A DNA stretch of 64,000 bases from Paramacrobiotus metropolitanus (taxonomy: Eukaryota; Tardigrada; Eutardigrada; Parachela; Macrobiotidae), in the NCBI RefSeq assembly GCF_019649055.1, contig NW_026570230.1:496001-560000 (forward strand), in the 5' to 3' direction. The position numbers and the translations under genes are program-made. Positions 1-64,000 of the stretch are shown in pieces. The notes below the pieces were generated by a model, which had not been told where the DNA came from, made no database searches, and saw only the letters and a list, made by a program, of their open reading frames with translations. Numbering within the stretch: the first letter of the stretch is position 1; each line of letters starts with the position of its first letter.

Positions 1-8
1 ATTGTTTG

Positions 9-199
9 AATGCCAAATCATCCAGCAACAGAACAGCAGATCATCCAGGAACAGTACACCAAGCTATAAGATAGGGAACTTCTGAAGTGGGGCAAAATAC
101 TACTCGAGTTGCATAGTAGGATTGGCTCTTTCTGCGCTGTATCCTATACTGTGATGTTCCTGGATGATCTGCTGTTCTGTTGCTGGATGATTTGGCATT
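9..199. repeat. palindromic MITE-like element, perfect 45-bp inverted repeats
   Basis: The 45 bases at 9-53 are the exact reverse complement of 155-199, with about 100 bases of unrelated spacer. This is the structure of a small non-autonomous DNA transposon or foldback unit. No flanking target duplication is obvious. It lies in what would be an intron of the DNAJC9-like gene if that gene continues past the window edge. Confidence 0.8.
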
Positions 200-813
200 C
201 CGGGTTCCGAATGTGAAGACAGTAATTAAAGTCAGCAAAGTGAGGCCAAAGTCTGCTCAAAAGTTCGCCATGGATAGACCGTAGAGGCTACACTTAATAC
301 AGTACTGTCCATCGATAGTCCATAGCGACACACAAGCGCTGTACAGCTTAACAAACGAAACAAAGAAGGATTTCCTTTATAATATATATAATATAATATA
401 TCGAACACACAGTTCTCCATCGTACTTAGTAAAAACTTATTTTAATGTAACTGAAATCAATTTCAATAATTTAAATTGAACACGACAGATTACAGAACTG
501 CAGTGTTACTAGCAGAGAAACCATTGCAGACTGCAGCGCAACCTGCATAGCACAATATTAAATCTCTACGGAGGCTCTGTGTAATGGGCAGCTACCACGG
601 GAGGCGTTTAACCCATCGTACGGGGTTTATCAAGTGGTACGGCTAATTGCTGCTGAATAAATTCATACATGGTTTTATCATAATCAATAAGCAAAAACAG
701 AATTTTTCGGTGCATTTTCAAGACTAATGGCTACAGTAGAAATATTTTACAAAAATTAAGCAGGTCTATCTTGTATAATAATAATAATCTGCTGCAAAAA
801 ATTCAACCAGTAC

Positions 814-1300
814 CTATGTACTCGTGAATAAATGCATCGACATCCTGCGTGGTCTTTGCGGGGAAGATTTCATGAAAATAGGCAAACCAATCGCGATGCG
901 CGTCGGAAACCAGCTCGTCCTCGAGGACTCCTACGCAAAGAAGAATTCAAACAACTGAACAATTTTTGCATGCCTGACAGCTTACCAGTACTGTCGTAGC
1001 GGCTTCGTTTCTGCTTATCCGACAAGATGGAATAGGCTTTCCCAACAACCTGAAATTTGGCTGTGGCAGTCTTCTTGTCATCTTTAACCACGCGATCCGG
1101 ATGAGCTGCCAGCGAGATTTTACGGTAGGCGCGTTTTACTGCAGAAAATTAAAATCCCGATTAAAAAATACCCGAACAAATATGCGTACAGAGGGAGAAA
1201 ACCTACGCTGTTCATCCGTAGCCGTTTTTGGAATGTTGAAGAAATCATAGAGATCGTTCGTGTTGAAGTACTTTAGCAGCTCTTTCATCAAGGTCCCCAT
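814..1300 (-). CDS. DNAJC9: DnaJ homolog subfamily C member 9 (5' exons, partial)
   Basis: DNAJC9 is a J-domain co-chaperone that recruits HSP70 and handles histones H3-H4 in animals. Three exons are read on the minus strand: 1300-1207, 1138-986 and 930-814, joined in phase. The start MGTLMKELLKYF aligns with the start of vertebrate DNAJC9. The J domain follows, with NTNDLYDFFNIPKTATDEQ, then LKRAYRKISLAAHPDRV carrying the HPD triad, then AYSILSDKQKRSRYDSTG. Exon 3 encodes DWFAYFHEIFP, matching the conserved block after the J domain. Exon 3 ends in phase 1 at a GT and no following exon is recognisable down to base 1, so the gene probably continues off the window through a long intron. The alternative is a gene truncated by rearrangement. 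Confidence 0.85.
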
Positions 1301-1382
1301 TGGGAAAGCTAAGAGTACGAACTCGTGGAGAAAGTGAAAACCAACGAATACCACAACGATCTCCAGAATGGAAGCGATGATG

Positions 1383-1658
1383 TCACAAAATCCGATTACC
1401 TATGTAGTGTCGGAACTTACTTAGTTCAGGGCTTTCGTTTGCTATCTCGGGGCTCTTAGCTGAACTGTCTGAATCAGACGGAATAGTATAGGATAGAGGG
1501 ATATCAAAGGGATCCGCCTGGCTTAGGGTGTTCAAATGACTGTTGAGGTTAGCGATTACGGATCGCAGCGCTTCCGTCTTTTGGCCGTGAGGAAGCATAC
1601 TTTCCACCCACAGAACGATCTGGGAAACTCTCTCCTCTAACGTAACGTCTGAAGACAT
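1383..1658 (-). CDS. hypothetical small protein upstream of DNAJC9
   Basis: This is an open frame of 91 codons on the minus strand, starting at the first ATG (MSSDVTLEERVSQIVLW) and ending 82 bases before the DNAJC9 ATG. The first half looks helical and amphipathic; the second half is acidic and serine-rich (PSDSDSSAKSPE). I do not recognise the family. It could be a complete small protein, or an exon with a donor at GTAAGT near 1430 that joins elsewhere. The composition looks coding, but no homology supports it. Confidence 0.4.
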   Translation of the reverse strand: MSSDVTLEERVSQIVLWVESMLPHGQKTEALRSVIANLNSHLNTLSQADPFDIPLSYTIPSDSDSSAKSPEIANESPELSKFRHYIGNRIL

Positions 1659-2351
1659 TCTTGTAAACTCAGTCAGCAAAAAGCCACTTTTTCTGTAAGG
1701 CCTCAATCGTATCTCACATAAGCATGTTTTGTAGAGAAAAAATCTAGAACTTTTTAGTGTTTTTGAATAAATCGAAAGAAAAACATTTCTCTTCCAAAAA
1801 GCAGAAAAGATGCGAATATACGTCCCACAATAGGGTCGACGACGAACCGCAATTTAGCCGTGCCAGCCTGAATGAGAGCTGATTCCACGAGTGCACAATA
1901 ATAGTGCACAATATTATTGTGCACTCATTCCACATGCATACATACTTAAAGCAGCATAGGGCTTGCCACAGAAACTAAAGTGCGGTAGCCCTAATGTCTC
2001 AATCATCGTGGAAGACGATTTTAGCTCATGTTTTGTGGCTTCCCAAAATTCTGAAAAGGTGTAACCTGCTAGATAACTCAAAATTTTTTAAAGAATGTAT
2101 CAAGTTTTATCAGTTTCAGTGAGGCAGACACGCTAACTTATAAGTGCAAGTTCATCAGTATGCCGTTTGCCAGGAAACTTAACGTACAAATTACAAAACA
2201 CCTGATTTTGCAATTTGCATTCGATAAAAAATTATCCGTTAGCACTGTATGATGGCTATGCCGGTCAGCCTTTGAAGAATTTCGGTCAGTTTCGAGTTTG
2301 GATGGTTTATCAAATTCAATTTACTCCCGATTTTATTTTCGATTTTTATAG
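1659..2351. other. intergenic region between DNAJC9 side and MUS81
   Basis: No confident gene. A short plus-strand open frame starts at ATG 1995 and contains a phase-1 GT donor near 2095 that could splice in frame to the tentative MUS81 exon at 2352. This is only a possibility. A hairpin lies at 1889-1926. Confidence 0.4.
1889..1926. repeat. 14-bp-arm hairpin
   Basis: GAGTGCACAATAAT at 1889-1902 is the reverse complement of ATTATTGTGCACTC at 1913-1926, with a 10-base loop. ATTCCAC lies close to both sides. No function is implied. Confidence 0.7.
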
Positions 2352-4859
2352 GGCCTACGACGTGTAAGAAGAAATTAACTGCCTACCTGAAAGAAAAGGA
2401 AATTACAAGTAGGTTCCCCTTGATGGGATTCCGCAGTCAAAATTATTTCATTCAAATTTTAATTAACATATTTGGTTAAATATTGAAAATATTATTTGGT
2501 TAATCATTTAAATTTTAATCGTTTGGTTTCAGAGTTTTGTAAATTATTACGTATTTGATTATGCTGATGCTTTCTTCCGGTGGTAGGAATATCTCCGCCT
2601 GATCCATTTTTGGTTGCCACATCCGGTGGCTTATCCGGCTCCGTGCCATCTGTTCGTCGCGCCAGTCCTTCTAAGTCCCCCAGCAAACATCGCGAAAAGC
2701 CGAAGAATGCAGGCGTCAAAAGCGGAAAATCTCCGACAAAGCGTGCCAATCGTAAACGCAAATCCGATCAGATGGAGCAGGACGAGAGCGCCGACACCGT
2801 GGGTGACTTACCACCTCCCCGGCCGAAAAAGGCCAGAGCGCCGAAATCCAAATCATCGGACACCATCACCCTCTCGTCCCTCTCCAGTGTTCCCTCCACC
2901 AGTTCGGGAAGCGATATTCGGCCGGTGTCATCCAGCTCCGTGGTTGCGATGAGCACGGCGCGGATGGTGACCACCACGGTTAGAAGCCAACCGATCTTGA
3001 CGATCGGGGGCGGCGGTGGATGTGTGGTTAGGACGTTTTCCTCTTCCAGTGTGGAAAGTATTCAACAAGTGGGAAAGCAGCGCTCCGCCAGCAGTGTGCA
3101 GGACCGCAGTGTGGAGGAGGAACGTTTTGCGCTCACTCCGGGAACGTTCGATGTGATGTTGTGCGTGGATAATCAGGAGATACATGGAAATGGGTACGGC
3201 CAATTAGACGCTCGCATGCTTCCGACATTGACAAAATTATGCTTTTATTACTATGCAAATTATACTTTTGTTAGCTTACTTCTTCCTTTGTCTGTTTGTT
3301 GAATATAATATGCGCTGTATATCAATATTCATCGCAGTTTTTCTGCTTACAGTTTTCATACAGTACATCATAATCCGATTTTTTCCTATTGATTTTTTGC
3401 GATTACTGCCACTTTTGCACAATTTTCGTACTTATTTTTTGGTGTAGTTTATGGGATTTTATATGGTTTTCCCCAAAACTGTTACCCCAGTTTCATTGAT
3501 TCAAGTTTCATTTTTTTCTGGAAGCATTAAACAATTTATCAATACACTGTTTTGGAAGCTAATTCTACCTCAAATTTTAAATAGGTGTGTGCGATCAAAA
3601 ACAGATGTGATTCTGGAGCTGAAAAAGCACGGCGTCGCTTTCGATGTGCGCAACTTGAAAGTAGGCGACTTCCTTTGGGTTGCCCGCGAGAAATCGCACC
3701 TAGCAGTGGGAAGAAAGCCCCGTGAACTGGTTCTGGATTTTATTGCGGAACGGAAGCGTGGTGATGATCTGGCAGTTAGTATCAAGGATGGACGCTACAC
3801 CGACCAGAAGGTGATTGTCTGGTTCTTTTTTAAGGTGAAGCTGCTTTCCTAGAGTAAGTTTTTGTTTTACAGTATCGAATGAAAGAAACCACCATCAAAC
3901 GCGTTATCTATATCATCGAGGACTGTAGCCGTTTTATGAACAAAGGGTTATCGGATCAGGCGCTTATCCAAGCGCTCGCTAACATCAAAGTTCAGGATGG
4001 ATTTGTTGTGAAAGAGACGGAAAATCTGAGAGCAACCGTGGAGTATTTACTACGAATGACGCGATATCTGGAACGAATCTATTCGGTAATGTCCATCTTG
4101 CTTGCATGCAATCGTACCAGTATACTATATTTTTCCACTGGGATTTCGACTACAAACTTCCCGTATAAATCGTCCACTGTGCCGTTATTCAAGTCTAGAA
4201 CAAGTGTATTTTTAGGTTAAGACGCTTCGAAGTACAACTTTCGCCGAGCGATGGGAGAACGCTGTTGATCTGGATCTAAGCAGTGCTCAACAAGAGCTCC
4301 TAAGCTTTGCTGGATTTTCTTCTGTAGCGAAACCGAATCAGGTTGGCTTTTTAGTAGAGCACATTTTCTTTATACCTGTGCCGAGATGGTCAATGTGTAC
4401 TGTTTACTCTGTAGGCTAAGACAGTGTCCCAAACGTTTCTCATGCAATTATTGGCATTGGATGGAATGTCGCCAGCTAAAGCTTCTGCTGTCGTTTCCGT
4501 TTATCCCACCATCAGAGCGTAAGTCGTGATTTAGCTTGCCGGTATTTTACCGAATGGACGAAAATCCGTTTATGCAGTTATTATGTGTTTGATTATGAAT
4601 GTCGTTCTGTATTGGTAACCTGTTTTATAGATTAATTGCTGCATACGACGCTTGTTTGACGCAGGACCAAAAAGAGACGATGTTGAAAGATGTCAAATTT
4701 GGACTAGGAATGAGGTAAGTTTAAAGTTTGCTAATTGATTTGAGTTCTGTGAAATTTAACAGGGCTCACGCTTTATTTTCTCTTCTCAGAACGATTGGAC
4801 TTATATTGAGCAAAAAGGTATGCCGACTGTATTGCACGGAAGAAAGTTTCCGGATCTGA
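2352..4859 (+). CDS. MUS81: crossover junction endonuclease MUS81
   Basis: MUS81 is the catalytic subunit of the structure-selective nuclease (with EME1/EME2) that cuts 3' flaps, stalled forks and Holliday junctions. In-phase exons: 2587-3193, 3585-3810, 3873-4085, 4216-4341, 4415-4518, 4631-4714 and 4790-4859. A tentative upstream exon at 2352-2408 fits by phase but not by homology. Exon 1 is a serine- and lysine-rich linker ending in FDVMLCVDNQEI. The XPF-type nuclease core follows: VGDFLWVAR, then the signature ERKRGDD, then IKDGRYTDQKYRMKE. The C-terminal helix-hairpin-helix region is LALDGMSPAKASAVVSVYP and ALIAAYDACLTQDQKETML, and the end RLYCTEESF matches vertebrate MUS81. The N-terminal winged-helix part is not identified, so the start is uncertain. 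Confidence 0.9.
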
Positions 4860-5590
4860 GAAACCGATTTGTGTCAAGACTGTCCAAAAATTTTTGCGTT
4901 ATCTGTTTTTTGAGTTTACAGTTATGTAAATTTCGTTAGATGTTTTTGTGAATTAGCGGTTTTGCCGCTTTGTGCCACGTCATGACAGGTCTGATATATA
5001 TGGCTGTGCATGTAAACTTCTAAACGGCTTTTTTGTATGTAAATTTGATCAGTAAAGTATATCGACTTTAAAGATAACTCTTCTTCCGGAGATCTTCTCG
5101 GCGTATGCCACCAAAAACGTATAAGTAAACTTAATAAAATTACCGGATTACGATAAAGAACCTGCTTGACCGTGCACGGCGGGCAAATAAATTTTTGCAC
5201 TTGCGGAAAAATTAAATGAATTACAAAATAATATACAAAAATCACAACTGAAATTTGTAAACAAAAACACCACAGGCGCACTTTCTGTGATTATCCGCCA
5301 TTATCGCAACATGCGATGACGTCATGGTCACTCTTCGTAAAATTGCAGTGCGAATTTAATACACAGCTAGTCGTACTGTACTGACTAATCAGCCAACACG
5401 TAAGTATCTTAATTTTTGTGAAATCGTTTAAGTACTTACTTTAACTGTACTTGCAGTGTATGCTGTGGGAATATAATAAAAAAATTTTTGTCAGTGACAA
5501 TTTGTTTGAAATTATCTGCGCTTAGCTGGATTAAGTCTTTGGCGCACTGGAGTGAGTTTTGTTGGCTCCGTTAGCATCTAGCCTGACAAA
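4860..5590. other. MUS81 3' flank and RPB11 promoter with 5'UTR intron
   Basis: AATAAA at 5133-5138 may end MUS81. A donor GTAAGTATC at 5400 and an acceptor TTAG near 5525 suggest a 5'UTR intron of RPB11, whose coding part is intronless. The 119-codon minus-strand frame at 4922-5281 starts at GTG and has no recognisable domain; I do not call it a gene. Confidence 0.5.
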
Positions 5591-5986
5591 ATGAACGCAC
5601 CACCCGCATTTGAATCACATCTGTTGTATCCCGGAGAGAAGAAGATCACCGTGGAGAAGGACACAAAGGTGCCCAACGCGGCCGTCTTCACCTTCAACAA
5701 GGAAGACCACACGCTGGGCAACATGCTGCGCGCGCAGCTAATCAAGGACCCCAACGTGGTGTTCGCGGGCTACAAGGTGCCCCATCCCCTGGAGAACAAG
5801 TTTGTGCTGCGCGTGCAGACGACAGCGGACTACGCGCCGCACGAGGCTCTCAACAACGCCATCACCGACCTTATCAGCGAGCTGGCCTTCACCGAGGAGC
5901 AGTTCAAGGAGGAGTTCACCAATAAGAAGAAGCAGGGACTGCACGCGCGACACGTTAGCCGCGCTAACGACGACGAGGAAATGTGA
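5591..5986 (+). CDS. POLR2J: DNA-directed RNA polymerase II subunit RPB11
   Basis: RPB11 pairs with RPB3 to form the alpha-like assembly platform of RNA polymerase II in the nucleus. The coding region is one exon of 131 residues. It shows the L-type RNA polymerase fold: [20 protein letters not shown] at the N-terminus, then the alpha motif [13 protein letters not shown], then [20 protein letters not shown], then an amphipathic C-terminal helix ([13 protein letters not shown]). Vertebrate RPB11 is about 117 residues, so this protein has a short extra tail ending ANDDEEM. GC content is well above the flanking DNA, as expected for a highly expressed gene. The start is the first ATG after a probable 5'UTR intron. 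Confidence 0.97.
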
Positions 5987-6165
5987 AGCGTGCTGTATGT
6001 CGATTCTCTTTCATGGATCTCCGCTTGGATTATTCGTGCAGTTGACGACAAGGCCTTCGGAAAAATCTGATTTTTATCTGTGGAACACGGGAATGTTTTT
6101 TGGATCGTTTTGTATTTTGTTGATTATAGGCCACAGTAAGTCAGCGAAACTAATGAAGAAATTAA

Positions 6166-6171
6166 ATAAAT
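6166..6171 (+). terminator. probable RPB11 polyadenylation signal
   Basis: AATAAA lies 180 bases after the RPB11 stop codon and is the first canonical signal downstream. Confidence 0.55.
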
Positions 6172-6546
6172 GCTGTCGATTCGATATTTCCACTGGCTGC
6201 GTTTTCAGATTATTCTGAGTTTTTAATGCCTGAAATTATTAGGCTCGCGAACATTTGAAGTAAACACTTTTCTGTCTGCTCTTCGTGTGACAGAAGCGAC
6301 TTTCTTTGCATAAAGGAGGATTATTTTAAAAAAAACTGGACCATGGTTTTCGGCTAATAGTAAGTAAACAAAATTTATATTGTATAATAAATTTTTATTG
6401 TATAAGGCGTATTAAAGCGGATTAAAAATTGCGCTGCTAACATAAGTTTATTCAACATGCGCTACTAATATCAATTTATTCAACACGAAGAAAGCAAAGC
6501 ACGTTTTACAGTTTCAAGATGAATAAATATAAACCAAAAACAAACT

Positions 6547-9049
6547 TCAGGCGTCAACTTCAAATGGTACAACATGCGGATAAGTCGTGCAGAGTTCTTT
6601 ATAAAGCTTGCTACAGTGATCACGAGTGGGAATGTTATCCGTATCATTATATACAAATCCCATTATACACAGACACGCCATCATGTCCGATACAGCCGAG
6701 CACTGCGCAAAGGCTTCTAGCGCCCGTTCAAAATAGTTCAACAAGGTCTCCGCCCATTCAGGATTCTCCAGGTTTTTCTCTTTCTCGCTGAGCAGCAGCT
6801 TCCCTTTAAGATACCACACTCGCCCTTCATCCTGTGCGTATTTACACCCATTCAGCCCCGGAAAGCACACATCCAACGCGGCAGCCGCCTGTCCCATCTC
6901 GTCCAGTTCAAACCACACATACGCTAATAACAGATGCACTTTCCACTTCCACAATTCGTTCGGGTGATCTTTCACGAGACCCAGCGCTTCGATGACACAT
7001 TTCAGCGCGTGCAGTCCGCACTGACAGCGCAAAAAGATTTCCGCTTTCAAAAGCAATAAACGCAGCTGCAATTGTAGGGAAAACGCGGAAAGGTGAGCAA
7101 CATGGACACTGCCTTCGCTGCCACTCTTCAATAAGGCATCCAACAATTCCAACGCCGATTTCGGACTGCAGTCTTTGTAATACAGCAATTGCGCCTTCCG
7201 AACGGATGCTTCAGTGACGTTCATTCGACCGATTTGTTCGTTGAGGATTTCGCATTCTGAATAATCCTGCCGGTTAAACGCTAACTGATACTTCCAAAAC
7301 AGCTCACTTAATCCCCAAATCTTCCAGTCACCAAAACGACTCGGCGGAAATCGTTCACGGCAATACCGCTGCATAATTTCAATGGCTTTCTGATCGTTGA
7401 ATCGCACCGCGTGCTCCAAGATCATACTGGCACACAGCGCGGCGGAATCCGTCGCCAGGGGAAAGCGGCTGTTTTCCGGTCGGCAGAATAACTGCACACA
7501 GCCCTGCGCATAGACTGTCGCCACCTCCTCCACACCGTACAGCTTGAAGAACGTCGCGCGTCCCGAATAATGCTGCATCAAGGAGATCCGGTTCAGACTG
7601 TCATCTGTCTGCTCCACATAGTCCAGATGCTTAACCACTTTCTTCACCTCCATCCCCAGGAGCGAATCAAACCGGGCGATCAACACAGCGAACTGCGCGG
7701 CCACTTCGGGAAATCTAGCAAAATCACCCAGCGAGGCGCCACGAAAGAGCTTTTCATATTGATTATTGTTGATTTCCAGGCACGCCAGCCAGAACATGGC
7801 ATGACTGAGCAACTGGATATCGCTTTTCTCCTGGGCGAGGTAGATGCACTCGCGCAGGGCTTGCAGTGCCAGTTCGTGGTGGCCGGCGTCATAATGCATG
7901 ATACACAACTGCAGGTTTGTTTCGCCGGGATAATACGACACACCCGCACCGTCCGCCGTCTTCTCTTCCAGCAGACAGCGGGAGGCGAAGAACTTATACA
8001 GTGCATCGACGGCCTGGCTGTAGTCTTTGGCGTGGACGGCCTGCAGGAAGCGGACATAGTTTGCGGATTCGATGGGCGGCTGAGCGGTGAGGAGTCGCTG
8101 GCGGGTAGCGTTATCGCCAGGATTCCCGCTGGTTAGAACCGGATTACGCTGCATTAAGGCAGATTCTTGGGCGAGAAAATAACTGGACTGGGTGGCGGTC
8201 AGCATATTCGGGACATCACTGCTTCGGTCTGCTTTTTCAAATGTGTAGGCACTCTAGAAACGACATACATTTTTTGTTGCACCATATCATACAAAAAAAC
8301 CGTATTTTATTATCCAATTTGAACCAAAATAAGGCAGCTGCATAAATAAACACCTTCACAATAAATGAATTAAATAATAAATTTACAGTAATGTAGCACC
8401 AGTAAACAATTTACTGCTGTAATTAACTGTTAACAAGACAAAAATTCCAAAATCAACTAACCGTTGAGTCGAGATCCAATAAATAATGAAAGCCTTGCCC
8501 GATATAATCAAGCAGATGCGAGCTAAATCTGTCATATCCCGTGTAACTCAGTTCATCAAAAAGAATCTTCGTATTCCGCATGAAAAGCGAGCACAGCGCC
8601 TGCTCAATCCTGAGAGATTGTAGCAAGGGAGGGAAATTGATATCGACATAGCGTCCCGTCTCCTCCTGATCATCCTTGCGCAGCATCTCCACAACTCGGC
8701 GAAACAACAACAAATGCGCTCGCACCAGCACACATCGTATCAGACAGATCAACGAGGCAAAGTCACGTTCCGGGGAACGCGCCAGATGTTGCAGCAGTTT
8801 CAGTGTGTCGAAAGACTCTTTTCCGGAAATAACGAACTTGTCTGGCTCCACACCGTGTCTGCTTAAGTAGTTCTTGCAGTCTTCCCGCTCCTTCTCCTTG
8901 GAGGGTGAATTAATTTTCACATGGATCATGTCCGGCGACAAGTCACGCCGCAGTCTCACATATTCGCGGATCAGCACGGCGACTAACAGTTTATACGGAT
9001 TGAGGGTCTCCTTTGGTGGAACAGCGGTGGAACCAATAATGCTGTCCAT
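6547..9049 (-). CDS. ANAPC5: anaphase-promoting complex subunit 5
   Basis: APC5 is a TPR scaffold subunit of the APC/C ubiquitin ligase that drives mitotic exit. Two exons join in phase 0: 9049-8462 and 8253-6547, with a 208-nt intron. The product is 764 residues, against about 755 in human. The N-terminal block TLNPYKLLVAVLIREYVRL aligns with the vertebrate N-terminus. SSYFLAQESALMQRNP, then ANYVRFLQAVHAKDYSQAVD, mark the conserved centre, followed by helical TPR-like pairs to the end. An in-frame TTG lies just upstream of the chosen ATG at 9049, but ATG gives the best match. It converges with RPB11 and diverges from SAE1. Confidence 0.95.
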
Positions 9050-9754
9050 AGCCAATGTGATGAGAAAGGATAGCCTATAGTCACGGCGATAGTGATGCCT
9101 GATCCCGCAACCGTATCAAATTTTTAGGTTGGAGAGAATTCCAGTCATTTCCAACACCGAACATCAACTGCAAATCATGGAACATCAACTTTCCTGCGCG
9201 ATTATCATGCGACGACGACAGCGATCTCTAGACTTCGCGTGCGATCTTTAGACTTCGCAACTTGTTGTCCTTAAAACGTAAAAGTGCCGTAAAATGGATG
9301 ATGGACCAACGTGAGTCCAACGAAAACGGTAAAATAAATGGAAAGCAGAAAAAAGGCAAGCATTTTGGTTCACCGGTGGGGTAGCGAGGCCAAATGCAGC
9401 ACCCTAGGGGTGCAAGTACTTAAAATGCGTACTGTGTTATCCAGTATTTAAGACTTTTAAGTGATGGGAAATTCGGTAGTCTCAATATTAACCGCCACGA
9501 GGAGAGCGAACTGGCTAACGAGGCCGCTCACCATCGTGCCATAGCTCGTCTCAGCAGTCCAAATTTTTTTCGATTTGCTTACACACGGATCGTGTACACT
9601 GTAACCCGAATTTTTCTCTGCATTTCACGCGGACTTTTAGTTTTGATACAGTTGTCTCGTTTCAGGAAGAAGAGTTTTCCATCATCCCTTAGTTGCGGCT
9701 TGCGGTTAATAGTTTCGTTAGCCCTACTTCACTGCATTCTGCAATATCTTTTTC
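9050..9754. other. divergent upstream region shared by APC5 and SAE1
   Basis: About 700 bases separate two divergent housekeeping genes, so this is probably a bidirectional promoter. I see no clear TATA box and no recognisable gene. ATGGATGATGG near 9293 opens only a short frame. Confidence 0.5.
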
Positions 9755-11339
9755 ATGGGTGTATTCGTATCCAAAACGAACGGCACCGTCATGGAAGTGG
9801 TTCAGTCTGGCAAAAAGCGTCCACTGGAGGACTCAGCAGAATCGTCGCAGGAGACAACCAAAAAGCCTAAAGGAGAATTGGATCGCTTCCGTCCGACGAA
9901 CCTCTACGACCGTCAGATCCGCTTATGGGGATGGGAAGCCCAGCAGCGCCTGATGAAATCCCGCTTGTTGATGTACGGCCTAAACGGCACCGGGGCCGAA
10001 GTGCTGAAGAATCTCCTCCTCGGCGGTATCCGCTACATCACGGTCCTCGATGCCGCCAGTGTCACCGAGCCCGATCTCTCCACCAACTTTTTTCTCCGCA
10101 AACAGGACGTCGGTCTGAATCGGGCAGTGGCCAGCGCGGACCGTGCGCGGGTCCTCAATCCGATGTGCACGTTGGAAGTTTTAGACGGCGATGTCACTAT
10201 CATCAACACGGAACTCGTCAAACACTTTGATCTCGTCCTGGTCAACGGTGCCAGTATCAAGGATGCCGTGCACATCGCGGGTGTGTGCCGCTCCCTGCAC
10301 ATTCCCGTGTATATTTCCCAGATGCTAGGGTTCCATGCCTTCTTCGTCAACGATCTTAACCAGCTGGATTTTGAGATTCCGCCGAGTAAACCGAATACCG
10401 CGGCGGCCCCCAAGGCGGATGCCAAGAGCAACGGTACCAAATAACTACCAATGCCACTTTAATAAGTTGAATCGCAATTTCAAACGCTTCACATTTGAAC
10501 CTTTAAATCGTATCATTCCAAAACCAAACCGGGCTTCGAGTGACTGCAACATTTCGAAATTAAAATTTTATTTTTCTTTAATTATTATTTAATTAATTTT
10601 GGCTTGAGAAATTGGTCGAATTAAACCCTGATTTAATAAAATGCAGTGAAATACCGGTAACTGTTAAAATGATGATGTTTCTGTTACTATTAATATTTCA
10701 TTTTAATTTCTTTGTTTTTAAGAGAAGAAATATTCGAAAAATAAATGGATTCATTTTTAAATTTCGTTTATCTCGAAATCTTGTTTTATTTTAAAAGCAG
10801 TCCAGAACTGTATGATTTTATAAACTCTAGGTACTACGGCATCGACCAGCAAGATGTCCAACGGTGAAGCGGAAGTTTGCACTTTTACGGAGGATAGCGT
10901 CAATACTGAGCCGCAGACCCTGCACATTACCGTCACGCCGCTGGAGACGCTGCTATCATCCGCAGCGGTGCAGCGCTCTGGTGCGGCCTGTCCCATGCCC
11001 AAGCGCTCGCTGGGCATGAAGCGCATTGATCCGTATTTGAACATGGAGATGGTGCTGTTGTTTGTGGAACAGTATGGACGCTACCCGGCCTACCAGACCG
11101 TGGAGGATGATCTGCCGAAATTGCTGGAGATTGTCAAAGGGCTGCAGAAGGACGGCGACACCCGGGTGCTGGAGCCGGCAGAGTTCTTGAAACCGGATAC
11201 GAATTTCGCCTGTGCAGTGTTCGGGGCGACGTTGGCGCAGGAGCTGATTACGGTGCTGACGCGCCGCGGGTATCCCATTTTTAATCTGTATTATCTGGCG
11301 GCGATGGATGCGATGGGCAGCCGCGAGTATGTCCAGTAA
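9755..11339 (+). CDS. SAE1: SUMO-activating enzyme subunit 1 (AOS1)
   Basis: SAE1 is the non-catalytic half of the SUMO E1 with UBA2, catalysing SUMO adenylation in the nucleus. Two exons, 9755-10433 and 10831-11339, join in phase (AAC G|GT) to give 395 residues. A lysine-rich NLS-like leader precedes NLYDRQIRLWGWEAQQRLM, then the Rossmann motif LLMYGLNGTGAEVLKNLLLG and the ThiF-like core (SVTEPDLSTNFFLR). After an acidic linker, the second exon gives the C-terminal half: VLLFVEQYGRYPAYQTVEDD and CAVFGATLAQELITVLTRRG, both conserved in SAE1. No catalytic cysteine domain is present, as expected for this subunit. The protein is about 50 residues longer than human SAE1 because of the leader and linker. 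ATG at 9790 is an alternative start. Confidence 0.95.
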
Positions 11340-12079
11340 GGGATGGCTTTGTATTGATTGCTCTCTTGTTTCTTCGAAGTTTTATTGAGCTGGTTTTTTA
11401 TGGCGGTTTTGTGCGTGGTAGTGCTTTTGAGTGTTTGAAGTTTTCCATAAGAATCTTGCTGTCGGTTACAATTTTTTATTATTTTTCAGTAAGAAAGTTC
11501 ATGCCCGCATATCATCAGGAATATTGAACGAGTGCTTAATTTTATTGTTCGCTCGAGTAAAGACGCAGGAGTTTGATAGTGGTACGACATTTGTCAGTCG
11601 GTTTGTTGTTTCTGTACTTGTATATTTATTACCGTAGACGTAAGTCTAACATTGTAAGATACGGTATGGTAGCACCTGATTTTGTTACTCACTTTTTCCC
11701 GCGAATAATTAAATGACAGACACTTTCTAATGTTAATGACAGACACTTTCTCGAAAAGCAAGCGCGATTAGTGTTAAATTGTACAAGTATTTTCACACTG
11801 CAGTGACTCCACCGACTAGCAGAGACCGACTTCCTTCGTATATTATGTACAACAATTAAGCAGAAACAACACCACGCAAGGAAGCATTTGGGAAAAAGCA
11901 TTTCCGGTCACATAGCTGCACAGACACGACAGTTTTAATTTATTTTCGCTACATTTACCGTTATCTGGTGTTAAATTACAGTAATAACAGCTGTTACGAG
12001 GTAGCCCATCGGTTATTACCACAGGAAATTACTAATTAGACGTTGCTTTATCCTTGTAGTTAAACCTCTCGTCAGTGCT
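11340..12079. other. convergent intergenic region SAE1 / LIM-A
   Basis: This is AT-rich 3' flank of two converging genes. The words ATGACAGACACTTTCT occur twice, about 21 bases apart, near 11712-11750. No gene is seen. Confidence 0.5.
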
Positions 12080-14225
12080 TCACATCACTTGGATGTGGGC
12101 TTCTTCGACGTCTTTTCGACAATAGGGTTTGCCTTCCACGTTAAAGTATTCCATGCCGGTTCCCATTGTATACAAAGCATCTCCGCAAACCTGCATAATA
12201 AAAACACTTACCTTAGATACGCATTAGTCATTACCAAATCTTTTACACAATTAGAATTTTTTGAAAATGTCTTATCCGGCATCGGGCTGGCAGCACACAC
12301 AAAAATATTATCCTTAAGTTTTTTACACTTACGATAATTAATATCTGCGACACTAATACAGAATTCTATGTACTAGTAACTAGTAAGGTATTTGTGTACT
12401 TATATCTATACTTCTATGTAATTGTACACTGCTTTAAATTAATCCTGCATAGTTGCCGGTCTCTTTTTCTTACCGCGCACACAAAGCAGCTGGGATGATA
12501 GTACATTGACATGGCCTTCAGTTTGTCGCCTTCGATATAACCATTGCATGCTGCACAGTGAGGCGCAAATTTATCCCGATAGCAGTTATCGCACATTGGT
12601 CCGTCGTTCGGCAACTGGAAACTGCCGGTGATCCGGTTCTGGCATAAATGGCATTTAAAGCAGTCCACGTGCCAATCTCGTTGCAACGCTCCCACACTCA
12701 CCGATTCCTGTAAAATTAATAAATTAAATATTTTACTGCAGTTAGATAACAAAATCATTATTTGCTGACTGACCTCCGTTAAATGGATATGCTTATTACA
12801 AGCGCAGCACGTTCCCGAATACACGCTATCGAAGCAGTTGCGATGGAAGTGCTTATCATGCAGCGCCAAATGCCGGTCATCATTGATGACCTCCGAACAG
12901 ATAGCGCAATGCTTCTCATCCACATCATCCCGGACGTTAGTTTCCCGGTACCATGGTTGATGGAATTCCTGATGGAATCCTGGTGGGCGGTATTCTTCCA
13001 CCGTGCGACCTATAAACATGTCGGCTGGGCAACCCACCGCTAGCGGCGGTTCCATTAGTGGCGGCGGCATGGCCATGCCGGAATCCGGTTCGGTCAGTGA
13101 CCCTTGTCCGTGGTAACCGTCGGCCACACTGGACCGGCGGCGCTCCGTAATGTACTTTTCCGGAATATGATTATCCGGAGCCGGTTCCGACGCCAGCGTT
13201 GCGCTGGCCATAATAGCCTCGATGCCATGTAGACTGTCGCCGACACGCTCGTCATACTGTGGCCACTCGATGCGACCGTTGCCGTGCACGACAAAAGCGT
13301 CCTCTTGACCGAGCTCCACTGTGTGATGGAGCTGCTCCGCTGTTTCTTTATTCCAGGCAATCTGCCCGTCGTCTTTGACGTCGAACGTCATTTCGTGATC
13401 GGATCGAACCTGCGTTTCCGTTTCCGGTGCTTGGGCGTGGCCGCTGTATCCATCGGCGACACTTGAGCGGCGCCGCTCCTGTGACGCATGATGTTCATCA
13501 TGGGCGTGGTCGGTCGATACTCCGACGACATCCTCAGATGGCGCGTGGTGCTCGGCGTTGGTGTGGTCATCGGATGACCCGGTGGCATCGCGGACAAAAG
13601 TCTCCACCGCTTCCACAATGTCGTTGATCCCGTCGCGGGCTGCAATGTACGCCGACTCGACTATCCCATGTTCGTTGGCAGCCGCTGGCTGATCGTCATT
13701 GCGGACGTGGGTGGTCTCATCCACGCGACTACTCCGTCGTGATGCCGGGTGCTCCTTGACCAGGCTTTCTCGGCGCGAGCCGGAATTCCCTGTAATAATT
13801 TCTTCATGATGGCTCTCGTGATTGCTCTCATGGTGACCTTTAGCTAGGCTTTCTCGGCGAGAACCAGCATGGTCTGTAACAACTTCTTCATGATGGCTTC
13901 CGTGACTGTCCTCATGGTGACCTTTAGCCAAACTTTCCCGGCGCGAACCGGAATGCGTTGTAACCTCTTCATGATGACTTTCATGACTTTCTTCGTGGTG
14001 GCCTTTGTCCGGTACGCTCGCACGACGTTCCTGGTGGTCGTTTACGCTTTCGCGTCTGGACGCTGGTTTGCTTCCTGAATGATGCTCGCTACCGGTTATC
14101 GTATCTCCGATGTCGCGCACGAAAGTCTTCACTGCATCCACAATTTCCTCCAAACCGTATTCCGGATGATGATCATGACCCGGCTCGTGTCCGTTAACGT
14201 TATGCTGCACGTCATGCTCGGCCAT
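12080..14225 (-). CDS. LIM-domain protein with histidine-rich disordered N-terminus (LIM-A)
   Basis: Three exons join in phase 0: 14225-12774, 12707-12474 and 12190-12080, giving 598 residues. The 66-nt first intron has no stop in frame and reads through, so an unspliced reading inserts 22 residues. Residues 1-400 are low-complexity, rich in His, Glu, Asp and Ser, with three near-identical 27-28 residue repeats (KGHHE..SRRESL) and several RRxS sites. Two related helices, LEEIVDAVKTFVRDIGD and INDIVEAVETFVRDATG, flank the repeats. The C-terminus has a half LIM (CAIC...HFHRNC) and two full LIM domains. The last LIM is completed only by exon 3, which ends EYFNVEGKPYCRKD. LIM domains are zinc-binding protein-interaction modules; this last one is paxillin-like. 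The N-terminus is unknown to me. Confidence 0.85.
13758..14006 (-). repeat. three coding repeats of about 28 residues in LIM-A
   Basis: Residues 74-156 consist of three units of 27, 28 and 28 residues, each starting KGHHE and ending GSRRESL. They are nearly identical at protein level and similar at DNA level, so the expansion is recent or the sequence is constrained. Confidence 0.85.
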
Positions 14226-17200
14226 TCGGGTTGCTTTATAATAGAAGTTTAATAACTGCTAAAAAGTGTTGCCAAATGTCGTCTGTAATCGATCAGGTGT
14301 CGGCGCTATCTGAAAACGATATGAATGTATTGTAAACGGAACCGATCACGGAAAGATGTTAGCCAAAAACGGATCAATAATAACGAACGCGTGGTAACAT
14401 ATTATCGAGCTAGACGCGGTACACTAAATATAAAGTAAACATCGAACCAATGGAAATGGTTGTGTCTGCGGGATCATGTTTTAATGTGACAAGTCATTTG
14501 CATAACTGTCTATGTAGGCGTAGCGACAAGCATTTCGTGGCATTGATTAAACGATCATTCTGCCAAATCAGCAAACTCAGCATGTGCATCATATAAGGAT
14601 GAGTCAAATGGTTCACATCCTGAACCTTCCTTAAGAAAATTTACTCCTAAAGGGATTTTTGTTACTTACGACGTAATTTCTCATAAACAATTAGATGCTT
14701 AACATTCATACCATTCATTAGTTAAAGTCGCTAAACACGTTTTTGGTTCAGTTAAGCGCGTCGTAATAATGCAGCAGCAGGGCATCAATTCTGCATTGAT
14801 ACCGAACTCAGATATAAGCGCAAAATAAATTTGCAATATGCACGTCTGATGGCTACTTTATGATTTAATCAAAAGCAAAATTTTACGTTTTTCAAAAACA
14901 TATTCTTGTTCCGTCAGCACAAGCGGTTGTTTGTTGTAAACTTGTAATAGGTAATAAATAAATTTTTACGGGACTGCGTATTGCACAGAAAATTTATTAA
15001 TGACAAATATTGAGGAATGATTACACAAGTTATTAGTAATCCGTTCTCTATCGCTGCTTCATGGTAATGACACCCATGGTCAACGTACTTTTCCACAAGA
15101 AATTCGACGTCAACACTAAATTTCAAGTGTTGGTTCCACGTGAGCAGTATTAACCATGCGAGATACAATGGCTTATGATGGTAGCAAAATACTAGAGTAG
15201 TAATCGCACTATATAGTTGCTAACGAATAACGATCCCGTGTGACAAATTGTCCCGAAACGCAACCAAAAGAATGACTCATATTCTCCAACAGCCAGCAGT
15301 ACTTATAATTGAATTATGACACGCGCAACAAATTGCAGGCTATCCTAATACGAAATGCGTAATAAACTATTCACACAAGCGTCACAGTGCTGCAAAGAAT
15401 AATTAATTGTAGCAGTTATTACAATTTGTAAATGTAATATGCAATGCTGTACAATACATATGGTAGCCCAATTACAAAATATCTACATATATTCATAATG
15501 TAATACACAAGTTGAATACTGACTCGTGGGTAGTATCAGCTGTCGATTTGCAATACAGGCACAATGATACACTCCCAAGTCCCAAGCAATATTAATTGTG
15601 CAGAAAAAGCTCACACAGTACCCAACAGAATATCGTAAGCTAATCAGTTTCATTTACAAAAAGCTCCAGTAGTGCTTACTACTTACAGCACTTACCATTA
15701 GTACTTACAGTTATTAACTTTAAAAGTTGCACCGGCTATTCATAAACTTTGGGAGGGTCAGGATTCTGGAATAAGTGGATGTAAGTAAACGTGGCAAATT
15801 CTTTGTTTAAAACGTTTTAATTAAAACAGTCCAGCCAAGTGTATCGGTATGTCGCAAAAGCATGCATTAAAATAACATCAGCATGGTCCAGCGTTACAGA
15901 CGTCTGAGCGTAATAAATTGGCAAGTTTGCTTACGTTTTTCATACGTCGCATAAGAGCGGGTAAAAAGGTCTATAGAGAAATTTCTGCCGAGGTGTCGGT
16001 GTTTATTGAAGAGAACCTTATGAGTAAGCACGAAAGGAGTAAGGGACGGCTTTCTCCAACTGTTTATACAGCGGATATAGAAATGAATTTGTGTACAGTT
16101 GGATAAATTATATTTTGCGGCTTATACACGCCACAATAGTGTGCGGCTGTACCCGGAAAACGGATAAGCAGAAAATTGGATACTGTGCACTTATATCGAT
16201 CTGGATGTTAGATGTTATTGGCAATCGTTAAAATGTATTGTCATCCTATCACGTGGCTTAGGATCGGCAGCATGGGCAACTCCAGGGGAAGAATTTTTTG
16301 CTGGCTCTTCTGAACTTGGTTGAAAAGGCAACTTTAACGCATTATATAAGGACGAAAATAGATTTGCATTGTAAACTTGCACTACTTGTTATTTTTTTGT
16401 TAAGTGCATGACCTTTTACGTGTGACGGTGCAACTGCATCGTTATACAAATTTCCGCTATTTATAAAACATTGTTTTGTACTGCGTTAGACTTCCCGGCG
16501 ACGATTTCAGTAAACATCTGTATGTATGTATACGAGTATCAGCTTATAAAATATGGAAATTCAAATTCTTATGGTGTTGCACATTAAAAAAACTGAAAAC
16601 AAGAAGCTTCTTTAAACTAATTTAGATAAATCCAACATAAATCAAATTTACATAAATCAAACAGCTCATCTGGCTGTTGCCATATTAGCCAAACGCGCGG
16701 GAACATACGTAGAGATACACATCTGCGACGGTTGTTGTTTCGCTGCCGTATTTTAATATTCATAGTTTTCCACAACTTCTATAATACTTTATGTCAGTTT
16801 TGCTGTACGTAGTCAGCTGCGTGCCCATTAGAACATAGTCAGCGTTTTGGCGATGTTGTATCCCATTACTTGCCAGTTCTTACATTATGGAATTTTTGCC
16901 GGTCATGATCCTGATCCTTCGCGCATAAATGTTTTGCTGTACCAAACTTGCCTGCATTACACTTCGGCGACATGCTCATATTATGCAAACATTCTCTCTT
17001 GTGTGTTTTCTATAGCCGTTGAAAAGGTAATTTTATTTTGGTTTCACGGTTTATAGTTTATGTTTACACGGCTTTGTTTGTGTTGGTACACAATCAAAAA
17101 CGTTACATAACTTGCACAATTATAAATGTGTGTACCAATGTTATCCTGATAAGAAACCGAGCCGTGGTAGTTAACGTTAAGACAGCATGCAATATATGCA

Positions 17201-17741
17201 TATTGCACATGCGATCTACTTGTGACTTATGAACCGTATTGCAAACCGCAGACAGCGCTATCCACGTTATATTTGTAATTAAGTTGTTAATTTTTATGCT
17301 AATAATTATGTACCTGCATACGAGTCGAGCGGTAATCGTCTTCCTTCATAAATTTTCTTCTAGACGATCACAGCCGCTAACATTTATCGTCAAAACTGCC
17401 TCTTCCTGACGCTAGATAGCGGTAAAGTTCAAATGTAAATAGGTAAAATTAGTGAAATACGTAATACATAAATTAATAGCGCTTTGTGGCGTAATTATGA
17501 CTAACTGAAAGTCTAAACCGTAGCACAATATAAGCGAATAAGCAACAAAATATTTTACCGATAGATGGGCTGATACTCAGTTCTGATCACACCCTTGCTC
17601 AATCAGTCGCTACGATCGGATTTAACGACAAAGGATTGTTGTATATCTTTCTTCCGGAAATGTTTGGCGTTCCAATAACACTGCGATCTGAGCGCATTAT
17701 GACATCGTCATGCTGAAACTATGGGATGCATTTAAACGTCC
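14226..17741. other. large intergenic region, no gene seen
   Basis: About 3.5 kb of AT-rich DNA between LIM-A and the secreted peptidase. The longest open frames (15918-16106 and others) are under 90 codons with no domain. One copy of the recurring word TATACGAGTA lies at 16529-16538. No tRNA, TIR pair or coding match is visible. Confidence 0.5.
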
Positions 17742-17749
17742 TATAAAAA
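17742..17749 (+). promoter_or_regulatory. TATA box of the secreted peptidase gene
   Basis: TATAAAAA lies about 140 bases before the chosen ATG. A capsite-like CAGTCG about 25-30 bases downstream would give a leader of about 110 nt without an intron. The spacing is typical of a TATA-driven gene. Confidence 0.55.
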
Positions 17750-17884
17750 GCTGTTTCATTGGACAGTCGACTTATGTAAAGATCGCGAGCATTTTATCTG
17801 GTGCAGAAACAACAACCCAACTGTGATTTTTTGAATTTACGTATAAATATTACGCTATCTGCATTCCCATTCGATGATTCGACT

Positions 17885-18553
17885 ATGTTTCAGAACATAA
17901 AGCTTTTATTTTTCATCGCCGGTTTACTGCCAGCAGCAGTACTGTCAGCACAATGCTCGCAAAAGCTGCAAGTTGGTAGTAAAGGTGACTGCGTCAAGGA
18001 GGTCCAGCGTAAGGTGGGAACCAGTGCCGACGGGATTTTCGGGCAAAGTACACAAGCCGCAGTGAAAGCCTTCCAGCGCCGGCATGGCCTGGAAGCCGAC
18101 GGGATCGTCGGTGCAAATACATGGGCGGTCATTTATGGAAGCAGCGGAAGCGGAACCGGAAGCGCTCCGGGAGGTTGTGGATGTGATGCCAACCGCGCCA
18201 CACAGTGCACTTCCGGCGCCACACCGGGCGCAAAAAATCTGGCATCGTATTTGAAGAATAAATTTGGCGGTAGAACGGAAATCTTTAATTGCCGGAATGT
18301 CCGTGGAGGCAGCACGGTGTCGTTGCACGGTGAAGGTCGCGCGGTGGATTTCTACCCGAGTAACTTATCCAATGGACAAGCCGTTGTTAATCATTTGAAA
18401 AGCATTGCCTGTCAGAATGGAATACAGGAGGTAATTTTTAATCGTCAGATCTGGACGAAAGGGGGAACCCTCACCTACAAAGGGCTAAATCCGCACACGG
18501 ATCATATCCATGTTGGATTAAACAAGTGCGGCGCGCAAAGTTTTAATTTGTAG
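17885..18553 (+). CDS. secreted peptidoglycan-binding / M15-type zinc peptidase, probable HGT
   Basis: This intronless ORF encodes 222 residues. Residues 1-22 are a signal peptide (hydrophobic core LLFFIAGLLPAAVLS). Residues 27-85 form a PG_binding_1 domain (LQVGSKGDCVKEVQRKVG, then ADGIFGQSTQAAVKAFQ). A Gly/Ser linker leads to a catalytic domain at about 105-215. This has the DD-peptidase zinc signature HGEGRAVD (H148, D155) and DHIH (H207, H209) typical of M15-like enzymes that cut peptidoglycan cross-links. Eight cysteines suggest an extracellular fold. The architecture is bacterial, most like actinobacterial secreted enzymes, yet the gene sits behind a eukaryotic TATA box between animal genes. 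I infer horizontal transfer and a digestive or antibacterial role; neither is shown. An in-frame upstream start at 17801 would bury the signal peptide. Confidence 0.85.
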   Translation: MFQNIKLLFFIAGLLPAAVLSAQCSQKLQVGSKGDCVKEVQRKVGTSADGIFGQSTQAAVKAFQRRHGLEADGIVGANTWAVIYGSSGSGTGSAPGGCGCDANRATQCTSGATPGAKNLASYLKNKFGGRTEIFNCRNVRGGSTVSLHGEGRAVDFYPSNLSNGQAVVNHLKSIACQNGIQEVIFNRQIWTKGGTLTYKGLNPHTDHIHVGLNKCGAQSFNL

Positions 18554-19210
18554 TATTAAAACTACGATACTAGAATGTACTTAAATTTCTGTTTTCAGAT
18601 AATGCAGTAGTTTCTTTGGGTCATGTTATTGATTTTAAGCAAAGTTTTATTTTGTTAGACATAACATTATCGGCATATTCGGTTGTGCCACATACATATG
18701 TGGCATATACTTTGACCAGGATTTATAATTTGTACGAGTTCTCCAATTTTGTAAAACGAATAAGTAATATTAACTATATACGAGTACAAGTGTTTGGCGC
18801 ACTTTGAAATTTTAAGCAGTACATCGCGTAGACATTTCAACTGGCCGACAATGACATAACAAATTATGCATCGATTTAATAGAATACTACAGAAACAATA
18901 CAACCACAAAAAACCATAGAGGAAGCACAATTACTTTGCCGAAAAAAATGTGTGACAATTATTACGAAAGACCCTTCCCAATAAAACCATTACAATCTAC
19001 AACCATAAAACGTTAAAAAAGGGTTGGTACAGTGGATCGTACTATAATTACTGTCAGATACTGCCACTTTCACGTAGAAGAAAGAGAGCCTAAAAGTTCA
19101 TGGAAAATTATGAAAAATTAATCAGTTCAAATCCACCAAAATATGATAACTGCAATAAAGAGGGAAACCAATACATAATAACCAAAAATATGCGATGCCG
19201 GATGTATGAT
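18554..19210. other. convergent intergenic region
   Basis: This AT-rich 3' flank lies between the peptidase gene and MARF1. AATAAA occurs near 18980. One TATACGAGTA word is at 18777-18786. No gene is seen. Confidence 0.5.
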
Positions 19211-22200
19211 CTATCCAAAATTCATAGCCAACCGCGTGGAGACTACCAATGGACGAGCCGGAACAGCAACAGGCACTTCCGCCGTCGACGCTTCTCGGTC
19301 ACTGACAACCGGACTGGCGTCTTCCGATGCAGCTTCCTTTTCGGCAACAGAAGCCTTCGCCGCTTTTTTCTCCAGTTTTCGCTGGCGACGACGCTCCTTC
19401 TTAGCCAGTTTGGCGGCTGCTGTGTCGGATGCCGTCGAAGTCGACGCTTCCTGATCATTGGCACGTGTGCCAGCGTCTTCAGTCTTCCCCTCCTTGGTAG
19501 CAGCTTCCATAGCTCGTTTTCTTTCCAAATACTGTTGTTGACGAAGCTTGTTTGCCTGTTTGTGTGTGAGTTTGATGTTAGATGCCGTCGAAGCCGACGC
19601 TTCCTGGTCACTAACACCCGTGCTGTCATCTTCCGGTGCAGCATCCGTTTTGGCAGCAGCAGCCACCTCCGCAGCCTTTTTTTCCAGTTTTCGTTGGGCA
19701 CGACGCTGATTCTTGGTTAGCTTAGTACTGGCTACTGCGTCGGATGCCGAAGATGACGGACCGGTAGAAGCAGGCGGGCTATCCACGGGGATAGGCTGGG
19801 CTGGCTTAATGCGCACACTCCAGTTTCCATTCGGCTGGACAAGAACCTAGGAATTCAAGTTTTGGACTGTTTTTGATTTTTTAGGTGTGGTTTTTTTTAC
19901 TGTACTTTGCATTATGGTCTGAGTCTTCTGTGCCGGGTTTCCCATGTACACAAATAAGTACCGGTAGTAATTTCCATAATCGTTTAGTAAATTAGGCTTA
20001 TTTTGATTTATCCGTTAGTGACATTAAAATTCTTAGGATAAATTAATCATGACCTATGATGTGCAATCCGAATGTGATGACACGCACTGGCCACTGACTG
20101 ACTAAGATTTATAGGCAGTTATTAAACTGCAATTTTGCGCATTTCGTTGATGCGCCATTGATTATGTGCTACAAAATGTGTAGAGAGAACTAATTCATCA
20201 GGCCAGAAGTTAAAATTATGCTGCAGATACAATACCTGGAAAATATCGCTGAAGTTGAAAATGAGCTCATCCCAGCTCGCACATCCATAATCATCAAACA
20301 TCAGCTTCTTTCCCGGTCGAAACGTCTCGCTAAAAATTTGACGGATTTCCTGAAGCCCGTATTCTTGCTTTCGTCCAGCAAGCGTTCGGCCAAACTCTTG
20401 GAAATCTTCGCGACGCTTCTCCAGTGTCAGCTGGATGAAACGATCTTGTCCAATCTTAATTACCTGTAAAAATGTGGACGATAAGAAAGAAGCCAGGATT
20501 TCAGTTACTAAAATAAAAAAAAATATTTCGCATACTTCCAAAATTTCCGGCAGCGTAGTAATTAAATCCACCAGCTTGGTCCATCCATATTTTCGCAGCG
20601 TTAGCTGCTTCTTGAACATTTGATGGTAACTTGCAGGAAAACGAATTAGATTCAGGCGATATTTAGGGGAGAAATTCAGTAAAGCGATCACTTCTGCAGT
20701 CAGAATATGCAGCGCCGTTCCCTTATTAACGACTGCTTCTGCCGTATCGCCAGCAACAGCGTGACCTTTCGGTCGGCCTGTAAGCGGACCATGGTTAGAC
20801 GATTTAACCAAGTTAGATGATATTTGCTAGGCTGCTGCAGATACATCACCAATCCGATACACCTGTGTTTCCTGTGCCAGCCCAGCAAAAACTTAATTCA
20901 TTAATACATGATACACAACCTGCAGAACTGCTGATGCAGCCCACTTACGAATACACCATAAAAATTTAGTACAAACAACGCGAGCGTAACAGAAAACATT
21001 TGGAATACATATGAAAACTCTCCACTTCCTACAAATATCCACACTTTCCTCAATTTTTGGACTGATGTGTGACTGTTTCTAAATATCAGTGATAAATTTA
21101 AAATAACAGAATGAATACGCGAACGAGAATTTCGCTTCCTCGAATTATAAAATAAAACGGCGTTGCACGTACTCGCACGGTCGATTAGTACCGGGTACGT
21201 GAAACAAACAAGGGATACAGCAAAACAGCCAGCAGACCAAACAGAAAGCAGCAAGCGCATCACGTGCACGCACTCATCACATTTTATGGCAAGAATTCCA
21301 GGGCAGGTGAAACAACAGGGTGCAAAAAAACTAGGATGAGCGTAAGCCACATAGCTACCATAAAAAAGCCATCACATAAACAGGGTAAATCTAAATAGTT
21401 CCAGGAAAATTGTCTATAAACTTGGTTAATTCGACTATCTCCTGACAATCTATAATAAACTAACTCATAAACAGTAAAATTACAAATCTAGTGAGCAGGG
21501 CTTGTCCGGATTATCACACAACAGATAAAAGTTCAAAGTAAGCCAAAAGGTTCGAACAATAAAACGACAAATAAACTAGAACGCACCCGTCACTTCTGGC
21601 GCCAAATAGGGAACATCTATTCCATCGAATAGGTCCTCTAAATGGCATACTCCATAGTTTTTGGCCGCAAAAGGCCGCCCCATCACGTCACGATAGCGTT
21701 CGGCAAAGTTAGCAGCTGTAATCGAGCTCGGCGGATATTTTTCCTGCACGAGGGCCAAATCCGCCTTGAAACGGCGCTTCTGGGCTTCGTGCGTCAGCGT
21801 CACAATACGAGAAGCTCCCAATCCCACCACCTACAGATAAATCACTTGAATGACTACAAATAACGAAAGGCAAAAAACTGCTTTATTTTCCCACTGATAA
21901 CGCTAACTTTATACAAACCTGAATATCTTTCGTCACATCCTGCAATTCTCGCAGCAATACATCGTGGTCTATGTAGCGAGTACGGGACCCACTTCCCAGA
22001 CCGATAAGAGCGTGATAGCGGTCCATGAACATCTGCACAGGATACGCAGCTCTATCGGTCGATGTCAAGATTCCCGCAACATCCTCAGCAAAGTCGTTGT
22101 CTTCAGTCGAACTGCCTGCCCAAACAATTACTCATAAACTTTTGAAAATATGTAACCGATTTGACTCTTACCATTTTCTACGCCGGTTCGTAAGATTAGT

Positions 22201-25200
22201 TTGCGCGATTCCAGTGCTTTTTGCTCAATGGAGACACCAGGAACGCTCAGCAATAGATGCTCCAAATAAACACCATCTTTCAAATCCTCCACCAAATGTT
22301 TCGGGTATAAAGCTTCGTAGCAGATCAAAAACCTGTCCCAAAATTGATACAACGATAAAGAAAAAAATATTCGGAAGAGGAAAACTTCACTTACGAGTTG
22401 ATCGGCATAGCGTTGCCATGTTGCTTCAGTAGTTCGATAATATGGTCCTTGAAAATGGCCAAACCGAACGACGTGCGATACAAGCTGCTTGGATTATACT
22501 GCTTCTTTGGGAACGCTTTGTGTATATCCAAACCAGCACAATGAGTTTCACAGTAACCCTTTTCAAGGCGAGGCTTGCCCTACAAAACATCCAGCAAATA
22601 AATCAATACGCTCAATTACATTTCCCACCACGAAAGGCCAACCTCATTAGCAGCAGTCACTGCAATCAAAGCGATTCCGGCACCACGGAGGCGCACCCAT
22701 TTTCTCCCATCATGCTCCAAATCTTCCACAATGCTGGACATTTTCCGAATCGTTCGCAAGTCCAAGATTACATCGTGCCTACAAGAATGATTCTAACACT
22801 GCGCAGTGCGACGACAGACCGGCAAAAAAGCGCTTACTCCAACTCAAAATATCTGACCAAATCCATATAAGCCATCTCGTCCTTTTTGTGGATTTTAAAA
22901 ATCTCCACGATAGAGCGCCTGGACAAAAGTAAATTCTTATGAACATACAGCCACGTTTTAACGATTAGTTTCATCACTGACTGCACAATCTCCGGAACCG
23001 GTAGACTAGGATCGTCCAGAGATGCCGATAATCGTTTTCCACCAAAGACAGTATTGTTGGCGAAATTCAACAACTTTTCCACATTATCTTTGCCCAGCAC
23101 AATAACATGCGCAAACGCCAAACCCAGCTGATCCAGGTAAACGGAAACGAAGGAAATCTACGGAGGAAACCCTTTGTATACGACAAACCAATACTAAGTA
23201 CGATAACTCATGTCAAGCTTACAGGAACAACTGGTTCCAAAAGTTGCATCAACTTCGCGCACAGCACATCCCGATCCGTAATAACATCCAGATTAGTCAC
23301 GTACACATCTGTTGCAGTCTTATCGGATGTATCCACCAGATGCTTCACAGGAGCGCTTTTAGCTATTAACAATTAGAACCCGTGAACCATGGGAAAACAA
23401 ACTGAAAGCACTTTCCTACCTATGCTCAATTCCGGAACGGGAGCATTGTCTTTAGTGGTTTTTACAGAAACTTTTGGTGGGGTGGTTGGCGTTGACTCGA
23501 CCTTGTTCGAATCCGACACCGCTAGATCTTTCAGTTCAGCCGCCAAACGCCGCTCCTGATCTTGCAAGATGAAACGCTGCATACCCGAGAGTTTATCCTT
23601 CTTCAAAACCGACGTTGGCACTGTCGGAGCAGCTGCGGTGCGCGCATCGAAAACAATACGCGGCGGTTTATGGGAATCATTACTCCCGTTGATGGAAGAC
23701 TTGGCAGGCCGCGTGGTCGGTGGTAGCGGAGCGGGATCAACGGGCGCCGAATTCAAACCTGGCATTCCATCTGGAAGGATGGGAGCTTCGTACTGTATGG
23801 AAGAATCAGACGGAATAGACGGATAGGCGCTCAAACCAAATCGCGGTCGGCCTTTCGAAGGCAGGCATGGATCGGTGTAGGACGGATGCAGTGACGGCTG
23901 TACTGGTGGATAAACACGGCCAAATTCAGGAGGACGATAGGTCCGTACTTCCGAGGGGTATTCCTCTCTGTACAGAGACGAACCAGGTCGGTACGACGTC
24001 TGCAGTTTACCGCCACAACAATCCTCAAGATGCATTCCATGCTTCAACCTGCCAGAAACACCGAACGTACAATGCTAGGATCATAATAATGAATTTCGGT
24101 AACACTGTTATAATATTATTAGAAAAATATTTCTAGGAAGAGAAATACTCAGTAAATTTATTCAAGCTGCCTTTCAACGTGTACGGCGTCCAGAAAGCTT
24201 AAAAACAATCGAAGTTAATTGTTAGAACAATGGAATGAATTAAGTCACGCTTCAGCCATGACAAGGCAGTTACTGCGAAAACTGCAGTACGAATATTGAC
24301 AATTTTGATATTTATAATATTATTACGAAAAGAAATACCAACTGTGCGTTTATTTTTCACTCATACCGCTTAGCATAGCTGATAGAGGAGCATGTGATAA
24401 TGGCGTACGGGTTTAATCCATTCATCCTCAGATCAATATTTCCACCATAGCTGCTGGACAGGTTCTTCAGTCGCGTGAAAACCTGCTCATAAGTGCGCCC
24501 CGGTGGAATGCCTCGGATAATAACTTGTCTGTCTTCTTCCCTTTCCATCTAAAACATTAAGCGAAATTTAAACAAAGGCACGGTTCGAAAGTATGTTTCG
24601 CAATTGGATATCAATCGTGTACCGTTTGGGCTTGAATGGCAGGCGAAGCGCCTAACCCATTCAAGAACTGTTCCCATAAATAGTGCTCATGGGCATGCAT
24701 CAACAATCCATGATTGACTTGAGGAGGATGTAAAAGGATAATGTACAGGCGATTTTTGCTGCGAAATTCGTCCAAGCAGTGTGCGAAATTTATGTCACCT
24801 GATAATTTGGACATAATGCAACTTAAAACTTAAGAAACCAATTAGAAAAATGACAAGAATACTCGTACCTGAAATCAGCACGATAACATCGGCTACATGA
24901 GCCCGAGAAACCCAGTCACGCATTTCCTGGATGAGCTGAAAATCGGCGCCGTTCTTAGCGCCAGATTCGCTGTTAGTGAGACGAATCTACAAAGCCATCT
25001 ACATTGCATTTTCAGGGTTTGTTTAATATTATAGTGGTATCTTACATTGGCCTGCTCAAACTGACGGGAAAACAAGGGATTCATCATCTTCATTTTGACA
25101 ATATCACAGCAACAGCGGAAAATCCCGTACGTCCGGCCCTGTCCTTCGCATAGCACTTCCCGGATCCTAGTGGCCACATCACGAGGCAGCACATTCGCAG

Positions 25201-25758
25201 GCAGGCGGCAGTTTTCAATGTCCCAAAAGATACCAACATTTGGAATGCGCTCGCCCGCATGGGAAGGTTGGGAAGTGCCGTCTGTGGGAAAACACGAAAT
25301 TAGTGTTCACACCTTTGATCACAGTAAAAAATAATACCAACCTGCAAGTAATGGAATGCATAAACTTTAAAAAATGCTAGGTTTGAACGGGTAGCAATTA
25401 CTGATCGAAACAAAATTATTAAATGTATTAAGATTTAACTACACCCAACACACGCCATATACGAACGTAAGTAATTGTACAGTAATACTGAAGTCTGAAT
25501 AATCAAGTATATCTTTTCGCCTGTTGGATATTTTCACAAAACAATGCTCTTTCAGTCTTTCCTTACACACACACACACACCTGTGGCACCGTGCAAGCCG
25601 TTAATACTGGCAGAATTTCCGTTCGTTCCGTGATGCCCATTCACAATGGCGGGATTTGATGCAGCTGTAGCTTTAGGAAATCCACTGAAAAGGGTCGCAT
25701 TCGGAGGACTTCCATTCGCACCGCTCTGACTGTGAAAACCGTTGCTCCGATGATTCAT
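19211..25758 (-). CDS. MARF1: meiosis regulator and mRNA stability factor 1 (MARF1), 16 exons
   Basis: MARF1 is an RNA-binding NYN-domain ribonuclease that degrades transcripts in animal germ cells. Exons: 25758-25581, 25281-25046, 24986-24869, 24798-24623, 24548-24367, 24048-23420, 23362-23223, 23127-22838, 22778-22643, 22579-22395, 22332-22172, 22115-21919, 21830-21594, 20826-20536, 20463-20236 and 19846-19211. The total is 4020 nt, or 1339 residues. The NYN domain shows GIFWDIENC, SGAKNGADFQLIQ and LISGDINFAHCLDE. An RRM-like segment and a Pro-rich linker follow, then a second RRM (DVYVTNLDVITDRDVLC). About five LOTUS/OST-HTH modules come next, ending with LRKYGWTKLVDLITTLPEIL and DDYGCASWDELIFNFSDIFQ. 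Vertebrate MARF1 has more LOTUS units and about 1740 residues. The last exon adds a basic repetitive tail (three KL.K...R.L..K blocks). The exon 13-14 junction is the least certain. Confidence 0.93.
25565..25580. repeat. CA/TG dinucleotide run in MARF1 intron 1
   Basis: An (AC)n run directly abuts the 5' splice donor of MARF1 exon 1, so the donor reads GTGTGTGTG on the minus strand. Confidence 0.8.
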
Positions 25759-27465
25759 TATTCAAGGATATTACTTGATCCGATGCAGTTGTTATTAAAA
25801 TAATGATGATTTCGCTGATTCGTGCTGGAAAAAACTGCAAATTGAATAATTTATAATAAAAAACGGGAAATACACATTTCTGACAGCACTAGCAGTTTCA
25901 TACAGAAATGCAAGGAATGTCGTACAAAGTATAAAATTCAACGCAACTAAAAAGAAAAAAAAATCAGCAACATCAACCTTGTTACGACAAAGAGCCATCC
26001 GACAGAATGCCTAGTTGTCGACTGCTGGTTACAGAGACAAATTTATATTACAAAATTTCCGACTTTTCCTATTTTTACAGACTTAGACTTTCGAGGGAAG
26101 TACTGCACTATAATTACAGCAAGCAATACTAATTTTTATGATGGTTTCATGTGCGAACAACTTCAGTTAGGCAATTATTTGACACTTTGCTCGCGCATCA
26201 GTTTACATTCCGGATCTCCCATTCAAGTCCCAAGAGAACAATGCATTTCAACAAAATTCCGAGAACAAGCAGAAGTAAAAAATAAGAGAAAAGAGTTCGA
26301 CAAGCACTAACGATGACGATAAACACCATACAGTCTTGCGAGGTTTCAAGATTAACGACGAAAAGCACAACCACAATTTATGATCCATGAAACACTGATT
26401 CCACCGATCCGGTTACAAGGATTATTATACAACATGCATTAATAAATTTTTCGAATATTAAATATGAACCACTTATGCCATCAACCAATGTACTCATTTC
26501 AAGGCTATAGTAACCTGAACACTGAACAGTACTGTCTGCCATACTTACAAGTTGCAAGGGACACCAATGGAATATGGCTGACTTTTTTAATTCCACGAGA
26601 ACGGAGAACTTAATGTAGAACATGGAAAATAGACAAACACGAGTAAATGTCAGATATACGATACACTAAACGTTAATAAAATATGAATGATGAAAGTGGA
26701 TAATGAATCCAGCAGCTGCGGATCTTAAAAGCAGGAAGCTGGAAAATGGATACCACGAACTTCCTCGAATAAATACTGAAGAAATTCTTCTTTTGGTTTG
26801 ACCGTCGATGTGCTTTCTCTCCAGCTGACTGATAGCATCACGATTCACGAAAGTGCACGAATGCACGTCACATGTCAATTTCAATCCGGTATCGGTTCGG
26901 ACCGACTTGCGGCCGTCCGATGTGTCAATTAATTCTTACAAGTTACCTATAATTGTATTAATTTTGTGAGGTATCGTACATTAGAGCGCTTTCCTTCTCC
27001 CGGTAGAATAAAAGAACCGACACATCCGACATCGTGCTGACATGGAGTTTTAATACTTAATAAATTCATAACAATTAACCAGACTGCAGTTTTAATACTT
27101 AATAAATTCATAACAATTAATCAGTATTAATTTTTTCTCTGGATTGAAAAACAATGGGGGCATGAATATAGAAGATAACTGCAGGATAATGCTCTTGATA
27201 AAATGGCGCTTTGGCACATAAACCGCGCGAGCATCACCATTTACTGCACTTTACCGGAAAGGCGAAAACACAACAAATACAAAAGAATCGATTCGCGAAA
27301 ATTATAAAACACAACATAGACTAAATGACTAAATCTTATAATATATAGAGGGAATAATCTTCGAATGTGTGGATATTAGTATTATTGAATATCCTGCAAG
27401 CATCGAAAACCTGCCGGTATGTTTAAATATAGATGTTTCTAAACATAAATCGCTGTGCATCGCTA
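25759..27465. other. MARF1 upstream region / LIM-B 3' flank
   Basis: This is 1.7 kb of AT-rich DNA. It should hold the MARF1 promoter and the LIM-B 3'UTR. Open frames are short and uncharacteristic. A tandem duplication sits at 27046-27124. Confidence 0.5.
27046..27124. repeat. 42-bp tandem duplication
   Basis: AGTTTTAATACTTAATAAAT and the following sequence at 27046 recur at 27088 with one or two changes, giving two copies of a 42-bp unit. The copies contain TTAATAAAT, so they could duplicate a polyadenylation signal. Confidence 0.85.
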
Positions 27466-28442
27466 TTACGCTGGGGCGTACACTGCAGTGGTCACATAAT
27501 GAACATCTCGGGTACAGTAAGGTTTCCCTTCCACATTGAAGTAATCTTTACCGCCCTTATACAACGGTTCGTGACACACCTGAAGAAGAAAAAACGTGAT
27601 CAATATTTCCACCGTTTGCCAATTTAACGGCATCAGTCTTTATCTTGGGCTTTGTGCTACAGATTAAAAGGTCACCAAAGTATACGAGTACTTGTGGTAC
27701 TCCCACAGTCCCACCCACCTGACAGTCGAAGCAATCCGGATGGAAGAACATATTCATCGCTTTCAATTTATCCCCAAAAATCGCTTGATTGCATCCAGCG
27801 CAGCCGGGAGCAATACCGCGGTAGCAGTTGTCACACAGCGGCGCATCACCCGACCACTGAAATTCTCCCGTTATTTTATCTGGACATTGACCGCAGGTCA
27901 AGCAGCCGGTGTGCCAATCCCGACTGAGGGCGGATACCGTTAACGATGGCTAAATGTACACAAACCCAGTGAAAACGTATGTATCATCGCCATCCGTTAG
28001 ATCATTTAACAGTACTAGTCAGTCACTTTACTTTCTGGAGTACCTGGGTTATACGGATGTTCTCTCCGCATCCGTGACACTGACCGGAATGGGCCGTGTC
28101 GAAGCAATTCCGATGAAAATGCCGCCCCACAGCTTGCACGCGTTCTTCGTCCGTGAGTGGTTCGACACAGACCGAACAGTCGTCGCCTTGGACACCGGTT
28201 CGAAAATTGTTCTTCCGGTAGGTCGGATGACCGATGTCGTTCCGCTCGCCTTGACAAGCTGCAAAGCCGGTCATTCCATTCGTGGCATTATGGTGGATGG
28301 TTCTGGTGCCCTCCCGGTAATCACGCACTTCCGTTAGACTTGGATTTCCGCGATCGTCGCGTACCATCGTTTCTGTGTGTTCCAGCTTGTCGCGCCCATC
28401 GTCCCGTGCGGATGTCGTAGTTTCGTGTCGTGCTGATGGCAT
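27466..28442 (-). CDS. LIM-domain protein paralogue, N-terminally truncated and frameshifted (LIM-B)
   Basis: Exons are 28442-28044, 27950-27719 and 27579-27466, with splice sites at the same places as LIM-A and LIM-C. The protein starts MPSARHETTTSARDDGRDKL and matches only the C-terminal half of LIM-C: a linker (HTETMVRDDRGNPSLTEVRD), a half LIM (CSVC...HFHRNC) and two LIM domains ending YFNVEGKPYCTRD. Exon 2 is 232 nt, one base longer than a multiple of three, while the LIM-C exon is 234. The surplus base lies near 27900, in the first LIM between its two zinc sites. This is either an assembly error or an inactivating frameshift. The paralogue has no counterpart to the N-terminal LIM domains of LIM-C. 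Confidence 0.8.
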
Positions 28443-30208
28443 TACAGCTTGTTACTCCAGTACAAATTTTAACAAACTGCAAGTAGTACTGTATTCTGTT
28501 GTACTTTGTAGTTTGTACTCTGTATTCTGTTGTACTCCGGTGTCCAAGGCCGGTATGAACTATGCGTACTCCGTATAGGACTGTGCAATTAAAATTCTAA
28601 AGCTGCCTGATTCTAAAGTTTCTAGCACTAATTCGATTAACTAGTACACTGAAAGTATATAAAGCATTGATTTGGGGGAAAACAGCAGAAATACATTAAT
28701 AGAGCAGAAACAGGAAATCAAGATCACGATAAATTTGGAAAATTTGCCCAAAGGAGAAATCTCGTTTTAAGAGACAAAAGCTGTAGTCTGGCTCTTGCAG
28801 TTTTGCAGCCGACTGCTGCGCCCTGTGAATGCTAAACTGTCTCCCACTAATCGCCGTAGGAGACCTTAATTGTGGAAGCACCTAGTATCGAGGACTGCGG
28901 CTTGTCACGGTATTCATTCACTATATTGCGTCTCGATGGAAATTTAATGGAAAGGCAATTATCATCATAGTCTTATCAGAAAACTGGTCTGTGCTCAAAA
29001 ATCGGATGCAGAATGTTTTGCACAACGTGCCGTACAATTATTAATGTGCACTGTGCATAATGGAGTTTAAGTAATAAATGGACGTGTTGCCCTTTGGCCC
29101 GCCAAGAACGCATTTATACGGATAAATTTATTAACAGCTGCAAGCGTACGAGTAAGCAAGCGAATTCTGCGCAAATGCAAGGTTTCTTAATTTCTTTCAC
29201 TTTCAAGCGCGGTTGCATACTTAATATATATATATAGTCACTGAATTATGCGAAAGTTATCATTTGTTTCGAGCCGATGCTTCTGGTAATCGTCCGCATC
29301 AGCATTAATAGGATGCGTGGCTGTAGGATGGTTAGTGATCGGTTTTCGTGAAAGGAATGAACGGTGATAATTAGCGTTAGTTCTAATGAGCGGTGTGCTT
29401 TTCGTCTGGCCACCGATATTAATGTGCTGTCGAGATGGAGATTTATTAGTGGGCATATGGGTGGTCCGATGTTGATCCTTAATGTTGTTCCGAGTTTCGT
29501 GCTGCCTTCCGCAGCCCCAAATTATGGGAAAATAGTTGATACAGGGAACGTCAAGTCTGCAGTTTTCCCACCAGCCCTTCCCCTTCTTTTTAAGGAGGGG
29601 CGCTTCTGTTTGTGTGTGTGTTTGAGTGTTATTCATTTGAGCATTATAGCAATAATTATAAACGTGTTGTTCAACATCGGGATATGATGTGACTCCAGTT
29701 TTAATAATTCTTTTCACACGTGAGCTAGAGCGAGTATTAGTTGCATGATGTGTTGCCCTTTGGCTCGCCAAGAACGCATTCCTGCGTTTACTCAAAACTA
29801 CACAACTATACTTACTTAAGCGTTTCAAATGAAATTACATTTAATTTGTTTATTGTTAAAAGTATACTCAGGTAAGGTAAGTAGTGAATAGCGCTGCTAC
29901 AGATTGGTCTACATCTGACCGTCAAGATGCAATTCAAAACAACAACCTCCTCAAGACAGCCTTGAATCAAGTGTCACTGATCAAACCACCAAATTCCAAC
30001 TAACAGACGTTTAATATTTAGTCACAAATTAATATGGTAGAACGAAACAAGAGACACCCAAAAACGCTATCAGATTTATTAAAATGCAGATAATATTGGT
30101 ATTAGTAGTTTCGCGGGTCGGTAATGAATCCGCAGAAAGGGACTTGTTACGGTTGGACCACTAAAGGTTTTCGGTTATGGAAACAGAATGAAGGTCACTA
30201 TTCCTGAA
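28443..30208. other. intergenic region between LIM-B and LIM-C
   Basis: No confident gene. A 196-codon minus-strand frame at 29238-29828 begins at TTG, is His/Asn/Thr-rich, overlaps a repeat, and is not called. Two copies of a 31-base word flank part of this region (separate entry). Confidence 0.45.
29084..29780. repeat. 31-bp direct repeat pair, 666 bp apart
   Basis: GTGTTGCCCTTTGGCCCGCC at 29084 continues AAGAACGCATT; the same 31 bases recur at 29750-29780 with one C/T change. Both are in the same orientation. They may be the ends of a degenerate element or two copies of a dispersed repeat. Confidence 0.7.
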
Positions 30209-33200
30209 TTAAGCCACTGTCTGAGCCACAGAATTGACATCGCGTGCGCAATACGGCCTTCCATCCACGTTAAAATATTCTTTTCCGCCTTTGTACAATG
30301 GCTCATGGCAAACCTATAAACAATGAACAATTTAATGGTGACCATTTTATTTTTCACTGTTAAACAAACGACACAAACTTAAAAAATTAAACAAACTTCC
30401 AAGTGCAAAAAGTGCGAATGATAAAGTATTAACTAGGCCTGCGTTATCTGTACATATACGAGTAAGTGTTTATCGTTTCACACTGGTGTATGGTAAACCT
30501 TTTCGAGAATTTACTTATGGTTTAGTTTAATATTTTTAAGCGATTGCTACTGCCGCATGCATAGTCATCTTCATGAAAAAGAAACTATAAGAAAGTGAAC
30601 ACATAATTATTTTTACCTGACAGTTGAAGCAATCCGGATGCCAGTACATATTCATTGCCTTCAGTTTGTCTCCCAAGATCGGCTCATTGCACGAAGCACA
30701 ACCAGGTGCAATGCGTTCGCGATAACACTTTTCACACAGCGGCAGATCGTTGGCCCATTGAAACTGTCCAGTAATTTTGTTGTTGCAGTGTCCACAACTC
30801 AAGCAACCGGTATGCCAGTCGCGTCCCAAAACCGCCACGCTCACTGATGGCTAAAAACGAAAACAGATAAGTCAAATTTTGTATACTTCTATAGATAACC
30901 GTACCGTGCAGTGTACACAGATCATAGATGTATACATAAACTGCTCACACCAGTATGGTCATCAGTTACCAACACAGCGAAGCAGCGGGAAAAATACTGT
31001 ACTGAAAATTTTAAATCAAAAAGAGAAGCGTGATTCGAAGACATTATATACAATATTTTCGCAGCTCACCTCGGTCAAGCGGAGCTTCTCACCGCATCCG
31101 TAGCATTCACCGGAATGCGCACTATCAAAGCAGTTGCGATGGAAATGTCGTCCCTTGGCGTGTACATGATCCCCATCGGCAATCGGCTCAATGCACACCG
31201 AGCAGTCATTCCCCTGGACATCGGTGCGCAGATTGCTCTGGCGATGGATCGGATGACCGATATCGTTGCGCTGACCCTGCTGGCCTGCCCGTTCACCCGG
31301 ATAGTTCATCTCGCCTTCGCGGACGAACGTTCCCGTGTCGCCGCCATGGTGGATGGTGGTCGTCTGCTCGCGATAATCCCGCACCTCCTTCAAGTTGGGA
31401 TTACCGGCGTCATCGCGCACCATGGTCTCCGTATGCCGGCTGCCATCGGGACGCTCTTCGCGCACCACCGTCTCGCTGACGCGCTCCCGCTCTAGATTAT
31501 CCGCGTCCTTATGTTTCTTGTGACATTTGTTGCAGATTGGAACATCGTTGCGCATATGGAATTCCTTCGGCAGATCACCACCGCATTCGCCGCAGCGGAA
31601 ACAGTTCTGATGGAACTGTTTACCCAACGCTTCGGTCACCGGCTGCAATACAGTAAAATTAACTAGGCCGTTACAAAAATTTTGCTAGGTACAGTAATTA
31701 ATCAATTGCCGAACGTGAAGACAGTGCAGGAAAAACTGTCAAAACGTTACCTCGTCAAGACCGATTTTACGCCCGCAGCCAGCGCAGACGCCCTGGGAGG
31801 CGTTGTGAAAGCATTCTTCGTGGAATGAACGCCCATCGTCGGTCTTGATGCGTTTGTCTGGAAAAGATCAAAATTTTGAATGCAAAAGTGTTATCTGACA
31901 AAATGAGTGGAAATGGCTATATGTTTGCGTAAATTACATACAAGAAAGTTTTTCTACTTCCGATTTGCACCCATACATACTGGATTGCATCATGATGGAT
32001 CCAAACATTTTAGAAGTACGCTTTTAATAAGTTTTGTAGATTTTGGTTAGTGTTTATTAGCGTTCTAAGCGATTGTCTGGGCCCGGCGGTCAAGGTTAAA
32101 TGCATGCGATAACACTAGACATTTTATAATGTAAACGCATTTATGTAATAAGTTTACTATAAAATTGACTAAATCAACGAAGAAATATGCAGCACCAGCA
32201 TGCAGTGCAGTATTTTCCGCTTGGATGCCGTTCTAGTCTACTGGAATGAGCAAGCCAGTAAACGACGGATAGACATATTCCGAGCAACAAATCATTTCAT
32301 ATCGAACAAAATTGATTGCTTCCGACAAAAATCGACACGCCAATAAACGGTTTATCGAATGTAAATACAATCGGAACCTTGTGTTCGCATGGGAAATTTA
32401 TGCATTCACCCGAATTTACAGCAAATACTTAAAGAGTGAGAGGGCCTGATGAACCGGATGATCATAACTAGTGCGGTGTGAAGTTGCGAACGAAATGGAT
32501 GCAAACTTCAGGTCCATGCAGGGCCCGTATGTGCCTGTATACTGAAAGCCTGTACCACACGAAACATTCTCTGATCGCAAAATTACTGTAAAATAATTAA
32601 AAAATCAGAAGAAAACGTGGCCGCAAATTTTTCACAGCAGAACAGCCAAATTAAAGGTGCAATGCCAGGATGTCAAGATGTACTGTAGAAAGGCCTGATA
32701 GTAAGTCAAAATACTTATGTATTTCAGCAAATCTCATTCGCGGATCATTCGGTATGCGGCGACGAGCCTTGCGACGTCGGCATGTTCATGTTGAACCATA
32801 CACAGGTAAATGATGTTCAAAAAATTGTTGCAGTTTATTTTACGTCTGCAGTTGCTTCTTTAATTGAAAGACCTGAATGAGTACGTGCGTATGGAGCAAT
32901 AAAGAACATCCATATTTTGTTATTGCTGTGCGCGTTTATGTCTACAATACAAACATACCGCTCTTACTCTACGTGCGGCAATTTTGTTGGCCTAAATGTT
33001 ACCGCCAACCAGCTATATCCAGGGCTCAGAGAAAACATAAACAAAATCGCTAAACCGGTACCATCCCCGCTGCACCTGTATTTTGAGAAAAGGTCACAAT
33101 AAACAAAAAAGACCGCCGGTGGCATTAAACACTCGAGGGGATTTCGAAAGTCTGCCTTTGTATATGTGAGCGTTTGTGTACCGTCCAATTTTGTGCTATG

Positions 33201-33930
33201 AACTTGGATTGTGTGAATAAAGTTTTATGTCGTAACAATAGAAGCAACAAGTTTGCAACGGAAACACTGCCTAGCTCGCATGAGCTTGTCATAAAAAAAG
33301 GGTGGATAAGGTGGAAAAAGTGAATAGGCACGCGCTCACTTTCGTTATTGCGATGATGAAAGATATTAAACTTTTATTACTTGTGCGTTGTGTATATTCA
33401 TTTCTCTCGAAAATCTTAGAGTTTAGATACGTTCCTCTTACGATTTACCGTTAACTGGCTAGCTACAAAACCCCACTAAACTTTTAACATAAAGGATCCA
33501 TAATCAATATCAGCTAGTGAGAGCGGTTGTTTTAAATTGGATAGCAATTTACACTTACCAAGGATACTGTCTCCACAAGCTGAACACTTCGGCGCTTTTT
33601 GCCGAATGAAGCAATCTTCACACCAGGGTTTGTCATCCACCGGACGGAAGTCGCCCTTGATTGGCTTATGACAATTGGTGCACACGAAGCAAGCGGCATG
33701 GTAATGCTTTTTCATCGCATCGATTTTAGGCTAGAAGAAAACAAAAGCCTTAGATGACGTATACATTATTTACAACCCGCCGAAATTGCCTGCATCTTTA
33801 AAGTTCTTGCTCATAGAAGGACCAATTAAGATAACTTGATCAATGCAAAAAAGAAAAAGTTGATTACCTCCTTATCGGAAATCTTGTTTCCGCATCCAGC
33901 GCACTTCTTTTTTCCTCCAAAAAGATCCAT
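30209..33930 (-). CDS. multi-LIM protein, alternating half-LIM and LIM domains (LIM-C)
   Basis: Exons 33930-33868, 33730-33559, 31857-31751, 31642-31070, 30850-30617 and 30313-30209 join in phase to give 417 residues. The order is: LIM (CAGCGNKISDKE...PWCEDC), a half LIM (CSACGDSILDKRIK...FHEEC), LIM (CAGCGRKIGLDE...ICNKC), a linker of about 80 residues with HTETMVRDDAGNPNLKEVRD, a half LIM (CSVC...HFHRNC), then two LIMs, the last being CASCNEPILG to GRPYCARD. LIM domains bind zinc and act as adaptors in actin and adhesion complexes. The two C-terminal LIMs are paxillin-like, but there are no LD motifs, so this is not paxillin. Intron 2 is 1.7 kb and holds a possible alternative first exon. 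It is the intact relative of LIM-B. Confidence 0.85.
31942..32008 (-). other. possible alternative first exon of LIM-C
   Basis: ATG at 32008 opens 22 codons (MFGSIMMQSSMYGCKSEVEK...), then a GTATGT donor in phase 1. That phase matches the acceptor at 31857, as does the upstream exon ending at 33559. A transcript from here would lack the first LIM domain. This rests on phase agreement only. Confidence 0.35.
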
Positions 33931-36339
33931 TTTTCCTGAATTATACTGCGACGAGCACAAAAATATAACGCAGACGATGCTATAAATGGGAAAAGTCAAG
34001 TCCAACAAGTAAACTTAAAGGTACCAGAATAACTCTGTCGTTGCTGTTGAACATCTGGGCAGCAGCAGACGCGCTTTGCCTGTTAGTTGAAAATGCCGAC
34101 GCGCTGCAAAATGCGCCGCAATAAACGTTTAGCTGGAGGCAAAGTTCAGCCGGAGAATCACAAATTTTATAACAATCGAAAACCTGTTTTGTTATTACTT
34201 TTTTGACAAGTGCATATATGACTCTCCGGCTTTAAGGTATTTCGCTACAAACGAAGGTATGTGCTGATTATTGATTAGAGCTATTGACATAAGCAAAAAA
34301 TGTCTCTTCTCAATTTTTGCCAGCCAAAAGCTGTAGCGGTGAAGTTCACACAAATCTAGACGGCTACAGAAAGTGTCGCACGGTTTTATACAGAGTACAC
34401 TGTACTTGTGTACAATACACATCTGCGGACAACAGATACATACCACATACCTCACCAAAATACAATAGTTCTATAAAAATCACAAAGTTACGGTGTAATT
34501 GTAGTTTAAGGCTTTACGATAATTTTATTCGGACCAGTAAGTACTGCAGGCATGTGAGCACAGCGAAGAATTAATCAGTAAACTGAAACACTTTCGGACT
34601 CTTCTATGTGGTGATACTTGTCTCGTAATATTTCCTTGAAACACAGCAATATTTTTAAGTTAGCTTCTCTGGATTGCAATTACTAATAATACGGCCACAG
34701 CTTTAAGCAGGGACAATTATAGATAGTTGTTTGCTACCGCGTTTACGACTTACTCTTAATTAAGTGCATGGGATGCACAATCAGTTAAATTAAATTACAG
34801 ATGCTCAAGAAAATGTGGCTGGGGCTTAACGTTTTCTCGATGAGGCACTTTTGGGATAGTGGTTGGTACGGTGCAGATTGGGCCTATTTATCCACCGGCA
34901 CGATTGGCTGCAAAATCAACACAATGTAGAAACAAAACCGTCGCACGTGTTTCAAATATAAAAAAAATTATTTCAATTAATATAATTATAATCTAAATGA
35001 TTCCACGTACTCTGAATGCCTATATCTAATCCTAAATATCTATATTGCATGAATTCAGTGAATGCGTACTGCACACAATGCCATGCATACCGGTAACATA
35101 GGGCTGCGCCTATTGTTTACGACAACGGGATATTAAACGATATAACAGCAACATCGTCATCTGAAGTAAAATTCTAAACCAGGAAAGTTCGCAGCAATGG
35201 TCTTAGGCATTAATTGTGCATAAACCGCAGAAAAAAAGTACATCGTCGGCGAAGCTTACAATTACAGCGCTTCAAGAAAACTGTCTCACTTTTGAAAGAA
35301 GAAAAAGAATTGTAAAAGAAATGGGATGAGCCCAATCCACATAATTATGTAGATCGGTATATGGATGTCAGGCAATATCTTGAGGCCGTGCCAATCATTT
35401 ACGATTAGCATGTAACTTGCAAAGTCCCAAGCTTAATACGAGTAACGACGTATTCAGGAATTAATACTTACGAAATGTTTTACAATGAATGCTAAACAAG
35501 GTATGCAGTACGGATATGTACGTAGAATGTTTATCTTGCAGTTGATCTTAAAACTGCTATGAAGTAGACAAGAAAAAAACCCAAATAGGTTGAATATTAA
35601 TTTTCTCCAAGTTCAGGAGCTAATTTTATAATTAGTAGGATGCACAATTACAGTACTAATATTATATATGCAGACATAAACGAACAGTAAATAAAAGTAA
35701 CGAATAGAATTTAATAAAAAAAACGAATAGTAGTAAATAGTACAAATAATTTTTATTAATAATATAGATAGAAGTATTCTCTTGTACTCACTACTGGTAC
35801 CCCACATAAGCTATAAACAGCTCAACACTTTATTTTGAATGTTTTTAGATTTGAATTAATTAATCTCCATTTTGCACCGGTCAGCTGTGCAGCATTAAAA
35901 AAACCAAAAATTAATGATTTGTTGGATATCGAATAGCCTCTAGATCTAAACCATACAATACAATACACCATACAATACATATTTATCTACATCCGTAACC
36001 ACGTATACACGATTGATAATGTAGCCAATGTTTGGGCGAACGGCTGAACCGATTTCGACGCGGCCAAGTGCGTTAAATTCGTCTCAACGGCGCAAATGTT
36101 CTCACGCTATTGTGCCATCGATACGCCCCAAAAGGGAAAGAGTAGCCCCAAAAAACAAATTGTTGCCATGGGCCCCCATAGACATACATGGTAAATGCAT
36201 TGTCTGTTCGCGGACCGTTCGGAAAGACCGAGACAGACCGCGGCCTTCGGCATCGGCACGTTACAAAGTATTGAATTTCAAGAAACATGTGCAAACAGTA
36301 ATCGCAGTCAATCCCACCAGCGTGATCGATATACCACGT

Positions 36340-36480
36340 ATTCTTTCATATACGATATTTCTTAGATATCTTAGGTTTCTTAGGTATTCTCAGGTTTCTT
36401 AGGTTTCTTAGGTTTTCTAGGTATTCTCAGGCATTCTTAGGTATTCTTAGGGTTTCTCAAGTTTTCTTAGATTTTCTCTT
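36340..36480. repeat. degenerate CTTAGGTTT / CTTAGGTATT array
   Basis: About 140 bases of imperfect units such as CTTAGGTTTCTTAGGTATT. The reverse complement of this array (CCTAAGAAA...) fills the centre of the foldback element at 58370-58680, so both may derive from the same element family. Confidence 0.75.
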
Positions 36481-36719
36481 TCTTAAATTTCGTAGTTTTC
36501 TTTGCGGCTGTGACCAATGCGATCTACCGTTGCGAAGTGTGCATTTCGTAACAGACTTGCGCCGCAAAAGTTTGTGTACGGATGTAGATCCCGTAAACTG
36601 GTTATATGAATACTAACTAAGTAACAAGGGTCCTCGACACTTTGCCGTTGTCTCGAATGTTCTCCCGATCCACACATCCAATCTGCACGCTCTAAAGTGC
36701 TACAGAATCCTCTCAGTGT

Positions 36720-37060
36720 CGTGAGTGTTCCTGCATCATCAGTTTTTTGGAAAGCTCAGTACCCACAGTCCAGTGGTCACTCAAAAGCTTGTTACCATGG
36801 TGGCCATTAGCTTAACATGGGCTGTTTGTAAATCCCCGGATTGTTATTATGTGTTATTATATTATCGAATTGTCATCGAAATTAGCGAACTGCAAATTAG
36901 CAAAAATAACAGGTTCTGCTCACGCCTGTTTATTTTGTTCGTGCCTCCTTATTGTAATAAACATCGTGCCATTATTTAATACACATGCAGTTAACCTTTT
37001 AACATGCTCGAAATCCCAAGACATTATTCATCCGTGCTGGGCTTGTACATACTGTACTGT
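36720..37060. repeat. diverged copy of the right-edge repeat family
   Basis: CCAGTGGTCACTC followed by GCTTGTTACCATGG near 36770 matches 62560-62600 and 63370-63400. ATTCATCCGTGCT near 37025 matches 63180 and 63940. The copies are all in the same orientation. Confidence 0.7.
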
Positions 37061-37561
37061 ACATGATTGTAACTTAGTCTTTTAGTCTGTCTGTAATCAA
37101 TAAGCATTCATAAGATGTTTTACACAGCACGACATACGATGTCGTTTTTCAGTTACGAAGAAATTTTGGTCTGTTAGCAAAAATTCATTCCCATTGTTAT
37201 ATGTACTAACTACTAATCCCGTAATCCGTTATAGTAAGCCTGAGGTCCTGCACAATTACTTGTTGTTTTATACCGAGCAATTTCGTGTACTAATCATACG
37301 GTAGTTTTTGTGCTCGTATCGGTGGAAGTGTCTGTACCATCCCCGAATCTTTACAGGATGTTTTTTTTGCGATTGATTATTGGGATCCGAGTGCGAACAC
37401 GCTAACAGCTGATAATGGAGTATCAATAATTTTATGTCACCGCTGCTGATAACACTCCTGATAGCGATACTGTACTACAGTCAACGAGATCGTCACACCA
37501 CTGCATGCGACCGTGCACGGTGATCCAACTGTTCTGCAGCAGTGCAAGTCTGCAGTCCGCA

Positions 37562-39224
37562 ATGCCTGTCAGTTTTTCGTATCGGTTCCTTCGAGCCCGT
37601 CACGCATTTGCGCGAACTTTATTGCCATTGGCGAACGTAGCATCCGGAGAAATGTCCAGCGCAAACCATAATGTCCGGCTGTTTAGCCAGGATGCATGCG
37701 AGCATGAAGAACCAAAAACGGACTTCTTCATGCTGCACAACGGCGACAAATTGGCGTATAAACGCACGCACGGATCCAACCTACCCGGAGTTATTTTCCT
37801 ACCCGGGTTTCTATCCAATATGACTGGCGAAAAGGCCAAAATACTGGAGAGATATTGCAAAATTTACGATCATCCCTACATCAGGTACGACCGTCACCGT
37901 ACGCGTACCAGTATGGATGCGCAGTGATTTTTGTGGACTTTGCAATCACAGACATTCAGCGGAATTCATATCGCGTACCGTATACAGCATGGATAATTCT
38001 TGCGTTTTGGGTTGCAGATTTGATTATCGTGCATGCGGAGAATCCTCCGGTAAGCTGGATGCCATGACTCTGCACGAATGGCTGGATGATGTCTTGACTG
38101 TGGTGGATACTTTCACCAATCCTGGTGAACCGCAGATCTTGGTCGGATCCAGCATGGGAGGCGGATTAATGATGCACGTTGCGCTGAAGCGACCGGAGCG
38201 TGTTTTTGGTCTAGTTGGAGTTGCTGCAGCCATTGACCGGTGGACTGATTTGGAGAAAAATCTTTCGCCAGAGGTAAGCCGCGGACAGTACGCGGGGTAA
38301 ACTAAAGCTGCAGCAATTTTCGTTCTAGATTAATTTTCCTTTTTTAAGCTGTAGTAAGACAATAGAAAAGGATAATACTGTGCTATCCTTTTCTATGGTA
38401 ATACTGACACTTGGTCATTTACCCTCTTTACTCTTTAGCAGCTACGAAATACTGTAAGTTATTTTTATGCAGTACACGGTATCGTTGTCACTTGTCGCGC
38501 CAATTGTGCGCTTAGATAAAAACGATAAAAACGAATATTCAAAAAGAAATTAGAAATGGTTCTGAAATCTTGGTTTCTTATCTTCTGATTTGCACAAAGT
38601 GTCTTTGCATGGCCTGTATATTAATATAAAGACTTTGTAAGCTGAATACCAGTATTTGCGGTTTAATTTTAATGTTGTGCATTGTTATACGCATAGTAAA
38701 TAACTTTTGTACTAGTATGCGTTTACTTTTAGGTATGTGTAATGGTTTCATTATTCTGATCAGTTATCGTCGATAATTTATCGACATACCGTATAAATCA
38801 TTGATACGAGTAACACAGTTAATGGTTTTGGAGCTTTTCGAGCAAGACCGGTGCAGTAGCAGAATTTTATTTCTTTGCTCCGTTTCAGCACCGGGCTCTT
38901 CTGGACGCCGACAAGGCTGTAATTGGACCGTGGGGTGATTTTCCAATCCGCAGAGCCTTCTTGGACTCATTATCATCGCTATCCCAAAGCGTATACACCA
39001 ACCAAACAATTCCGATCCGATGTGCGGTCAGATTACTCCACGGTGTCAAAGACGACGTGATATCGTACTCGGATTCCAGCCAGATTATGAATAAACTGGA
39101 ATCTTCCGATGTGCAGGTGCTAATATCGAAATCCGCCGACCACCGCTTCTCCAAGCCACAGGACTTGCAGATGCTCGTCAATTGTGTGGATCAGTTGGTG
39201 AAGCAGTATGAAAGTCCACTTTAG
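37562..39224 (+). CDS. ABHD10: ABHD10-like mitochondrial alpha/beta hydrolase
   Basis: ABHD10 is a mitochondrial acyl-protein thioesterase / acyl-glucuronide esterase. Three exons, 37562-37884, 38018-38273 and 38889-39224, give 304 residues (human about 306). The ATG at 37562 starts an Arg-rich, acid-free presequence (MPVSFSYRFLRARHAFARTL); an earlier in-frame ATG at 37505 exists. The hydrolase fold shows GVIFLPGFLSNMTGEKA (oxyanion region), FDYRACGES, the nucleophile elbow LVGSSMGGGLMMH, the acid in LLHGVKDDVI and the catalytic His in SADHRF. The spacing and these motifs match ABHD10 rather than other ABHD proteins. Intron 2 (615 nt) holds a perfect hairpin. It lies upstream of PTPMT1, also mitochondrial in animals. 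Confidence 0.92.
38362..38396. repeat. 13-bp-arm hairpin in ABHD10 intron 2
   Basis: ATAGAAAAGGATA at 38362-38374 is the exact reverse complement of 38384-38396, with a 9-base loop. It may be a tiny foldback remnant. Confidence 0.8.
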
Positions 39225-39645
39225 TGGGTGGTGACACACCCTCTGCCAAAACAGATCAAATGATTAAACTGGTAAATTTTTACGGTGATGGAGGCATTTC
39301 TTCACAGTGCTGATATTTTTTATAACGTTATAGTGCGTGCATTACCGTGAATTCGTGAACGTGTTGGCCGCTTGATTGCGACGAAGGTGTGACTTCGTGA
39401 TAATTAGAATTGCTGATTTTTTTACCTGTTCATATGTATGAAATTTAAACACTTGGTTGTAGTCGGTTTTCTTGTCATACAGGATATCTGATCGCCTTTT
39501 GTGACGCTTGTCCGCACATCCATGAGCATGCATATTTGTTTGCCTATGTGAAAGTTCGACGGCTTGGGTAAAGCCTAAACCAGCTGGTATTTTGATTCCG
39601 TCGGTGATTACGCTCCTGCTGCCAAAGTGCTAATATACAGAAACC
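39225..39645. other. short intergenic spacer ABHD10-PTPMT1
   Basis: 420 bases without a gene; the ABHD10 3'UTR and PTPMT1 promoter must lie here. No canonical AATAAA or TATA box stands out. Confidence 0.5.
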
Positions 39646-40735
39646 ATGGGGCAGTTTTTTGAAAAGGTGTTGTTCTTCCCGTCTTTGCTGGCCACTTTGG
39701 TTTCCGATAAGATGACAAATCAAAACTGGTACGACAGGATTGACGATTGTTTGGTGGCAGGAGCTCTGCCATTTCGTTCGACGGTTAAAGAGGTGTGGGA
39801 AACTGTGTAGTGTATGATATATGATAGAAGACCCGAAGCATTGATGTTGAGATGTAGATTGATTTTTATGACGAATCTTGCAGTTAATTGCAAAGGAAGG
39901 CGTTCGAGGAGTACTATCCATGAATCAAAATTTCGAACTGAACAGATTATGGTATCCGACTCCAGATGAACTGGACAGTTGGGGAGTCAGTTTTTTACAA
40001 CTTCCGGTGGCTGACTACCTGGCACATCCCACGTGGAATCAAGTGGAAGAAGGCTTAGATTTCATCCACCATATATGCAGCAGAAATCATTCCGTAAGTA
40101 GCATCATCCACTTCCTACGATATGTCTGTGCCCCTCAAGAATTTATAAGCGGAAACATATACAGTACTTACCGGCCTAATCACAATACTGTACCATGTGA
40201 GAGCTGACTACACAGAAGTTCAGAACAGGTGAATAGAATTAACCTGATGAGTTTGCTGTTTGCAGGTTTATGTACATTGTAAAGCAGGAAAATTTCGGAG
40301 CGCGGTTATGGCGGCGACGTATTTGATGGAGGTATAATCTGTGCTAAAATGTTTGCAGACAATTGCAGTTTAACTGGTTTGACTAGTGATCTTCATTTCA
40401 CACCGGTTGTCGTGTTGACTTAAATTTGCATTTTACCTCATAATAACAATACGAGGATGTTCAAAATCGTTCTGAAATTGCAGCGATACAATTTGACCCC
40501 GGACGAAGCAAAAGACACTCTGCGATCGCATAGACGCCAAGTTTGGCTGAGCGCGCATTGGGATACGGCGCGGGTGCTACAAGATTTCTTCGAAAAGATA
40601 CATGCTAAATATCGACCCGAAGTTGTCAGTACGACCCGTGATCCAATAATCCTGCAAAAATATTTCGACATGGCGGATACCGGCTCTAGTAACACGACCT
40701 TTGCTAACGATACTTCAACCGATTCTGTCTCCTGA
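39646..40735 (+). CDS. PTPMT1: mitochondrial phosphatidylglycerophosphatase PTPMT1
   Basis: PTPMT1 is a dual-specificity-type phosphatase of the inner mitochondrial membrane that makes phosphatidylglycerol for cardiolipin. Exons 39646-39792, 39884-40093, 40266-40331 and 40484-40735 join in phase 0 to give 224 residues (human 201). WYDRIDDCLVAGALPFRS and GVRGVLSMNQNFE are family hallmarks, and the third exon holds the P-loop VYVHCKAGKFRSAVMAATYL (C-x5-R intact; vertebrates usually have SRS here). The fourth exon (YNLTPDEAKDTLRSHRRQVW) corresponds to the C-terminal helices; the last 50 residues are an acidic/Thr-rich extension not expected in the family. The N-terminus is short and hydrophobic, suiting mitochondrial import. 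Confidence 0.93.
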
Positions 40736-41098
40736 ATCTGGATGCTCTGTATACTGTACTTCAAGTACACTGTGTAGTGACTGTGTTGTACAGTGTTGAA
40801 CTATCAGACGGATTTCCACTTTTATGTATGTCACTTAAGTACGCGTACCTATTTCTACAAAAAGTCCGCTTTAAAAATACTTTCTCAATAGTCAATTTTA
40901 TACCCATTGTTTATGTTTATTGCTCCACAAGGAACAAATGAATGCAAATAAGTAAATGCCGCAGAAAAATCGATAAAATACGAAAAGAAAGAATTTATCT
41001 CCAGTTTTATTAAGCAAATCCAGTTGTCCATATGACGAAGTTAAAATATCACAGAACGCAGTTGTTAATTTTGTCATCAGAACCCCGAAAGCTCTCAT

Positions 41099-42034
41099 TC
41101 AGTCTTCAGGAAAATCATCGTCTTGAGCATAAATATATTTTTCCTCCATATTACTAATTAAACCGTAATCAAATTCACCCGCATTTGCTGGCAAATTCGC
41201 CATCGTTTGGCGCACTTGTCGTTCTTCCAGTTCCGACATCGAGTATCCTACGGCCTTATCCAGCATCTTTACCAGGTTATAAAGCGACTCGCGGTCCTGT
41301 ACGGCAATGGGAACAAAACTGACTAAGCTGTAGCCCTGCACCACCTCGGAGATCGCTTTACTCAACTTGGCGTATTTCCTCCCGAATGGCTCATCATCCA
41401 GTCTGGCAACCAGATGCTCCATATCCATTACATCAGTGTAATAATCCAGAATGAAATCCAACTTGCCCAGCTTGTGCACGAGATCAATTTTGGAGAGAAC
41501 GTTGACGTGCGGAAGCGCCAGGCGCATCATGGCACTCAAGGCAGTGAGCACCACGGAGATGAACATGGCTGGATCGCTGCAGTAATACGCATCCACCAGA
41601 TGCACCGCTGCAAGACGAAAATCGAATTTCTTGATGAGGAGCTGGCAGATTCGCTCGAACGATTTATGATGGGTGTATAATTCAATTTGTCCCGGGCAGT
41701 CGAAGAGGAAATAGTGGGTATCGCGTAAAGCAGAGATGCGAGATATCAGCCAGTCCACGTCGCGTTCCATCTGCTCGACAGCGAACATCAGCGCTCCATT
41801 GGGGCCTAGATTCTCCAGCTCCATCGCATCTTCCACGGAGACGAGTTCTTTCACATCCACATCAGCAGCGAAAGGTAACTTCTCGTTGGCAGGATCCAGA
41901 TTGATAATGGCTAGTTTGCGGTTGAAGACGCTTTTTAAGAGCTCCGCAATGTGGAAACAGTATGTAGTTTTCCCACTCCCTGGTGGACCGATCACCAACT
42001 GCCCGTAAAATGGCTTTCCAGCTGTAGCAGCCAT
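41099..42034 (-). CDS. GPN2: GPN-loop GTPase 2
   Basis: GPN2 is a dimeric GTPase needed for assembly and nuclear import of RNA polymerases. The gene is a single exon of 311 residues (human 310). Visible motifs: P-loop GPPGSGKTT at residues 16-24, the GPN insert at 77-79 (LGPNGALMF), the G3 motif DCPGQ at 112-116 and the G4-like SKID at 181-184, which is Ser rather than Asn as in other GPN2 proteins. The C-terminus ends in an acidic tail (AQDDDFPED). A TTTATT (AATAAA on the minus strand) about 90 bases past the stop may be its polyadenylation signal. It converges with PTPMT1 and diverges from the AT-hook-like gene. RPB11, another RNA polymerase II factor, is 35 kb away, which is probably coincidence. 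Confidence 0.96.
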   Translation of the reverse strand: MAATAGKPFYGQLVIGPPGSGKTTYCFHIAELLKSVFNRKLAIINLDPANEKLPFAADVDVKELVSVEDAMELENLGPNGALMFAVEQMERDVDWLISRISALRDTHYFLFDCPGQIELYTHHKSFERICQLLIKKFDFRLAAVHLVDAYYCSDPAMFISVVLTALSAMMRLALPHVNVLSKIDLVHKLGKLDFILDYYTDVMDMEHLVARLDDEPFGRKYAKLSKAISEVVQGYSLVSFVPIAVQDRESLYNLVKMLDKAVGYSMSELEERQVRQTMANLPANAGEFDYGLISNMEEKYIYAQDDDFPED

Positions 42035-42197
42035 TACGCTATTACGGAATCACATTAATTTGTTCGAAATCTGAGTCTTGAAACAAAATCTCTGGGAAAA
42101 TCGCTAAAACATAAATCTGATAAAAGCTAAAGCAACATCTTTTTCTGAATTTTTCTGTGACGGCGGATTTTGGTTTTGAGATTTTGTGCACTACTTG

Positions 42198-42248
42198 TAC
42201 GAGAGCATACTATACAAGTATACAATATATAGTATGCTCTCCTTGTAC
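42198..42248. repeat. hairpin in the GPN2 upstream region
   Basis: AGAGCATACTATA near 42203 is inverted as TATAGTATGCTCT near 42228, with GTAC on both outer sides. It is a 13-bp-arm palindrome in a divergent promoter region. Confidence 0.7.
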
Positions 42249-42709
42249 TTATCCATTTCCAGGGTGGCAACGCCAGATTCACAGTCCATTCCATCAGAAT
42301 TACTGGAATTCGTTCTTACCTCTGCAGCCTTGCATACCGATTGTGAGCGCTGGTAATGGTGCCAATCTTAATGGATATGGTGCCAAGCCACACCCCTGTT
42401 GTAATACACAACTCTGGTATCAAAGCGTTTGAAATCTTGAACTGAAAAAGGGAATCTGGCTTGTGTTATGCGTTCTGAAATCTGTTTTTTTGACTGTTTT
42501 TATAAAATTTATAAAAACGAATATAAAAACGAAGTTTATAAAAACGAATATTGCGAACTTTTATTGCGAATGCAAGTCATTTTTGCGCCAATTATTGTGT
42601 TCTAATTTTTGAAATTTAGTTGCAGAGGTGTGATTTTCACTTGCTTAAATATTTTGGAGCTTTGTTAAATTCTTTATGCGTTAATAATTTTCAGAACGTA
42701 GACTGAATT

Positions 42710-43407
42710 ATGCTTCCACGCTTAGGCGATGATTTGGCGCCGGCGTTCCATACCCGAAGCGCTCTGGATCTGTCGGGCAAAGACATGCATGCCTTGGAAA
42801 TGCCGGAGACGGTGCATCATAATCACACCAGCCGCACCGGAAAAGGAACCCAATCCGTAGGCAGTTACCTCAGCGATTCTGTCAGTCATCTTTTCCATAA
42901 AGAAACTCCCGTTCCTATCATGAAACGCCGGCCATTGTCGTCCGTTTCCAAGACATCCGAAGCGTCAGCGACAAAAGCGTCGTCCTGCACCAAAGCCTAC
43001 ACCCTCCGCTTCGCCCAGCAAGGCTGTGGGAAAAGTCTCGCCCCGCACCAAAGCCGCCACGCCATCGGACACGAAGAGCGAGTCGAAGAAGCGCGGTCGA
43101 CCCCGCTCCCAATCCCGTACACGCGCCGCTTCCGCCCCTAAGAATCGGGCTGCTTCGTCCGCGATCGAAGGGACGCGCCGCGTCTTCTTCCAAGGAACAG
43201 GCATCCAAGAAAGCCACGACCGTCAGTACGAAGAAGACCGGGCAGCAACAGCAACAACAGCGCGGACGGAAGAGAAAGTCCGGAGAAACAACTTCGCTGC
43301 GCCGCCTCCGCAGTCGCGATCCGTCCCACCATACCCCCACGGAGACGCACGGTCGATCGGGCAGCGGCCGGAGCAAACGCTCGTCCCTGAGTAAGACGAA
43401 ATATTAA
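42710..43407 (+). CDS. basic AT-hook-like low-complexity protein with two frame changes
   Basis: The likely start is ATG 42710, just after a TTTTCAG acceptor, so a 5'UTR exon should lie upstream. Frame A (from 42710) encodes an ordinary N-terminus (MLPRLGDDLAPAFHTRSALD). From about 42945 the plausible coding continues one base on (frame B): PKRQRQKRRPAPKPTPSASP, then an AT-hook-like KKRGRPRSQSRTR. From about 43165 it moves one more base (frame C): GRAASSSKEQASKKATTVS, a Gln run, RGRKRKSGE, and a stop at 43405-43407. Each change equals one extra base, so assembly indels, two real frameshifts, or overlapping frames are all possible. GRP cores in a Lys/Arg/Ser/Ala tail suggest a chromatin-binding nuclear protein. 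The family is not recognised. Confidence 0.5.
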
Positions 43408-45008
43408 TAGATCCGTTGGTGCGTTGAAGTGTTCCTGTATTGTTCCTGTCTTGGGCCTTGTGGATCCTGTTTTCCTACTAAGCATGGAGTATATTTGTGG
43501 TGCAGTATTCTGTGCGTGTGGATCTCCTCTGCATTGTTCACGGCGTGTGTCACCAGTCGGCGCTCCCAAGTGACCAAACTGATGCCTCTTATATTTTATC
43601 CAGTGTTTTAAGTATTTTTAATCGGCCAAATGCATGCTGGTGGGCCCGTATAAGTAATTATTATGTGGTGGGTGACGGGAATGTATTGTTAGCCCAATGT
43701 TATTTTGTGGTACTTGCAGCTCAGATGTACGACATCGAATTTTGTTGTCGTCCGAATATGCTCTTGTTGTTTATTTATGCGAGATATAGTTAAAATGCGC
43801 CAAACTTTCACCTGTTGTTTTGAGGGACAGATTTGTTAAATGATTTCATGGTTTCATCGTGTCGCCCTGCTGTTGGGTGTGCTGTCCAGTGTCCAGTGCA
43901 TACTGGCGATACGAGGACATTTGGGTGCTGTGAACATACCCTGCACGATTAGGCTGCGATGAACAGCCGGCTAAATTTATAGCCGTTTGCATTCAGACCG
44001 AGCTACGGCTAGCCAGCTGTTCATCGCAGCCTAATCGTGCAGGGTATCTTCACAGCACCCAAATGTCCTCGTACTGCTAAAGAATAAAGATACGTACTGC
44101 CATCCTGGTTAAATTGTAAAAGTTACTGTTGTTACTGCTTGTACTCAAGTTCTGTGCATTTACTGCATTATTGTATGTTTTCCATCGAATCCATTGTATG
44201 CCTTCCTGTCAGCGGCGATACTAAGGAATAGGGATTCAGAGAACTGATGAAAACGTTAACAATGAGCAGCTACGAGTCTACGACGTTTTGCGATTGATTA
44301 ATTATTAATACAAATAAAATGAATTAATTTATTGTAAAAGAATTTATATTCGGTCATTGGTTCCCACCAGCGGCGTGGTTCTGGTGACGCGAACGTTTGA
44401 TTCGCCAATAGCTATCGTAAAAGCGAGCATGCCTGACCAATGGCTATCGTGAATCGAGTTCCAGCATCACACTGGATTTACCAGTACCAACTACCAATAC
44501 AAGTCAATGGTTATGGAACAATCTTTCTGTGGAACTGCTAAGGCATCCATTCCCGATAACATTAATAAATCGGTTATTATTACAAATAACATATCTGATC
44601 AGTGAATATTGGTTTTGTGACGCTGTCCACTATACTGAAGGTTAATAAAATATATAGTAATAACATATAAATTTATACACATACAAATAGCATATTATTA
44701 TGTCACAATAATTTCATGGTTATTGTACTTATACCTATATCCACATAGAATTTAAATTTTGTACACTTTAATAAGCAATAGCCACCAGATAACAACAGGG
44801 ATATTTTGAATTTACGAGCGCTGTGTGTAACTGCAGTCTAGTTGTAAATGGAATGAGTAAACTGGAATACGTGGCATTTGGAAGGCTAGAAGCCCTCCCT
44901 CTGCCTGGTTCTGAGGTGGGGCTTGTGCTCTTACATCGCATCGGCGAAAAGTTTCTACGCTCTGTCCGGACCTCTTATAAAAGTAGCTCTGTCTGTTCAG
45001 CTTGACTA
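43408..45008. other. intergenic region with a MITE
   Basis: 1.6 kb of AT-rich DNA before the Mutator-like element. No gene is seen; a 164-bp palindromic element is annotated separately. Confidence 0.5.
43910..44073. mobile_element. 164-bp MITE with about 60-bp inverted repeats
   Basis: TACGAGGACATTTGGGTGCT and the following bases to about 43970 are inverted at about 44012-44073 with one or two changes. The spacer is about 40 bases. This is a typical snap-back MITE; flanking duplication is not clear. Confidence 0.85.
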
Positions 45009-45017
45009 CGCTATAAC
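45009..45017. repeat. 9-bp target site duplication, left
   Basis: CGCTATAAC lies immediately left of the element and is repeated exactly at 47793-47801 on its right. Confidence 0.9.
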
Positions 45018-47792
45018 ACCTAAACATCACGGCTGATCCAATCCTCCTGGAGGGATTGGATGGGTGTTATTCACGCAATTCGGTTCATTTTATGGACTTA
45101 AGCGTCGTGCTCAGTGGCAGCGTTTACACATCCAATCTGCCACAAAATCCATTGGAAGTTGTTGCTTTTCAGTGCCCAAGCGCAAGTCCAAGCACGAAAA
45201 TAATTAATATTATTTGAAATTAGAAACTTTAATTTCTATCAAAAGGAGGGCTTAAAAAAAAAGCGCAAAACGTATCGACCCTGATAACAGATACCCGATT
45301 TTCTGTTATTATGGTTCTAGTCTGACTAGCGTGTGGAACTTTTCGGGAATTGTAAAAGGTACCACATATCGACATATGCCTCGTATAAGAAGAAGAATAG
45401 AAGAATTTCTCTCGTTCGTGCTAAGTTTTATTTTGGCCAAATCACAAATAAATCTTTTTTCGGATAACTTTCCATACGTTACACTTTCAGACCAGCAACG
45501 GAAGCATTACAAACCTGTTTTTTGTTTAAATGAAAGTCAAGGACCGTTTTCGTCCTACCAAAGTATGCGTACAAAGAATTCTAAAATATCTATAGGTTAT
45601 CACTTCCACTCACAAAAAGCCTTTTGACAACACTAACACGAGCACTCGGGCTAAGACTATGGTTAAAACTAAGGTCAGCATTCGGGTTTTTACTTTAGTT
45701 AGAACTAATGTTAGCACTCGGGTTAAGGCTCTGGTTAAATTAAGTGCAAAACGAAACGGGCTAACCATTGTTAGGCTGAAGCATTACTTAGTTGGACAGT
45801 TAATTCGATAGAACAACGATTCAAAAAGGTTTATTTTTTCTGAATGATTTTAAAAAAAGAAATGGCTATTCTCACCACCCTGGCACCTCCTTTGGCTATT
45901 CTCACGATCTTTCACCACCTTTTGGCTTTTCGCACCCACTTTTTAAGAATATTTTTGCCACCACCTTTGGCTATTGTCACCACCTTTTACACCTCCCGAC
46001 TATTCCCATTTTCTTACATCTTTTAATAATAATATTATGTATATAAATACCTACGGAGATCTTTTTTTTTATAAAAATGATTGTAAAATCATATGTGTAT
46101 AACGTTATGCGTTTAGACGCACGACCTTTAGAAGCCGGGCAAGTAAACCCAATAATACTTGCCGGTATTAACAAGTAATAGCAGGTACAAAATCATGAGA
46201 TACAAGTCAGTTAAATATGACTGCATTTGCCACAAAGTGCATGACGCTCAAAGAACTGGAAGAAAACCATTCCAGCATACCCGGCGAGCCGAATGCAATG
46301 CCACTCTAACCGTAGCGGCACGGCTGAAAGAACGCCGCCTCATCATGACTAAGCAAAATATGCGACATAACTATCCTCTTACCAAGGATGGTTGGCAAAA
46401 CGTGTTGAAAACTCGACGGTTGGATCCCAAAGAAGCTGTAGAAGTTCTTGAACTGACAGAATCGCGAGTGAATTTAAAAAAAGTGCGAGTGAATAAAAAA
46501 GATACTGAGTTTCCAATAAGGCCAGTCGATCGACATTCTGTTTCCTCGGGTATGGCAGCAAAAAATGGATACGACTGTAGCGTTTTCGCCATTTTTTTGC
46601 AGTTGAAATCATTTACCAGGGTTTACCGGAAGAAGCCGAACTCAGCAATAAGAAGATGCGAGAACGTTTGACAAACAGCTGCAGCACGGACAAGATGCGC
46701 CTAGATTCTTTTCCGGCCGACGACGGCCCCAACCGTAAAGAAAAAGTGCCCCTAACGTTTTTGATAAAACTTACTGTGTAAAAAATGCAATAAAGAGGTG
46801 AGAATAGCCAAAAGATGTGTGCAGAGGCGGTGGCAATAGTCAAAAGGTGGTGTTAGAATTCAGTTCTTGGAAGGTGGTGGGAATAGCCAACAGGTGGTGA
46901 AAGGTCGTGATAATAGCAAAAGAGGGTGCCAAGGTGGTGAGAATAACCATTTCCTTTTTAAAAATCAATAAAAAAAAATAAACTTTTTTGAATCGTTGTT
47001 TTTTCGAATTAACTATCTAACTAACTAATACTTCAGCTTAACAATGGTAAGCCCGTTTCGTTTTGCACTTAATTTAACCAGAGCCTTAACCCGAGTGCTA
47101 ACATTAGTTCTAACCAAAGTAAAAACCCGAATGCTGACCTTAGTTTTAACCATAGTCTTAACCCGAGTGCTCGTGTTAGTGTTGTCAAAAGGCTTATTGT
47201 GTGTGGAAGTGATAACCTATAGTTATTTTAGAGTTCTTTGTAAGCATGTTCTGGTAGGATGAAAACGGTCCTTGACTTTTCATTTTAAACAAAAAACAGG
47301 TTTGTAATGCTTTCGTTGCTGGTCTGAAAGTGTAACATATGGAAAGTTATCCGAAAAAGATTCATTTGTGATTTGGCCAAAATAAAACTTAGCACGAACG
47401 AGAGAAATTCTTCTATTCTTCTTCTTATACAAGGCATATGTCGATATGTGGTACCTTTTACAATTCCCAAAAAGTTCCACACGCTAGTCAGATTAGAACC
47501 ATAATAACAGAAAATCGGGTATCTGTTATCAGGGTCGATACGTTTTGCGCTTTGCTTTTTAAGCCCTCCTTTTGATAGAAACTAAAATTTCTAATTTCAA
47601 ATAATATTATTTTCGTGCTTGGACTTGCGCTTAGGCACTGAAAAGCAACAACTTCCAATGGATTTTATGGCAGATTGGATATGTAAACGCTGCCACTGAG
47701 CACGACGCTTAAGTCCATAAAATGAACCGAATTGCGTGAATAACACCCATCCAATCCCTCCAGGAGGATTGGATCAGCCGTGATGTTTAGGT
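45018..47792. mobile_element. Mutator-like element with long terminal inverted repeats
   Basis: The element is 2775 bp. The left end ACCTAAACATCACGG is the exact complement of the right end, and the two arms match over roughly 900 bases (45018 to about 45930, and about 46890 to 47792) with few differences. A 9-bp target duplication, the Mutator superfamily hallmark, flanks it. The arms contain a run of GGGTTAAGGCTCTGGTTAAA-type units. The core is about 1 kb and encodes a FLYWCH/FAR1-like DNA-binding segment but no visible DDE transposase, so this copy is probably non-autonomous. Arm similarity and the intact duplication suggest a recent insertion. Confidence 0.9.
46195..46671 (+). CDS. FLYWCH/FAR1-like DNA-binding ORF of the Mutator-like element
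   Basis: ATG 46195 opens MRYKSVKYDCICHKVHDAQ, a C-x-C, then RAECNATLTVAARL with a Cys, and later KQNMRHNYPLT with a His near the end. This arrangement is that of the WRKY/GCM-like zinc module at the N-terminus of Mutator transposases. After about residue 80 the frame loses resemblance to anything. A frame beginning near 46606 (YQGLPEEAELSNKKMRER) may be a second exon. No catalytic domain is seen. Confidence 0.55.
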   Translation: MRYKSVKYDCICHKVHDAQRTGRKPFQHTRRAECNATLTVAARLKERRLIMTKQNMRHNYPLTKDGWQNVLKTRRLDPKEAVEVLELTESRVNLKKVRVNKKDTEFPIRPVDRHSVSSGMAAKNGYDCSVFAIFLQLKSFTRVYRKKPNSAIRRCENV

Positions 47793-47801
47793 CGCTATAA
47801 C
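47793..47801. repeat. 9-bp target site duplication, right
   Basis: CGCTATAAC, identical to 45009-45017. Confidence 0.9.
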
Positions 47802-48539
47802 CTCATCGTCAGCCAGTTGAACGCCGATAATTGACAACCGGCACATGGCTAATGAGGTGTGATTTGGTCTGGACTAAGATTTGCACCTTTGGTGGATTTT
47901 TGCCACGGCGCATAGCATAGCAGTCTACGAGAAATACCTTACACACGTCGGGTTTTACAACTTTCTTTAGCGAATGGTAAACTTTTCGGTGTGGATTCAG
48001 AGAAAAGATCTAATCAACGTAAAATTTTCTACAAAATGATACGTTAATCATAATATACGTACCTACCCCCGAATTTTGGCAATTTAAACTTTGTGCACGA
48101 ATGCCGTACCACAATAGACATTTTTTGCAACCTCTCCACTTAACCGTAGCCATACACTTAACCATACTGCATGGTTAAGTGGGAGCGTATGGTAAGTGCG
48201 AATACCATACAAACTAGTTGTATGGTAGCCCACTTCCAGAGGCTCCTCTTAGTTCCTGTGCAACCTAATTTCACTGGATATGTTTTTTTCGAATAGGAAA
48301 AACATTTTTAATCTTAAATCTCGACGCTGCAAAGGCAACCAGTTCCCGTAGCGCAAGAGAAAAAAATATAATGGAAGGCGGTGAAAACTCAGCTGTGTGC
48401 AGCAAATGCAGTTGTTCATGCGCTGCCACCTTGATGGCGGTCGACCATTACGCTAGCAACAAGTGTTTTTCTTAAGAACGAATTGCATTTAAAATTTTTT
48501 GTGAAAGAAGTTGATGATTCTTAAATACTTTCGAAGTGG

Positions 48540-49590
48540 CGGATGTCGATAATAGCTCCCATTCTCAAACAAGAAGAACCGCAGAAATCGCTTTACCGCG
48601 GAGCTTGATTTGTTGTTGGCGGAAGAATCGAGCGCATAGAACCCATACGCAGCCCGCAACCCTGGGGAATGCTGCGAAAAGATCGCCGAAAATCTTACTG
48701 CTACTAAGGTGAATTTTGAATAGCTTTCATATCCGCTGGGTTACTGCACCAAGCTTATTTCATTTTTGTCCTCTTGTAGAAATTTAAAACACCGTTGACT
48801 GATCGCGCCTGCCAGGTTTGAGTAAAAGAACTGATAGAAGCATTCGTCAAACAAGATCTTTGAAATCTCGTACGAACTGGCACGGAGGAAATCTACGGCC
48901 GTATCGAAGCAGCGCTACTTTCTTTATCGGAGAGTAAGCGGGACGCACTTGCTTTGACTGCGCAGAAAAAGCAGCAGAAAACAGCTGAGGCTCTGAAGCG
49001 TAACGCGGAAACTGCCATCATTCAGAATGCCGGAGAATCGACGTTCACTAAAAAGAAGCGCGTGGATGATCTCGCGGACTATCGTCTCCCCTCTTCCAGT
49101 GCTTCAGGAGCTACTGACGGGTCTGATTACGATGAATGGGTTGATTCAGCTGCGGAAGAGGAAGCAGATTATGAAAAAATCTTATGAAAAAGCAGATTAT
49201 GAAAAAAAAGCAAAAACCGGATTATGATCCTGCGACGTTTGAACGTGAAAAGGCTGCCCGAAGACAGCGACAGAAGCGCACCAGACCAACAGCAGTAAAG
49301 CCGACCAAAACGTCAGATGAAATGGAAGCTGTCAAAGCTATTGCAAAAGGCGACAGACTGAAATGCAGCATCAAGGAAAAGAAGTTAAAACAGACACGAG
49401 AATTTAAAGAAAGGGAGATGGAGCAAGAAAAACAGCTAAGAGAGAAACAAATGGAACAAAAAAAAAGGAGCTCCGAAGCGCAGAAGATCAGCGAAAGTAC
49501 ACAATTCGCATGCGCGAATTAGATTTGCAAGAACGAGAAATCGCCTGCAGAGAGCGTGAAATTGCTCTTAAAAGAGAAAATAAGTGGTGA
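48540..49590 (+). pseudogene. Harbinger-associated Myb/SANT-like protein, broken
   Basis: A frame with FTAELDLLLAEESSA and GECCEKIAENLTATK is followed by a short GT-AG intron (about 48710-48780), then FKTPLTDRACQ, VKELIEAFVKQ and GTEEIYGRIEAALLSLS. This is the trihelix/Myb-like pattern of the Harbinger accessory protein, which helps transposase bind DNA. In-frame stops interrupt it at several points. A Lys/Glu-rich coiled coil from about 49250 to 49590 forms the end, with further frame changes near 49187 and 49490. Confidence 0.65.
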
Positions 49591-49830
49591 CTAGTAACGT
49601 GGATTTGAACTCCGAGTTGTAATAAAAAAAGACAGCAGCACACAACTTTATTCAGCAAACGTTACCAAATACTCTTCCAGACTTGGCGGCTCCAGATCAA
49701 AATACTGGCTAGCCTGATTGTGGTGGAGACAATGATGACAACTGATTAATATGACAGCCACACGATATAATTTGTTGATGGGATTGACGTACATCCGCAT
49801 CTGCTTTTTAAAATCAAGAAACGCGAATTT

Positions 49831-50634
49831 TTAAACCACCTCTTTAAAGCCCCACTCGACAGGCTCCCTCACCCGAGACATAGCTTTATTTAATGCTTTT
49901 TTTCGACGATCATTCAGTACTTCTACTTTTGAGAATGGCTTTTTCACAAGTTCTGCTCTTCCGTATCCCGAGTCACCAGAAATACAGAATCCGTCAGGAC
50001 CAACAAACGTTGTAAATTTTTGCTGCAGCGCGTCGAGAACTTTGCTGGAGGTTAGAAGAGTGCTGTCATGCATGGAGCCTCGGTGTCCGCCGTACAAACT
50101 GCCGATCATCCCATTTGGCAGTAACACAGCTTGCCACTTGGAGCAATGGTGACGCTTGTGTCCACTAAAACACTGGCGCTGATAGTGTTTAGGGCGGCTG
50201 ATTGGACGTGCAGTCCCATCGATGAAGCCAAAACATCCGCGTAAAATACCACCTTTTGCGGCTATGGCGCCAGCAAACATAACGAAATCCTCCTCGGTAA
50301 GCCAGGTCCGATTCCATTCTTTCACAAGCTATCTGGATGTCTTGTCGATGTGGTTTAGCACCCACATAAAGATTTGGCATAAACTGCTTTCATAGCGTAC
50401 TGCTTTCATAAAAAACATACGCAGATCAATCTACCGTGAAGGGTACACAAAACGACGCAGCAAAATGCACAGAGCTTCTACCCCGGACGCACGGTCACGG
50501 GTTGTTGTGATAACGACATCAGGGATCAAGGAGCGCTTTCGGAGATCTTCGATTTGGGGCATGGTAAAGCGAAAATACCGCCAGCTTTCTCGTTCAGTAA
50601 AAACTCGGATTAAAAGCGAAGGGGATCCAGTCAT
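49831..50634 (-). pseudogene. PIF/Harbinger DDE transposase, broken
   Basis: The N-terminal part (50634-50434) shows RFTMPQIEDLRKRSLIPDVV, typical of HARBI1-like helices. The catalytic part (50325-49831) carries CFGFIDGTARPISRP with the first Asp, then SGHKRHHCSKWQAVLLPNG, GGHRGSMHDSTLL and ISGDSGYG, as in DDE_Tnp_4. Between them the frame is broken: a stop codon lies shortly before the Trp-rich block at 50325, and phase is lost near 50400. The third acidic residue region (SRVREPVEWGFK) is present. The copy looks inactive. Confidence 0.8.
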
Positions 50635-51264
50635 CGCGTAGCTTCCGCTTTTTTAGTATGCATAGGAGCAAAAGAAACCTACGCCTAGAGATCAGTCTGC
50701 GTTTGTAGAGCAAAAAAAGATAGACGAATTTCATTTTCGAGATTTCCAGAATACGCGCAACGGGTCAGAGAGCAATCAGAAATTCAGTCACCAGCATATC
50801 CTCTGGCATGCGTGTCCATTTTCCACAAATTTGATCAACACAACATTTAAATATCAAAATAACACTTTCTCAAAACGAATCTCAAAAGTATCAGTTCCAG
50901 ATTTGCAGAGACAAAAATACAAGACAATAATAATTACAAAAATACAAGACAGTTAATTGTGTTGTAAGTGTAATATGCAGGTTGACACTTGACAGGAATG
51001 AAAAGTCAATGGTTTGCATAAGCGTTGTGTTAAGTCAGGCCGTGCAAAATCATGATTACGATTTTTTTACCATAACCGTATGTTATTTGATAAGAGATGG
51101 TTAAGGTATGGCTATGGTGTCTCTGCTGAAAACTTCTATTAATGTCCCAACTTAAGGAGAATTTATACTATGGTAGCAAGACTGAAACTGAGATTTTCGA
51201 AATTCTACAGTGTAACAAGAATAGTTACATCTATTACTGGGCGAAAGTTGAGTAGATTCAGGTA

Positions 51265-51298
51265 GCAACGAAAAAACTTATTCAAGTTTTTTCGTTGC
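51265..51298. repeat. 15-bp-arm hairpin
   Basis: GCAACGAAAAAACTT, loop ATTC, AAGTTTTTTCGTTGC. The U-run side and short loop resemble a stem-loop, but no promoter or RNA gene is evident. Confidence 0.8.
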
Positions 51299-51774
51299 CG
51301 ACCAGGAGCGATTTAGCGGGCTAGCGTATCTTTCTACAGTACTGCCACCTGTCAAAATTCGTGAAAGAAAGATTGCACCGAGATGTGCTTTCTTTCAATC
51401 TGGAATATGCCTTGTGGCTGTTATATTCCATGCCAGATTGCAAGTGTAATAAGACCAGACAAGGCTCATGTTTACACAGTGAGGACGAACACAGCATAAC
51501 AAAGGCGCTAGACAATGGAAACACGTAGCGCTATCCCGTGAGTGCACATGAGAAATTGGCCAAAGTCCACTCTTCGCTGTGCATACAATCAGTGTGGCGG
51601 CACTGCAAGCGCAGAATCGGTAAGACCAAAGGAACGCGCAGAACAAAAGAAGGTTCTTCGCCACTTTCTGAAAAATTTTCCAAAATTGACTTCTAAACTC
51701 AATAATAATTTTCAAAGATGTCAGAAAATTCTGACATTTGATCAGATTTAAGAAAAATCATTTTCAAGAAGAAG

Positions 51775-51896
51775 TGTGGAGCGTTTTTATGAAAAATATT
51801 TGCGTATTTTGTAAAAAATAAAAGAAAGTAACTTTGAGTGTAAAAAAGTTTGTTTTTTTCAAGAACGGTTCAGTTTTTTGGAAAAAACGCTCCACA
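51775..51896. mobile_element. 122-bp MITE-like element
   Basis: TGTGGAGCGTTTTT at 51775 is inverted at 51883-51896. The interior is A/T-rich. No flanking duplication is recognised. Confidence 0.65.
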
Positions 51897-53229
51897 GAAC
51901 TTTAGTCATTTTAGCGGAACACATCGCTACGCTTGAAAGAAAAATTTCAAAAATGTGCTTGAATTGTTATTGCTTCCGGAAAATAACTGCTTTTGATCAG
52001 TGACTTTTACATTTTAAAATTGTCTAACCAATTTCAGACTTTCAATGTATGTAGCGAAAATACCACAGCGTTAGGTCAGATGTGTAGTTATGAAGAAGCA
52101 CAAGCGCACGCATTGCGCCAGCGAGAATAGTCAAAAGAGGTCGAAATCGGTATAATCTCTTCTTAAGTGTCCTGCCTATATGCGACATACACAATTACTA
52201 CGTATTACTTGCAAGTGCCTGTATGACACGTGCCTTTTACTCTGGCATATTACAGATATTTTCACATAGAAGCGTTTATTAACTATTGCACAAGAGTACT
52301 TACGATAGTGCAATATAAACCGAATATTTAGTATAGCGAAGAGCAGAATCACGTTAGTTTTTCCTCATACCTGTAGGATTGCTTTGTTTATTCTGTTTGC
52401 AATTGTTTGCTGTCATCAATATCGTGACAGTATGTGCATTTTAAAACATGTACTACAATTTGCACTACTGTTACATACTTATCGGCGTAACATGCACTAC
52501 TTAAAATTAACTATATGATATAGTATGATACAACATTAAAACCATTCTATTACAAAGCCTGGGATATATTCAGGATATCATTTTCAAGGTCACTCGAAAG
52601 CTTTGAAAATAAGTATTAATTTACTTTATTTGAATAACACAATAGTTACAATATGTTCAAAAGTACGGTTGAATTATTTTACAGTACTAACTCGTTGACA
52701 CTATTGTAGAGTAACGAAAAAAGCTGTCAAGTGCACGGTTATTCTACAGTAATCAAAGTTATAATAGTTTACTTAAGTAGTAATAAGACCACTAGAAAAG
52801 GCATAAAAAATAATGGCGAGAATTTTGCTAGTTTTGTACTTCAGCGGCACGTCGCGTGCCGTATTGTACAATTTTATATCCTGTACCAGCGTGACAATAG
52901 CCTTTTTTGTTTATGTCATGTTTGTTGTTCTTGCTCATAATGCAAGGTCCGGGCGTAAACGATTCCATAAATTAAGCAGAACTTTGTTGAGTAATTCAAG
53001 CAACGCGCAGTTTGCCAGCAGATGTGACCCAAGGTGAAATAAATCGGTACACTTGCCATTTTCTGACTGTCTGACTTTCTCACATTCGACGAATTGTTAA
53101 CGACATGGAATTCATAATTGTGTTTTTTATATTAGTAGTGATTTAACAAACTGGAGAAATCCAGAAATAAAATTTTCCCGTAGAGTATACTGCATTACTG
53201 CATGTATACTGCCTTACTACATTAAGTAC

Positions 53230-53265
53230 GTTAGCCATGCAGTACTGCATTACTGCATGGCTAAC
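53230..53265. repeat. 15-bp-arm hairpin within a TACTGCAT-rich patch
   Basis: GTTAGCCATGCAGTA, loop CTGCAT, TACTGCATGGCTAAC. The patch from 53188 repeats TATACTGCATTACTGCATG-like words. Confidence 0.8.
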
Positions 53266-53466
53266 GCATATGGCAGTACATGGTGGTGCGTGAACAATAC
53301 ACCGACGAGACATGGGCGTGTGTCAGTGTAGCAAAGCAACGATATGATGTACATATTTATACTTGATATTACGTTGTGATATTACATAATTAGTAAAAAG
53401 ACGTCAGAGAACTAAGTGAAGTCATGACAAACTTGGCGTGAAGGCCATTTTTGTGGTATTCAACGA

Positions 53467-55139
53467 ATGTCTCTGGACAATATTGAAATTGCTATTGCCA
53501 CGTTAACCACGTCCGGCCCGCCTACTATGGAAAAAGCAAAGGAATCCCCGACGCTGCTCAAGTTCGAGCCAGGCTCCATGGTGTGGAAAGCATGGCGTTC
53601 CCGTTATAACAATAATGTTAAAATACAGGAACTCACCACGGAGGACGATCAAAAGCGGCTGCTATTGGACTCACTAGGAGTGGAAGCACGTGAGATGTTG
53701 TTCGCCATGTGTCTTCCTCAAGATCCCGCAGAGTTAAAGCTGGATGAAGTCATGCCCATCTCGAGCATGCATACGTAAAGAAGACACTGTAGTCAACAGA
53801 ATGGGCGAACTTTTTCCTCCTGAAGCAGGAAGTTGGTGAAACCCTTTTGGATTTTGCCAATAAGCTGCGGAGGAAGGCGGCGTTGTGTTCTTTTCCGGCG
53901 GACGCGTTGGAGGGGAACATGCGCGCGGCCTTCCTGAACGGAGTCCAAAATGAAGCGACGCAGCGCCATTTGCGAACCAAGGAAATCGATGTTCTGGCGA
54001 AAGCGCTGGATATCGCAGAGCAGTATGAGCTGGCGCAGCTGAAACGGACAGCCACTACTACTGAAGTGGCGAGGATCGGCGGCGGCCAGAAGGGACGTTC
54101 GGGGCCACATCCGAAGGGACGTAACGGTGGTACTCGGCCTGGGCGTGGTGACGGAAACAGTGGAAAGATGGCCGGCAGCAGCGGCGCATGCTACGCGTGT
54201 GGCGGGAAAAGGCATGTGAAGGCCGATCGCTGGGCAAAGGAAGCGACGTGCAGAAAGTGCGGCAAGAAAGGTCACGTCGCAAAGGCGTGCAAACCTGCGC
54301 CAAAGGGCGACAGAGGCGGCGGTGGTCGTCGGACGTGGACAATGCAGGAAGACTTCGACGTCCTGGCTATCGGTGACGAAGTGGAAGGATCGATTCGGGT
54401 ACCGATCACCTTGAACGATTCCCGTGTGTCCATGCTGCTGGATACGGGATCAGGTGTGACGATTATTACGGCGAGCACGTGGAGACAGATCGGCTCGCCG
54501 AAGCTGACGCTTTATGCCACACCGCTGCGAAGTTTCACGGGCCATCCGATCCAGGTGATCGGAAGTTCAATGATGCCGGTGGTATATGGACGGAGAAGGA
54601 AGTCACTGCCCGTCGTCGTCGTAGCCCGTGGAGGTGACGTGCTGGGACGCGACTGGATCAAAGCGCTAGACCTCAATCATCTGAGTCTGAAAGAGCTGCA
54701 AGTGTCTGCGGTCTCAAAAGTCACCGCTCGTGCAACTGTCCAGAGCATCCTGGATTGCCACAGCAGCGTATTTCGCGATGAACTTGGGCGCTGCAAGGAA
54801 TTTAAGGCGCACCTCTACTTGAAGGAAGGCGCGAAGCCGATATTCTGTAAGCCATGGACGGTCCTGTTCGCCTATCGGGACGCAGTGGAGAAAGACCTAG
54901 AGCGCTTGGTGGAAAGAGGGATGCTCACGCCTGTGGAGCATGCGGAGTGGGCTGCACCCATTGTTGGAACGCAGAAGCGAGCCGCAGACATCCGCACGTG
55001 CGCTGATCTGAGCACAGGATTGAATGACTCGCTCGACGTGCAAACCTATCCGCTGCCACTCCCGATGAACTGTTTGCCAAGTGGAACGGGGGCGACAAGT
55101 TCAGCAGCCTGGATCTGGCAGAAGCGTATGCGCAAATAG
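53467..55139 (+). pseudogene. gag-protease-RT start of Ty3/gypsy element
   Basis: Frame 53467-53778 begins MSLDNIEIAIATL and looks like a gag capsid start. After a frame break the second frame continues through a capsid-like helical region and two zinc knuckles near 54190-54290: the first CxxC...H has Asp in place of the last Cys; the second (CRKCGKKGHVAKAC) is intact. The aspartic protease motif LLDTGSGVTII is near 54440. The RT fingers region begins after 54780, then the frame breaks near 55070. Confidence 0.85.
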
Positions 55140-55860
55140 AGCTGGACGACGAAAGTGAACAACTTGTTGTCATCAACACGCATAAAGGTCTGTTCAGGTA
55201 CAACCGTTTGCCGTTTGGAGTCGCAAGCGGACCAAGCATATTCCAGCAAATCATTGAGCGCATACTGCAAGACTGCGAGGGCGTGCCGGTGTATATTGAC
55301 GACATTATCGTCACGGGCAAGACGGACGAGGAACACCAGCGGAACTTGGAAGCGGTGTTAGAACGGCTGGAGAAGTACGGACTACGCGTGAAACTGTCGA
55401 AGTGCAGATTCATGCAGGAATCGGTCGAGTATCTGGGTTTTGTGGTGGATCGCCGCGGGGGACACATATCCCAGGATCGCGTGAAAGCACTAGTGGACAT
55501 GAAGATGCCCACCAACGTCAGTGATTTACGTGCTTACTTAGGCATGGTAAATCACTACGCCAAGTTCGTACCGAACCTGTCCGCAGAGTGCAGTCAGTTT
55601 CACTGCCTATTAAAGTCCGGCGCACCATGGGAATGGACGACTGAGTGTGCGAAGCAGTTTCAAGCACTCAAGGAAGAAATCGTCTACGCAACGTTCCTGG
55701 TGCACTTTAATCCCGCAATGCCGTTGGTGCTGGCAGCGGATGCGTCGCAGTATGGTGTGGGAGCGGTTCTGTGTCACCGTTTTCCCGACGGAACGGAAAG
55801 GCCGATTGCATACGCGTCTAAAAGTCTGTGTCAGCGGCGGAAAAGAATTACGGGCAAATT
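55070..55860 (+). pseudogene. reverse transcriptase and RNase H segment
   Basis: After the break the frame shows LPFGVASGPSIFQQII and the RT active site VYIDDIIVTG (YIDD box) near 55290, followed by the thumb (YLGFVVDRRG) and the RNase H start (PLVLAADASQYGVGAVL). It breaks again near 55830. Confidence 0.9.
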
Positions 55861-57192
55861 GAAAAAGAGGCACTTGCGCTCGTCTACGGCTGCAAGAAAT
55901 TCCACCAGTACGTGGCCGGCAAGGAGTTCACGCTGTTAACGGATCACAAGCCGTTACTGAGCGTTTTCGGCAAGCGGAAAGGTGTCCCAGTGGTCACGGC
56001 CAATCGACTTCAGCGGTGGGCGCTGCTGCTCATGGGATATACGTTTTCCATAGAGTACCGCCGCACCGAGGAGTTTGGTCAAGCGGATGGCCTCAGCCGA
56101 CTGCCGCTCCACTCCACACAGCTGGAGAAATACCCAAACCTGGGGATGGACAACGTAGTGAGCGCGCTGCATGTGGAAAGTGCCGAAAACATACCCGTGT
56201 CCGTGGAAGATATCGCAAGGGAAACGGCTGCCGATGCGGAGCTCCAGGAAGTACGCCAGTGCATCAGTCGCGGCTGGCCGGAGTCCGTAAGCGATCGAAT
56301 GCGACCGTACAAGAAGGTACAGCATGAGCTCAGTGTACTGAATGGCTGCGTGTGCTGGGGATCGCGCACGGTAATTCCCGAGAAGTATCGTGCCAGGATA
56401 CTGAAGCACCTACGCGCAGCACACATGGGCGCCGGGAAAATGAAAGGTGAAGCGCGAGGCTACTGTTGGTGGCCATCGATGGACAGGGACATCGAGCAGG
56501 TCGCCAAGGACTGCCGAATATGCACCGAGCGCGCGGGTGAGACAGCGAAAGTTCCGCTAGCGCAGTGGTCGGTGCCCGACGCCTCCTGGAAGCGCGTTGA
56601 CATGGACTTTGCCGGTCCATGTCGAGGTACGATGTTGCTCATAGTTGTGGACGCAATGTCCAAATGGCCCGAAGTGGTGCAAATGAAGCACGCAACGACG
56701 AAAGGAGTGATGGAGACGCTGCTCACGATGTTCAGTCGTTACGGTGTGTGCAATGAAGTTGTGTCGGACAACGGCACACCATTCACTTCGCAGCAATTTG
56801 TGGATTTCTGCAGCAAGTATGGCATTAAGCACACCAGGACGCCTCCAGGTCACCCGCAGTCAAACGGTCAGGCCGAGCGGTACGTGCAGACCGTTAAAGA
56901 CGGTGTTGCGAAGTTGATGGCCGACGGCCATGCACTGCCGGATGCGTTGCGCCAGTTCCTGTGGCGTTATCGAAGTGCGCCACATGCAACGACTGAACAG
57001 TCACCGCCCGAACTGTTTATTGGACGGCCGAACTTTTGCCGATGTTCCCACTCCATCCCCACGACGCCGGTCGAACGCGGAAAATTTTCGGATACCGTGA
57101 GGGAACCAAATCAGCGGATCCTGAGCTTGAGGAAAACTACGAAAGTATCCACTGACCGTACCTGCCGGAACCACTGCCATGATCACCTTTAA
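55828..57192 (+). pseudogene. RNase H end and integrase of Ty3/gypsy element
   Basis: The frame resumes in RNase H (QIEKEALALVYGCKKFHQYV, LLTDHKPL), then integrase: a zinc-binding HHCC region with His pairs near AAHMGAGKM and Cys pair DCRIC, then the catalytic core with Asp in VDMDFAGP, Asp in VSDNGTPF and Glu in SNGQAERYV. After about 57030 the frame loses similarity, so the integrase C-terminus is probably shifted. Confidence 0.9.
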
Positions 57193-57921
57193 CAGGACAC
57201 ACCGTACCGTGGCGCCGCACCAGTCCCTTCCCCCTCCGGACACGGTATGCAAGTACAACCAGTATTTAACCGCATTTAACCTTTTCCATTTTCTTTCTTA
57301 ATTTCTTTTCCTTTTGTATTGTCTTGATGAGACAGGTATATCTCATCGCTACCGTGAGGGATGTAGCGATAGAAGTTGTACAACCATAAGACCACCCAGT
57401 TATGATTCATCATTGCGTTATGAATTTCTGATCATTTTACCGGCTACAGTGAAACTTCTCTACAACATACACCCTCCGTTCCAGGCTTTCTGAATGTTAC
57501 AGAGTGGTGTATGTTATACAGAAGCACTACCCCCAATTGGCACTGACCTCAGGGGCTCAGGGGCACAGCCTCCGGGGGTGTTACTTAACCAAACAATTAA
57601 CAAAATATCAGAGTATGCACATTATGCGGTCTGAACGTTGGTTTTGCTGCCCTTTTGTATGCCTGGAGTTGGAAGATCCGGTACTAAACAGATTAAAAAC
57701 AGAAGCCGCAAATTCCTTTCAGAGACACCGAAATGGTTTTTTTCCCCAGCCTAGCCAACCGTATGTCACGCAGGGGTCGGTCCCCCTATCAAGAACTCGA
57801 TTGCGCTTTCTTTACGGTAAAATCGATTTTGTTCAGCCACTGTTTAATCACTTTGCCGACTGTGATAACACTCACAGGACACAGGCGCCTCAGGAGTCAC
57901 AGCTCATTTTTTTCACGCAAG
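57193..57921. other. region downstream of the retrotransposon
   Basis: A pyrimidine-rich stretch (57280-57330) and a possible LTR remnant are here; no match is seen upstream of gag. ACATACACC and GGTGTATGT form an inverted pair at 57465-57515. No gene is called. Confidence 0.45.
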
Positions 57922-57930
57922 GCTGTCGCA
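57922..57930. repeat. 9-bp target site duplication, left
   Basis: GCTGTCGCA is repeated exactly at 58831-58839. Confidence 0.8.
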
Positions 57931-58830
57931 GGCTACCGATCACTTCGGCCGTTTTCATATTGGCCACGCTCATTTCGGCCAAAGTTTTTCGGCCACCATT
58001 TACTTCGGCCGTCATTCATTTCGGCCGTCATTCATTTCGGCCGCAATTCACTTCGGCCAAATTACGTTTCTGCGGAAATAGGCCTTGCCTAAACTATTAT
58101 TCTGCAGCGTAAAAGTAACTGAACAAGTATTGTTAGTACGAAATTTTCTTCTGTTTCTACTTCATTTGCACGCACTGTTTTTCAAACAATTTTGGAAGTG
58201 CTATTGTCACCAATGCACCATCATGTCTCTCTTTTCCGGGTGTCCTTATTAACACATCGTCGACCGTCATAAGATCGATCACACGAAGTTTACCGTCCCG
58301 AGTGAGTTAATCGCACGATACCCAGAAAAACATAAAAAATAATAACAAATCATCAGATCTTAAATCACCTGAGAATAACGTAAGAATGAATACGAAAACC
58401 TAAAAAATCCTAAGAAAACCTTAGAAAACCAAAGAAACCTAAGAAACCAAACAAACCTAACAAACCATAAAAAACATAAGAATATCATCTGATCTGATCT
58501 GTGAGCTGACTGGTGTCGAAAAAAAAACCTAAGAAACCATAATAAACCTAAGAAGCCATAATAAACCTAAGTAACCTAAGAAACTATTACAAACCTAAGA
58601 ATCCTAAGAAAACATAAGAAAACCTAAGGAAATAGAAGGAGTCCTAAGAAAACCTAGGACGGCCTAAGAGGGCCTAAGATGGCCGACACATCCAGTTGCC
58701 GAAATGAGCATTGGCCGAAATGAGTGTTGGCCGAAACGAGTGTTGGCCGAAGTGAGCCACGGCCGAAATGAACGTTGGCCGAAATGAACCTGTGCGGCCG
58801 AAATGTAACGCGGCCGAAGTGATCGGACGC
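57931..58830. mobile_element. foldback element with TTCGGCC-repeat arms
   Basis: The element is 900 bp. The left arm (57931 to about 58060) is a run of TTCGGCC words spaced 10-15 bases apart; the right arm (about 58678-58830) is the same run inverted (GGCCGAA). The outer ends share CCGATCACTTCGGCCG in inverted orientation, and a 9-bp direct repeat GCTGTCGCA flanks the whole. The centre is a non-coding stretch and an AAGAAACCTAAG array. This matches Foldback-type transposons, whose inverted repeats are themselves repetitive. It carries no ORF for a transposase. Confidence 0.85.
58370..58680. repeat. CCTAAGAAA(A)CC array in the foldback element
   Basis: About 310 bases of units such as CCTAAGAAACC and ATAATAAACCTAAG. 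It is the reverse complement of the array at 36340-36480. Confidence 0.85.
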
Positions 58831-58839
58831 GCTGTCGCA
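58831..58839. repeat. 9-bp target site duplication, right
   Basis: GCTGTCGCA, identical to 57922-57930. Confidence 0.8.
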
Positions 58840-60159
58840 AGCCCTTCGTTGAAAATCTGGAATCCAGAGCTCTTTCTTTACATCCAAATCGTCAAATTAT
58901 TTTGTTGTGATTTAGCCGTATGCAGTGCGGAAAGGTTGTTTTTTGTACTGTGTTGTCGAGTCAACTTGGCACTTTTTCGTACAGTGAGTTATATGATATC
59001 CGGATATAGTAGTTTTCTTATTTTGTTCGCAAATCATTAAAATTATTCACAAAGCGACGGAATTTTAATGTTTACATCTTTGACGCCCAACACTTCATAT
59101 AAATTATAAGCATTTGGTCTTTTATTGCGTCATCTACCATGGGCGAAAGCAAGGATTATTGTGTCGGGAGTATGGTGAGTGTTGGCTTGGCATCTGAATT
59201 TCTTTTAAATCTTCATATTCTCTGTAATTATAATGTTCTTTTTTTAGGCTGATTTATTTTTTAATTACGTAGCTGCATGCATGCATCGTAACTCAACAGT
59301 ACTACTGTATATACTACTCACTACGAGTAATCGAGTAAATTAAGCTATAACAAAATTCCAACTTTGTTGAGTTCGCCAGCCTGACACACAAACCAAACTT
59401 CCAAATGTCTGTATCGCTTGATAGCCTTAGCAGTGGCGAATTTGAGGGGGGCAGAACCTCCAGAATGTTTTCGAAACTGGGTGAATTGCAGCATAATAGC
59501 CAGCATTGCTTAAAAATGTTCACCGATATTTCCAGAATCGAGAATATTGCAGTTTTTTGTGAATTTTCAATTTTCTCCAACTTAGCTTCGGGCTCCGCGC
59601 GAAAGACTGTTCATTGTACAGAGTCTGTAGTTTAGTAAATGAATTAATCATCCATGCCGAGTTGCCGACCATGCGTGAAATGTTGTGGCACCGCACAATG
59701 CGCAACAATAGTCCGCTGCTCTTTTGCTGAAATCTGAACTTCGATCGGCTGTTGGTGCGCTATTCTTTGGATGTTCGGTTTTGTTTAATATAGATTTTCT
59801 CGGGTTTTCTCAAGCCTTAGTTATTCTCGCTTTTCATTAGTTTTTCTTAGTTTTTTTGTTTGTTCCTAGGTTAATCTTGAGTTATTAGCTTTTTCCTAAC
59901 TTTCTGAAATTTAGGTTTCTCAGATTTTCTATGGTCTGGTAGGCAGTGTTAGCGTATTGTACGGTAAAATAGTGGATGGCTGTTCTGTTTTTTTGGTAGT
60001 GCCAAAAAAACCCTAAGCTATTTTAGCTGAGTGTGCGGCCAAATAGGCTAATAGCCAAATATTTATTATTTTAAAAATACCACTGCACTTTTTAAAAGCT
60101 TGCTTGAAAATTACGCTCAGTTGTTAAGTAGTTAGTAGCCCCTTTAAAATTTGGTAGAT
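58840..60159. other. intergenic region
   Basis: 1.3 kb without a confident gene. ATG at 59140 opens 12 codons ending at a GTGAGTG donor near 59175, and TTTTTTAG at about 59247 could be its acceptor; this may be a small first exon but there is no homology. A degenerate TTAGTTTTTCTTAG-like stretch lies at 59800-59940. Confidence 0.4.
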
Positions 60160-60754
60160 GCTGCGTGCACGGGAAAACACGGGTGTTGTGCCGTTGGCTG
60201 CGTGCTCGGGTATTATTATTTACACGGGCGTTGGATGTGTGCACAGCTTTTTGATTTGAATTTTTTTTACGTATTTCGAAAAGATCTTATCGTTGGTTGA
60301 CATTTTTATGTTATAGGTATGTTGTTATAGCACAAAATCTTCGAAAGAACGAACTTCAACGAAGCTTTTTTCCTTCTTCCATTGCGAATGCAATCTTGCT
60401 CCGTCAAGTTCAGAAACTTTTGAAGATAATTTTTTAAACTAATTTTGTATGTCGTTTTGCTTTTATTTTTCCAGTTTAAAACCGTGACCCTTTGATGAGC
60501 CAGTAATCAGTATTGAGTTAAGCGGTGCTTAATGGCAGAGGGTAGCGGTAATTTTAAAGGTGCTTATAACGACATCCATAAAAAAAAACGATGTTTTAAT
60601 GCAAACTTTTTCAAAAGCTACAAGGTATTCGTTACTGGCTGCTGTATTACAGAATAAAATACTGCAGAATTTAATTTTCTTAATTTAATAAATTTAAATT
60701 AAATAAACTGCCCGTGCACGCAGCCAACACCCGTGTCTCCCCGTGCACGTAGCC
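60160..60754. mobile_element. 595-bp inverted-repeat element
   Basis: The left end (GCTGCGTGCACGGGAAAACA, then CGGGTGTT and GGCTGCGTGC) is inverted at 60709-60754 with a small insertion. The interior is AT-rich with no ORF. Flanking duplication is not evident. Confidence 0.75.
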
Positions 60755-60803
60755 ATAATGTTAAACTTTTCGTTGCACTTTTTCTGGTATACGAGTATTA
60801 AGT

Positions 60804-61585
60804 AGGTTGCGTTTTGCACGGCCATACGATTAACGGCAAAATTAACGACGGTTTTAACGTTGTTAATTTAATGTGCCGTTGATTCGAATAAGAGGTTGCG
60901 TTATACACTAAAGAATTTACTGCCCCTGAAATTAGCGGGAGGAACTGCTATCATCCAGTCTCCATTCATCATTTCGTTTACCAGCGTAGAGATAACAAAA
61001 TGCAGATTTTCATGTGATGTAAATAGCTTAGAGAGATCTGCGGTTTAAGTTTCCGCACAGACGTTACAAAGATTAGTCTTTTCATTCGGGAATGCGTGAA
61101 TTTCTTGAAAACTGGTGAGTATGCAGGGATGCACAGTACAGGCTACAAAGCTGCTACAGAAATTAGAACATTTGGTTGCTGAATCAGCAAAGTATTCGTA
61201 TAACTGTGTTTTAGTTTTTACAATAATTGTTACTTTTATGACAAAGTAAATTATTTTGCTTTCTAAATGGCTGCCAAAAACATCACTGACAGAAGTTCAA
61301 TTGTCGAGACTGGTGCAATTTTCGAAAATTCGAGTCGAGTGGGCAACTCAGGATTGAATGCCCAGGCAGAAATTCACTGGGTAGACTGTCTAGCCTATTC
61401 AGTCTTCGTGCTCAATGGTCCATGTAGGCCCAGTCGTTTATTACTGAATTTCAACGTCGTTATTAACGAAACGATACCCCCTTCGTTTCGTTAATAACGA
61501 CGGGTACTGCCGTTTAAACGTTCGTTAATTGTATCCCGTCGTTAATTCTATCGTCAATCGTACCCCTTCGTTGATACCGCAACCT
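60804..61585. mobile_element. 782-bp inverted-repeat element with GTTAACGACGG words
   Basis: AGGTTGCG at 60804, followed by TACGATTAACGGCAAAATTA, matches the reverse complement of 61530-61585 (TACGATTGACGATAGAATTA, AACGACGG). The interior has a perfect 20-bp-arm palindrome at 61455-61502. A short ORF at 61267-61494 inside it has no domain and is not called. Confidence 0.65.
61455..61502. repeat. perfect 20-bp-arm palindrome
   Basis: CGTCGTTATTAACGAAACGA at 61455-61474 is inverted exactly at 61483-61502, with an 8-base loop. Confidence 0.9.
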
Positions 61586-62380
61586 GCTTATTGTTTCCAA
61601 TCATTATACGCTTTTTGGATATGAGTCTTCCTCATAATGTGAGTTTACTCACCAGGGACGCGTCACCGGCTCCCCTCAGAAAAATTTCATATTTTGTAGG
61701 GTGACAGAGTAACAATAGGGCATTACTAAAAAAATAGTTTCAACTGCTATGAGCAACAGGGAGGGGCCCAACAAAATTAAAAAGTTAAAGATACGCTATG
61801 TTATAAACTTATAACGAATGCATTGCATTGTACGCTAGTTTAAGTATGTAGGTAGTACTAGGTACTTATATGATACGACCCATAATTATGGCAGTGAGCC
61901 ACTTCGTACGCTTTTGTATGAGCATTAACGCTTATGTTGGCTTAAAATCCTTTGTTTACCCATTTCTAGTAAACGCCATTCATTTATTTTTATAGAGACA
62001 GATCGGTCTTACTTCGGTTTTCGTGCTAGCAGTACTTGTAATTCGTGCTAAAAACTGATAGTTCAAACTGAAACTGAAATATGAGCACATGTAGATTCAT
62101 TCTTAAAAAATAAGTTTACTTATACGAGTATCACCTACAAAGTACAAACCAGCTTCAGAAACAAAAGCGGGTTAACAAAGAATATGGAACACACAGTCAC
62201 GCCGGTATGCCTTGTACGATATAGCAAGTGCCGCCTAGTAGGATAAACTCATATTTTGGTCAATATGCGCAGATTTGAACTTTACTGTGTAAGTGTCAGC
62301 TGTACGTCACTGCAGGTGTACGTCCGTACACTTGATTTTAAACGATTTTCAGTCTGCTAACGTACTGTTTATGTGACACA
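61586..62380. other. intergenic region
   Basis: 800 bases of AT-rich DNA, no gene. One TATACGAGTA word is at 62121-62130. Confidence 0.5.
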
Positions 62381-62389
62381 GTAGTTATT

Positions 62390-64000
62390 ATAATATTATG
62401 AATACTGTACATCTCTTGCAGGTTTTCGGCCTCTCCTCTTTGTTACCTGTTCTCGGCTTCCACTGAGCCGATTTTGCAGCTTTAAATTTTCACAGAATCT
62501 TTTCAAAACGTAGAGTAAAACAAAGCTAGTGGTTTTTTTACTCTCACAAGTAGGATAAGCCCAGTGGTCTCTAAAAGGCTTGTAGCCATGGATGCCATAG
62601 GGCTAACATGCGCTTGTCTTTCACCACAGGCAAAATAGGGTTTAACAAGAAACAGATTTGGCTTCGCCTCTGCGTTTCTTGTGGACCACATACCGAGTGA
62701 ACGAATGATTCGGTTAGTTTTAAAATAAAATGAAAACTAGCAGCCGGGGCACAAACGAAACAAATTTTAATGGCGAAAAGTCAACATTTGAAGAACTGGG
62801 CATCAGATATTGGCCTAATCGATCTCAACTCATAAGAAACAGTGCAAACTGCTACGTAATATATAATGTCAGTAAACGTCCGCTTGGTGACTGGTCAGCA
62901 ATCTAAATGCAGAAACCGGAAAAATTTCAGTTGATACAAACGCAAGTTGACCCCAGAACATTCCCTGTCACCAGTAGATCTAGTAAACTGAAGGCGAGCT
63001 GTTGTCTTATACTCGTAATAAATTAACTGGTTTCAAACAAATTCTTAACTGCTATTAAATAACTAATGCTTCCTCGAATACAGGCATAACTGTTAACTAT
63101 GAACTCATAACTACTGTCTCCTTGAACACACTGCAACTTTTGAATTTTAAACTGTCTATTTGCCCAGTCGTAAGCCAATATTCATCCGTGCTCAGCTTGT
63201 TATATGAATACTGTACATCTCTTGCAGGTTTTCTGCTTCTCCTCTTTGTTCTCAATGATCTCAGCTCCCACTCATCCAATTTTCTCGCTTTAAAATGTTC
63301 TGGAAACTGCTCGGCCTAGCGGGTGATCTAAGGCTAATCGTTGTTTGCTAAATGCAGAACCTCAAGCCCAGTGGTCACTCGAAGGCTTGTTACCATGGAG
63401 GCCATAGCGCTAACATGGCTGGTCTGTTACCACGGTCACATTACACTGTACTTACTCAGTTAGCTCAAATATAAAACAGCTTCGGCTGCGCCTCTGCGTT
63501 TCCTGTGTTCCGTGGGCTGACTGTACGACACTTCGTTGCTATTACAGTTTCGCAAGTTTAGCAGAATAAACAGAAAAACAGCAGCCGAGCCACAAAACGA
63601 CACAAACTCTATAAACAAAGGACAATAATCTAAGAACTGAACATTAGTAGCAACTGGACTGAGAGACCCCGTTTGCTAAAGTAATGCCCGACAATGACAG
63701 CAAGCGTCCACAGGTTGGCTAATCACTAAGCCAAACGACAAGAAAAGGAAAAATTCACCTGATACAACCGCCGCAGAGCATTTCCTGTCTTTTGTTAAAT
63801 CCGATAAACTTAACGAAATCTGTTTTCTTATACAAAAACCAACTATTTTCAAACAAAGAAAAATAACTGTTACTGCTTTCTCGAATGGGCTTCAACGTAT
63901 GAATTTTAAACTAATTTACTTGCCCAGTCGTAAGCCAATATTCATCCGTGCTCATCTTGTTATCTACATTCGAAACAGTTATGACAGGAACTACTGACCA
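62390..64000. repeat. tandem repeat of about 0.76-0.81 kb, running off the window
   Basis: ATGAATACTGTACATCTCTT at about 62398 recurs near 63207. GCTTGTAGCCATGGATGCCA at about 62578 recurs, diverged, near 63386. GCCCAGTCGTAAGCCAATAT at 63163 recurs at 63923. At least two units are present and a third begins before the edge. There is no ORF longer than 65 codons. A diverged single copy sits at 36720-37060. Confidence 0.8.

Follow-up and report, generated by a model that had tools for sequence, protein, structure and literature searches.

A resident gene of the tardigrade Paramacrobiotus metropolitanus probably encodes a secreted, disulfide-stabilized peptidoglycan peptidase and appears to descend from a bacterial or phage gene that was captured long ago, kept, and duplicated. 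The gene lies within the window, i.e., the whole 64,000-nt stretch of DNA analyzed here. Judging from its relatives, the gene looks like an old acquisition common to more than one animal group; contamination, or a recent transfer into this tardigrade alone, fits less well.

The gene and its surroundings

The coding sequence occupies positions 17885..18553 of the plus strand and was recognized both as an ORF and through three genomic matches. It consists of one exon and encodes a peptidoglycan-hydrolase-like protein (P0001). In agreement with the initial annotation, which described an intronless ORF of 222 residues, a single open frame runs from an ATG at 17885 to a stop codon at 18551–18553. 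The same annotation placed the gene behind a TATA box. A candidate box, TATAAAA, is present at 17742..17748 (plus strand; a consensus match only), 143 bases upstream of the ATG, and another TATA word, TATAAAT, is found at −43. However, a paralog on contig C29 (see below) has no TATA word within 250 bases upstream of its ATG; the box is thus not a family feature and stays a candidate.

Four of the ten neighboring ORFs scanned have a Pfam domain: anaphase-promoting complex subunit 5 (ANAPC5; 6547..8253, minus strand), a ThiF-family domain (9722..10444, plus strand), a LIM domain (12414..14258, minus strand), and an OST-HTH/LOTUS domain (20122..20826, minus strand). The coding G+C of the window gene, 0.51, falls inside the range of 0.42–0.55 seen for four neighboring ORFs. 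A lysine/alanine-rich minus-strand ORF adjoining the gene has internal direct repeats of ~155 bases that are 77% alike (window 19286–19749). Elsewhere, window 53793–57192 is G+C-rich, with long plus-strand open frames of 448, 303, and 456 aa.

Copies of the gene and genomic residence

The P. metropolitanus genome comprises 169.8 Mb in 533 contigs, and we take P. metropolitanus and Paramacrobiotus sp. TYO to be one strain. For the latter, Hara et al. 2021 report an assembly, built with Nanopore and Illumina data, that totals 170.5 Mb and has 684 scaffolds. The gene family has three copies in P. metropolitanus, located on contigs of 2.10, 1.29, and 1.32 Mb; the window copy's contig is the one of 2.1 Mb. 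The copy on C29 (C29:272838-273491, P0003) is intact and 58% identical to the window copy. Synonymous change between the two is saturated (pS 0.73) while pN is lower (0.28), a sign of long-held constraint between these intact paralogs. The C29 paralog has N in place of D206 of its HTDHIH motif, making its activity doubtful and perhaps altered.

The third copy (C30:1061449-1062105; L002, L004-L005) is part of a recent 3.6-kb block duplicate. The block corresponds to window positions 17844..21440, contains the gene together with the LOTUS ORF, and is 95.6% identical over 3,628 columns, with differences at 17 of 657 coding sites and at 27 of 659 intergenic sites. Because its left border lies 41 bases before the ATG, the C30 copy lacks the TATA word found at 17742. 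It also has an in-frame TGA shortly past the zinc aspartate, where the annotated model LOC129588485 stops.

The simplest alternative is that the gene is a recent bacterial contaminant or a product of misassembly. It has in its favor the single exon and a domain pair typical of bacteria. Three copies on contigs of this length, eukaryote-type neighbors, and a block duplicated along with the LOTUS ORF make contamination very unlikely, and so too do the coding G+C, the saturated divergence of two intact paralogs, and the cysteine marks in common with nematode proteins (see below). We consider this alternative scarcely credible; the initial placement of the gene in an animal genome holds, by virtue of the 2.1-Mb contig, the three copies on three contigs, and the neighbors. 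Other PG_binding_1 genes in the genome were considered as bacterial imports and rejected: three of the eight matches belong to this family, and the other five have a Peptidase_M10 match within a few kilobases, the arrangement expected of an ordinary matrix-metalloprotease gene.

Domain architecture and active site

The protein begins with a probable signal peptide (residues 1–22; 17885..17950, plus strand), i.e., a hydrophobic, secretion-type N-terminus, MFQNIKLLFFIAGLLPAAVLSA, followed by QC. This assignment, which agrees with the initial annotation, was read by eye, and pLDDT is low there. The PG_binding_1 domain (PF01471) reported at the outset is clear-cut: residues 47–82 (18023..18130, plus strand) match with an E-value of 5.5e-15 and a score of 55.7 bits, where 23 would suffice, and fold matches (5nm7, 6tci) cover residues about 20–92. 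Residues 98–222 (18176..18550, plus strand) form a VldE-like zinc-peptidase domain (PF26571, ARB-07466-like C-terminal). PF26571 is assigned to P0001 in precomputed annotation and was not among the matches of our own Pfam scan; we equate it with the VldE family on the basis of fold and profile matches, not of the Pfam page. Among solved structures, the catalytic domain is best matched in fold by the C-terminal domain of pneumococcal VldE. The pair of PG_binding_1 and zinc peptidase is of bacterial type, as first proposed, and the fold family has a bacterial/phage origin.

Zinc DD-peptidases of the LAS/MD clan are defined by two zinc motifs, H-x(6)-D and H-x-H (PMC6027127). The window protein has both, as H148-D155 and H207-H209. 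The first half of the site, H148-x6-D155 (SLHGEGRAVD; 18326..18349, plus strand), is invariant in an alignment of 32 hand-picked proteins. In the second half, H204-T-D206-H207-I-H209 (18494..18511, plus strand; read from the sequence), H204, H207, and H209 are invariant in the same alignment and D206 is conserved in at least 90%; P0044, which is outside the 32, has Y at the place of H207. The initial annotation had called this an M15-like zinc site. Its four residues (H148, D155, H207, and H209) are as stated, but the label is right at clan level only: with 16.5 bits, Peptidase_M15_3 (PF08291) stays below its cut-off of 23.2 (18.4 when the domain is scored by itself), and Extensin-like_C (PF06904) lands exactly on its cut-off of 25.4 bits (27.1 when the domain is scored by itself). 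By these scores, the catalytic domain is apparently not a standard Pfam M15 member.

In its most likely mode of action, the protein would be secreted, its N-terminal helical domain would dock on peptidoglycan, and its VldE-like zinc domain would cut a stem-peptide or cross-link bond, with H148, D155, and H209 as likely zinc ligands and H207/D206 as likely catalytic residues. Alternatively, the domain could have given up catalysis and now serve for binding or signaling, as in some Hedgehog proteins. We regard this as quite unlikely, since the window copy keeps both the zinc-site residues and the wall-binding domain, and, of 15 family members, only 2 match the Pfam HH_signal profile, with E 0.047 at best. 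The window protein itself has no match to the Hedgehog signaling domain (PF01085) at E-values up to 10; the likeness of the catalytic domain to Hedgehog extends to the fold only.

Relatives of the window protein

Among the matches listed, the named sequences from other species that come closest are those of nematodes, with ten proteins from Mesorhabditis, Ditylenchus, Plectus, Acrobeloides, and Aphelenchoides. Searches of 84,980 species genomes (genome_contigs) with two peptide patterns gave 23 bacterial loci at 25–57% identity, of which, by title, 21 are actinobacterial, one is from Kapaibacterium, and one is from Myxococcales. The best annotated phage match is Arthrobacter phage 1191A. Its gene, annotated as a hypothetical protein, directly precedes a holin gene, which suggests a lysis enzyme. 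A PG-binding domain before the peptidase, the order seen in the window protein, was also found in six unnamed metagenome proteins (P0004, P0005, P0006, P0124, P0129, and P0224) and in P0245, a named Candidatus Binatia protein; the arrangement is hence not confined to the clade described below.

Phylogeny

In total, 185 proteins or ORFs matched the domain profile, and 178 of them entered a first tree (FastTree). Both tardigrade proteins and all ten nematode proteins fall in one 24-row clade with support of 0.956; the remaining 12 rows of the clade are unnamed. For a second tree, 95 of 203 domain rows were picked by hand, and eight were then dropped as duplicate, truncated, frame-broken, or X-holding (P0224, L028, L023, P0085, P0205, P0133, P0136, and P0057), leaving 87; P0047 has no qualifying domain. 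In this tree (IQ-TREE), a 23-row clade with support of 100/91 holds two tardigrade, eight nematode, and 13 unnamed rows, and no named bacteria. The catalytic alignment is short, with 131 columns for 87 rows, and IQ-TREE warns of few columns; the same grouping is seen in the less selected 178-row tree. The 13 unnamed rows could include non-animals.

Neither a close bacterial donor nor a viral vector was found: 19 of the 23 bacterial loci were placed in the 87-row tree, none inside the tardigrade–nematode clade, and 31 IMG/VR loci (two contigs occurring twice) yielded 32 catalytic ORFs, 28 of which were placed in a tree, again with none inside. Addition of the 28 viral rows left the clade intact (SH-aLRT 88), with weak forks inside and just outside it. 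In these trees, the clade that unites the tardigrade and nematode proteins with unnamed environmental sequences is itself surrounded by enzymes of bacteria and phages. Placement within an animal family, the outcome that the initial annotation set against horizontal transfer, is thus reached halfway: the tardigrade proteins group with nematodes, with no named bacterium or viral row inside, and 13 of 23 rows are unnamed.

The horizontal transfer proposed in that annotation stands as a remote bacterial or phage origin; it does not stand as a private tardigrade event, because the clade in which the tardigrade proteins join those of nematodes includes no named bacterium and no placed viral row. If the Paramacrobiotus lineage had received its gene from a bacterium or phage in a private transfer, separate from the history of the nematode genes, several observations would fit: (i) the listings give none of the ten named nematode proteins, some of which are partial, a PG-binding domain; (ii) no Hypsibius or Ramazzottius protein is among the best 120 of 256, 801, and 3,380 matches in three listings; and (iii) Hara et al. 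2021, in the available part of the paper, count 112 genes gained by transfer since the lineage parted from Hypsibioidea, a list that may contain this gene. However, tree and cysteine marks unite the tardigrade and nematode proteins, and forcing either the tardigrade pair (AU p 0.0057) or all seven PG-bearing rows (AU p 0.003) into the phage/actinobacterial clade was rejected. We therefore judge a private transfer to be unlikely. Within the clade, the two tardigrade copies are not sisters, and forcing them together costs 22.5 log units (p 0.177, not rejected). A tree in which the seven PG-bearing rows form a single clade is weakly rejected (p 0.034), as would be expected if the PG domain is ancestral or arrived on two occasions.

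Cysteine marks and add-on domains

Three cysteine marks characterize the clade: CGC at the start of the domain, AC before GIQ, and CGA near the end. All three occur together in 19 of the 95 hand-picked rows, every one of them inside the clade, and the marks are absent from the 32 viral ORFs and from named bacterial rows. Counted singly, CGC is present in 19, AC in 21, and CGA in all 23 clade rows, with P0044, P0144, P0127, and P0139 lacking one or two marks. Just outside the clade, P0046, P0135, and P0136 have the CGA mark alone; at the same place, P0039 and P0137 read WGA. Among the dropped rows, P0224 and P0133 have two of the three marks and P0136 has one. The seven PG-bearing rows also have two cysteines in common in the PG domain (C24 and C36). 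Shared cysteines fit a protein adapted to the oxidizing secretory pathway and support shared descent.

The add-on domains vary. By pattern, a PG-binding motif occurs in 7 of the 23 clade rows and cysteine-rich repeats in 5, so that different members seem to pair one catalytic core with different add-on domains. Four Acrobeloides proteins have such repeats. By eye, the repeats resemble those of rusticalin and other animal and fungal proteins, as shown in the available parts of PMC6339383 and PMC7379824. No rusticalin-type N-terminal cysteine-rich repeat was found in the window protein with our own pattern. The unnamed metagenome proteins P0046, P0135, and P0136 have a C-terminal hydrophobic tail and look eukaryotic, and a rusticalin-type repeat is present in P0046 and P0136. 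P0046 and P0135 lie just outside the tardigrade–nematode clade; P0136 is absent from the 87-row tree.

How the gene reached tardigrades can be pictured in more than one way. Nematode and tardigrade lineages could each have received it from protists, fungi, or another animal, a route that is a real possibility, albeit short of an even chance. The patchy listing fits such transfer between eukaryotes, as do the nearest rows outside the clade, which are unnamed but eukaryotic-looking (P0046, P0136, P0039, and P0137). On the other side, the unnamed rows cannot be traced to an organism, the data fit more than one direction of transfer, and the forks just outside the clade are weak. More tentatively, a single capture of a phage-/actinobacterial-type wall lysin before the nematode–tardigrade split may have founded an ecdysozoan family of secreted lysins. 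Tardigrade-type members would have kept the wall-binding domain, some nematodes would have replaced it with cysteine-rich repeats of a defensin-like kind, and most other lineages would have lost the family; we consider this somewhat unlikely. The reading we prefer is the broader one: the gene was probably captured long ago, with bacteria or phages as the ultimate source and another eukaryote perhaps as the go-between, and would then have been kept and duplicated.

Possible function and significance

Most likely, the window protein is a secreted peptidoglycan stem-peptide hydrolase for ingested or invading bacteria. Its likely target would be bacteria in the gut or body cavity, and sequence cannot separate digestion from defense. 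Tardigrades have been reported to lack detectable NF-kB homologs and intracellular Toll components, along with most genes of the Imd pathway (PMC7056985). Against this background, a secreted wall lysin common to tardigrades and nematodes, if true, would be a concrete, testable effector. The family also offers a case in which cysteine marks and domain swaps can help to date a bacterium-to-animal capture. In titles and the beginnings of abstracts, our literature search found no description of this family in tardigrades, nematodes, or other animals, and a search for ARB-07466 or ARB07466 returned no papers. The main text of the 2024 P. metropolitanus transcriptome paper contains neither “carboxypeptidase” nor “peptidoglycan”.

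Comparison with known systems

The C-terminal domain of Streptococcus pneumoniae VldE (PDB 9flm, 9flh, and 9fln) is 20–22% identical to the window domain. These bacterial structures are deposited as “LysM domain-containing protein”, whereas the window protein has PG_binding_1 instead. The zinc DD-peptidase 1lbu of Streptomyces albus G has a PG-binding domain followed by a zinc peptidase, as in the window protein. It matches window residues 27–210 (phmmer E 1.6e-6) and ranks first in Foldseek, but the two domains do not superpose together (whole-chain rmsd 12.6), and in a family-profile search its match is limited to the PG part.

Among the actinobacteriophage endolysin-type proteins, that of Arthrobacter phage 1191A has the same catalytic domain, with 46% identity over residues 105–213. 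The phage-type relatives examined place the catalytic domain first and PG-binding repeats after it, the reverse of the window protein, and the viral rows lack the three cysteine marks. The nematode ARB-07466-like proteins share catalytic domain, cysteines, and clade with the window protein but, among the matches listed, have no PG_binding_1.

Animals that have adopted bacterial wall-cutting enzymes are already known. One is rusticalin of the animal Styela rustica, which is expressed in blood cells, the hyalinocytes, and includes an MD-clan peptidase for which a phage origin has been proposed; its peptidase has been likened to the L-alanyl-D-glutamate peptidase of phage A500, and, unlike the window protein, it has cysteine-rich repeats, with no PG-binding domain mentioned in the available parts of these papers (PMC6339383, PMC7379824). 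Similarly, aphid amiD and ldcA are bacterial wall-cutting enzymes taken over by an animal, as described in the available part of PMC9116674.
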